41,337 bases of DNA from Lachnospiraceae bacterium (GTDB lineage Bacteria; Bacillota; Clostridia; Lachnospirales; Lachnospiraceae), in the NCBI GenBank assembly GCA_017437785.1, contig JAFRXH010000054.1, positions 1 through 41,337 on the forward strand, written 5' to 3'. Below, one piece after another: positions 1 through 41,337 of the stretch. A program made the translations under genes and the position numbers. Every line of letters begins with the position of its first letter. Position 1 is the first letter of the stretch. Below the pieces are notes generated by a model. The model saw only the letters and a list, made by a program, of their open reading frames with translations. It made no database searches and was not told where the DNA came from.

Positions 1-56
1 TTAATTAACCCTTTATTATGATACCGCAAATGTTCAAAAAATGCAAGCGAAAATGC

Positions 57-83
57 TAAAAAAGCCCATATTTTCGGCTTTTT
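57..83. terminator. Possible terminator hairpin at the left edge
   Basis: An A-run followed by GCC pairs with GGC followed by a T-run (57-65 with 75-82), so the hairpin has A/U tracts on both sides and could end transcripts from either direction. The gene it would serve lies outside the window. The call rests only on the inverted repeat. Confidence 0.4.
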
Positions 84-204
84 CCACCTCGGTCTTTGAG
101 GCCTAAAGACGTTGAGGGTTAATTATCAAGGAAGTTCAGATGAATATTATTATAATACGATATATCATCAAAATTACCCGATAGGTAATCTTGAAAAAGA
201 GGTT

Positions 205-270
205 ATGCCTTTGAAATTAATATATTCAAATGCAAAGGTTGAAAAGCAGTGTACCAGTCTTAGGAAAACC
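205..270 (+). pseudogene. Decayed 5' end of a HigB-like toxin gene
   Basis: Translation from 205 or 211 gives LKLIYSNAKVEKQCTSL, which matches the N-terminus of the intact HigB-like toxin at 4864 (ELIYASERVEEQCTSV). The DNA is also similar across about 55 bases, and an AAAGAGG sequence lies just upstream as a ribosome binding site. Similarity stops abruptly near 262-265 and the frame soon ends at 309. This looks like a broken second copy of the toxin gene whose remainder was lost or replaced. No antitoxin follows it. The homology call is based on direct comparison inside the window. Confidence 0.6.
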
Positions 271-566
271 AGAGTTTTTGAAGTCTGCTCTTTCTTGGAG
301 CAAACTTGAGAGCGAACAATATTTTGTTATACGCGACTATTCGCGATTATGTGTAGAGTATTATTTTAACAAATATAGTCCAATAGAAGCGGAATTTATA
401 GTTTGGGAATTAGAAAAACGTATTATACGATGAAGTTTTGGGTGAAAATGGAGAACGCTATATCAAAAAAACGATATTTTTGAAAATGCAAAAGATATTT
501 TCGAAAGGGATTCAAAGATAAGTATTGTTAATTTTATTGATGAATTTTGTAGACCTAGTTCTTGAT
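271..566 (+). pseudogene. Frameshifted gene remnant of unknown family
   Basis: Three overlapping frames each give plausible protein that continues from one to the next: one ends with ELEKRIIR at 433, another continues with EVLGENGERYIKKTIF, and a third ends with FIDEFCRPSS at 564-566. The pattern suggests one gene of roughly 100 codons broken by at least two frameshifts. I do not recognise the family. It directly follows the HigB-like relic, so the two may have been joined by a deletion or recombination event. Confidence 0.4.
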
Positions 567-601
567 ATAAGATATTCTATCCGGAGGCATAACCCAATAA
601 C

Positions 602-1051
602 ATGAACCACATTATAGACCCATATCCCATCCCAAAAGATAAGGCGCCGATCTACATCAACGCGCCGTATTTGATAGATAAATCTCTTTCCGAAATGATT
701 ATTCACGAGGAGCCGGAAGATGAGGAAGATAACATACGCGTATACCTTCCGATGGATCTGAATCGAAAGGCTATCATGCGTAGATTAGATCGGGTGATTT
801 ATCATTACGGAGAGGCTAATGAAGGGAATGAATCAGAATTCAGTCTGGATGTTCGGCAGATCATTTCACAAATTGAGATATACGACCGGGTGTGGTATAT
901 CCGCCATATGCCGGAGAGTGGTGATCACAGCGTTGAAGGAATTGAGCTTGTAAAAGAATTTGTTTCTAAATTGGAGCAGATTCCTGATGGCTGCGCAGAG
1001 CGTTTCCCTTTTGAGCAGATTGAAGAGCTTAAGAGGGAGTATGGACTTTAA
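602..1051 (+). CDS. Conserved hypothetical protein, 149 aa
   Basis: The family has no function that I can name. The protein is soluble, strongly acidic and without a signal peptide, membrane segment or recognisable catalytic motif. It starts with a proline-rich stretch (DPYPIPKDKAPIY), has an acidic patch near residues 38-43 (EPEDEED), and ends in a predicted helical half with many charged residues. A GGAGG sequence lies about 14 bases before the ATG, a slightly long spacing. It stands alone between gene remnants in the A+T-rich islet. I have an impression of similar proteins in Lachnospiraceae genomes but cannot verify it here. Confidence 0.7.
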   Translation: MNHIIDPYPIPKDKAPIYINAPYLIDKSLSEMIIHEEPEDEEDNIRVYLPMDLNRKAIMRRLDRVIYHYGEANEGNESEFSLDVRQIISQIEIYDRVWYIRHMPESGDHSVEGIELVKEFVSKLEQIPDGCAERFPFEQIEELKREYGL

Positions 1052-1532
1052 TCTATGCATGGCCTTAACCGAACACGATTAGTGACGGCAGATACGTATG
1101 GCTTTTGGATATAATAAAACCTTAACTTAACCACATGTACATAACGCTGGTTTTTATATCTGGATAGGAATTTGGAGAAGTTAAGGAATTACGTTTTCAC
1201 CTTACATACACAGGAACGGATGTTCGAATAATCGTTGACGAAGCTGTTGTTATATGATAGAGTATTTATAAAACTGATCCTGTACAGGGGGATGCTTTAG
1301 AGTTTGATGATATGTTGCATAATACTGTGGAAGCAGGGATTGGGATGGCGGTGTGGTACTTGGGGAGAAGGGTGATTAATAAAAATGCAAAATAAAAAAT
1401 ACCTAGGTATGTATATAAGTATAAATCCATAAATACAATAGAAGATCTTATAAGACTGATGTGTGAACTGTTTGTTTTAATTAAGACATGAAAGACCTAA
1501 AAGGTATATAAAGAAAGGGAATAACCCGAGAT
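1052..1532. other. Intergenic stretch with gene debris
   Basis: No intact gene is visible in these 480 bases. Short open stretches read like fragments of lost proteins: one around 1175-1259 (containing ELRFHLTYTGTDVRIIVDEA) and one at 1261-1395 described separately. The rest is A+T-rich DNA. A GAAAGGGA sequence near 1514 is the ribosome binding site of the following gene. I see no clear promoter, tRNA or repeat here. Confidence 0.5.
1261..1395 (+). pseudogene. C-terminal fragment of an unknown protein
   Basis: The frame is open from just after a stop at 1258-1260 to the stop at 1393-1395 and encodes about 44 residues ending in VWYLGRRVINKNAK. It has no start codon with a ribosome binding site and looks like the tail end of a lost gene. 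The family is not recognised. Confidence 0.3.
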
Positions 1533-3119
1533 ATGAAAGAGTTTAACACAACAGCGGTATGCATACCGTCAAAGCATTATATGGTAGACATCTCGGACCG
1601 TATCAAAGTGATCAGGCAACTGGTTGATGATGGGAAGTATATAACGATCAACAGGGCCAGGCAATACGGGAAAACAACAACCCTTATGGCTTTAAGATTG
1701 AATCTGATCGACGATTATATAGTGCTTTTGCTTGATTTTCAGAGGATTGATAAAGAATCGTTTCGAACAGGCGGCACGTTTTCAAAAGCTTTGGCAAGGA
1801 TCATTCTTGATCTTCATGAGTTTGAGAATCTTAGCATACCGGATAGTATTTTAACAGAGCTGGATAGATTTAATAACTCATCAAAAGCGGGGAAGATGGA
1901 TGACCTGTTCCGCATTCTGAAAAGGTGGATGAAGGACTCTGTCAAGTCCATGGTTATGATCATTGATGAGGTAGATAGTGCATCTGATAATCAGGTGTTT
2001 TTTGATTTTCTTTCACTCTTACGGGATGGATATATCAGCAGAGAGGCGGGGGGAGTTCCGGCTTTTCATTCGGTAATCCTTGCAGGGGTTACAGATATAA
2101 AGCATTTAAGGACAAAGATTCGTGACGATAAACAGCATAAGCTAAACAGCCCCTGGAATATTGCAACAGATCTTGATGTGGATATGAGTCTTTCGGAAGC
2201 CGGGATAAAGGCTATGCTGGATGAATATGATCAGGATCATCATATAGGTATAAAGACAAAGCTTATTGCAAAATATCTTAGGGATTACACTGGAGGGTAC
2301 CCATTCCTGGTTAGCCGGATCTGCGAGTTGCTGGATCATGGGCTGAATAACAGCTTATCATTATCGGATGCGTGGACGGAGAGAGGTGTTGATGAAGCGG
2401 TAAAAAATATTTTATCGGAAAACAATACTCTTTTTCAATCTGTAACAGGAAAACTCAATAACTATCCGGAATTAAGAAAAGCTATACGAAGTATTCTGAT
2501 GGAAGGAACAAAGCTGACATGGAATGCGCAGCAAGAAGCAATAGTACAGCTTCAGATGTATGGATTGATTCGAAATGATAATAATACAGTGAGGATCGCA
2601 AACAGGATTTTTGAAACCATGCTTTATAATCTGTTTCTTTCGGATGAAGAGATAAAGAATAATGAATTCTCAAGAAAGGGAGAATTTGCGAAGAATCAGT
2701 TCGTGGAAGATGGTAAGCTGAATATGCGTCTGATACTGGAACGCTTTATCGAAACCTACACTGAAATATGCGGACCGTTAAAAGAGCGTTTTAAAGAAAA
2801 AGATGGCAGGGAACTCTTTTTGCTATATATAAAACCGATTATTAACGGAACAGGTAATTATTATATTGAGGCACAGACACGTGATCAGACAAGAACGGAT
2901 GTGATTATAGATTATTTGGGCAAGCAATATATCATTGAGCTGAAGATCTGGCGGGGAGAAAGATATAACGAAGAAGGGGAAAAGCAGATTAGTGAGTATC
3001 TGGATTATTATGGCCTGGACACCGGCTATATGCTGAGTTTCAATTTCAACAAGAAAAAAGAACAGGGCGTAAAAAGAGTGCAATTGGGATCTAAAATCCT
3101 TTTTGAAGGAACGCTATAA
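1533..3119 (+). CDS. AAA-ATPase-like protein with C-terminal PD-(D/E)XK nuclease-like domain
   Basis: This 528-residue protein matches a family abundant in Lachnospiraceae and Bacteroidetes: an AAA-ATPase_like domain followed by a PDDEXK_9-type domain. The N-terminus (FNTTAVCIPSKHYMVDIS) and the unusual Walker A region NRARQYGKTTTL (residues 40-51) are typical; the P-loop begins R..QYGKTT rather than the classical GxxxxGKT. Walker B is MVMIIDEVD (about 140-148). Near the C-terminus D456, E469 and K471 (in ELK) with Q485 fit a PD-(D/E)XK core. It is preceded by GAAAGGGA as ribosome binding site. The cellular role of the family is not established; links to mobile DNA or genome defence are plausible but inferred. 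It lies in an islet with toxin-antitoxin genes. Confidence 0.85.
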   Translation: MKEFNTTAVCIPSKHYMVDISDRIKVIRQLVDDGKYITINRARQYGKTTTLMALRLNLIDDYIVLLLDFQRIDKESFRTGGTFSKALARIILDLHEFENLSIPDSILTELDRFNNSSKAGKMDDLFRILKRWMKDSVKSMVMIIDEVDSASDNQVFFDFLSLLRDGYISREAGGVPAFHSVILAGVTDIKHLRTKIRDDKQHKLNSPWNIATDLDVDMSLSEAGIKAMLDEYDQDHHIGIKTKLIAKYLRDYTGGYPFLVSRICELLDHGLNNSLSLSDAWTERGVDEAVKNILSENNTLFQSVTGKLNNYPELRKAIRSILMEGTKLTWNAQQEAIVQLQMYGLIRNDNNTVRIANRIFETMLYNLFLSDEEIKNNEFSRKGEFAKNQFVEDGKLNMRLILERFIETYTEICGPLKERFKEKDGRELFLLYIKPIINGTGNYYIEAQTRDQTRTDVIIDYLGKQYIIELKIWRGERYNEEGEKQISEYLDYYGLDTGYMLSFNFNKKKEQGVKRVQLGSKILFEGTL

Positions 3120-3137
3120 CAGGTGTTAATAAGATAG

Positions 3138-3245
3138 ATAATTTGCTTGATAAACTATTGCTTTTCGGCAAGCAAAGCTTATATTGAGGTGAAGGAAAAT
3201 CTCGAAGCACATACTGGAAGCATAGTTGTCAATTGTTATGAGTAA
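3138..3245 (+). pseudogene. Short open fragment, possible gene remnant
   Basis: The frame is open between stops at 3135 and 3243 and encodes about 35 residues ending in AHTGSIVVNCYE. The composition looks protein-like but there is no start codon with a ribosome binding site. It is probably debris between the two ATPase genes. Confidence 0.2.
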
Positions 3246-3262
3246 AAGCCGGAGAAATAAAC

Positions 3263-4237
3263 ATGTTAGGACAATACTACATTAAAGTAAGTAATAAAAG
3301 AGTTTCATTTGAAATCAAGATCAAGCGCAGCGTTACTATAATACGTGGTTATTCGGGGACGGGGAAAAGTACTTTCATTAATATGCTTGAAAGTGCTCTG
3401 ACCGAAACAGTGACCGGAATAACTCTCAATACAGATTATGACAGGAATAAGATCGAAGTTATCCGTAATAGCAGACAGATTGAGTATGTGATCCGTAGTG
3501 CTGAAAAGAACAAGATTTTTGTGATGGATGAGAATGTTGATCTTGAAAAGTACATTTATTTTGTTGAATATCTTAAAACCAGCGGATCATATCTGGTTTA
3601 TATTACTAGAAAGAATAGAACCGGGCTGTTGCAGTTTTCGGTGGATGAGATTTATACTTTTAATAGTAAAACCAATAATAACTATACAACGGTAAACATG
3701 TATCCAAAGTATCCTGATGTTGATATGGTTGTAGTTCCGGATATTATTGTAACAGAAGATTCAAATTCCGGTCACGACATCATAGAGCATATTGTTAATA
3801 TCCCGGTTGAATCCAGTGATGGAAAAGACAACGTTGCAAATATGATAAATGATATACGCGATAAGGGGTATTCTTCTGTATACGTCATAGTGGATTGTGC
3901 AGCATTTGGAAATTGTATAGAGAAGGTATTGGCTTTAGGTGCACATGTTTGCAGAATAGAATCTTTTGAGTATATGATGTTGAATACTTATGTTTTCGGA
4001 AAATTCCTGAATAACGAATTGACTGAAACGTATCTTTATGCAGAGAGCAGCTGTTATTATACGTGGGAGCAGTATTACACAGCGCTTCTTCAAGAGTTAT
4101 GTAAAAAGTTCCCGAATTGTTCTTATAGAAAAGATACATGGAACAGATTGAATGCTATGTTTAAGGCAGACAGATTCTTAGATGATATTGCAGGACAGCT
4201 AAAAGACTTGGATGAATCAGTTAAAACAGTGCAGTAG
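3263..4237 (+). CDS. P-loop NTPase with possible TOPRIM/DUF4435-like C-terminal half
   Basis: The 324-residue protein has two halves. Residues 1-130 carry a clear Walker A loop, GYSGTGKST (29-37), and a Walker B-like IFVMDE (85-90). I see no ABC signature motif, so this is a very short ATPase. Residues 150-245 resemble a TOPRIM domain of the DUF4435 type: a strand ending in E165 (IIVTED), a GKDNV segment (187-191), then VYVIVDCAAFG (206-216) in the place of DxDxxG with the second Asp replaced by Ala, and SFEYMML (234-240), which resembles the SIENYLL-type motif of DUF4435. GGAGA precedes the ATG. The next gene, a DUF4869 protein, lies 20 bases downstream. The layout recalls PARIS (AriA ATPase plus AriB DUF4435) in one compact chain. 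The P-loop is certain; the TOPRIM assignment is inference. Confidence 0.7.
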   Translation: MLGQYYIKVSNKRVSFEIKIKRSVTIIRGYSGTGKSTFINMLESALTETVTGITLNTDYDRNKIEVIRNSRQIEYVIRSAEKNKIFVMDENVDLEKYIYFVEYLKTSGSYLVYITRKNRTGLLQFSVDEIYTFNSKTNNNYTTVNMYPKYPDVDMVVVPDIIVTEDSNSGHDIIEHIVNIPVESSDGKDNVANMINDIRDKGYSSVYVIVDCAAFGNCIEKVLALGAHVCRIESFEYMMLNTYVFGKFLNNELTETYLYAESSCYYTWEQYYTALLQELCKKFPNCSYRKDTWNRLNAMFKADRFLDDIAGQLKDLDESVKTVQ

Positions 4238-4257
4238 TTCTTAAGAGGAGATATGTT

Positions 4258-4710
4258 ATGGTTAAAGTGTTATTCGGTAAAGATTTTGGTGAAGATAAAA
4301 CTATTTTAGATATAGATACATATTTTAATAATGTATATGAAAATGACTGGATGACTGATCCTGAAGTGAAGAAGATAATCAGAGATATAGATGGATCGGA
4401 GCTGGAAGGATTAAATGTTATAAGTCCCGTTTTAGGATCTATTTCAATCCGCGATATATCCGGAGGAGCAAAAGCGCTGATATGTTTGTTAAAGGAAGTC
4501 GAACCACAGGGATATATCGATTTGGTAGTGCTGGGAGAAAATTGTGAAAAATGGCTTGCTTACATTTTTGAGAGGAAAGATGTGCAGGTATGTATGACGG
4601 GGTATCATCTTTTTTTCAGGGATCATCAGGTTTCAGGTGTATGTTTAAATGATAATTCGGATATCAGAAATTCTGAAGACTGGAGAAATAAACTGTTTGA
4701 GTTTGGATAA
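4258..4710 (+). CDS. DUF4869 domain protein, 150 aa
   Basis: The protein matches my memory of the DUF4869 family of Clostridia: a start MVKVLFG, a YFNNVYENDW segment (about residues 22-31), and a central SPVLGSISIRDISGGAKALI region (about 56-75) followed by a conserved GENCEKW (about 93-99). It is small, acidic and soluble, with no membrane segment or recognisable active site. A strong ribosome binding site (AAGAGGAGA) precedes the ATG, and it is 20 bases after the P-loop gene, so both are probably co-transcribed and may form a complex. Its biochemical role is unknown. Family assignment is from pattern recognition and needs a profile search. Confidence 0.75.
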   Translation: MVKVLFGKDFGEDKTILDIDTYFNNVYENDWMTDPEVKKIIRDIDGSELEGLNVISPVLGSISIRDISGGAKALICLLKEVEPQGYIDLVVLGENCEKWLAYIFERKDVQVCMTGYHLFFRDHQVSGVCLNDNSDIRNSEDWRNKLFEFG

Positions 4711-4786
4711 TACGACATATATTGTGTAGAAGCCCGGGGCATAGCCGAGGGGCTCTGAGATTGGCTTCCGATTAAGGTTGTAACTA

Positions 4787-4815
4787 TTGACAAAATCTAT
4801 ATAGCATGATAGCAT
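4787..4815 (+). promoter_or_regulatory. Likely promoter of the HigB/HigA-ImmA operon
   Basis: A perfect -35 box TTGACA (4787-4792) is followed after 17 bases by TAGCAT (4810-4815), a four-of-six match to the -10 consensus. The -10 box overlaps the left arm of the inverted repeat at 4812-4842, which suggests repression by the antitoxin. Confidence 0.6.
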
Positions 4816-4842
4816 GAGATTACCCAAGGGGTAATCTCATGC
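4812..4842 (+). promoter_or_regulatory. Perfect inverted repeat, probable HigA operator
   Basis: GCATGAGATTACCC (4812-4825) and its exact reverse complement (4829-4842) are separated by three bases. There is no T-run after it, so it is a poor terminator. It covers the -10 region and the expected transcription start just upstream of the toxin gene, the usual place for autorepression by a toxin-antitoxin complex. Assignment as operator is inferred from position and symmetry. Confidence 0.55.
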
Positions 4843-4863
4843 TGCGTTTCGGGGGGATTTTAT

Positions 4864-5235
4864 TTGGAATTGATATATGCATCCGAAAGAGTTGAAGAAC
4901 AATGTACCAGTGTTAAAGTGGCAGGTAAATTGTTTGGCGGAGATAAAGGGCTTGCTTTAAGCCTTCTGTCAAGAGTTAATGCGTTGAAAAGTGCAGAGAC
5001 AATTAAGGATATCATAATACAACCGACATTTCATTTTCACAAACTGTATAATAAAGATGGAAGAAATCTGGAAGGCTTTTTCGCAATAGATGTTAAATCA
5101 AGAAAGGATCAATGGCGTATTATCATTCAGCCACTTGATGAGAACAAAAAACCGTATGAATCAGTTATGATAGATCAGATAGCATCATGTGTCAGGATTG
5201 TTGAGATAATGGAGGTGAGTAAACATTATGAGTGA
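4864..5235 (+). CDS. higB: HigB/RelE-like toxin, plasmid maintenance killer family
   Basis: This 123-residue protein resembles the HigB-type killer family (RelE superfamily), toxins that cleave mRNA, usually at the ribosome. It opens with ELIYASERVEEQCTSV and continues with a helical segment (GLALSLLSRVNAL) and a PTFHFHKL region, in the order typical for the family. It starts with TTG at 4864, supported by a GGGGGG ribosome binding site 7 bases upstream. It overlaps the downstream HigA-ImmA gene by 8 bases, the toxin-first order of higBA loci, so the two are translationally coupled. The promoter overlaps an inverted repeat. A broken copy of the same gene start lies at 205-270. Confidence 0.8.
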   Translation: MELIYASERVEEQCTSVKVAGKLFGGDKGLALSLLSRVNALKSAETIKDIIIQPTFHFHKLYNKDGRNLEGFFAIDVKSRKDQWRIIIQPLDENKKPYESVMIDQIASCVRIVEIMEVSKHYE

Positions 5236-6307
5236 TTATATTGAATACAATGACAAGATAGCCTTTCATCCCGGTTATTATATCAGAGAAATTGTTGAAG
5301 AAAGCGGATTAACACAGGAGGATTTTGCAAAGAGGCTGGATACAACTCCGAAGAATCTTAGCTTATTGATTCGTGGTGAACAGAGTTTATCAATAGATAT
5401 TGCCGTGAAACTATCGAGAATGATAGGGACCAGTGTTATCTATTGGTTAAATCTTCAGAACTCGTATGATGCTTTGATTGCAGAATTTAAGTCGGAAGAA
5501 GAACTGGTCAATGAAAGAAAGGTTTTTTCTTATTTTGATTACAGATTTTTCAGGGATAATTATGGCTTGCCGGATCTGCCACGACAGAGGGATGAACAGA
5601 TCAAAGCATTAAGAGCTTTCTTTAAAGTATCTTCACTTACTGTACTGCGTAATAGAGATCTGGCAGTCAGTTTTAGGAGTGCAGCGGATGATCTGACTGA
5701 AGCGAGCACCGTTAAAGCAAATGCTATGGTACAGATTGCTATAAATAAAGCCATAAAGATTGACGCGCCCAGATTTAATAAGAAAAATTTTGAGAAGGTA
5801 GTAGAATACGCTTTAACACTCACAAAAAAACACGATGAGTTTTACATGTTATTGAGGAAAGCTTTTTTAGAGGCAGGTGTTGTTTTTGTGATTTTACATA
5901 ATATATCCGGATCCCAAACGAATGGCGCAACTAAAAAGATTGGTGATAATATTTTGCTGATGGTAAATGACCGCAGATTAAATGCAGATTCTTTTTGGTT
6001 TACTTTATTTCATGAAATAGGTCATATAATTAACGGGGATTACGGTATATCATTTGAACAGGATAACGGTAACAGGGAAGAAGCGGCAGATAAATATGCG
6101 CAGGATAGTCTTATACCCGCAGAACAGTATAAAGAATTTATAGAAAATGGCAGATTTGATATACAGTCCATCCGTGAATTTGCAGATAGGATAGATCGAG
6201 ATCCGGGGATTGTTTTGGGAAGACTGCAAAATGATAAAAAGGTTGATTATGACGATTGGACATTGAAACCGTTAAGGCATAAATATACTGTAAGAATGGG
6301 GGGATGA
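5228..6307 (+). CDS. higA: HigA-type antitoxin fused to an ImmA/IrrE-like metallopeptidase
   Basis: At 359 residues this is far longer than a plain HigA antitoxin (about 100). Residues 11-75 form a helix-turn-helix of the HigA/XRE type (HPGYYIREIVEESGLTQEDF, then LSLLIRGEQSLSIDIAVKLS). The C-terminal half is an ImmA/IrrE-type zinc peptidase domain with HEIGH (H262, E263, H266) and a downstream NREEAADKYAQD that supplies a likely third ligand. It overlaps the toxin gene by 8 bases. Known relatives neutralise the toxin and repress their own promoter; the peptidase domain may allow self-cleavage or signal-dependent release. The inverted repeat at 4812-4842 is the likely binding site. The following membrane gene overlaps it by 4 bases, which may be accidental. 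Confidence 0.85.
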   Translation: MSDYIEYNDKIAFHPGYYIREIVEESGLTQEDFAKRLDTTPKNLSLLIRGEQSLSIDIAVKLSRMIGTSVIYWLNLQNSYDALIAEFKSEEELVNERKVFSYFDYRFFRDNYGLPDLPRQRDEQIKALRAFFKVSSLTVLRNRDLAVSFRSAADDLTEASTVKANAMVQIAINKAIKIDAPRFNKKNFEKVVEYALTLTKKHDEFYMLLRKAFLEAGVVFVILHNISGSQTNGATKKIGDNILLMVNDRRLNADSFWFTLFHEIGHIINGDYGISFEQDNGNREEAADKYAQDSLIPAEQYKEFIENGRFDIQSIREFADRIDRDPGIVLGRLQNDKKVDYDDWTLKPLRHKYTVRMGG

Positions 6308-6675
6308 TGGACGGGATGGATCTGATAGTGATAGTATTTGCACTAGTCATAACGCTTCTGATAGAAGTGCCGTATGTGGCGCTGGTCATGAAGTACAGGC
6401 CGGTAAAGAACATCTTGGGCATCAACGTCTTTACAAATGTGCTGATCAATACTATCCTGTATGTGTTTAATGAGTCCGATCATACTTTTATTATATGGCT
6501 GGTATTTGAGCTGATATTCATACCGGTAGCGGAGTGGTGGTTTTATATAAACACGGATATGAATGGACTTAGCAAAAAGCGGATCATAATCAACACTTAT
6601 ATTGCCAATAGTTTATCCGCAGGTATCGGCGTAGTGCTGACCGAGCTTTTGTATGAAATGATCTACTATATGTGA
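6304..6675 (+). CDS. Small multi-pass membrane protein, 123 aa
   Basis: Three to four hydrophobic segments are visible: about residues 6-29, 36-52, 59-79 and 97-118, with few charged residues. I do not recognise a named family. ATG codons occur at 6304, 6307 and 6316; a G-run just upstream (6298-6302) is the only ribosome binding site, so the exact start is uncertain. It overlaps the antitoxin gene by 4 bases and is followed 13 bases later by another membrane gene. Its base composition is closer to the downstream core genes than to the islet. Together with the next three genes it looks like one operon ending in a C11-type protease; a partner or maturation role is possible but unproven. Confidence 0.65.
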   Translation: MMDGMDLIVIVFALVITLLIEVPYVALVMKYRPVKNILGINVFTNVLINTILYVFNESDHTFIIWLVFELIFIPVAEWWFYINTDMNGLSKKRIIINTYIANSLSAGIGVVLTELLYEMIYYM

Positions 6676-6688
6676 AAGGAGCATTAAC

Positions 6689-6910
6689 ATGATCGATTCT
6701 TTTGGAATGCTTTTGGATGCGGCGCCGCCTGATCCCATCAATACCAGTTCGGAGGGCTTTGGTATCCTGTTAGCTGCACTTATCATCGTGCTGGTTATTT
6801 CTTTTATCTTTTGCGCGGTGCAGGTTAAGAAGGCAAAGGAAAAGAAAAAGATGATGCAGGCTCAGCAGGACGAAAATAAGGAAAATACGGATGGTAAGCT
6901 ACAGCAGTAA
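6689..6910 (+). CDS. Single-pass small membrane protein, 73 aa
   Basis: The protein has a short N-terminal region containing PPDPINTSS, one strong transmembrane helix (about residues 25-46, ILLAALIIVLVISFIFCAVQ) and a highly charged lysine- and glutamine-rich tail. Positive residues follow the helix, predicting an outside N-terminus and a cytoplasmic tail. AAAGGAG lies at good distance before the ATG, which supports it as a real gene despite its size. It overlaps the next gene by 20 bases. Function is unknown. Confidence 0.65.
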   Translation: MIDSFGMLLDAAPPDPINTSSEGFGILLAALIIVLVISFIFCAVQVKKAKEKKKMMQAQQDENKENTDGKLQQ

Positions 6911-7970
6911 GAATATAAAGACGGGTGTACTTTACTTTTTCGTACACTTCGTTATAGAGCTGATATCCTTTGCAATCCTGTCTACTAAATTTGCGGCAAC
7001 GCAGGTTATATTTACTATCCTTTTGTTTGACTTCCTGGCGTTTGCACCGCAGGGGATACTGGGCAGGTTTTTTGAGACTCATAAAAAGGTAAATATCGGC
7101 TATATCGGCATGGCGTTTCTGGCGGTGTCCGTTATACTGTGCAGTATCAGCGATGCTCTATGGTTTAATATCGGTATAGTATTTCTGGGCATCGGCAATG
7201 CGCTGCTGCACGAGCTGGGCGCTATCGATACCATTTCGCGTTCGGAATCAAAGATATTCGCCAGCACCATATTTGTGGGCGGCGGGTCGTTTGGCCTGTG
7301 TCTTGGTAAGATGTATAAATACATAAGCGATGATCTGCGCTGGCTGCTTATAGCCGTTGCGATAGGCTTTGTTCTTATATATATTGCGGACAGGCTCAGG
7401 GACAAAACCTTCTACGAAGCGGAATATAAATACCCGGATTTTGATATCGTTAATCCTGCAGTACCTGCGATGTTCATCCTGGCATGTGTGCTGCTTACTA
7501 CCACGATAAGGGGCTTTGTGGCTTACACCATACCTACCGCCTGGTGCGATGAGATATGGGAGATCTGCGCGCTGTACATCTTTATGGGCAGCGGCAAAGT
7601 GTTCGGCGGCTACGCCTGTGACAGATGGGGCTACCGTCGTGTGGGAATATTCACCACTCTGTGTGCTATCCCTTTCCTGATACTGGGGAACGACAACATG
7701 ATCGTGTCCGTATCAGGCATATTCATGTTTTCCATGACCATGGGTATCTCTTTTGCCATGGGCATCAGTGTGCTAAAGGAATCGGTTGCGCTGGCTTTTG
7801 GTCTTACGACCATAGGGCTGATACTGGGCACCTATATGAATTACATCTACAGGCAGTCGCTGTTGACAAATATCATCCTGATCTGCGTGATATCGGTGAT
7901 CTGCGCAGTACTGTTTGCGCTTACGCTTAAGAAGGATGTTAAGCCATCCGGAAAGGATCCGATCAAATGA
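6891..7970 (+). CDS. Major facilitator-like membrane protein, 359 aa
   Basis: About ten to eleven hydrophobic segments span the whole chain, with short loops, an overall MFS-like pattern. The loop GGYACDRWGYRRVG (about residues 239-252) resembles the conserved MFS loop motif GxxxDRxGRR. The length is slightly short for a 12-helix transporter. No substrate can be inferred. The ATG lies inside the preceding gene with AAGGA 8 bases upstream, and the stop overlaps the start of the protease gene by 4 bases, so all are translationally coupled. Such coupling suggests the transporter handles a product or cofactor linked to the protease, but this is inference. Confidence 0.7.
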   Translation: MVSYSSKNIKTGVLYFFVHFVIELISFAILSTKFAATQVIFTILLFDFLAFAPQGILGRFFETHKKVNIGYIGMAFLAVSVILCSISDALWFNIGIVFLGIGNALLHELGAIDTISRSESKIFASTIFVGGGSFGLCLGKMYKYISDDLRWLLIAVAIGFVLIYIADRLRDKTFYEAEYKYPDFDIVNPAVPAMFILACVLLTTTIRGFVAYTIPTAWCDEIWEICALYIFMGSGKVFGGYACDRWGYRRVGIFTTLCAIPFLILGNDNMIVSVSGIFMFSMTMGISFAMGISVLKESVALAFGLTTIGLILGTYMNYIYRQSLLTNIILICVISVICAVLFALTLKKDVKPSGKDPIK

Positions 7971-9442
7971 ACCCTTCAGGCAAACGAAAGTTCAATAAAT
8001 ATTCATTGCTGCTGATACCTGCGCTGGCTTTGTTTATCGTGGCGCTGGTATTGTTCCTGCGAGGCATGGATGCCCAAAAGGATAAAGTATCCGTGCGTGG
8101 CAGATTCCAGGCGCGCACCGCAGAGATGCGTCAGCGCCTTAACGAAGAGGCAGAGGAAGAAAAGCGCAGTGCTGCAGAGAAAGCAGCGGAGAATGCACGC
8201 CTTCAGCGCGAGGCGGCTGCACAGAGCAAGCTGGTGCGCCAGAGTCTGGTCACACCGGTAGGTGGCGGTAATGACGAAGTTACCGTGCTTGTATATCTTA
8301 ACGGATCCAATCTGGAGACCTACAGCGGGTTTGCCAGTGAGGATATAGCAGAGATGCTGGAGGCACAGAGCAGCGATAAGCTCCACATCCTGATACAGAC
8401 CATGGGCACAATGGAATGGTGGGATCAGCGCATCTCCTCCGATCATGCACAGCGTTTTGAGATAAAGGATAACGAGCTGCAGCTGGTAGATGACAGTCTG
8501 CCCCAGCTGGACTGCACAGATCCGCAGACACTGCTGGATTTCCTTACATGGGGCGGGGAGCGTTACCGTTCAGACAGGTATTTCCTGGTGATGTGGGATC
8601 ACGGGGCCGGCTCCGTGGATGGCTTTGGTTATGACGAATGGCAGGATATGGATGCTTCCCTCACGATAGATGAGATGGTACAGGCGCTGTATATGAGCGG
8701 GCTTAAGTTTGACTTTATCGGAATGGATGCCTGCATCATGTCGTCCATCGAGGTCTGCTATGCGTTATATGATTATTGTGACTACTGTGTGCTTTCCGAG
8801 GATTTCGAATCTGCTCTGGGCTGGTCTTATACCGGCTGGCTGAGCGCGCTGGCGCAGAACACATCCATTGATACTCCGTCACTGGCAAAGATCATCATAG
8901 ATGACATGGTAAACTTTAACGCTGTCGATTACTTCGGCTCCAGCTCCACGCTGGCTCTTATCGACGAACGCTACATCCCCGCAGCCTTTGATGCCTGGAT
9001 GAATTTTGCCTACGCCAATGAGGAGAGCCTGCTGGCAGTGAACTACAGCCGTGAGGTGGAGCGCAGCGGCCGCGCGCATCCCAAGGTAAGCAGCGACCTG
9101 GCCAATTATTACATTACCGACATGCTGGCGCTTACGGTTTCCATATCGTCACCGCTTACAAAGAGCATGGTGAGCAAGCTGGCCGACTGCGTGGCTTATT
9201 ACAATTGCTCTTTTGATAATACGGGCCTTACCGGCCTGTCTGTCACTCTGCCTTACGGTGATAACGAATTTTACGAATCATTGGGCCGCGTCTTTGCCGG
9301 TATAGGCATCGACAAGCGCTACATCCAGTGGCTGGGCAATTTCCAGACCCAGGCCGCCGCCGATAACTACTACGATTACTACGAGTTCGACAACGAGTGG
9401 GAAGGCTGGGACGACTTTGAGTACGAGGATGACTGGGATTGA
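7967..9442 (+). CDS. Membrane-anchored clostripain-like (C11) cysteine peptidase
   Basis: The 491-residue protein has one N-terminal transmembrane helix (about residues 13-30) with positive residues before it, so the rest is extracellular. A helical charged region (about 35-90) acts as a stalk. The catalytic domain begins at VTVLVYLNGSNLE (about 104), with the His of the dyad in WDHGAG (H212) and the Cys in GMDACIMSS (C256), as in the clostripain/gingipain (clan CD) fold. The family cleaves after basic residues; specificity here is not visible. The C-terminus is very rich in Asp, Glu, Tyr and Trp. It is the last gene of the four-gene membrane operon. A weak inverted repeat follows at about 9444-9461. 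Confidence 0.85.
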   Translation: MNPSGKRKFNKYSLLLIPALALFIVALVLFLRGMDAQKDKVSVRGRFQARTAEMRQRLNEEAEEEKRSAAEKAAENARLQREAAAQSKLVRQSLVTPVGGGNDEVTVLVYLNGSNLETYSGFASEDIAEMLEAQSSDKLHILIQTMGTMEWWDQRISSDHAQRFEIKDNELQLVDDSLPQLDCTDPQTLLDFLTWGGERYRSDRYFLVMWDHGAGSVDGFGYDEWQDMDASLTIDEMVQALYMSGLKFDFIGMDACIMSSIEVCYALYDYCDYCVLSEDFESALGWSYTGWLSALAQNTSIDTPSLAKIIIDDMVNFNAVDYFGSSSTLALIDERYIPAAFDAWMNFAYANEESLLAVNYSREVERSGRAHPKVSSDLANYYITDMLALTVSISSPLTKSMVSKLADCVAYYNCSFDNTGLTGLSVTLPYGDNEFYESLGRVFAGIGIDKRYIQWLGNFQTQAAADNYYDYYEFDNEWEGWDDFEYEDDWD

Positions 9443-9502
9443 TGCCGGGCACTAGTTCCGGTCTTATTCTTAATATAAGTGTGTTTATTATTTTATGTAA
9501 TC

Positions 9503-9531
9503 TTGCGTGGCGATAGTTACTGTGCTATACT
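9503..9531 (+). promoter_or_regulatory. Sigma-A-type promoter of the Rpn-family gene
   Basis: TTGCGT (9503-9508) and TATACT (9526-9531) are separated by 17 bases. The box pair sits about 160 bases before the next start codon and is the only good promoter in the interval. Confidence 0.55.
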
Positions 9532-9692
9532 CCTCCTCAAGAAGCATAAGAGATTTGAAATTCTATAGATCTTAATTCTGTACTTTCTTAATTCCCTATG
9601 CTTTGTATCACACATTTAAAGCGGGGAATGAGGAAGAACGTAATGGCTATCTTTCATTTCCTGCATCAAAATCATTTGAAGGAGGAAATGGA

Positions 9693-10670
9693 ATGGTAAC
9701 TATCAACAGAGAACACAAGGACCGTCTTTTTAAGATGATCTTTGGCAGGCCGGAGCACAGGCAGTGGACGCTTAGCCTGTACAATGCAGTAAATGGTACA
9801 TCTTATGATGATCCGGAGCAGATCGAATTTAACACCATGGACGATGTGCTTTACATGGGGATGAAGAACGATCTGTCGTTCATCCTGGATGCGTGGCTGA
9901 GTATATACGGCCATCAGAGCACCTTTAATCCTAATATGCCGGTAAGATGCTTATTCTATCTTTCGTGGCTATGGAGTAAACATCTGGTAGGCGGAGATAA
10001 GGTCAGTATTTATGGAAAAAGGCTGATCAAACTGCCTGTACCTAAGTTTGTGGTGTTCTATAATGGCACAGATGAGGAACCTGATGAGCAGATACTGCAT
10101 TTAAGTGCTTCTTTTCCGGAAAACAGGCGCGAGCAGTCTGATGTAGAGCTAAAAGTCCGCATGGTAAACATAAATCATGATCACAATGCGGAGCTTCTTG
10201 AAAGATGCAGGCCGCTGTATGAATATTCCTGGCTGATAGGAAAGATACGGGAATATGCGCTGACCATACCTATAGAGAAAGCGGTAGATAGAGCCTTGGA
10301 GGAAATGCCTGAAGGCTTTGGCATAAGGAAGTATCTGATGGAAAACAGGGAGGAAGTGTGTATGAAGATCCTGACCGAATACGATGAAGAGAAGACCATG
10401 AGGATATTGGCAGAGCAGGCTCGTGAAGACGGATTTGAAGAAGGCCGTGAAGAGGGTCGTGAAGAAGGAGAAGACCATCATTTGGTAGAGCTGATATGCA
10501 AGAAGCTGCGTCGTGGTAAGGATGTAGAGCAGATAGCGGATGAGGTAGAAGAAGACCTTACGCGTGTAAGCAGGATCTGCGATGTAGCGGAACGTTTCTC
10601 ACCTGATTATGATCTTGATGAGGTTTTTAAGGCTGTTGAAGAGGAAGTTTTGGCGGATAGCGTAGTTTGA
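9693..10670 (+). CDS. Rpn-family PD-(D/E)XK protein (transposase-like nuclease)
   Basis: The 326-residue product belongs to the Rpn/PDDEXK family of recombination-promoting nuclease-like proteins. It has the family start (REHKDRLFKMIFG), a LSLYNAVNGTSYDDP segment, then NDLSFILDAWLSIYGHQSTFNPNMP. In relatives the last part normally reads YEHQST, giving the E-x-Q pair of the active site; here the Glu is Gly, so nuclease activity may be lost. The C-terminal EGREEGREEG stretch is a common family feature. The frame is open upstream to 9603, but the ATG at 9693 has a strong AAGGAGGA site and matches the usual N-terminus, so I chose it. It is monocistronic, with its own promoter and a following hairpin. 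Confidence 0.85.
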   Translation: MVTINREHKDRLFKMIFGRPEHRQWTLSLYNAVNGTSYDDPEQIEFNTMDDVLYMGMKNDLSFILDAWLSIYGHQSTFNPNMPVRCLFYLSWLWSKHLVGGDKVSIYGKRLIKLPVPKFVVFYNGTDEEPDEQILHLSASFPENRREQSDVELKVRMVNINHDHNAELLERCRPLYEYSWLIGKIREYALTIPIEKAVDRALEEMPEGFGIRKYLMENREEVCMKILTEYDEEKTMRILAEQAREDGFEEGREEGREEGEDHHLVELICKKLRRGKDVEQIADEVEEDLTRVSRICDVAERFSPDYDLDEVFKAVEEEVLADSVV

Positions 10671-10682
10671 TGAACGCTTTTA

Positions 10683-10706
10683 AGTGCCCGGCGTCCGCCG
10701 GGCACT
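10683..10706 (+). terminator. Terminator-like hairpin after the Rpn gene
   Basis: AGTGCCCGGC (10683-10692) pairs perfectly with GCCGGGCACT (10697-10706) across a 4-base loop. The following T-tract is weak, so efficiency is uncertain, but position 13 bases after the stop fits a terminator. Confidence 0.6.
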
Positions 10707-10772
10707 ACTTCTTGACGGGGCATCACGCCCTGCCACAACATGTTCTGTGTTTTGTCACAAATGACGAAAATC

Positions 10773-10801
10773 TTGACATGAATCAGCTATAGTTGTATAG
10801 T
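10773..10801 (+). promoter_or_regulatory. Near-consensus promoter of the giant surface protein unit
   Basis: A perfect TTGACA (10773-10778), a 17-base spacer and TATAGT (10796-10801) form one of the strongest sigma-A promoters in the window. Transcription should begin near 10808, leaving about 650 bases of untranslated RNA before the start codon at 11460. Confidence 0.75.
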
Positions 10802-10807
10802 TTTATA

Positions 10808-11448
10808 TGTTGGGATAGGTGGGCCCCTATAGCCGTTTTTTCAGTGCGATTGAAAGCAGGCCCGAGCGGACGATCATAATTGCTGAAAGATAACGAGACA
10901 TGTAAAGGCAAATACTGAAACCAACGCTGCAGGTGTAATAAAAAAGCAAAAGACCTGCAAACGATACAGATGGCGGAGCCAAAGCAAAACTGCAGTGAGC
11001 GCATGCTTATATAGCATGACGGCGGAGCGATCAGCCGGAAGGCCCGGTGCAGAGGTGCGGGAGACGAAGCCGGAAGTGTCGTGGCTGTTTGAAGACTTCC
11101 TTATATATGTGAGTCGCCAACGCAGACCTGTGTCGCAACGGTCTAAACGGGGCAGTGCCCAATGAAGGTCAAAGCGCCGGTCCGGCGATAGCGGTACATT
11201 AGTAATAGGAAGAGTCTGTGTTAAGAAACCCATGTCATTCTGAGCGAAGCGAAGAATCTTATAAGTGAAACAGGAGATCTGCGATTTCCGTATCACCATC
11301 CGCCGACTGTAAGGGAGGGGGACTAACAGATTCCGGACTTTCCTGCTTGGGGATCTTCCGACAGACAACCGGATAGCAGCCGATCCACAGGGGGGAGATT
11401 AAAAATACCTTGTGTGGAAAAAGTAACTGTTAACCAACTATTTACGAA
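10808..11448 (+). ncRNA. Long structured leader RNA of unknown class
   Basis: About 650 bases without a convincing gene lie between a strong promoter and the giant surface protein. Many short helices can be drawn: 10815-10819 with 10826-10830 followed by six T; 10929-10934 with 10953-10958; 11002-11007 with 11013-11018; 11072-11077 with 11095-11100; 11124-11128 with 11140-11144; 11175-11179 with 11183-11187; and a nested stem 11351-11386. The G+C content is high in the middle. Segments GCAAAC (10957), AAAGC (10981) and AGCCGG (11033) recall the cyclic-di-GMP-I riboswitch core in order, but the helices do not fit its consensus. It may be a regulatory leader or an independent large RNA. A repeat element sits inside at 11234. 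Confidence 0.45.
11234..11260 (+). repeat. Interspersed repeat, GAGCGAAGCGAAGAATCTT type
   Basis: This short sequence contains CATTCTGAGCGAAGCGAAG, a motif found as a dispersed intergenic repeat in many bacterial genomes. A shorter related copy occurs at 31384-31400. It lies within the long leader, so it is transcribed. Confidence 0.5.
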
Positions 11449-11459
11449 AGGAGAAAGAC

Positions 11460-14400
11460 ATGAAGAATCGTAAATGGCAGCGCGTGCTGAGCTGGTTGCT
11501 CACATTGACTATGCTGCTGGGTACATTCGAGTCTAACATCCTCGCAGTCAACGCTATGGACGACGAAGCGGTTGAAGCTGATGCTGAGATCGATGAGGAA
11601 GACGTAGCCACGGCTGATGAAGATGTTGAAGAGCCTGAAGTAGTAGGAGGCACTTATACTGACAACAGTGGCGTCAGCATTGAGGGCTCTCTTGCTGCAA
11701 AAGATCTTGGTCCCGAAAATAATCAAGTTGGGCTCACAGCATACTATGGGAAGGAGTTTAATCCCATAGCAAAGTTTACCGCCAAAAACGCAGGCGATAA
11801 CGTAACCTGGAAACTGTTTGAGAGAGATAGCTGGAAAGAGGCTACTCTGTCTGACGGACTTCAGGGCACAGCGGAAGGTGCTGTATACACTATAAGTGGA
11901 ACACCTACCGGAAAGACAGGATATACTACGTATAAACTGAGTGCGGTTAGTGCAAATGGAACTGCAAGCGCTAATGTTTTAGTAAATATTTTTGTAGATC
12001 CTGTAGATTCGGACAGTATTGAAAAGTCAGCTAAAGATGCCAAGTGGGATGGCGTAAAGATGGGTTATACCGTTGATGCATCAGCAGCTTCCTCATCTAC
12101 TAATGTGGTTCCTAAGACCATCACCCTTACCAACGGTACAGGTATCGACCTTACAGGACTGACTGTGAAGCTGACCGGTGACGCTAAGGATAGTTTTGAT
12201 CTTACCGGAGCAGGAACGGATGTTAGCATTGCTAAGAACGGAACTCTGGATCTTACCGTAGCTCCCAAAGCCGGCCTGTCAGTAAAGGGTCTTAAAGCCG
12301 GTGAGGTTAAGACATTCAGTGCAGACATATCTATAAGTGCAGATTATCTGGTTAATTATAATACGGGTAGTAATGCGATTACTATTCCCGTAGAATTAAA
12401 ACTTGCTCATAACATGGACGTAACCGTTACCAAGGCTGGCGAAGCGTTCACAGGTAACAAGATTACTGTAAGTGCCGGCAATGCTATGCCTACACTGGTA
12501 TTCACTGCTACCGGCGGTAACGATTCGATCGCATGGCAGGACAACGGAATCCAGGACAAGCTTCCTAAGGGCGTTACTGCCAACAGGAATGGCGCAGTTC
12601 TGACTATTTCCGGTACTCCTACAATCAGTTCAGATGCAGTTAATACATATTCATTTGATCTGGTTGCATATGATAATGCAGGCGAGACCACAAATAACAA
12701 CACTATCTCCGGAAACTTTACCATTGATGTTGTTAAGGCTGATGTAAGCTACAAGGTTAATGGCGAAGATAAGCTGAATGTTGTTAAGACTGCAGCAGCC
12801 GGCTATTATCAGGAAGATGTAGCGCTTACCGTTACTGTAACCAATAATGGTGAAAGTGCTGTTAAGGTTAATGCTAACCTTGACAATAGCGCAAACTTCT
12901 CATTCTATCCCGATAAGAAAGCTGCTAAGACAATAGAATTAGCTGCAGGTGCAAGTGCAGATCTCAAGATCTATCCTGAGACAAGCGTAGAAGATGAAAC
13001 TGTAAAGATTACATTTACAGGTGATTCTATCGATCCTACTGAAGTTACCTACAGACTGATCTGCAAAGCAAATGTTCTGCTTATAACAGAACCTGCTGAC
13101 GGAAAGCTTACCGACGCAATCGTAGGTGAGAAGTACAGCTATACTTTCAAGTCAGAAGGCACAGTTCCTGCTGCTGACAGAAAGTGGAGCATCTCTGATA
13201 ATGCAGCAACCATTTCTGCTAATGATCTTAAGAATATCTATGGACTTACCCTTAGCGATAACGGTGTTCTGTCCGGTACCCCCAAGGCTGTAAGCGCTGA
13301 TGGTATTAAGATCCTTGTAGCTGTATCAAGCAACGATGTTGTTTCTACTAATGAAGTAACCCTTAAGATCGTTTCTACCAACAGTGCTCTCGTAGTATCT
13401 GCAAATGGTGTTGAGCTCAAGGGTAAGACCGCTTCTGATAATGTTGTTGATCTGGGCACAGTAAACACCAAGCTTACTGCATCCAGCATAAGCAACAATA
13501 CTGCAAAGATCTGGATCAAGAATACATCTGAAGTGGATCTTGGAAATGTTGATTTCTCGATCGTAAAGACAGAGAAACTTGGCAAAGATGGCAAGTATGT
13601 TGATTCTACTCTGAACATTTTTGATCCTGCAGACAAAGCGGGCGTAGTAAACAGCGAGTTCACTGTTAGCCCTAATGTAGCAGTGATCGGAGCTGATGCT
13701 TTTGGTGCTGACAATGCAGGCACTTATCGTGCTCTTTGCAAGGTTAACACTAATGCTAACATTGTAGCTAAAGAATTCTATGTAACCTTAACCATTAAGA
13801 ATGCAATTGAGATTACGGGCGCAAATAAAGCACTTGTTTTCGATTTCAACAAAGAGGTTAAGGGTGTAAGCTTCAATGCAGTATCTAAGAACAGTACAAC
13901 TCCTCTTAAGGATGTAACCTGGTCATGGACCGCAAGCGGTAACAGCAGCCTTCCTGAAGGACTTACTCTTGATGAGAAGGGTAATCTTACAGGTACTCCT
14001 ACAAAAGCTGGTTCCTATGACGTATCAGTTAACGCTGTAGACAACAACAATCAGGAAACTGATACCAAGTCATTTACCATCACCGTAAATGGAACTTCTG
14101 CTATTGAACTTACCAAGGGTAATGGCGATGCCATCACAGCTGTAACTTTCGACGGTATCATTAATGGTGATGAGATCAAAGCAGATGAGCTTGAAGTTGC
14201 TGTAAAGATCACCTCCGGTGATTCTTTGAGCGATGTTAAGGTTTCTGTTGAAGATCTTCCCGGATACGCAGGAAGTGCTCAACACTTTAAGCTTAGCACA
14301 GATACTATTGCAAAGATCAACAAGGGCGGCTTTGAGAAGTTTACTGTTGTTCCTGTAGGCAATACAGAGAGCGGAACTTTCAAGGCTAAAGTTGTTGTAA

Positions 14401-17400
14401 GCAGCAATGCTATTGAAGCTAAGTCATTTGAGGTTTCCTTTACTGTTGCTGATAAGCTTACCATCAATGATGTTCCTGCTGATAAGCTTGTTGCAGAAGT
14501 TGGCCAGAACTTCAGCCTTACTGTAAGTGCAGCTTCTATTTCTTACAATAAGGTAGCAAAGGAAGGAGAGGTTAACTGGACTATTTCAGAAGTAAGCGCA
14601 AATGGTGCATATGAGAGAATATTTAAAAGTGCGAATGGATCGGCTATAGAAGTGAACAATTACCTGTTTGCTAAGGCAGGCACCTATTACTATGTTGTAA
14701 GTGCAAATATCGCAAAAGATGATACTCTTAAGGTTCCTGTAAATAAGGCAGAACTTAAGCTTACAGTTGAAGTAGGCAAGAGTGCATCTGTAAATGTGAT
14801 AGGAGTAACTGCTAACGCAAGTGGTTATTCAACCGGTAAGGCTACTCCTGAGAATCCCAGCGCAAGCAACAATGTAACAGCATATACCTTTGCATCACGT
14901 GCAGAAGGTTATACTGATACAAATAAAGAAACTGCAACCTTCACAGTAAAGAATGATTCATGGTCAATTTTAGTTGTTTCCGGTAATGCATCAAGTACTG
15001 ACTTTGTTGTAACCGGTGGTGATGCAGCGCCTATGGTTGGAACAGAGGACATCAGCGTTTCTCCCAAGAAGGGTCTTGCTGCAGGTACCTACACGGCTGA
15101 TCTGGTTGTAAATGGTCCCGAAGTAGCAGACAAGGTTGTAACACTTTCCTTCACTGTTGAAGAAGCTAAGGACAGCATTGAAGTAAGCTCTAACAACGTA
15201 GTTGTAGCTGAAAGCGGCCTTACACTTAAAGAGACTATGAAGGGTAAATCTGCTGTTGACACTACTGTAGTATTCAAGAACACCGGTAATGTAGATATTA
15301 ATGTAGTCAGTATCAATGAAGTGCTTGATGCAGACGGAACAGATATCGACATTAATGATAACTCCAAGTTCAAGCTTACTATCAATAAAGCAAGTGCAAC
15401 TGGATTAATGATCCCCGATGCAACAAAGAGCTTTACTATCAGACCTACCAAGACAGATGTAGCCGGCGAGTACACTGCTTATGTGAAGATCACTTACACT
15501 GTAGGTACTTCTATTAAGACACCTGTTGTATTCAAGGTTAACTACACTATCTATAAAGATTCTGTAAGCGTAAACGTTACACCTTCTGCAAATACCGTTT
15601 CTATCAACGGTACCGCAAGCGTATCTGAGAACTATTCTACCGCATACAGCGTTGGATTCTCAGTTGCTAACGGCGAAGCAGGTGTAGCAGGCGATACTAC
15701 CGAGACCCTGTACAATCTTAGAGTAGCTCTTACCGGAGCAGATGCAGATAAGTTTGAACTTACTGCTGCAAAGGTTAGCGAGAACAGCGCTGAGTACGGT
15801 GCTGATAAGATCGCTAAGGGAGCATCTTACAGCTTTAACATTGCTGCTAAGAGCGGCCTGTCATACGGCGTATACAAGGCAACTCTGAAAGTAAGCGCAA
15901 GCAACATGACCCCTATTACTAAGGAAATCGTATTTACCGTAACAGGTAAGGCTGGCAGCTACACCAAGGATATCAATTCCAAGGGCGTAAGCGACAACGT
16001 AGCAGTAAATGCTAACCGTATCAGGAACACCCTTCAGGCACTGGTTGATAACAGTGTAGCAGGTGTTACAGCTAACGGTGCAGTATATACTGTTCAGAAG
16101 GATATCACTGTAGATTTCACTGTAGCAGATAGCGTTGAGATCAAACTGGATCCTAAGCACAGCATTTCTACCGACAGCGTAAGCGTTAACAGAAATGGCA
16201 AAACAGCTACTACTACTGTAGGTGATGGTTCTTACTACGATACCATTTACTTCAACATCTACAACATTGTTACCTTTAAGGCTAACGGCGGTAAGTTTGC
16301 AGATGGATCTGATATCGTATCTGTTAACGTTGTTAACGGCAGCAAGGTAGCTGAGTTACCTTCAGTATCCAAGAACAACGCTTCACTCAAGGGTTGGATG
16401 GATGAGAAGCTTAACGAGTTCACTACTGCTACTACCGTAAGCCAGGATATCGTTCTTACAGCATCCTGGTCAGCACACACCTATCCCGCAAGCGCAAGCG
16501 GCAACAAGGCCGGTCAGATCGAGTGGACATGGAACGGAACTGCAAGCGATAACTTCGCAGGCACCTTCGTAACCATCTACTGCACAGATACTGATTGCCC
16601 TGACAAGGCAGCAAGCGCTATCAAGCTTGATGCTACCATCACCGTATCCGGTAAGGATGCAAGCTGCACCAAGGGTGAGGCTAAGGTTTACACCGCTACC
16701 GCAGCTAAGGATGGCAATGTTTACACAGATACTCAGACTGTAGCAGGCGAAGAAGGTCTTGGCCATAAGTGGGTAGTTGATGCAAGCAACCCTGTATGGG
16801 CTGAGGATTACTCAAGCGTAAGCATCAACAAGACTTGCGAAGCTGCATACCACACCAGCGAAGATGGCGACAAGACTGTTGCTATCGTAACCAAGAACAT
16901 CAGCTTCAATGGTGCTGAGGCAACCTGCACCACAAGCGGAAACGGCGTATACACTGCAACCTTCACAAGCGAAGATGATCCCGCTATCAGCGAGAATATC
17001 GTAGTAAGTGTAAATGCTGCAGAAGTACCCGCACTTGGACATGACTACAAGGTTAAAGCAGAATGGACCGATAACGGCTTCGAGAACACACCTAGCGTAA
17101 ACGCAGTACTTGTTTGCTCAAGATGTGAAGAAGTTGTTAGCGAAAACCTGACCGTATCCGTTGAACTTGTAAGTGAGAACGAAGCTAAGAAGGATTACAA
17201 GGCTGTTGTTACTTACGAAGACAAGACTTACGAGAGCGAAATCTACTCTGTAATGAATCACACCGAGCACTCTTGGAGCGTAAGCTTCAACTGGACCGGC
17301 ACCACTTCCGAGAACGCTGTTGTAGAAGCAATTGCTACCTGCGCTAACGGTGGTGAGACTGTTGTACTTTCACCCGATGTAGAGAAGAAGGTTACTTCTA

Positions 17401-18818
17401 AGAACGTTACTTACACAGCAACCGTTAAGGATCCTGATGGTAAGGAATGGAGCGAGAAGTACACCGTTAACCTTGAGTCCGGCGAAGGCAAGGTAGGCGG
17501 CGGCGAAGGCATCGAGATCCGCGACCTTGAGGATAGCTATCCTCTTACCGGAAAGCAGATCAAGCCTGCGATCACCGTTTGGGATCTTACCCGCGACGTA
17601 CAGCTGGCTTACAAGGTTGACTACACTGTTAAGTATGGCAAGAACAATGCAGCAGGCGAAAAAGCTGGTTCCATTACTATCGTTGGTAAGGGTAACTACA
17701 CCGGCCAGACTGTAACCGCTAACTTCGACATCGTTGATCCTATGGAAGGTATGAGCGAAGATGAAGTAGCTGAGCTTGCAGCACTTAAGAAGGCAAAGAT
17801 CGCTAAGATCGATGCTGCAACCTTTACCGGTTCTGCAATCTATCCTGAGACCATCTCTATTAAGACTAAGAATGACGGCGAAGTTGTTATGAAGTCTAAT
17901 GGCGACGGTACTTACGAAGCAGCTGAGGGAAGCAAGAGTGTTGTTGTAGTAGTAACCAATAACATTAACAAGGGTACGGCTACTGTAGCAGTAACCGGAT
18001 CCGATGCTACAACCCTCAAGAAGACCTTTAAGATCAAAGCAGCTGATATCAACGCAGCAGTTATCGCTGATATCGACGCAACTACATTCGCAGTTAAGGG
18101 CGCTACTCCTGCACTGGATGTAACCTTCAAGGCATCTGACGATGCTGAAGAGATCGCACTGGTTCAGGGTATGGACTACACTGTATCTTACAAGAATAAC
18201 AAGGCTGTTGGCACCGCTACCGTAACCCTTAAGGGTAAAGGTAACTTTGCTAAGAAGGGCCTGAGCAAGACCTTCGAAGTAACTGCATTCGATCTGAGTG
18301 AAGTAGAAGAAGATGCTATCGCTGTAAATGCTTTTACCGGCATTAAGGCTGGCAAGGTTAAGGTAACCGTAGTCGATGGCAACGGTTCCGTGATCCCTGC
18401 TAAGAACTACACGGTAGAAGTATTCCAGGGCGAAAGCGAAACCGCTCTTGCAAAGGGAGCTAAGCTTGCAGCCGGTGATGCTACCATTAAGATCACCGCT
18501 AAGGGCAGCAACCTTACCGAGTCGGTTGAGAAGAGCATCGTTGTAGCTGACAAGATCAGCAAGGCTAAGGTAAAGGTTAACCTTACCAAGACCTACACCG
18601 GCGAAGCTATCACTCTTACCGATGAAGACTTCAACAACATAGCAGTAACGCTTAACAAGGCTCCGCTTGTATATGGTGAGGACTTCGTAGTAGCAAGCTA
18701 TGCTAACAACATCAAGAAGGGCAAGATGACCGTAACTATCGAAGGTATCGGCAAGTACTCAGGAACCAAGACCTTCAAGGTTAAGATCGTTCCTCAGGAA
18801 ATGAAGCCCGCTGAGTAA
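11460..18818 (+). CDS. Giant secreted multi-domain surface protein, 2452 aa
   Basis: A signal peptide is clear (MKNRKWQRVLSWLLTLTMLL, cleavage near the ALAVNA-like site about residue 32), followed by an acidic linker. The chain alternates putative Ig-like (He_PIG) units, recognised by LxxGLTLxxxGxLxGTPT (about residues 130-165, 365-400, 590-625, 835-875), with beta-rich units of the type VxNxGxxxVxV. An InlB-like B-repeat lies at about 1600-1675 (VTFKANGGKFADG). Paired-cysteine units follow (about 1705-1965), then four or so C-terminal repeats with YTVxYxNNxAxGxAxVTxxGxGNYxG (about 2026-2452). No LPXTG or NPQTN signal and no terminal membrane helix is visible, so anchoring is unclear. Lys, Asn and Thr codons are strongly biased, especially in the second half, consistent with high expression. 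AAAGGAG precedes the ATG. Likely an adhesin or cell-surface scaffold. Confidence 0.85.
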   Translation: MKNRKWQRVLSWLLTLTMLLGTFESNILAVNAMDDEAVEADAEIDEEDVATADEDVEEPEVVGGTYTDNSGVSIEGSLAAKDLGPENNQVGLTAYYGKEFNPIAKFTAKNAGDNVTWKLFERDSWKEATLSDGLQGTAEGAVYTISGTPTGKTGYTTYKLSAVSANGTASANVLVNIFVDPVDSDSIEKSAKDAKWDGVKMGYTVDASAASSSTNVVPKTITLTNGTGIDLTGLTVKLTGDAKDSFDLTGAGTDVSIAKNGTLDLTVAPKAGLSVKGLKAGEVKTFSADISISADYLVNYNTGSNAITIPVELKLAHNMDVTVTKAGEAFTGNKITVSAGNAMPTLVFTATGGNDSIAWQDNGIQDKLPKGVTANRNGAVLTISGTPTISSDAVNTYSFDLVAYDNAGETTNNNTISGNFTIDVVKADVSYKVNGEDKLNVVKTAAAGYYQEDVALTVTVTNNGESAVKVNANLDNSANFSFYPDKKAAKTIELAAGASADLKIYPETSVEDETVKITFTGDSIDPTEVTYRLICKANVLLITEPADGKLTDAIVGEKYSYTFKSEGTVPAADRKWSISDNAATISANDLKNIYGLTLSDNGVLSGTPKAVSADGIKILVAVSSNDVVSTNEVTLKIVSTNSALVVSANGVELKGKTASDNVVDLGTVNTKLTASSISNNTAKIWIKNTSEVDLGNVDFSIVKTEKLGKDGKYVDSTLNIFDPADKAGVVNSEFTVSPNVAVIGADAFGADNAGTYRALCKVNTNANIVAKEFYVTLTIKNAIEITGANKALVFDFNKEVKGVSFNAVSKNSTTPLKDVTWSWTASGNSSLPEGLTLDEKGNLTGTPTKAGSYDVSVNAVDNNNQETDTKSFTITVNGTSAIELTKGNGDAITAVTFDGIINGDEIKADELEVAVKITSGDSLSDVKVSVEDLPGYAGSAQHFKLSTDTIAKINKGGFEKFTVVPVGNTESGTFKAKVVVSSNAIEAKSFEVSFTVADKLTINDVPADKLVAEVGQNFSLTVSAASISYNKVAKEGEVNWTISEVSANGAYERIFKSANGSAIEVNNYLFAKAGTYYYVVSANIAKDDTLKVPVNKAELKLTVEVGKSASVNVIGVTANASGYSTGKATPENPSASNNVTAYTFASRAEGYTDTNKETATFTVKNDSWSILVVSGNASSTDFVVTGGDAAPMVGTEDISVSPKKGLAAGTYTADLVVNGPEVADKVVTLSFTVEEAKDSIEVSSNNVVVAESGLTLKETMKGKSAVDTTVVFKNTGNVDINVVSINEVLDADGTDIDINDNSKFKLTINKASATGLMIPDATKSFTIRPTKTDVAGEYTAYVKITYTVGTSIKTPVVFKVNYTIYKDSVSVNVTPSANTVSINGTASVSENYSTAYSVGFSVANGEAGVAGDTTETLYNLRVALTGADADKFELTAAKVSENSAEYGADKIAKGASYSFNIAAKSGLSYGVYKATLKVSASNMTPITKEIVFTVTGKAGSYTKDINSKGVSDNVAVNANRIRNTLQALVDNSVAGVTANGAVYTVQKDITVDFTVADSVEIKLDPKHSISTDSVSVNRNGKTATTTVGDGSYYDTIYFNIYNIVTFKANGGKFADGSDIVSVNVVNGSKVAELPSVSKNNASLKGWMDEKLNEFTTATTVSQDIVLTASWSAHTYPASASGNKAGQIEWTWNGTASDNFAGTFVTIYCTDTDCPDKAASAIKLDATITVSGKDASCTKGEAKVYTATAAKDGNVYTDTQTVAGEEGLGHKWVVDASNPVWAEDYSSVSINKTCEAAYHTSEDGDKTVAIVTKNISFNGAEATCTTSGNGVYTATFTSEDDPAISENIVVSVNAAEVPALGHDYKVKAEWTDNGFENTPSVNAVLVCSRCEEVVSENLTVSVELVSENEAKKDYKAVVTYEDKTYESEIYSVMNHTEHSWSVSFNWTGTTSENAVVEAIATCANGGETVVLSPDVEKKVTSKNVTYTATVKDPDGKEWSEKYTVNLESGEGKVGGGEGIEIRDLEDSYPLTGKQIKPAITVWDLTRDVQLAYKVDYTVKYGKNNAAGEKAGSITIVGKGNYTGQTVTANFDIVDPMEGMSEDEVAELAALKKAKIAKIDAATFTGSAIYPETISIKTKNDGEVVMKSNGDGTYEAAEGSKSVVVVVTNNINKGTATVAVTGSDATTLKKTFKIKAADINAAVIADIDATTFAVKGATPALDVTFKASDDAEEIALVQGMDYTVSYKNNKAVGTATVTLKGKGNFAKKGLSKTFEVTAFDLSEVEEDAIAVNAFTGIKAGKVKVTVVDGNGSVIPAKNYTVEVFQGESETALAKGAKLAAGDATIKITAKGSNLTESVEKSIVVADKISKAKVKVNLTKTYTGEAITLTDEDFNNIAVTLNKAPLVYGEDFVVASYANNIKKGKMTVTIEGIGKYSGTKTFKVKIVPQEMKPAE

Positions 18819-18866
18819 TTAAAGCCCATAAAGCTTTAGTTGCGAAAGCAAAAGAGTAACACAAGG

Positions 18867-18894
18867 CCCGCCCCCGCAAGGGGGCGGGTTTTTT
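18867..18894 (+). terminator. Intrinsic terminator of the giant surface protein gene
   Basis: CCCGCCCCC (18867-18875) pairs with GGGGGCGGG (18880-18888) over a GCAA tetraloop and is followed by six T. This is a textbook rho-independent terminator. Confidence 0.9.
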
Positions 18895-18911
18895 AGTGCG
18901 CAAATATGCAT

Positions 18912-18940
18912 AAAAAAAGCCCCACCCGATACGGGTGGGG
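18912..18940 (-). terminator. Intrinsic terminator of the convergent minus-strand gene
   Basis: CCCCACCCG (18920-18928) pairs with CGGGTGGGG (18932-18940). Read on the minus strand the hairpin is followed by a run of T (the A-run at 18912-18918), which ends the transcript of the gene at 18958-19599. Confidence 0.85.
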
Positions 18941-18957
18941 TTTGTAAATATCGGTTT

Positions 18958-19599
18958 TTAGTTACCTTCCTGGTTAGCGTAGTCGTCAAACATCTTCTGG
19001 ACGGCTGCGTAAGTATCCTGGCTTATCTGCGGAAGTTCGTCGCCCCAGGCATTGGTGGCCTGCTTGAAACCTTTTTCAAAGGCCTTTCGCATATCCTCCA
19101 TCTTGGAAGGATCGCCGCCGCTTAGAGCTTTTGCAAAGTCGAAGATGCGCTCGCTGGTCTGCTTAACGCCCCAGTAGCCGTCTTCGGCAATATCTGCCTG
19201 GGCCTGAGCCTTAGTTGCCGCATCTACTTCCAGTCCCTCAAATACTTTCTTTAAATTGGTGCCGGTAGCGATGTTAAAGGTCGTGCCCTGCTTTGATAAC
19301 AGCTGGTTAACAATGTTCTGAAGCTGCGCCGTGCGCTGCTCCGCATCCGCTTTGAGCTTGCTGATCAGCTCGGGGTCCTGCTTGTAGGTCTTGGTATCGG
19401 ATGCTGCTTTCTTTTCTGCCGCCGCATCAGTGCTGCGTTCGAATATAACGCCTTCACTGGCTGCCGTGGACTTAGCGTTTACTTCTGCCGTCGAGGTCTT
19501 TAAGCTTTCGGACCCGGTCTTCTTACCTGCTGTATAGGTGTAAGCCTCGGCAGAACTGCTTACTGTTGCTACATTTGCCGTAATTCCATTTACGCTCAT
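18958..19599 (-). CDS. Conserved hypothetical protein, 213 aa
   Basis: The first 65 or so residues are rich in Ser, Thr and Ala and of low complexity (SVNGITANVATVSSSAEAYT). The rest is helical, with a coiled region (ISKLKADAEQRTAQLQNIVNQLL, about residues 79-101) and a compact C-terminal domain containing ADIAEDGYWGVKQTSERIFD and ALSGGDPSKMEDMRKAFEKG. I recall this C-terminal domain as a recurrent family in motile Clostridia, sometimes labelled after a hydrogenase component, without known function. No signal peptide or membrane segment is present. AAAGGAG stands upstream of the ATG, and a strong promoter (TTTACA, 17 bases, TATAAT) and a terminator make it monocistronic. Confidence 0.75.
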   Translation of the reverse strand: MSVNGITANVATVSSSAEAYTYTAGKKTGSESLKTSTAEVNAKSTAASEGVIFERSTDAAAEKKAASDTKTYKQDPELISKLKADAEQRTAQLQNIVNQLLSKQGTTFNIATGTNLKKVFEGLEVDAATKAQAQADIAEDGYWGVKQTSERIFDFAKALSGGDPSKMEDMRKAFEKGFKQATNAWGDELPQISQDTYAAVQKMFDDYANQEGN

Positions 19600-19650
19600 G
19601 TTTCACCACTCCTTTCTGAGGTTTTATGTAGCGTTTATAGATACAGAGTA

Positions 19651-19679
19651 ATTATATCATATACTGCAATCCGTGTAAA
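19651..19679 (-). promoter_or_regulatory. Strong sigma-A promoter of the minus-strand hypothetical gene
   Basis: On the minus strand TTTACA (19679-19674) and a perfect TATAAT (19656-19651) are separated by 17 bases. The transcript leader is about 45 bases and contains AAAGGAG. Confidence 0.75.
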
Positions 19680-20316
19680 GGGTGAAGTGTACACACAATT
19701 AACAGAAGTGAAATGTACAGAAGGCCGCAGCAGCCTTCCCGGGCACTGATCGGGGGATCAGTAAACAAAAGCCGGTGAACTCTGAGAAGGCAAATTTACC
19801 TGTTTTTGCATTTAAACCGGAGGATCCTCGATCTGTCCGTAAGATGAGCACCATTTCCTTTCATAAGGGAAGGTCCGTGAAATATCCCTGCGGTGTGTAT
19901 CTTAAAGACGGTGCCGGTAATGCCGCTGCGGTCATAAGAAACATAAGACATTCGGAATACGAAAAAAATAAATGTGTGTTGTGTATCTGTGTTATACGCT
20001 TAAAGTTTTTAACAATCAGGGGAACTGCTTAAGGTATCCGGAAAAGACCGGAAATAATTATTATTGTAAGACAACGTCACAGAATCGTGACTAAAGCAGT
20101 TTCGCAATTGAATGGGCCAAAAGCCTTGAAAGAATTAAATGCAGAAATGGTGTACTATATACTGACCTCCTTTCGTGTTTTATTTCCCTGCAATGTCTTA
20201 TGCGCCGCATTATAAGACAGAGCTGAATCAAAATCAAGCCCATAAAAAATAAAATTTGTTTTTTATACTCTATGTCAACCTGAGTCGCCCCCCTTCCGGG
20301 GCGGATTTTATAAAAC
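19680..20316. other. Intergenic region without a convincing gene
   Basis: Over 600 bases separate two divergent promoters. A + strand frame from a GTG at 19775 to 20032 could encode 85 residues (it includes KYPCGVYLKDGAGNAAAV), but it lacks a ribosome binding site and its C-terminal part looks random, so it is at best a remnant. Near-direct repeats AAGTGTACA and AAATGTACA occur at about 19686 and 19710. On the minus strand a promoter with an inverted repeat (20194-20237) and a perfect AAAGGAGG (about 20166-20173) lead into sequence with no suitable start codon. Confidence 0.5.
20194..20237 (-). promoter_or_regulatory. Orphan minus-strand promoter with inverted repeat
   Basis: On the minus strand TTGATT (20237-20232), 17 bases and a perfect TATAAT (20214-20209) form a good promoter. 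TGTCTTAT (20194-20201) and ATAAGACA (20212-20219) form an 8-base inverted repeat that overlaps the -10 box, as an operator would. Downstream on this strand there is a ribosome binding site but no open frame, so the product may be a small RNA or a decayed gene. Confidence 0.45.
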
Positions 20317-20346
20317 TTGCAAATCAAGTGCCATAAGTGGTATAAT
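20317..20346 (+). promoter_or_regulatory. gdpP promoter, probably giving a leaderless mRNA
   Basis: TTGCAA (20317-20322) and a perfect TATAAT (20341-20346) are separated by 18 bases. Only eight bases lie between the -10 box and the gdpP ATG at 20355, so transcription should start at or next to the start codon. No Shine-Dalgarno sequence is present. Confidence 0.65.
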
Positions 20347-20354
20347 ACATCGGT

Positions 20355-22400
20355 ATGTCTGGAAAGATAAAGATAAACGGAAAAATCAGGGCTTATGTTC
20401 AGGCACCGGTAATATTGGGTGTGATACTGCTGCTTGTGAATATTTCGGTCTACTTTGTAGATGTGCGCGCAGGCATCATACTCAGTATATTTGCTGCTGT
20501 CTATGTGATAACTATGGTCTGCATGATCATATTTGCACGCCCTGCCCTGAATGCCGAACTCATAAGCTTTGCAACGGAGTACGGGCAGATCCAGAAACAG
20601 CTCTTAAAGGAGCTGGAGCTGCCGCATGCTCTTTTGGACGAAAGTGGCCGTGTCATATGGATGAACCGCGCGTTCGAGAAGCTGGATAATAAGGAGCGCT
20701 TTAACAAAAAGAATATCCACTCCTTCATGCCGGAAATGAAGCGCGAGCAGTTCCCTGAAGGAGACGCCGTAAAGGACATCGACGTAGTCTTTAACGATAA
20801 GGAATACCAGGCCAGGGTCAAGCGCATCTGCTTAAAAGACATGGCTGCCATTACGGAAACAAAGGAAGGCGAGGATTATGACGGCTTCCTCTTTGCCGTT
20901 TATCTATTTGACCGCACGGCACTCAACCTGGCGTTGAAAGAACTGGACAACCAGAGCGTAACTGTTGGTTACATTTACATTGATAATTACGAAGAGGCGC
21001 TGGCCAGCGTAGAGGATGTGGGAAGGAGCCTTTTAGGTGCGTTCATCGACAGGCAGGTGAACCAGTACATCAGCGATCTGGACGGTATAGTGCGCAAGAT
21101 GGAGAAGGATAAGTACTTTGTGATCCTCAGAAAGAGCGCACTCACCCAGGCACAGGAAGGAAAGTTCAAGCTCCTGGAGGATGTAAAGGGCATCAACATA
21201 GGCAACGAGATCTCTGTCACCTTATCGATAGGTATGGGTATAGGCGGGCTTTCGTATGCGCAGAACTGCGAGTTTGCCCGTAATGCCATCGACCTGGCGC
21301 TGGGCCGCGGCGGCGATCAGGCCGTAGTAAAGAACAAGGACAACTTAAGCTACTACGGAGGCAAGAGCCAGACCAAGGAGACGACCACCCGCGTAAGGGC
21401 CAGGGTAAAGGCGCAGGCAATGGAGGAGATAATCTCCACCAGGGAGCGCGTATTCGTAATGGGCCACCGTAACGGCGACATGGACAGCTTTGGCGCGATG
21501 GTGGGCGTAAGGGCGGCAGCCTTAAGCCTGCAGAAGACCTGCTACATGGTACTGGATGAGATAACCCCTTCGCTGCAGCCGTTAGTGGATCTGTATAAAG
21601 GATATTCGGATTACGAAGAGGGCGCGATAGTATCGCCCCAGCAGGCAATGGAATTATCCGATGCCAACTGTGTTGTGGTAGTTGTGGATGTTAACCGTCC
21701 CAGCATCACGGAATGCCCGGAACTGCTTAAGAAATGTAAGGCCATCGTGGTGCTCGACCACCACCGCCAGGGTCAGGAGATCATCGACAATGCCACGCTT
21801 TCCTACGTGGAGCCCAATGCCTCCTCCGCCTGCGAGATGGTATCGGAGATACTGCAGTACATCAATAACGGCGTTAAGTTCAAGGGCGTGGTGGCGGACT
21901 GCATGTACGCCGGAATAGTAATGGATACCCAGAGCTTCACCACAAAGACCGGTGTGCGTACCTTTGAGGCGGCGGCGTTCCTGCGGCGTAACGGCGCGGA
22001 TGTCACCAGGGTGCGCAAGATGTTCCGCGAAGATGCGGCAGACTACATGGCGAAGGCAGAGGCCATCAGGAATGCGGAGGTTTACCGCAAGGAATACGTT
22101 ATCAGCTACTGCCAGTCGGAAGGCTTAAAGAGCCCTACCGTGGTAGCGGCGCAGGCAGCCAATGACCTGCTTAACATTAACGGCGTGAAAGCAAGCTTCG
22201 TAGTAACGGAATACCAGGGCCAGATATTTATCTCCGCCCGTTCCATCGACGAGGTGAACGTGCAGATAATCATGGAGAGATTAGGCGGCGGCGGACATAT
22301 GAACAGCTCCGGCGCGCAGCTTAAGAACACCACGGTGGATGCAGCGATAATAGTAGTTAAGAGCACACTTGATTCTATGATACAGGAAGGAGATCTGTAA
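20355..22400 (+). CDS. gdpP: Cyclic-di-AMP phosphodiesterase, GdpP/DHH family
   Basis: GdpP hydrolyses the second messenger c-di-AMP to pApA and controls osmotic and cell-wall homeostasis. The 681-residue protein has the full family architecture: two N-terminal transmembrane helices (about residues 14-30 and 34-55), a PAS-like domain (about 80-150), a degenerate GGDEF domain (about 170-310), and a catalytic DHH-DHHA1 module. The DHH part shows [14 protein letters not shown] (about 366-379), [10 protein letters not shown] and VLDHHRQG (about 466-473); the DHHA1 part shows [12 protein letters not shown] (about 641-652). The N-terminus matches other clostridial GdpP proteins, supporting the ATG at 20355. 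Its stop overlaps the rplI start by one base (TAATG), so it is coupled to rplI and dnaB. Confidence 0.95.
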
Positions 22401-22849
22401 TGAAGGTAATATTGACCGAAGATGTAAAGTCACTCGGAAAAAAGGGCGATATAGTAGAGGTAAGCGACGGCTACGCCCGCAATTTTATATTGAGCAAAAA
22501 GAAGGGCATTGAGGCAACTGCCGCAAACCTTAACAACTTAAAGCTTAAGAAGGCGAATGACGAGCGTATCGCCAAGGAGCAGCTGGATGAGGCAAAGGCA
22601 TTTGCAGCCGATCTGGCAACAAAGCAGGTGAAGCTCTCCATCCGTCTGGGTGAGGGTGGAAAGACCTTCGGCTCCATCACCTCAAAGGAAATAGCTGCTG
22701 CAGCCGATGAGCAGCTGGGACTAACCATCGACAAGAAGAAGATCGTGCTTAAGGATCCCATCAAGACCGCAGGGGTTCAGACGGTGCAGATAAAGCTCCA
22801 TCCCCAGGTCACAGGCGAGCTCAAGGTGATAGTAGAGGAGGAGAAATAA
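22400..22849 (+). CDS. rplI: Large-subunit ribosomal protein L9
   Basis: The 149-residue protein is a standard-length bL9. The N-terminal domain ([21 protein letters not shown], then [16 protein letters not shown]) binds 23S rRNA, a long connecting helix follows (about residues 45-75), and the C-terminal domain contains [19 protein letters not shown] ribosome binding site is inside the end of gdpP. The start codon overlaps the gdpP stop by one base, and dnaB follows after one base, the conserved gdpP-rplI-dnaB order of Firmicutes. Confidence 0.97.
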
Positions 22850-22850
22850 G

Positions 22851-24194
22851 ATGGCGGAAGGTGCTGCTGCTCCTGCCCGCCGTGTCAAACCCAATAACAA
22901 AAAGGCCGAAGAAGCCGTTATCGGCGGCCTTTATATCGATAACAAGGAGATAGGTGCCGTAAGGGACCTGCTCCCGGACGGGAGTTATTTTTATAACGAG
23001 CTGTATGGCCATATCTATGACGCCATACTGGAGCTGGGCAAGAAAGGCTCCGCGATAGACGTGCTCACCTTAAGGGAGATGCTTAACGAAAAAGGCATAC
23101 CCGAGGAAGTAGTGAGCGAGCAGTTCATAATGGATATCATCGACAGCGTGCCCACATCTGCGAATGTGAAGCACTACGCCAAGATAGTTTCCGACAAGGC
23201 GCTGATGCGTGACCTGCTTAAGGTTACCGAAGAGATAAGCGAGGACTGCTACAAAGACAGTGATGATGTGAACGATCTGCTGGAAAAGACGGAAAAGAGC
23301 GTCTTTAAGGTGGTTCAGCGCCGCAGCGTGGGACGTATCACACCTACGGCGGATATAGTTATGAAGTCCCTTGAATCCATCGACAAGGCGGCCAGGGCCA
23401 CAGGCAGTATAACGGGCCTGCCCACCGGCTTTACGGATCTGGATCATAAGACAGCGGGACTGCAGGCAGGTAACCTGGTACTGGTGGCTGCCCGCCCGGC
23501 TATGGGAAAAACCTCCCTGGTGCTGAGCATCCTGCAGAACATAGTGGTAAAGCAGCAGAAGGCGGCTCTTATGTTCTCTCTGGAAATGAGCGAGAACGAG
23601 CTCATGAACCGTCTGCTTTCCATGGATTCCGGTGTGGATTCGCAGAAGTTCAAGACAGGACAGCTTTCCGATGCGGACTGGGAGCTGCTTACCGAAAGCG
23701 GCGGCAACCTTGCCAATTCAAGGCTGTTTTTGAACGATTCCGCTACCACCTTAAGCGAGATAAGCTCTATCTCCAGAAAGATAAAGGCGGAGAATAATCT
23801 GGAGCTGATCGTTATCGACTACCTGCAGCTGATGAATTCGACCAGCAAGCGTAACGACGGCCGCCAGCAGGAGATATCCGAGATATCCCGAGGCCTTAAG
23901 CTTTTAGCGAAGGAGCTGGGCATCCCCATCATCGCCCTTTCGCAGCTTAGCCGTGGTGTGGAGAGCCGTACCGATCACAGGCCGGTATTGTCCGACTTGC
24001 GTGAATCCGGCGCCATAGAGCAGGATGCGGATATAGTAATGTTTATATACAGGGATGAGGTATACAACAGCGACAGTGAAGATAAGGGCATCGCAGAGAT
24101 AATCATAGCCAAGCACCGAAGCGGCCCCATCGGAACCGTCAAGCTGGTATGGATACCCGAGTTCACCCAGTTCAAGAATATGGAATACCGCTAA
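22851..24194 (+). CDS. dnaB: Replicative DNA helicase DnaB
   Basis: This 447-residue protein is the hexameric helicase that unwinds DNA at the replication fork (called DnaC in Bacillus). The N-terminal domain spans about residues 17-120 (AEEAVIGGLYID), followed by a linker and a RecA-type ATPase domain. Walker A is ARPAMGKTSL (about 212-221), Walker B is LIVIDYLQLM (about 319-328), and the arginine-finger region KHRSGPIGTVKL lies near the C-terminus (about 422-433). The length and motifs are normal, with no intein. AGGAGGAG precedes the ATG. It is the last gene of the gdpP operon; an interspersed repeat with two hairpins follows 15 bases after the stop and may end transcription. Confidence 0.97.
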   Translation: MAEGAAAPARRVKPNNKKAEEAVIGGLYIDNKEIGAVRDLLPDGSYFYNELYGHIYDAILELGKKGSAIDVLTLREMLNEKGIPEEVVSEQFIMDIIDSVPTSANVKHYAKIVSDKALMRDLLKVTEEISEDCYKDSDDVNDLLEKTEKSVFKVVQRRSVGRITPTADIVMKSLESIDKAARATGSITGLPTGFTDLDHKTAGLQAGNLVLVAARPAMGKTSLVLSILQNIVVKQQKAALMFSLEMSENELMNRLLSMDSGVDSQKFKTGQLSDADWELLTESGGNLANSRLFLNDSATTLSEISSISRKIKAENNLELIVIDYLQLMNSTSKRNDGRQQEISEISRGLKLLAKELGIPIIALSQLSRGVESRTDHRPVLSDLRESGAIEQDADIVMFIYRDEVYNSDSEDKGIAEIIIAKHRSGPIGTVKLVWIPEFTQFKNMEYR

Positions 24195-24209
24195 TGCCTT
24201 CCCTAAAAG

Positions 24210-24257
24210 CCTTCCCCTTGAGGGGAAGGTGTCAGCCGAAGGCTGACGGATGAGGTG
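24210..24257 (+). repeat. Interspersed double-hairpin repeat, copy 1
   Basis: The element has a first hairpin, CCTTCCCC-TTGA-GGGGAAGG, a second, GTCAGCC-GAA-GGCTGAC, and ends in GGATGAGGTG. A second copy lies at 37528-37602. It is a type of dispersed intergenic repeat common in gut Firmicutes genomes, to my knowledge. It separates the dnaB operon from the surface operon. Confidence 0.75.
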
Positions 24258-24292
24258 TAATACAATAAACTAAATTAATCAATATCAATAAC

Positions 24293-25954
24293 ATGGCATC
24301 AATAAAAAAACTTACAAAAAAAGAATACGAGGAGCGTCTTCGTGAACAGGACCTTTACTTAAACGAAGGCGACGAGTACCTTGAGGATCCCGATAGCGAC
24401 GGCTATTATGAAGACGGCGGCTATTACGACGAAAAAGGCGGATACTATCCGGATGAGGAAGCCGGCGAGTACTACGAGGACGGCGAAGCCTATGATGATG
24501 GGGCTTACGACGACGGAGAATACTACGAAGACGACGGAAGCTATGATGGTTCTTCGGATGAGTATTACGAAGAGGATGCCGCTGACGGCTATTATGAAGG
24601 ATCATCGGAAGACGACGCTTACTATGCCGATGAAGCATACGAAGACGAAGCCTATGATGACGATGATGACCTTGAGTATCTGGACGAAGAAGAGTTCTAT
24701 GATGAGGACGGCAGGTCTTTAAGCGAGCAGGCAGAGGCGGATGAAGAGGGAGATATGCCTTATTATGAGGAGATCCCCATGCCCCGCCGCAGCGACAGGA
24801 CTTCGATAGGAGGCGGAAGCCGTACGTCGCGCAGCAGCAACTCAGCATCCCGCAGGCAGACTGCCACGGGTTATTCACGCAGCAGACAGGCAGAGAGCGG
24901 CTACGCAGCCGGATCCGGCAAAAAGCGCGGCGCAGGCGCAAAGATATGGGGCGTGGTATGGCGTGTACTGGTATTTTTACTGGTAACGATAGTCATGCTG
25001 GCGGTATTCTTATACGGAGCTGTCAAGCTGATACTCTTAGGGCCCTCCAGCGCCATGTCCACACAGTATGTATCTACTTTCCACGAGACCAGCGCCCTTA
25101 AATGGCTGCCGGGTCTGTTCATGAGCGATGAGGAAGTCGAGGCCATCCTGGCAAAGAACATGATGCCCGAGGTAGAGGAAGGTACGGTTTCCGATAAGGA
25201 TCTGATAGTGATAGACGAGACTCCCAAGGAAGATGTGGAGCCTATCGAGGTGGAAGAGATCTTTGGCGCCACCTATCACGGTTATATGATGATAGTACAG
25301 GACCCTTCAACGGTATATCTTGGAGTGCTGGATCAGTTCGCCCAGAGTACGGGCTGGATCGTGCCGCAGTTTGCCGAGAAATACGGCGCTATAGGCGGTG
25401 TCAACGGCGGAGAGTTCTTTGATGCCGGCAGCTATTCCTACACGGCATGGCCTGTGGGCGGCGTTATCTCACAGGGACAGGGCCTGTTCGAAAACAATGC
25501 GGGCGGCGGCTGGAACCTGGTATGTATGACCAATGAGAACAAGCTGCTGCTGCTTAAGGGTTATTCCGTAAAGGCTGCTCTTGATATGGGCGTGCGTGAC
25601 GGCTGTCATGTGCGTCACGAGACCGGACCTTTCCTTATCATCGACGGCGAATCGTTAGAGGTGCCCGATACAGAGGTGTACGGCGGCGGAAAGAACCCCC
25701 GTACCGCTATAGGCCAGCGTGCGGACGGAGTTATGCTTTTGTGCGTGGTCGACGGACGTCAGGCGTCAAGCCTTGGTGCTACTTTTAAGGATATGATCGA
25801 TATCATGAAAGAATACGGTGCAGTGAACGCCGCATGTCTTGACGGCGGTACCTCCACCCAGATGTATTACAACGGTGAGATAGTCAATAATCCCTATTCT
25901 CCCACGGGGCCCAGACGCTGCCCCACAGCATGGCTTGTAGGAGGAGGGAACTGA
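24293..25954 (+). CDS. Membrane-anchored phosphodiester glycosidase (NAGPA domain) with acidic Tyr-rich tail
   Basis: The 553-residue protein has three parts. Residues about 20-160 are an extreme low-complexity tract of Asp, Glu, Tyr and Gly; a Ser/Arg-rich basic stretch follows (about 165-215). A transmembrane helix at about 221-249 (VLVFLLVTIVMLAVFLYG) puts the acidic part in the cytoplasm. The extracellular part (about 330-553) is a NAGPA-type phosphodiester glycosidase domain with GGVNGGEFF, NPRTAIGQ and LDGGTSTQMYYNG, the conserved motifs of the family. Such enzymes remove sugars linked through phosphodiesters, for example from surface polymers. No clear ribosome binding site precedes the ATG; the repeat lies 35 bases upstream. 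First gene of the surface operon. Confidence 0.85.
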   Translation: MASIKKLTKKEYEERLREQDLYLNEGDEYLEDPDSDGYYEDGGYYDEKGGYYPDEEAGEYYEDGEAYDDGAYDDGEYYEDDGSYDGSSDEYYEEDAADGYYEGSSEDDAYYADEAYEDEAYDDDDDLEYLDEEEFYDEDGRSLSEQAEADEEGDMPYYEEIPMPRRSDRTSIGGGSRTSRSSNSASRRQTATGYSRSRQAESGYAAGSGKKRGAGAKIWGVVWRVLVFLLVTIVMLAVFLYGAVKLILLGPSSAMSTQYVSTFHETSALKWLPGLFMSDEEVEAILAKNMMPEVEEGTVSDKDLIVIDETPKEDVEPIEVEEIFGATYHGYMMIVQDPSTVYLGVLDQFAQSTGWIVPQFAEKYGAIGGVNGGEFFDAGSYSYTAWPVGGVISQGQGLFENNAGGGWNLVCMTNENKLLLLKGYSVKAALDMGVRDGCHVRHETGPFLIIDGESLEVPDTEVYGGGKNPRTAIGQRADGVMLLCVVDGRQASSLGATFKDMIDIMKEYGAVNAACLDGGTSTQMYYNGEIVNNPYSPTGPRRCPTAWLVGGGN

Positions 25955-25955
25955 T

Positions 25956-27098
25956 ATGGCTGCTAACAGGAGACGTTCAAAAAAGCGCCTGCCGGTATTC
26001 GGCATATTTATGCTGATATACATCGTAGTGGGCGTTATAGTAAGCTTCCATCTGTGGAACAAGCTGGAAAAATATCTGATAGACCTTGAAGCATCGCTGC
26101 CAAAGTACGGCATGGATGAGGTAATGGCCGCCATCAGCGAGAACCGTGTGGATGATATCATCCGCCAGGATACGCTGGTCACGGTAGCAAAGTACGAGGG
26201 CCTGAACGAGTACAGAAGCCTGCTGAAACAGAAGCTCTCTTCCGGAGAGGTGACGATGCAGGAATCAAAGGATGCCACCAAGGAAGTGCCCAGGTATACG
26301 GTATTTGCAGGCGGTGCGCCCGTTATGGACGTAAGCCTTAAGGTGATTGGCAAGAACGACCACGACCTGGATCTGTGGGGCTACGATAAGTTCTATGCGG
26401 ATGAATACAGCATAAGCGACACCGTATACGAGATAACGGTTCCCGACGGCAGCGTGGTCACGGTTAACGGACATACGCTCGGGGAGAGCGATATCGAGCT
26501 GGATGAGGAAGGTAACAAAAAGATCGCCGAGGTAAAGGACCTTAAGGTGATAGAGCAGTACCTGGATCACGTGCCCAGTTACATCACCTATGCGGTAAAG
26601 GGCTTTATCGTAGATCCCGTGTTCTCGGTAAAGAGCGTGGATGGCGAGGACATGCCTCTTACGCAGGACGGGAACAAGTTCAGCGCAGATCTGCCTTATT
26701 ATGCGGATGCAGCGGAAGAGGTCAAGGCACTGGTGCCCACCATCATGGAAGCCTACGGCCTGCATTTCATTGGCAAGAATACCGGCGGCGTGTACAAGTA
26801 CCTGCTGCCCGATTCGCAGTATAAAGAGGATGTGAAGTCGGTAGTGACCTACTTCTATCCCACAGAGCGCATCACCACCTACGAATTCGGAAACGAGAGC
26901 TGCGACGATTTCGTGACCTATTCACACGACTGCGTAGCCTGCCATATTTATTTCGACCTGATAGTCAAGTTCAATTCGGCGGCGTACAAGACCAAGAACG
27001 AAGGCTCGGATGCCACCTGGATATTTTTAAAGAGGGACGGTACCTGGTATCTTTCACAGGTGCTGCGCCAGAAGAGTATTGAGTATGACGGAGATTAA
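25956..27098 (+). CDS. Membrane-anchored extracellular protein of unknown function, 380 aa
   Basis: A basic N-terminus (NRRRSKKRLP) precedes one transmembrane helix (about residues 14-31, IFMLIYIVVGVIVSF). The remaining chain is predicted to be outside. It has a helical stalk (about 32-95), then beta-rich sequence with a YEITVPDGSVVTVNGHTLGE segment (about 158-177) of the kind found in Ig-like or N-terminal membrane-associated domains, and a C-terminal part that may be NTF2-like (ATWIFLKRDGTWYLSQVL, about 355-372). I do not recognise a named family. AGGAGG overlaps the end of the previous gene, and the gene overlaps srtB by 14 bases. Its place between a glycosidase and sortase B suggests a role in surface assembly. 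Confidence 0.65.
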   Translation: MAANRRRSKKRLPVFGIFMLIYIVVGVIVSFHLWNKLEKYLIDLEASLPKYGMDEVMAAISENRVDDIIRQDTLVTVAKYEGLNEYRSLLKQKLSSGEVTMQESKDATKEVPRYTVFAGGAPVMDVSLKVIGKNDHDLDLWGYDKFYADEYSISDTVYEITVPDGSVVTVNGHTLGESDIELDEEGNKKIAEVKDLKVIEQYLDHVPSYITYAVKGFIVDPVFSVKSVDGEDMPLTQDGNKFSADLPYYADAAEEVKALVPTIMEAYGLHFIGKNTGGVYKYLLPDSQYKEDVKSVVTYFYPTERITTYEFGNESCDDFVTYSHDCVACHIYFDLIVKFNSAAYKTKNEGSDATWIFLKRDGTWYLSQVLRQKSIEYDGD

Positions 27099-28005
27099 TG
27101 ATAAAAAACCGGAAAAGAAGCCTGATAAAAAAGGCAGGAAAGGCTGGCTGATAGGAGTAGTGGCCTTTCTGCTGCTGGCTGTGGGCGCGATAGTATATCT
27201 TATCATCGATATGGATACCCAGAGGCGCGCCATGGAGGAGTACGAGCGCATGCAGCAGCTGGCTGCGGCAGTAACACCCGTGCCCACACAGGCACCTACG
27301 CCCACTCCCGCTCCGGAGCCGGAAGAGACCGAGTCGACCCCTACCCCCACACCCACGCCCAAGCGTGCGATGGTGGAGGTACCGGAGAAAGATATAGACT
27401 GGGATGCCCTTCATGAAAAGAATAAGGACATCTACGCCTGGATCTACGTGCCCGATACCAGAGTGGATTATCCCATCCTGCAGCACGAGACCGACGATAC
27501 CTTCTACTTAAACCATAATGTGGACGGCAGCCCCGGTTATCCCGGCTGTGTGTACACCGAGAAGCTGTGGAATACAAAGGATTTTGACGATCCCAATACG
27601 GTGCTTTACTCCCACAACTTAAGGAGCGGTGAGATGTTCTCCACCCTGCATTATTTTGAGGACGAGGAGTTTTTTGAAGGGGACCACTACATCTTCATCT
27701 ACCGTGAAGATAAGGAACCTCTGGCATATCAGATATTCGGAGCCTACGAGACGAATTCGATCCATCTGCTGGCAAACGGGGACATGCATAATGTCTATCA
27801 GTACGAGCAGTACCTTCAGAACCTTTATTACGCCGGCAGCAGGATCGCACATTACCGTTATGACATACAGCTGGATACGGATGACTATATAATAACGCTC
27901 TCTACCTGCACCAACGGGGCAGGCAAGGACAGACGCTGGCTGGTACAGGGCGTGCTGCTCAATCCGCCCATGCCGCAGAGTGACCTGCCCGATATCGATC
28001 TGTAA
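27085..28005 (+). CDS. srtB: Class B sortase
   Basis: Sortases join secreted proteins carrying a C-terminal sorting signal to the cell wall. This 306-residue protein has a basic N-terminus, one transmembrane helix (about residues 17-37), a Thr/Pro-rich stalk (PTPTPAPEPEE region, about 65-95) and a sortase domain. The catalytic residues are visible: His177 in YSHNL, Cys275 in LSTC and Arg283/284 in DRRWLVQG. The sequence DTRVDYPILQ and the long insertion before the Cys fit class B. The ATG at 27085 is preferred over an upstream TTG. No protein with a clear sorting signal is encoded in the window, so its substrates lie elsewhere or use an unusual signal. Confidence 0.9.
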   Translation: MTEINDKKPEKKPDKKGRKGWLIGVVAFLLLAVGAIVYLIIDMDTQRRAMEEYERMQQLAAAVTPVPTQAPTPTPAPEPEETESTPTPTPTPKRAMVEVPEKDIDWDALHEKNKDIYAWIYVPDTRVDYPILQHETDDTFYLNHNVDGSPGYPGCVYTEKLWNTKDFDDPNTVLYSHNLRSGEMFSTLHYFEDEEFFEGDHYIFIYREDKEPLAYQIFGAYETNSIHLLANGDMHNVYQYEQYLQNLYYAGSRIAHYRYDIQLDTDDYIITLSTCTNGAGKDRRWLVQGVLLNPPMPQSDLPDIDL

Positions 28006-28008
28006 GCT

Positions 28009-29100
28009 ATGAAGGATTTTTTTAAGAAAAAGTGGGTCAGGGTCATACGAAACATCCTGCTGGTGCTGGCAGCAATAGCGCTGGTCATAGTGCTTGTGGT
28101 GCTGGGACTGCGCTATAAGGGAAAGCGCTCCCTGATGGAAAATACCAGGGACCTGCCCGCCATAGACTTAAGCGTATCATCGGACGGCGTAGTAGTGCAG
28201 CAGGTATCAGATGAGACTGAGGATACACCCAGGCAGCTTAAGGAAGGCGAGGTCATCTATAAAGACAAGCTGTATTCCTATAACCGCGATGTGATATGCA
28301 TGCTCATCATGGGCATAGATAAAAAGGGTGAGCTGAGCGAGGCAAAGGACGGTATAGACGGCGGACAGGCCGATGCCCTCTTTCTGCTGATATTGAACCC
28401 GCACAATAAGATCTACAGTGTGCTGACGATCAACCGTAACACGATGACCGATATCGATGTGTTTGACAGGGAGGGGAATTTCGTGGGAACACGCCCGGCG
28501 CAGATAACCCTGCAGCACGGCTACGGCGACGGCAAGGAAGTGAGCTGTGAGCGCCAGATACGTACGGTATCGCGCTTCATGCATAACATCCCCATCCATA
28601 CCTACGCAGCGATAAATATAGCTGCGATACCGGCGCTGAACGACGCCATCGGCGGCGTGGATGTGACGGCACTGGAAGATATAAAGCACGGAAAGACGGA
28701 TATAAAAGCCGGAACGGAAGTGCACCTTATGGGCGAAGATGCCCGTAATTACGTGCAGTATCGCGATGTGAACGTATATGCATCCAACGACGCACGGTTT
28801 GCAAGACAGAAGCAGTATCTGGCAGCCTATGTTCAAAAAGGGCGGGAACTGTTAAAATCTAACCCCGGACTGGGAGTGGATCTGTATAATATAGCAACAG
28901 ACTACATGGTCACCGATATCGATGTAAGCCGTGTGACCTATATGACTACGGAATTCCTGGGATATACGATGAACGAGAAGGGTATCATGACCGTTCCCGG
29001 CAAGCTTGAACAGGGCGTTAACTTTGAGGAATTCTATGCTGATGATGAGGCCGTAAAGGATCTGGTGGTGGAGCTTTTTTACGAGCCTGTAGAGGAATGA
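28009..29100 (+). CDS. LytR-CpsA-Psr (LCP) family cell-wall polymer ligase
   Basis: LCP enzymes transfer lipid-linked polymers such as teichoic acids or capsule onto peptidoglycan. The 363-residue protein has a basic start, a transmembrane helix (about residues 13-33) and an extracellular LCP domain from about residue 95: MLIMGIDKKG, then QADALFLLILNP with the conserved Asp, SVLTINRNTMTDI with the conserved Arg, and NDAIGGVDVTAL. These are the pyrophosphate-lipid binding motifs of the family. It starts 3 bases after srtB ends, without a clear ribosome binding site, so it is probably coupled. CpsB follows after 3 bases. Confidence 0.9.
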   Translation: MKDFFKKKWVRVIRNILLVLAAIALVIVLVVLGLRYKGKRSLMENTRDLPAIDLSVSSDGVVVQQVSDETEDTPRQLKEGEVIYKDKLYSYNRDVICMLIMGIDKKGELSEAKDGIDGGQADALFLLILNPHNKIYSVLTINRNTMTDIDVFDREGNFVGTRPAQITLQHGYGDGKEVSCERQIRTVSRFMHNIPIHTYAAINIAAIPALNDAIGGVDVTALEDIKHGKTDIKAGTEVHLMGEDARNYVQYRDVNVYASNDARFARQKQYLAAYVQKGRELLKSNPGLGVDLYNIATDYMVTDIDVSRVTYMTTEFLGYTMNEKGIMTVPGKLEQGVNFEEFYADDEAVKDLVVELFYEPVEE

Positions 29101-29103
29101 GTT

Positions 29104-29820
29104 TTGAAGATCACTGATATACACTGCCATCTGCTCCCCGGAGTGGACGATGGCGCAAAGGATATGGACGATACAAAGGCTATGCTAAAGATAGCCGCGG
29201 ATGACGGGATACAGAGGATAATGTTCACACCCCATATCCGCAGACCCTGGCTTAAGAGGCCCTGGTCGAAGGTACTGGAGGCTTTTGAAAAGGTTAAGGA
29301 ATACGCGGCATCTGCCCACCCGCAGCTGGAACTGTACCTGGGCAGTGAGTTTGATTATTCGGGGACCATACTTCGTGAGGAGCCGCACCAGCTGCATGAC
29401 TTAAGCGGCAGCGGCATGATACTGGTGGAGTTTAAGCCCTACGATAAGTTTGACCGCATACGCGAGGGCATACAGCAGGTGCAGATGGCGGGCTATGATG
29501 TGATGCTGGCCCATATCGAGCGCTACGATGTGATGCTTACGGATATAGACCTGGCGTCGCGTATCGCGGATCTGGGTGCCCTGATACAGGTCAATGCGGA
29601 CGATATAGTACATCCGGGCAGCTTTAAGATGCGCGGGTATATGAAAAAGATGATAGACAGGCATCTGATAGACCTGGCCGGAAGCGATGCCCATGATGTG
29701 AAGTTCAGAAGACCGGAGCTTTCAAAGGCGTACGAGATAGTAAAGAAACGTGCCGGTGCGGATTATGCCGATTATGTATTCGGCGGCTGCGCGGACAGGA
29801 TCATAAAAAGGGATGTATGA
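29104..29820 (+). CDS. cpsB: CpsB-type protein tyrosine phosphatase, PHP family
   Basis: This 238-residue enzyme is the metal-dependent phosphatase that removes phosphate from the tyrosine kinase CpsD. PHP motifs are clear: DIHCHLLPGVDDGA (about residues 4-17), FTPHIRRP (about 41-48), SEFDY (about 81-85), AHIERYD (about 137-143) and GSDAHD (about 196-201). It has no membrane segment. The frame starts with TTG at 29104, with GAGG a short distance upstream in the LCP gene. It precedes cpsC and cpsD in the usual phosphatase-adaptor-kinase order. Confidence 0.9.
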   Translation: MKITDIHCHLLPGVDDGAKDMDDTKAMLKIAADDGIQRIMFTPHIRRPWLKRPWSKVLEAFEKVKEYAASAHPQLELYLGSEFDYSGTILREEPHQLHDLSGSGMILVEFKPYDKFDRIREGIQQVQMAGYDVMLAHIERYDVMLTDIDLASRIADLGALIQVNADDIVHPGSFKMRGYMKKMIDRHLIDLAGSDAHDVKFRRPELSKAYEIVKKRAGADYADYVFGGCADRIIKRDV

Positions 29821-29823
29821 GCA

Positions 29824-30546
29824 GTGGATGATAAACTGATACTTGAAAAAGATGATACTACGGAAATAGATCTGGCAGAGCTGATATTTGAGCTGTGGAT
29901 CAACAAGTGGCAGATACTGATGGCCATGATCTTTACGGGGATACTGGCGTACTTCGTATCTTCCTGCCTGATGACGCCCAAATATACCTCGGTGACCAGC
30001 CTGTATGTGCTGGCACAGCAGGATAACGAGGCACTGACTACGGCGGATCTGAGCGTCGGTACCCAGCTGACCAACGATTATGCCGTGCTGGTCAAGTCAA
30101 GACCCGTGCTGGATCAGGTGATCACGGATCTGGATCTTACGATGAGTCCGGACCAGCTCGAAAAGCTCATAAGCGTAGAAAACAAGAGCAACACCCGTAT
30201 CATAAAGATATCGGTGACATACGAGGATCCACTGCAGGCGCGGCTTATTGCCGACAGGCTGCGTGTGGCTGTGGGTGAGCAGATCGTATCGGTCATGAAC
30301 ATCGATGCGGTAAATACCGTGGAGGAAGCCAGCCTGCCTAAAAAGCCATCAAGCCCCAGGGTGCTCAGAAACACCCTTATAGGCATTATCGCGGGAATGG
30401 TACTGGCAGCGGCATTCTTTGTGATCCGCAGTGTCATGGACGATACGGTAAAGACTTCGGAAGACGTGGAAAAGGCTCTGGGATTGCCGCTTTTGGGCAG
30501 TATACCCGATTCAAAGAGCAACGATATAGCCAAATCCAAAAAATAG
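29824..30546 (+). CDS. cpsC: CpsC-type polysaccharide co-polymerase / kinase adaptor (Wzz domain)
   Basis: The 240-residue protein has the Wzz-type layout: a cytoplasmic start with IDLAELIFELWINKWQIL (about residues 15-32), a first transmembrane helix (about 33-51), an extracellular loop (about 52-178) and a second helix (about 182-202, RNTLIGIIAGMVLAAAFFVI). A cytoplasmic tail follows with DDTVKTSEDVEKALGLPLLGSIP, the segment that contacts and activates the CpsD kinase. The proline-rich KKPSSPRVLR before helix two is characteristic. The start is GTG at 29824. It lies between the phosphatase and kinase genes. Confidence 0.9.
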   Translation: MDDKLILEKDDTTEIDLAELIFELWINKWQILMAMIFTGILAYFVSSCLMTPKYTSVTSLYVLAQQDNEALTTADLSVGTQLTNDYAVLVKSRPVLDQVITDLDLTMSPDQLEKLISVENKSNTRIIKISVTYEDPLQARLIADRLRVAVGEQIVSVMNIDAVNTVEEASLPKKPSSPRVLRNTLIGIIAGMVLAAAFFVIRSVMDDTVKTSEDVEKALGLPLLGSIPDSKSNDIAKSKK

Positions 30547-30555
30547 GTATCGGTG

Positions 30556-31371
30556 ATGGAAGAAGAAAAGAGAACTGAAGTACAGAGTGAAGCGGCGTCA
30601 AAGCCGACACGCAAGAGGATAGTAATGCGCCTGCCGCGTTATGAAGACGACTATGCGTTAAGGGAGGCCATGAAGGCGCTTCGTACCAATATAGAGTTTA
30701 TGGGCGAGGATAAGAAGGTCCTGGCTATCACCAGCTGCGTGCGTGATGAGGGCAAGAGCTTTATATCCATGAACCTGGCGATGAGCCTGGCAGACAGCGG
30801 AAAGAACGTGCTGTTTATCGACGCTGATCTGCGTAAATCCGTTACGATAGGCCGTTATAACATAAAGGGCCAGAGCGAGGGCCTGTCCAATTATCTTGCG
30901 GCCAGGGTAAATATCGAATCCGTGCTGGTGAGCACCAACTTAAACCACCTGGATGTGATCGTGGCCGGCCAGATACCGCCAAATCCTTCGGAGCTTTTAG
31001 GTACCAGGCGTTTTGCAAAGATGATGAACATCTTGCGTGCGCATTACGATTATGTTATAGTGGACTGCCCGCCCATCGGTGAGGTCATCGATGCGGCCGT
31101 GGTGGCAAGGGCATGCGACGGGGCCATACTGGTCACGGCATCCGGCCACGACAGCAGCCGTTTCCTGCGCGATGCCAGGGAACAGATGGAAAAATCGGGC
31201 TCCAGGGTGCTGGGCGTAGTGCTCAACAAAGTACCCAGAGACCGCCGCGGCAGCAGATACGGCAGATATTACGGCAAATACGGACGTTATTACGGCCGCT
31301 ACTACGGTCAGTACGGCTCCTACGATAACGGTGACGAACAGGACAGCAGTAAATCCGGGAAGAAGAAGTGA
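30556..31371 (+). CDS. cpsD: CpsD-type bacterial tyrosine kinase (BY-kinase)
   Basis: This 271-residue ATPase autophosphorylates on a C-terminal tyrosine cluster and controls surface polysaccharide production together with CpsC. The motifs are: Walker A in TSCVRDEGKSF (about residues 57-67), Walker A' VLFIDADLRKS (about 84-94) and Walker B YVIVDCPPIG (about 165-174). The tail has at least ten tyrosines (GRYYGKYGRYYGRYYGQYG). In the family the P-loop often reads PGEGKS; RDEGKS here is a variant with the GKS kept. I prefer the ATG at 30556; a GTG three bases earlier is in frame. The gene is 9 bases after cpsC. Confidence 0.9.
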   Translation: MEEEKRTEVQSEAASKPTRKRIVMRLPRYEDDYALREAMKALRTNIEFMGEDKKVLAITSCVRDEGKSFISMNLAMSLADSGKNVLFIDADLRKSVTIGRYNIKGQSEGLSNYLAARVNIESVLVSTNLNHLDVIVAGQIPPNPSELLGTRRFAKMMNILRAHYDYVIVDCPPIGEVIDAAVVARACDGAILVTASGHDSSRFLRDAREQMEKSGSRVLGVVLNKVPRDRRGSRYGRYYGKYGRYYGRYYGQYGSYDNGDEQDSSKSGKKK

Positions 31372-31383
31372 CTTTACTGTAAT

Positions 31384-31400
31384 GCGAAGCGAAGGATCTT
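31384..31400 (+). repeat. Short copy of the GCGAAGCGAAGGATCTT repeat
   Basis: The sequence resembles the core of the element at 11234-11260, with one changed base in the tail. It sits between cpsD and the next gene, inside the operon, so it is transcribed. Confidence 0.4.
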
Positions 31401-31417
31401 ACAAACAGGCATAGAAA

Positions 31418-32020
31418 ATGAAAAAAGCATTATATTTTATAATTTTATCAATCTTATCGATCGCGCTTCTGGCAGCTACCATCGTGATCAGAAAGCAGAA
31501 GGACACCGAGGCGCCCGGGATCAATCTTCCCGCCGGTACGCTCAGTTATAACGAAGGTGATCCTGTAGAAAAGCTTTTAAGCGGTGTCAGCGCCTGGGAT
31601 AATAAGGACGGCGACTTAAGCGCGGATGTTTTTGTGTACGAGCTGGTGCCCATCCAGGCTACCGGTATGGCCAAGGTGGTCTATGCCGTGAGCGACAGTT
31701 CCCAGAATGTTGCTACAGCCGATCTGATGGTAAAATATGAAAGAAAGAAGAGCGTAGTGCGTATGGGGCTGGGCGGCGAACCCGTCATCAGGCTCACATC
31801 ATCCGGTACCACTATCAGCAAGGGCGAGATCTTTGATCCTCACTCTTTTATCCAGTCCGTTTACGATGACAGGGACAGCAAAGAGGATCTGTACAACCAT
31901 CTGGTTGTTAAGGGCAGCTATGATCTGACCCGCGTAGGCCACTACCGCCTGCAGATGTACATCACCGACAGCGAAGGCAACGAGAGCAACAAAGCGGAAT
32001 TTCTTCTGGTAGTGGAATAA
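31418..32020 (+). CDS. Anchored protein with DUF5011-type Ig-like domain, 200 aa
   Basis: A short basic start and one hydrophobic helix (about residues 4-22, ALYFIILSILSIALLAATIV) anchor the protein, which may also be a signal peptide. Residues about 30-108 form a bacterial Ig-like domain of the DUF5011 type, shown by DTEAPGINLP, SYNEGDPV and VSAWDNKDGDLSADV followed by VVYAVSDSSQNVATADL. The second half (about 115-200) repeats the pattern in weaker form, ending VGHYRLQMYITDSEGNESNKAEF. No clear ribosome binding site precedes the ATG. It is the last gene of the surface operon and probably acts in adhesion or as a partner of the wall machinery. Confidence 0.75.
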   Translation: MKKALYFIILSILSIALLAATIVIRKQKDTEAPGINLPAGTLSYNEGDPVEKLLSGVSAWDNKDGDLSADVFVYELVPIQATGMAKVVYAVSDSSQNVATADLMVKYERKKSVVRMGLGGEPVIRLTSSGTTISKGEIFDPHSFIQSVYDDRDSKEDLYNHLVVKGSYDLTRVGHYRLQMYITDSEGNESNKAEFLLVVE

Positions 32021-32070
32021 CGTTATCATTTTTTTATATATTCTGCCATGTTTTAATCTGCATTTTTTCA

Positions 32071-32079
32071 TGTTATAAT
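32071..32079 (+). promoter_or_regulatory. Extended -10 promoter of the transketolase operon
   Basis: TGT followed by a perfect TATAAT (32074-32079) forms an extended -10 element; the -35 region is poor. The start codon with AAAGGAGA follows at normal distance (ATG at 32122). Confidence 0.6.
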
Positions 32080-32121
32080 GTAAAAGTTACTGAAAAAATC
32101 CTGTACATAAAGGAGATAATT

Positions 32122-32952
32122 ATGGATAATCTTGAACTTAAGCGTCATGCTAATGAAGTCCGCAGGGGCGTTGTCATCGGCACCCATGCAGCCGGCGCGG
32201 GACATCCGGGCGGATCCCTCTCAGCAGCCGACATCTTTACTTATCTTTATTTCGAAGAAATGAACGTTGATCCCGCTAACCCCAAGGATCCCAAGAGAGA
32301 CCGTTTCGTACTGAGCAAGGGACACACCGCTCCCGGTCTTTATGCCGCACTGGCAGAGAAAGGATTCTTCCCCAAGGAAGAGCTCACTACGCTTCGTAAG
32401 CTGGGTTCACATCTTCAGGGGCATCCCTCACTCAAGTGCACACCCGGTGTTGATATGAGTACCGGTTCACTGGGCCAGGGTATCAGCGCTGCTGCAGGTA
32501 TGGCTATGGCAGGCAAGCTTGATAATGCGGATTACCGTGTATATACACTTCTTGGTGACGGCGAGATAGAGGAAGGCCAGGTTTGGGAGGCTGCTATGTT
32601 CGCAGGCGCAAAGAAGCTTGATAATCTGGTGGTCATCGTTGATAACAACGGTCTTCAGATCGACGGACCCATCGAAGAGGTCAATGACCCCAACCCCATC
32701 GACAAGAAGTTTGAGGCTTTCAAGTTCCATGTAATAAATGTGGACGCTCACGACTTTGATGCTCTGCGCGCAGCTTTCAAAGAGGCACGCGAGACCAAGG
32801 GACAGCCTACAGCTATAATCGCCCACAGCTTAAAGGGCAAGGGCATCTCCTTCATGGAGGGTCAGGTAGGCTGGCACGGCAAGGCGCCCAATGATGATGA
32901 GTTTGCCAAGGCTATGGCAGACCTGGATAAGATAGAGGAGGGCTTGAAATAA
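32122..32952 (+). CDS. Transketolase, N-terminal (thiamine diphosphate) subunit
   Basis: Transketolase moves two-carbon units between sugar phosphates in the pentose phosphate pathway. Many Clostridia encode it as two proteins; this 276-residue chain is the thiamine diphosphate and metal-binding half. Visible motifs are GHPGGSLSAADIFTYLYF (about residues 27-44), RFVLSKGHTAPGLYA (about 60-74), GSLGQGISAAAGMA (about 115-128) and the diphosphate/metal-binding GDGEIEEGQVWEA...NNGLQIDG (about 144-176). AAAGGAGA precedes the ATG. The stop overlaps the start of the second subunit by one base. Confidence 0.95.
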   Translation: MDNLELKRHANEVRRGVVIGTHAAGAGHPGGSLSAADIFTYLYFEEMNVDPANPKDPKRDRFVLSKGHTAPGLYAALAEKGFFPKEELTTLRKLGSHLQGHPSLKCTPGVDMSTGSLGQGISAAAGMAMAGKLDNADYRVYTLLGDGEIEEGQVWEAAMFAGAKKLDNLVVIVDNNGLQIDGPIEEVNDPNPIDKKFEAFKFHVINVDAHDFDALRAAFKEARETKGQPTAIIAHSLKGKGISFMEGQVGWHGKAPNDDEFAKAMADLDKIEEGLK

Positions 32953-33890
32953 TGGCTGATGTTAAGAAGATTGCAACAAGAGAAAGTTACGGAAATGCTC
33001 TGGCTGAGATAGGCGCAGAGTATCCCAATATGGTAGTACTTGATGCCGACCTTTCTGCAGCAACCAAGACAGGCGTGTTCAAGAAAGCTTTCCCCGACCG
33101 CTTTATCGACTGCGGTATCGCAGAGGGCAACATGATGGCTATCGCAGCCGGCATGGCTACCTGCGGCAAGCTTGTGTGGGCTTCCACCTTCGCAATGTTC
33201 GCCAGCGGCAGGGCTTATGAGCAGGTTCGTAATTCCATCGCATATCCCCATCTGAATGTAAAGATCGGCGCTACCCATGCAGGTATCACCGTAGGTGAGG
33301 ACGGCGCAAGCCACCAGTGTCTTGAGGATATCGCACTTATGCGTGTTATCCCCGGCATGACAGTGATCAGCCCCGCTGATGATATCGAGACAAAGGCAGC
33401 AGTACGCGCAGCATGCGAGCTGGACGGACCGGTTTATTTAAGAACAGGCCGTGCAGGCGTACCCGTTTTCAACGACAATCCCGATTATAAGTTTGAGATA
33501 GGCAAGGGCATACAGCTTAAGGAAGGCGGCGATGTAAGTATCGTTGCTACCGGTCTGATGGTAAACTCCGCCCTGGAAGCAGCTGAGCTGCTGGCAGCAG
33601 ACGGCATCAAGGCTGATGTTATCAACATCCACACCATCAAGCCTATCGATAAGGACATCCTGGTTAAGACAGCTCAGAAGACCGGCAGGGTATTCACCGC
33701 TGAAGAGCATTCGGTTATCGGCGGCCTGGGTGCAGCTGTTGCGGAGGTGCTTTCTGAGGAGTGCCCTACTAAGATAAAGCGCATCGGCGTTTACGACGTA
33801 TTCGGCGAGAGCGGCAGCGCTGGCGCCCTTCTTGTTAAGTATCGTCTTGACGGCAAGGGTCTCTACGAGCAGATCAAAGAGAATATGTAA
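32952..33890 (+). CDS. Transketolase, C-terminal subunit
   Basis: This 312-residue chain is the pyrimidine-binding and C-terminal half of the split transketolase. It shows VVLDADLSAATKTGVF (about residues 28-43), FIDCGIAEGNMMAIAAGMA with the conserved Glu that activates thiamine diphosphate (about 51-69), THAGITVGEDGASHQCLED (about 109-127), and a C-terminal transketolase domain (FTAEEHSVIGGLGAAVAE, about 246-263). The start overlaps the previous stop (TAATG) and GAGG lies upstream. A strong terminator follows 20 bases after the stop. Confidence 0.95.
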   Translation: MADVKKIATRESYGNALAEIGAEYPNMVVLDADLSAATKTGVFKKAFPDRFIDCGIAEGNMMAIAAGMATCGKLVWASTFAMFASGRAYEQVRNSIAYPHLNVKIGATHAGITVGEDGASHQCLEDIALMRVIPGMTVISPADDIETKAAVRAACELDGPVYLRTGRAGVPVFNDNPDYKFEIGKGIQLKEGGDVSIVATGLMVNSALEAAELLAADGIKADVINIHTIKPIDKDILVKTAQKTGRVFTAEEHSVIGGLGAAVAEVLSEECPTKIKRIGVYDVFGESGSAGALLVKYRLDGKGLYEQIKENM

Positions 33891-33909
33891 TGTCATACAG
33901 GGAGTAATG

Positions 33910-33938
33910 CCACCCCGCGTAAGCGGGGTGGTTTTTTT
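33910..33938 (+). terminator. Intrinsic terminator of the transketolase operon
   Basis: CCACCCCGC pairs with GCGGGGTGG over a GTAA loop (33910-33931) and is followed by seven T. A strong rho-independent terminator. Confidence 0.9.
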
Positions 33939-33939
33939 G

Positions 33940-33968
33940 TTGACTGAGTATTTAATCATAGGTATAAT
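33940..33968 (+). promoter_or_regulatory. Promoter of the MazEF-like operon
   Basis: TTGACT (33940-33945), a 17-base spacer and a perfect TATAAT (33963-33968) make a strong sigma-A promoter directly after the transketolase terminator. Confidence 0.75.
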
Positions 33969-33980
33969 TGTATATACAAT
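33967..33980 (+). promoter_or_regulatory. Perfect 14-bp palindrome, probable MazE operator
   Basis: ATTGTATATACAAT is a perfect palindrome beginning at the last bases of the -10 box and covering the expected start of transcription. AbrB-type antitoxins bind such sites as dimers and repress their operon; the assignment is by symmetry and position. Confidence 0.6.
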
Positions 33981-34009
33981 GATACTGTTATTCCGAATGG
34001 AGGTGCGAT

Positions 34010-34252
34010 ATGCAGGAAGTAGCATTAAAGGCATGGGGAAACAGCATGGGTATAAGGATACCTTCAGATGTGATCAGGGAACTTAATGTAGAAAAAAATG
34101 ACATATTTGAACTGAGTGTAGAGAATGATGCGATCATCCTGAAAAAAAGATTCAAGCACAAAACTTTTGAGGAAAGACTGGCTGAGTATAATGGTGAGAT
34201 CCATATCACTGAGTTTGACTGGGGAGAGCCTGTCGGGAAGGAGCTTATCTGA
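34010..34252 (+). CDS. mazE: MazE-like antitoxin, AbrB/SpoVT fold
   Basis: The 80-residue protein has the swapped-hairpin AbrB DNA-binding domain: LKAWGNSMGIRIPSDVIREL (about residues 6-25) followed by NDIFELSVENDAIILKK (about 31-47). The C-terminal part ends EFDWGEPVGKELI, the extended segment that binds and blocks the toxin in MazE proteins. TGGAGGTGC precedes the ATG. It overlaps the toxin gene by one base (TGATG), the usual antitoxin-first order. A palindrome at the promoter is a likely autorepression site. Confidence 0.85.
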   Translation: MQEVALKAWGNSMGIRIPSDVIRELNVEKNDIFELSVENDAIILKKRFKHKTFEERLAEYNGEIHITEFDWGEPVGKELI

Positions 34253-34554
34253 TGCAAAAGATATTTCAAGGGGATATCGTAAAGATCTCCGGGTTTGCCG
34301 TAAGCTTTCTGGTGGTCAGTAAAAATGCCTTTATTGAGCATACGGGGATGTTTCATGTTTGTCCGATATTAAAGAATGAAAAAGAAGGTCCTTTGCATGT
34401 TACGGTTAGCGGGAAAAGGGAAAACGGGACCGTAATATGTGAGCAGCTTAAACTTATTGATCCAAAGCGCGGGTGCAACAGAGTAGACCGGATTCCATAT
34501 GCGCAGATAATGAATATATCAGATGCTATACAGGGGATATTTGAATACGATTAG
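34252..34554 (+). CDS. mazF: MazF/PemK-like toxin with a shortened N-terminal loop
   Basis: The 100-residue protein resembles MazF endoribonuclease toxins: GDIVKI (about residues 7-12), a beta strand SFLVVSKN, FHVCPILKN (about 35-43), GTVICEQLKLIDPKRG (about 62-77) and a C-terminal helix. In classical MazF the first strand is followed by a loop of the type P..G.E..G.RP carrying a catalytic Arg; here GDIVKISGFAV runs almost directly into the second strand, and the Thr of the usual CPIT is Leu. It may be a divergent subfamily with a changed active site or a weakened toxin. It is coupled to mazE by a one-base overlap. Confidence 0.75.
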   Translation: MQKIFQGDIVKISGFAVSFLVVSKNAFIEHTGMFHVCPILKNEKEGPLHVTVSGKRENGTVICEQLKLIDPKRGCNRVDRIPYAQIMNISDAIQGIFEYD

Positions 34555-34636
34555 AAGAGTTGTAATGGTAAAGAAAGTTGTGAAAATAAAATTACCTCGT
34601 TTTGAACAATATATAGCAGGAAAGAGCGATTAGTGT

Positions 34637-34642
34637 TATAAT
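34637..34642 (+). promoter_or_regulatory. -10 box of xth, probably giving a leaderless mRNA
   Basis: A perfect TATAAT (34637-34642) lies only seven bases before the ATG at 34650, so transcription would begin at or next to the start codon. No Shine-Dalgarno sequence is visible and no good -35 box is seen at 17 bases. The same geometry is found at gdpP. Confidence 0.5.
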
Positions 34643-34649
34643 ACCGCCT

Positions 34650-35402
34650 ATGAGATATGTATCGTGGAATGTGAACGGCCTGCGCGCCGTCATGGGGAAA
34701 AATTTTACAGAGGATTTTAAGCGCCTGGATGCGGATGCCTTCTGTCTGCAGGAGACCAAGCTGCAGGAGGGACAGATAGAAATGGATCTGCCCGGATATA
34801 AGCAGTATTGGAACTATGCGGAAAAGAAGGGTTATTCGGGCACGGCCATTTTTACAAAGAAGGAGCCGCTTAGCGTAGCCTATGGGATAGGCGTAGAGGA
34901 GCATGACCATGAAGGCCGTGTGATCACGCTGGAATTTGATGATCATTATCTGATCACCGTGTATGTGCCCAATTCCCAGGACGGCTTAAAGAGGCTTGAT
35001 TATCGTATGCAATGGGAGGATGCGTTCCTTTCTTACATAAAGAAGCTGGATGAGAAAAAGCCTGTCATCTACTGCGGCGACCTTAATGTGGCGCATGAAG
35101 AGATAGACCTTAAGAATCCGAAGACGAATCATTTAAACGCCGGGTTTACGGATGAAGAGAGGGCGAAATTCGGCGCGGTATTGAATGCCGGATTCATCGA
35201 CAGCTTCCGTTATTTCTACCCCGAGCAGGCAGACATATATTCCTGGTGGAGCTACCGAATGCAGGCCAGAACAAGGAATGCAGGCTGGCGCATCGATTAC
35301 TTTGTGGTATCGGAGCGCTTTAAGGAGCGGCTGGTGGACGCAAAGATCCATACGGATATAATGGGATCCGACCACTGCCCGGTAGAACTGGAATTTAAAT
35401 AA
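34650..35402 (+). CDS. xth: Exodeoxyribonuclease III / AP endonuclease
   Basis: The 250-residue enzyme removes abasic sites and 3' blocks in base-excision repair. Family motifs are all present: SWNVNGLRAV (about residues 5-14), LQETKLQE with the metal-binding Glu (about 34-41), YSGTAIFTK (about 63-71), GDLNVAHEEIDL (about 142-153), WWSYRMQARTRNAGWRIDYF (about 197-216) and SDHCPVELEF with the catalytic His (about 240-249). The length is normal. The N-terminus begins directly with the first beta strand, supporting this ATG. The gene ends 39 bases before metG. Confidence 0.95.
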   Translation: MRYVSWNVNGLRAVMGKNFTEDFKRLDADAFCLQETKLQEGQIEMDLPGYKQYWNYAEKKGYSGTAIFTKKEPLSVAYGIGVEEHDHEGRVITLEFDDHYLITVYVPNSQDGLKRLDYRMQWEDAFLSYIKKLDEKKPVIYCGDLNVAHEEIDLKNPKTNHLNAGFTDEERAKFGAVLNAGFIDSFRYFYPEQADIYSWWSYRMQARTRNAGWRIDYFVVSERFKERLVDAKIHTDIMGSDHCPVELEFK

Positions 35403-35441
35403 AGACATTTCGGAATTACATAATTTCAAAGGAGTAAATAC

Positions 35442-37499
35442 ATGGAGAACAAAGGAAAATATTACATAACAACGGCCATTGCCTATACCTCAGGCAAGCC
35501 CCACATAGGCAACTGTTACGAGATAATCTTAGGCGATGCCATCGCCCGTTACCGTAAGGCGGAGGGCTACGATGTGCGTTTCCAGACCGGAAGTGACGAG
35601 CACGGCCAGAAGATCGAGACCCGCGCCATCGAAGAGGGCGTAAGCCCCAAGGAATTCGTAGATGCTACAGCCGGCGAGATAAAGCGCCTGTGGGATATCA
35701 TGGGCACCGACTATGACCGTTTCATCCGTACCACGGATGCCGATCATGAAAAGCAGATACAGAAGATGTTCAAAAAATTCTATGATCAGGGCGACATCTA
35801 CAAGGGTGCATACGAGGGCAAGTACTGTACGGAGTGCGAGGCTTTCTACACCGAGAGCCAGCTTAAGGAAGGCAAGTGCCCCGTGTGCGGCGGAAATGTT
35901 CATGAGGAAAAAGAGGAAGCGTACTTCTTTAAGATGAGCAAGTATGCCGACCGTCTGATCGAGCATATCAACACACATCCCGAATTCATACAGCCCGTAT
36001 CCAGGAAGAACGAGATGATGAACAACTTCCTCCTGCCGGGACTGCAGGATCTGTGCGTATCACGTACATCGTTCAAGTGGGGTATCCCCGTAGACTTTGA
36101 TGATAAGCATGTAGTGTATGTGTGGCTGGATGCCCTTTCAAACTACATCACCGGCATAGGTTATGATGCGGACGGTAACAGCACCGATATGTACAAAAAG
36201 TACTGGCCCGCAGATCTGCATCTTATCGGTAAGGACATAATCCGCTTCCATACCATTTACTGGCCCATCTTCCTTATGGCTTTGGGCGAGCCCCTGCCCA
36301 AGCAGGTGTTCGGCCATCCCTGGCTCTTACAGGGCGGCGAGAAGATGAGCAAATCCAAGGGCAATGTGATCTACGTGGATGATCTGATCGATATCTTCGG
36401 CCTGGATGCGGTGCGTTACTTCGTACTGCACGAAATGCCTTATGAAAACGACGGCACCATCACCTGGGAGCTTATGACAGAGCGCACCAACAGCGATCTG
36501 GCAAACACCCTGGGCAATCTGGTGAACCGTACCGTAGCGATGAGCAATAAATATTTCGGCGGTGAGGTTAAGGATCCCGGCGCTAAGGAAGCCGTGGATG
36601 ACGATCTTAAGGCAGTTGTGACCGGAGCCGCAAAGAAGGTTTCCGATTGCATGGATACCCTGCATGTGGCTGATTCGCTCACCGAGATATTCAACGTATA
36701 CAAGAGACTGAATAAATATATCGACGAGACCGAGCCCTGGGTTCTGGCCAAGGATGAGACAAAGTCAGACAGACTGCGCACCGTACTCTACAACCTGACC
36801 GAAGGCCTGATCATCGCCACTTCCCTGCTCAAGCCCTTCCTGCCCGATACCGCGCAGAAGATAAGCACACAGCTGGGAGCAGACTTAAGAGACTTTGATA
36901 CACTTGATAAGTTCGGTCTGATAAGCGAAACAAAGGTTACCGACAAGCCTGAGATACTCTTTGCGCGTCTCGACAAGGAAGAGATCCTAAAGAAGGCTGC
37001 TGATGTTGAAGCAAAGCAGCGTGAGGATTTCCGCGCACACGAGAAGAAGGCTGTGGAGAATCTGTTAAAAGCAGGACGTATCTCACAGGCCGATGCGGAT
37101 GCAAGACTTGCCAGAGCAGGCATAGGTGCAGCTGCCGAGGCTTCCGGAGCCGATATCCATGTTGAGAAGGCTGATGAGATAGAGTACGATGATTTCGCAA
37201 AATGCCAGTTCGTCGTGGGCGAGATCATAGCGTGTGAGGAAGTGCCCAAGAGCAAGAAGCTTCTCTGCTCACAGGTGAAAGTCGGTGATAAGACAGTGCA
37301 GATACTCTCCGGCATCAAGGCTTATTACAAGCCCGAAGAAATGGTCGGAAAGAAGGTAATGGCGCTTCTTAACCTTAAGCCAGTTAAGATGGCGGGACTT
37401 GAGAGCCAGGGCATGCTGCTCTGCGCCGAGGATGATGAGGATCATGTAGTCCTTATGACCCCCGAAAAAAATATCAAACCCGGCAGCAAGATCTGCTGA
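35442..37499 (+). CDS. metG: Methionyl-tRNA synthetase
   Basis: This 685-residue enzyme charges tRNA-Met. The catalytic Rossmann fold shows TSGKPHIGNCYE (HIGH-type motif, about residues 16-27) and EKMSKSKGNVIYV (KMSKS, about 300-312). A zinc-knuckle insertion with CTEC and CPVC is seen at about 128-148. The anticodon-binding domain contains FNVYKRLNKYIDETEPWVLAK (split around 418-440). A C-terminal tRNA-binding EMAP-like domain (about 580-685) starts at YDDFAKCQFVVGEI and includes the typical SQGMLLCAE. AAAGGAG precedes the ATG. The length fits the two-domain bacterial form. Confidence 0.97.
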   Translation: MENKGKYYITTAIAYTSGKPHIGNCYEIILGDAIARYRKAEGYDVRFQTGSDEHGQKIETRAIEEGVSPKEFVDATAGEIKRLWDIMGTDYDRFIRTTDADHEKQIQKMFKKFYDQGDIYKGAYEGKYCTECEAFYTESQLKEGKCPVCGGNVHEEKEEAYFFKMSKYADRLIEHINTHPEFIQPVSRKNEMMNNFLLPGLQDLCVSRTSFKWGIPVDFDDKHVVYVWLDALSNYITGIGYDADGNSTDMYKKYWPADLHLIGKDIIRFHTIYWPIFLMALGEPLPKQVFGHPWLLQGGEKMSKSKGNVIYVDDLIDIFGLDAVRYFVLHEMPYENDGTITWELMTERTNSDLANTLGNLVNRTVAMSNKYFGGEVKDPGAKEAVDDDLKAVVTGAAKKVSDCMDTLHVADSLTEIFNVYKRLNKYIDETEPWVLAKDETKSDRLRTVLYNLTEGLIIATSLLKPFLPDTAQKISTQLGADLRDFDTLDKFGLISETKVTDKPEILFARLDKEEILKKAADVEAKQREDFRAHEKKAVENLLKAGRISQADADARLARAGIGAAAEASGADIHVEKADEIEYDDFAKCQFVVGEIIACEEVPKSKKLLCSQVKVGDKTVQILSGIKAYYKPEEMVGKKVMALLNLKPVKMAGLESQGMLLCAEDDEDHVVLMTPEKNIKPGSKIC

Positions 37500-37519
37500 G
37501 GACCGTCCCCGCGTCCTCA
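37497..37519 (+). repeat. Inverted repeat at the end of metG
   Basis: TGAGGAC (37497-37503) includes the metG stop codon and pairs with GTCCTCA (37513-37519). There is no T-run, so it is a weak terminator candidate at most. Confidence 0.35.
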
Positions 37520-37527
37520 CAAACTGT

Positions 37528-37602
37528 GCCTTCCCCTTGAGGGCTGCAAACTGAGCCTTCTCCTTGAGGAGAAGGTGTCAGCCGAAGGCTGACGGATGAG
37601 GT
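37528..37602 (+). repeat. Interspersed double-hairpin repeat, copy 2 with partial tandem copy
   Basis: A broken first unit (GTGCCTTCCCCTTGAGGG, 37528-37545) is followed by a complete unit at 37556-37602 that matches the element at 24210-24257, except that the first hairpin has T and A in place of a C/G pair, a compensatory change. It ends in GGATGAGGTG immediately before the GNAT gene, where GAGGTG probably acts as the ribosome binding site. Confidence 0.75.
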
Positions 37603-37611
37603 GTTTGTAAT

Positions 37612-38166
37612 TTGTACCTGCGTATCAACAACCACGAAATAAACATACTCCATGCAACACCACAGGATTGGGAGGGCGCCATGGCTTTGGCCTGGCGCAC
37701 CTTTTCTCGTTATGATGCTCCCATCTATACGGATGAAGGATGTGAGAGTTTCATCAATTTCATTTCCAGCCAGACCCTGCATAAGGCTTTTCTGCTGGGG
37801 CGTTACCGGATGTTTGTGGCAAAGGATGACGATGAGATAGTGGGGATAGGGAGTTTCCGTGAACAGAATCATATATCCCTTTTGTTTGTGGATGATAAGT
37901 ATCACGGCTGCGGCATAGGACGCGCACTGATAATGTGTATGGAGGATTATCTCTTCAGGCGCCGGGTCCTGCCCCTTGATAACGAGGATGATAAGATCCT
38001 TGACGTATTATATGAGAGGGCCGATGAGAATTATATCAGCGTATTTGCGGCTCCCAACGCCGAGGATTTTTATAAGAAAATGGGCTTTTACCGTCTGGCG
38101 GACGAAGACACCTCGGACGGTATCACATACATACCAATGATAAAAAGAGAAAAGGAAGGAGAATGA
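37612..38166 (+). CDS. GNAT-family N-acetyltransferase
   Basis: The 184-residue protein has the GNAT fold: an N-terminal strand and helix (ATPQDWEGAMALAWRTF, about residues 14-30), central strands (FVAKDDDEIVGIGSFRE, about 68-84), and the acetyl-CoA binding segment DDKYHGCGIGRALIMCMEDY (about 93-112), a version of Q/RxxGxG/A in which GCGIG forms the pyrophosphate loop. The C-terminal FAAPNAEDFYKKMGFYRL (about 145-162) is typical. Substrate is unknown. It starts with TTG at 37612, with GAGGTG 8 bases upstream provided by the repeat. The stop overlaps an ATG of the next frame. Confidence 0.8.
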   Translation: MYLRINNHEINILHATPQDWEGAMALAWRTFSRYDAPIYTDEGCESFINFISSQTLHKAFLLGRYRMFVAKDDDEIVGIGSFREQNHISLLFVDDKYHGCGIGRALIMCMEDYLFRRRVLPLDNEDDKILDVLYERADENYISVFAAPNAEDFYKKMGFYRLADEDTSDGITYIPMIKREKEGE

Positions 38167-38171
38167 GACCT

Positions 38172-39161
38172 ATGAAGATCCTGTTTTATGCAGCAAAAGT
38201 TTACGACAAAAAATCCTTCGATCCGTTAATGGAACGCTTCCCGGGGATAGAGATCGATTATATCGATCATGAGCTTGAGCCTATGACCGCGGCTCTTGCC
38301 GAAGGCTACGATGCGATCTGCGCTTTCGTAAGTGCGGATGTGGGTGCAAAGACTCTGGAGATATTAAACGAAAAAGGCGTAAAGACGGTGCTGATGCGCT
38401 GCGCCGGCTATAATAACGTGGATGTTGAGAAAGCAAAGGAACTGGGCATCACCGTTAAGATCGTGCCCGGTTATTCTCCCGAGGCGGTAGCCGAGCTGGC
38501 TATGGGCCTGGCACTGGCCGTAAATCGCAGGCTTTATAAGGCCTACAATAAGGTGCGTGAGAATGACTACAGCTTAAGAGGTTTAAGGGGCGTCAATTTC
38601 TACAAAAAGACAGCCGGCATAGTGGGAACCGGAAAGATAGGTGCGGCAATGGCCCGTATCTGCAGGGGCTTCGGTATGAAGGTAATAGGCTACGATATGT
38701 ATGAGAACCCCGCACTTAAGGATTTCGTGGAATATGTGAGTCTGGATGAGCTCTTTGCAAGGAGCGACCTGATATCGCTGCACTGCCCGCTGCTCGATTC
38801 GACTTATCACATGATCAACATCGAGAACATCAAGAAGATGAAGGACGGCGTGATACTGGTAAACACATCCCGCGGTGCGCTGGTGGATACCGATGAGCTG
38901 ATCGAGGGCATCCGCCTCAACAAGTTCCTGGGCGTAGGCCTTGACGTATACGAAGAAGAGACCGGAAATGTATATGAGGACAGATCCGACGACATCATGA
39001 TGCACTCCGTAACAGCACGTCTCCTCTCTTTCCCCAATGTGATGATCACATCCCATCAGGGCTTCTATACACTGGAAGCATTAAACGCCATTGCCGAGAC
39101 CACGCTTCAGAATATGATGGATGCATCAAAGGGTGAGCGCACTAAAAATGATGTGGCTTAA
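38172..39161 (+). CDS. D-2-hydroxyacid dehydrogenase, D-lactate dehydrogenase type
   Basis: The enzyme reversibly reduces 2-oxoacids such as pyruvate to D-2-hydroxyacids with NADH. The 329-residue chain has the nucleotide-binding motif GIVGTGKIGAAMARICRGFG (about residues 149-168), and the catalytic Arg, Glu and His in NTSRGALVDT (about 231-240), GLDVYEEE (about 258-265) and SHQGFYT (about 293-299). The sequence around MLRCAGYNNVD-type VLMRCAGYNNVDV (about 73-85) matches D-lactate dehydrogenases. I prefer the ATG at 38172, where the protein begins MKILFYAAK and AGGAG lies 10 bases upstream; an in-frame ATG at 38163 is too close to that site. It probably serves fermentative redox balance. Confidence 0.9.
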   Translation: MKILFYAAKVYDKKSFDPLMERFPGIEIDYIDHELEPMTAALAEGYDAICAFVSADVGAKTLEILNEKGVKTVLMRCAGYNNVDVEKAKELGITVKIVPGYSPEAVAELAMGLALAVNRRLYKAYNKVRENDYSLRGLRGVNFYKKTAGIVGTGKIGAAMARICRGFGMKVIGYDMYENPALKDFVEYVSLDELFARSDLISLHCPLLDSTYHMINIENIKKMKDGVILVNTSRGALVDTDELIEGIRLNKFLGVGLDVYEEETGNVYEDRSDDIMMHSVTARLLSFPNVMITSHQGFYTLEALNAIAETTLQNMMDASKGERTKNDVA

Positions 39162-39269
39162 AAGCCCCGTAATGCGCTTAAAATGCGGAAAAAAGCTCTT
39201 GTGTAGAGATGACTAACTGTGATATATTATTAAGCGGATTTTTTATTTTAGAAAGATGAGGTGCATATT

Positions 39270-40109
39270 ATGTTCAAGATCCTATCCATGAAATTTCTGA
39301 ACGAGAACATCTTTCAGATGGTGGTAGAGGCCCCCATGGTGGCCAGAGCCTGCCTGCCCGGACAGTTCGTTATCGTCCGTTCCAACGCAGATGCAGAGCG
39401 TATTCCCCTTACCATCTGTGATTACGACAGGGAGAAGGGAACCGTTACCATAGTGGTTCAGACTATAGGTGCAGGTACCATTACTATGAGCAAGATGAAA
39501 GCCGGTGATGAGCTTGCTGATTTCGTGGGTCCTCTGGGACAGCCTTCGGATCTTGTTACCGACGATATAGAAGAAGTTAAGAAAAAGAAGATAGTGTTCG
39601 TGGCCGGAGGTCTTGGCACCGCACCCGTTTATCCCCAGGTTAAATGGCTTAAGGAGCACGGTGTAGCTGCTGATGTTATCATTGGCGCAAAGAACAAGGA
39701 TATCCTCATCATGGAAGAGGAGTTTAAGGGCGTGGCAGAGAACCTCTACATCACTACGGATGACGGTTCCTACGGACGCACCGGTATGGTTACCAAGTGC
39801 CTTGAGGATCTGGTAACTAATGAGGGCAAGCAGTACGATCACTGCGTGAGCATAGGCCCCATGATCATGATGAAATTTGTCTGCCAGCTGACCGAGAAGC
39901 TGGGCATACATACTGTAGTTTCCATGAACCCCATTATGGTAGACGGTACCGGTATGTGCGGTGCCTGCCGCTGCAGCGTTGAAGGCAAGACAAAGTTTGC
40001 CTGCGTTGACGGACCCGAGTTTGACGGACACAAGGTCAACTGGGACGAGGCCATGAGACGTTCAGGCATGTACAGGGATCAGGAAGCAAAGGCAAAGGAG
40101 GGTATCTGA
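39270..40109 (+). CDS. nfnA: NfnA-type ferredoxin-NADP+ reductase, small subunit
   Basis: NfnAB couples NADH and reduced ferredoxin to NADP+ reduction by electron bifurcation. This 279-residue subunit has an FAD-binding domain with PGQFVIVRSNADAERIPLTI (about residues 28-47) and GTITMSKMKAGD (about 68-79), an NAD-binding domain with VFVAGGLGTAPVYPQVKWL (about 109-127), and a C-terminal [2Fe-2S] cluster motif from GTGMCGACRCSVEGKTKFACVDG (Cys at about 229, 232, 234 and 244, split here). The ATG at 39270 follows GATGAGGTG; an in-frame GTG lies 9 bases earlier. TATATT near 39223 may be the -10 box. The start of nfnB follows after one base. Confidence 0.9.
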   Translation: MFKILSMKFLNENIFQMVVEAPMVARACLPGQFVIVRSNADAERIPLTICDYDREKGTVTIVVQTIGAGTITMSKMKAGDELADFVGPLGQPSDLVTDDIEEVKKKKIVFVAGGLGTAPVYPQVKWLKEHGVAADVIIGAKNKDILIMEEEFKGVAENLYITTDDGSYGRTGMVTKCLEDLVTNEGKQYDHCVSIGPMIMMKFVCQLTEKLGIHTVVSMNPIMVDGTGMCGACRCSVEGKTKFACVDGPEFDGHKVNWDEAMRRSGMYRDQEAKAKEGI

Positions 40110-40110
40110 G

Positions 40111-41337
40111 ATGATAGAAGTAGATGTTTTAAAGAAGGTGCCCGTACGGGAGCAGGAGCCTGCGGTAAGAGCTAAGAACTTCGCCGAGGTTTGCCTTGGT
40201 TATAACGAAGAGGAAGCTATGGCAGAGTCCACACGCTGCATCAACTGTAAGAATGCACGCTGCATACAGGGCTGCCCCGTTTCCATCAACATTCCTGCGT
40301 TTATAGCAGAAGTAAAAGAAGGCAATTTTGAAAATGCATATAAGGTGATAAGCGAGTCCAGCGCACTGCCCGCAGTATGCGGACGTGTATGCCCCCAGGA
40401 GAGCCAGTGCGAAGGAAAGTGCGTACGCGGCGTTAAGGGCGAGCCTGTATCCATCGGCAAGCTGGAGCGTTTTGTAGCAGACTGGGCAAGAGAGCACGGC
40501 ATCAAGCCCACTCCAGCAACGGAGAAGAAGGGCAAGAAGGTTGCAGTTATCGGCTCCGGCCCCGCAGGTCTTACCTGCGCAGGTGATCTGGCAAAGATGG
40601 GTTATGATGTGACCATCTTTGAGGCACTGCACAAAGCCGGCGGCGTGCTGGTCTACGGTATCCCCGAGTTCCGTCTTCCCAAGGAAGCCGTTGTTGAGAA
40701 AGAGATAGAGAACGTAAAGAGCCTGGGCGTTAAGATCGAGAAGGACGTTGTCATCGGCAAGTCAATCACCATCGACGAGCTCATCAATGAAGAGAAGTTC
40801 GATGCGGTATTTGTAGGTTCCGGTGCAGGTCTGCCCAAGTTCATGGGCATTCCCGGTGAGAACGCAAACGGCGTGTTCTCCGCAAACGAGTACCTGACAA
40901 GAAGCAATCTGATGAAGGCCTTTGACGAGAAGTCCACCACTCCCATCATGAAGAGTAAGAAGGTGGCTGTAGTCGGCGGCGGTAACGTGGCAATGGACGC
41001 CGCACGTACCGCACTCCGTCTGGGCGCAGAGGTTCATATCGTATACCGCCGCAGTGAGGCGGAGCTTCCCGCACGTGTTGAGGAAGTTCATCATGCAAAG
41101 GAAGAGGGCATCATCTTTGATCTGCTCACCAACCCTACCGAGATCCTTGAGGACGAAAAGGGCTGGGTTAAGGGCATCAAGTGCATCCGCATGGAGCTGG
41201 GTGAGCCCGATGAGAGCGGACGCCGCCGTCCCGTGGAAGTAGCAGGCAGCGAGTTCGTTATAGATGTAGACACCGTTATCATGAGCCTTGGTACTTCACC
41301 CAATCCTCTTATCACATCTACCACTAAAGGCCTGGAA
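40111..41337 (+). CDS. nfnB: NfnB-type / glutamate synthase small subunit-like oxidoreductase, 3' end cut by window
   Basis: The frame is open for 409 codons to the end of the window, so the C-terminal part is missing. The N-terminal ferredoxin-like domain has CINCKNARCIQGCPVSINIP (about residues 39-58) and CGRVCPQESQCEGKCVRG (about 90-107), the cysteine pattern for two [4Fe-4S] clusters. An FAD-binding motif, VAVIGSGPAGLTCAGDLAKMG (about 145-165, split here), and a second nucleotide-binding motif, VAVVGGGNVAMDAARTALRLG, near 286-306 follow. With nfnA just upstream it is most likely the NfnAB large subunit, but GltD and other relatives share these motifs. Confidence 0.88.
   Translation, partial: MIEVDVLKKVPVREQEPAVRAKNFAEVCLGYNEEEAMAESTRCINCKNARCIQGCPVSINIPAFIAEVKEGNFENAYKVISESSALPAVCGRVCPQESQCEGKCVRGVKGEPVSIGKLERFVADWAREHGIKPTPATEKKGKKVAVIGSGPAGLTCAGDLAKMGYDVTIFEALHKAGGVLVYGIPEFRLPKEAVVEKEIENVKSLGVKIEKDVVIGKSITIDELINEEKFDAVFVGSGAGLPKFMGIPGENANGVFSANEYLTRSNLMKAFDEKSTTPIMKSKKVAVVGGGNVAMDAARTALRLGAEVHIVYRRSEAELPARVEEVHHAKEEGIIFDLLTNPTEILEDEKGWVKGIKCIRMELGEPDESGRRRPVEVAGSEFVIDVDTVIMSLGTSPNPLITSTTKGLE

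Follow-up and report, generated by a model that had tools for sequence, protein, structure and literature searches.

A mobile DUF4869 gene cassette of Lachnospiraceae as a candidate minimal ABC ATPase-effector machine

Background

ABC ATPase-TOPRIM machines recur as a class of immune effectors in bacteria. OLD, Gabija, PARIS, AbiL and MADS are named together in PMC12409363, where AriA of PARIS is described as sequestering AriB until a trigger, a phage protein, binds. The PARIS detection rule in PMC9122126 consists of 32 bits for AAA_15 or 27 bits for AAA_21, plus 27 bits for DUF4435.

The locus described here lies in a 41,337-nucleotide stretch of Lachnospiraceae DNA (the window), which makes up contig C3 of a genome of 3.2 Mb. 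It comprises two genes, the first coding for a P-loop/effector fusion protein, hereafter PT, and the second for a DUF4869 protein. By the tests run on its sequence, the unit is neither PARIS nor OLD: AAA_15 reaches 12.9 bits on PT, and AAA_21, DUF4435 and the OLD-like TOPRIM profile (PF20469) give nothing at E <=1. The likeness to PARIS lies in the association of an ABC-type ATPase with a TOPRIM-like effector, split or fused, and AriA chains are present among the structure matches listed for DUF4869. Unlike PARIS, which has one full ABC protein, the unit has an ATPase part of about 140 aa and a separate 150-aa partner; DUF4869 is not mentioned in the available part of the PARIS text (PMC12409363). 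The OLD family nucleases, including Gabija GajA, differ in that PT has neither the helical/signature part of the ATPase nor an OLD-like TOPRIM match, and has a second gene. Septu/retron PtuA, AbiL and MADS likewise join an ABC ATPase to an effector partner, and PtuA chains stand high among the DUF4869 structure matches listed. In contrast to these systems, PT gives only weak P-loop matches with NCBIfam and PADLOC (best PADLOC score 27.8 bits, LmuB; weak matches to PtuA and mad3 profiles) and DUF4869 gives nothing in PADLOC at E <=1. Among the papers listed for divided ABC ATPases and ABC-TOPRIM systems (including PMC12409363, PMC10568477 and PMC9122126) nothing was recognised as the PT-DUF4869 unit, and DUF4869 or PF16163 was named in no paper of the literature searched; both searches covered mainly open-access articles and no bioRxiv preprints.

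Two adjacent genes with complementary ABC motifs

The features of the gene pair are as follows.

3263-4237, + strand: PT, P-loop/effector fusion protein, 324 aa (ORF list, homologues, alignment)
3347..3373, + strand: Walker A GYSGTGKST, PT residues 29-37 (G29, G34 and K35 invariant in 29 aligned sequences)
3518..3532, + strand: Walker B and Glu, FVMDE, PT residues 86-90 (E90 invariant in 29 aligned sequences)
4246-4250, + strand: AGGAG, ribosome-binding-site-like, for the DUF4869 gene (by eye)
4258..4710, + strand: DUF4869, 150 aa, proposed signature-bearing half of a split ABC ATPase and restraint of the effector (Pfam, alignment, predicted structure)
4456..4473, + strand: ABC-signature-like motif ISGGAK, DUF4869 residues 67-72 (alignment; start of predicted helix 69-79)

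An original prediction, made from the letters of the window, had described PT as a compact P-loop/TOPRIM-like protein with a DUF4869 gene 20 bases downstream. All the motifs on which it drew are present: the Walker A and Walker B-like motifs, E165, GKDNV (187-191), VIVDCAAFG (208-216), SFEYMML (234-240) and an Ala in place of the second Asp of DxDxxG (A213). They are conserved in an alignment of PT with 28 homologues, in which G29, G34, K35, E90, E165, D166, G170, D211, G216, E233-S-F-E236 and E269 are invariant; such invariance across 29 sequences argues that the motifs are not due to chance. The DUF4869 gene does start 20 bases past the PT stop codon, and its product belongs to PF16163 (E 7.1e-21; 74.9 bits, cut-off 28.9).

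Pfam reports on PT only sub-threshold P-loop families starting in the first half. The predicted structure of this N-terminal half has the fold of an ABC nucleotide-binding domain, and the half carries the Walker A, Walker B and catalytic-type Glu of an ABC-type ATPase. In the 45 P-loop proteins tested, no signature motif occurs within 75 residues after Walker A; a 46th, with no canonical Walker A, was left out. The model thus supports an N-terminal domain in PT of the ABC ATPase type, with no signature in its own chain.

A candidate counterpart of the missing motif lies in the neighbouring protein. The pattern [LIMV][SA]xGxK is found in 59/59 aligned DUF4869 sequences, where it is among the few invariant elements, and Walker A is found in none; the P-loop proteins show the reverse. 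In DUF4869 of the window the motif stands at the start of a predicted helix (69-79). The predicted fold of DUF4869 resembles ABC ATPases weakly and its individual structure and profile matches are weak; the structure matches listed are uniformly of the ABC class. Compared with the original prediction, which had cast DUF4869 as a sensor, inhibitor or partner, the sequences suggest that it is the missing signature half.

A conserved unit with fused and split forms

The original prediction proposed a survey of genomes for conserved pairing, and pairing is what such a survey finds. A search for PT in 299 genomes of the same family, the window's own included, gave 58 places. Each of the 45 with an E-value no higher than 1e-9 has a DUF4869 gene on its strand at a distance of 2.5 kb or less, so that no PT without DUF4869 was found at this threshold. 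Of the 13 weaker matches, four are near DUF4869 and nine are not, and those nine cover the P-loop half only. The sequence evidence for PT and DUF4869 as a conserved two-gene unit is solid.

Of the 299 family genomes, 57 contain DUF4869, with 54 exceeding the Pfam cut-off; it was found in 0/14 control genomes. In a class-wide sample, which overlaps the family sample, it matches in 7/391 genomes, and the six over the cut-off all belong to the window's own family. Within the genus, PT matches in 15/35 genomes, one of which has six. Plasmid records of Agathobacter rectalis, Ruminococcus albus 7 and the actinomycete Collinsella aerofaciens carry DUF4869 followed by a "hypothetical protein", nearly the full length of which is covered by the PT profile in all three. 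Gene order varies: among 62 strong DUF4869 places (E <1e-13), PT is nearby in 46, with DUF4869 first in 41 and PT first in five, including the window; no meaning was found for this minority order.

The three modules also exist as separate genes. In clade 2, the halves of PT are encoded separately and the DUF4869 gene lies between or before them. The clade-2 P-loop protein, of about 142 aa, aligns with the N-terminal half of PT (hhalign 98.0%, E 2.2e-13, 121 columns) and the C-half protein, mostly of 223-237 aa, with its C-terminal half (94.1%, E 1.3e-7, 140 columns). Of 38 weaker DUF4869 rows, 24 are covered by the 23 clade-2 loci, a further one (L108) is a fragment belonging to clade 1 and 13 were left out. 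The P-loop gene is present in 23/23 loci, being partial in one. All three genes are near full length in 15/23 and the C-half gene is broken in 2/23; in 6/23 no C-half gene was detected. In one locus (L113) DUF4869 is interrupted and the C-half gene was not seen. Where a C-half gene exists, the order is C-half/DUF4869/P-loop in 9/17 loci and DUF4869/P-loop/C-half in 8/17. The existence of fused and split forms, to which the original prediction did not extend, shows that the three modules belong together.

A possible shared ATP site and the fate of the two genes

In asymmetric ABC heterodimers such as TM287/288, one site is degenerate and the consensus site combines the Walker motifs of one subunit with the signature of the other. 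Unlike in these heterodimers, the asymmetry proposed here would be complete, one partner having no signature and the other no Walker A. We propose, with a probability of roughly 0.4, that the mobile cassette encodes a minimal ABC ATPase-effector machine in which PT and DUF4869 share one ATP site that gates a TOPRIM-like effector. PT would contribute a nucleotide-binding domain of the ABC type that carries both Walker motifs and the catalytic-type Glu, and DUF4869, as a degenerate ABC-like partner, would supply the signature [LI]SxGxK, so that the two together would form one composite ATP site. By analogy with PARIS, the ATP-bound PT-DUF4869 complex would keep the effector inactive in the resting cell. 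An infection cue might then release or rearrange the complex and switch the effector on, and the active C-terminal half might act on nucleic acid and stop growth, which could amount to a suicide defence against viruses. The gene pair and its conservation, its fused and split forms, the complementarity of the motifs and the earlier loss of PT can be read from the sequences, and the ABC-like folds are predicted; the shared ATP site, a nuclease activity, inhibition by DUF4869 and an anti-phage role are what we infer. A further, more tentative version holds that the P-loop protein and DUF4869 depend on each other as the two halves of a single ABC ATPase, perhaps the smallest effector machine of the ABC-TOPRIM kind, and that phages carry DUF4869 alone to jam or calm it. 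If correct, the proposal would give a function to a DUF present over cut-off in 54 of the 299 family genomes, offer a minimal model of how an ATP state gates a TOPRIM-like effector, and provide a link to the DUF4869 genes carried by phages.

The pattern of gene decay bears on this proposal. We classified 61 clade-1 DUF4869 places by eye (E <1e-13; one place at a contig edge was dropped). Both genes are whole in 35; DUF4869 is whole with PT broken in 14 or absent in seven; both are damaged or absent in five. PT is never whole with DUF4869 broken (0/61). In this sample, which was drawn through DUF4869, the partner is thus retained when the effector is lost in 21 cases to 0, as in a pair of the type II toxin-antitoxin kind (Fisher p 0.011; length-weighted binomial p 3.4e-4). 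Among the borderline cases, the "broken" PT of G042 is merely short at its C-terminus and the "whole" PT of G076 matches the profile to position 246. That DUF4869 tends to outlive PT was likewise not part of the original prediction.

DUF4869 is also found on viral contigs. In L062, a viral contig of an isolate genome, DUF4869 is whole and PT interrupted, with genes for an integrase and a minor head protein nearby. Solitary DUF4869 genes occur on two others. In L064, a 126-kb phage contig, two stand side by side (4884-6436), one of them with a long extension at its N-terminus; a phage-type DNA polymerase lies nearby. In L065, DUF4869 adjoins the tRNA ligase RtcB and a tRNA-His guanylyltransferase (340-5450); these tRNA-repair-type genes, on a single contig, are a hint that RNA may be the target. 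The L065 DUF4869 frame holds one in-frame TAG, and 0/11 long frames of the locus end in TAG; the code of this phage may differ. No relatives turned up when viral contigs were scanned with the clade-2 alignments. The pair is also present in five human-gut "phage" records (MT83xxxx), most of which list bacterial-looking genes next to it and which were not retained as phage copies; in one record, PT is truncated at its start in the frame identified.

The 21 to 0 bias and the solitary phage genes are as expected if PT is harmful without DUF4869, and a stability partner would fit too. They also agree with an arrangement of the toxin-antitoxin type, where DUF4869 would simply inhibit an ATPase-TOPRIM effector, its LSGGxK motif would serve another purpose and no ATP site would be shared. 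The conserved pairing of small adjacent genes and the weakness of individual DUF4869 matches to ABC ATPases speak for such an inhibitor. We nevertheless consider it less likely, because the signature-like motif is one of the few invariants of the DUF4869 set and the one ABC motif missing from the P-loop protein, and because the structure matches listed for DUF4869 are all of the ABC class.

Mobility and genomic setting

The pair looks like a mobile unit when the window is compared with L002, a contig of a Lachnospiraceae metagenome-assembled genome.

3191..4709, + strand: exchangeable cassette (blastn, 98.7% identity over 1519 bases to L002 5673-7191; homology stops at the end of the DUF4869 gene)

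The immediate flanks differ between the two contigs and homology returns at window position 6319 (95%); the unit therefore has the appearance of a 1.5-kb exchange cassette. L002 has a second DUF4869 gene (4321-4788), without its own P-loop gene, some 1 kb upstream of its near-identical copy of the cassette. A 941-aa protein to the right of that cassette looks similar, by eye, to a 2452-aa repetitive surface-type protein of the window (11460-18818).

The original prediction placed the pair among toxin-antitoxin genes and debris, which holds in part. Downstream (4864-6307) are an HTH/IrrE-domain gene and a HigB-like ORF that remains below cut-off (E 0.009). Upstream, short ORFs (112-433) resemble by eye a piece of the HigB-like gene (LIYSNAKVEKQCTS versus LIYASERVEEQCTS), which would fit the one-sided decay of a toxin-antitoxin pair. 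Upstream of the cassette, 1533-3119 codes for a 528-aa ATPase that is AAA_35-like and ends in a PD-(D/E)XK-type tail, and genes that look like AAA-ATPase_like by eye adjoin the DUF4869 cassettes of G719 and G695.

The expected enrichment of defence genes was not borne out. The genes around 20 copies are of diverse kinds. For 146 of the 154 proteins they encode (eight lay outside the size limits), PADLOC (E 1e-10) gave 29 member matches, spread over 27 families, against 30 matches in 17 families among 141 control proteins, taken from 19/20 stretches, mostly of the same contigs or genomes, and excluding those above 900 aa. The defence reading is based on the analogy with ABC-TOPRIM systems and not on location.

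The setting raises the question of a selfish or regulatory cassette with no role in defence, for example one that tunes surface-polysaccharide loci. Glycos_transf_2 (6/146) and Epimerase (5/146) occur among the neighbours, neither being among the families with at least two members in the control proteins, and the copies of G719, G695 and Collinsella lie within polysaccharide-type clusters. Such a role is improbable, since other copies occupy unrelated sites, beside glycerate kinase and proS or, in L222 (6785-8245, by eye), between rapZ-like and whiA-like genes, which are normally near neighbours, and since PT decays often, which points to a function that is costly and conditional. An insertion hotspot at rsmA was considered and dropped: in G695 an rsmA-like gene (by eye) directly precedes the 123-aa gene that lies to the right of the module in the window, but the rsmA homologue of the window's genome is on another contig with other neighbours.

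The C-terminal half of PT

3734..4234, + strand: C-terminal half of PT, with E165-D166, GK 187-188, D211, E233-S-F-E236 and E269 (alignment, hhalign 94% to the stand-alone family, low-confidence model)

Under the shared-site proposal, the effector is the C-terminal half of PT. On the order of its motifs and of its predicted strands and helices, this half is rather more likely than not to deserve the name TOPRIM-like. The model has strands at 161-164, 182-184, 206-209 and 229-233 and further elements at 171-178, 189-200, 212-223 and 235-241 (pLDDT mostly <50), in an order that we take to be the TOPRIM layout. The poor quality of the model is explained by the presence of only four rows in the structure-prediction alignment. 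Of the residues that define TOPRIM (E after strand 1, DxD after strand 3), E165 and D211 are invariant and the second Asp is replaced by Ala (A213 in more than 90% of the 29 aligned sequences; Ala in 29/30 sequences).

Pfam gives no match specific to the second half of PT, and no TOPRIM, DUF4435 or OLD-TOPRIM (PF20469) match to PT at E <=1. In hhalign comparisons with OLD-like TOPRIM domains, the scores of alignment A3, alignment A4 (the clade-2 C-half family) and their union were reached by 17, 9 and 3 of 60 shuffles, so that the profile-profile test of the C-half (17/60) does no better than shuffled sequences; A3 and A4 retrieve no TOPRIM chain from PDB sequences. The structure matches listed for PT cover residues 1-153 only, and the missing TOPRIM matches among them are uninformative because one domain fills the list. 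DUF4435 was tried as a yardstick and abandoned, with matches in 2/120 family genomes, too few for a profile. The minimal ATPase-TOPRIM effector of the original prediction therefore stands as regards the ABC-type ATPase domain and the TOPRIM-like order of motifs and strands, and not as regards TOPRIM identity.

Under the shared-site proposal, the fused TOPRIM-like domain would probably cut nucleic acid. Alternatively, it could be a TOPRIM that has lost catalysis, or a different Rossmann-like domain that binds a nucleotide or a partner, in a sensor or switch with its output elsewhere. This would accord with A213 and the lack of a TOPRIM profile match but is improbable, given the six invariant acidic residues left (E165, D166, D211, E233, E236, E269), the D-x-x-x-D-N kept by most stand-alone clade-2 relatives (D61 and N66 invariant, D65 >90%, n=13) and the fact that no third gene was seen in common among the fused loci listed.

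Two observations concern related proteins. The C-terminal part of the clade-2 C-half proteins (A4) has a conserved GECW...CC...CG cysteine cluster, not seen in the fused form, which possibly binds metal. Several proteins of the same bacterial family that match the OLD-like TOPRIM model (for example in L122) carry VEGKQD, NSCTNI, IRDSDG and YYSFENYFL in the same order as the motifs of PT.
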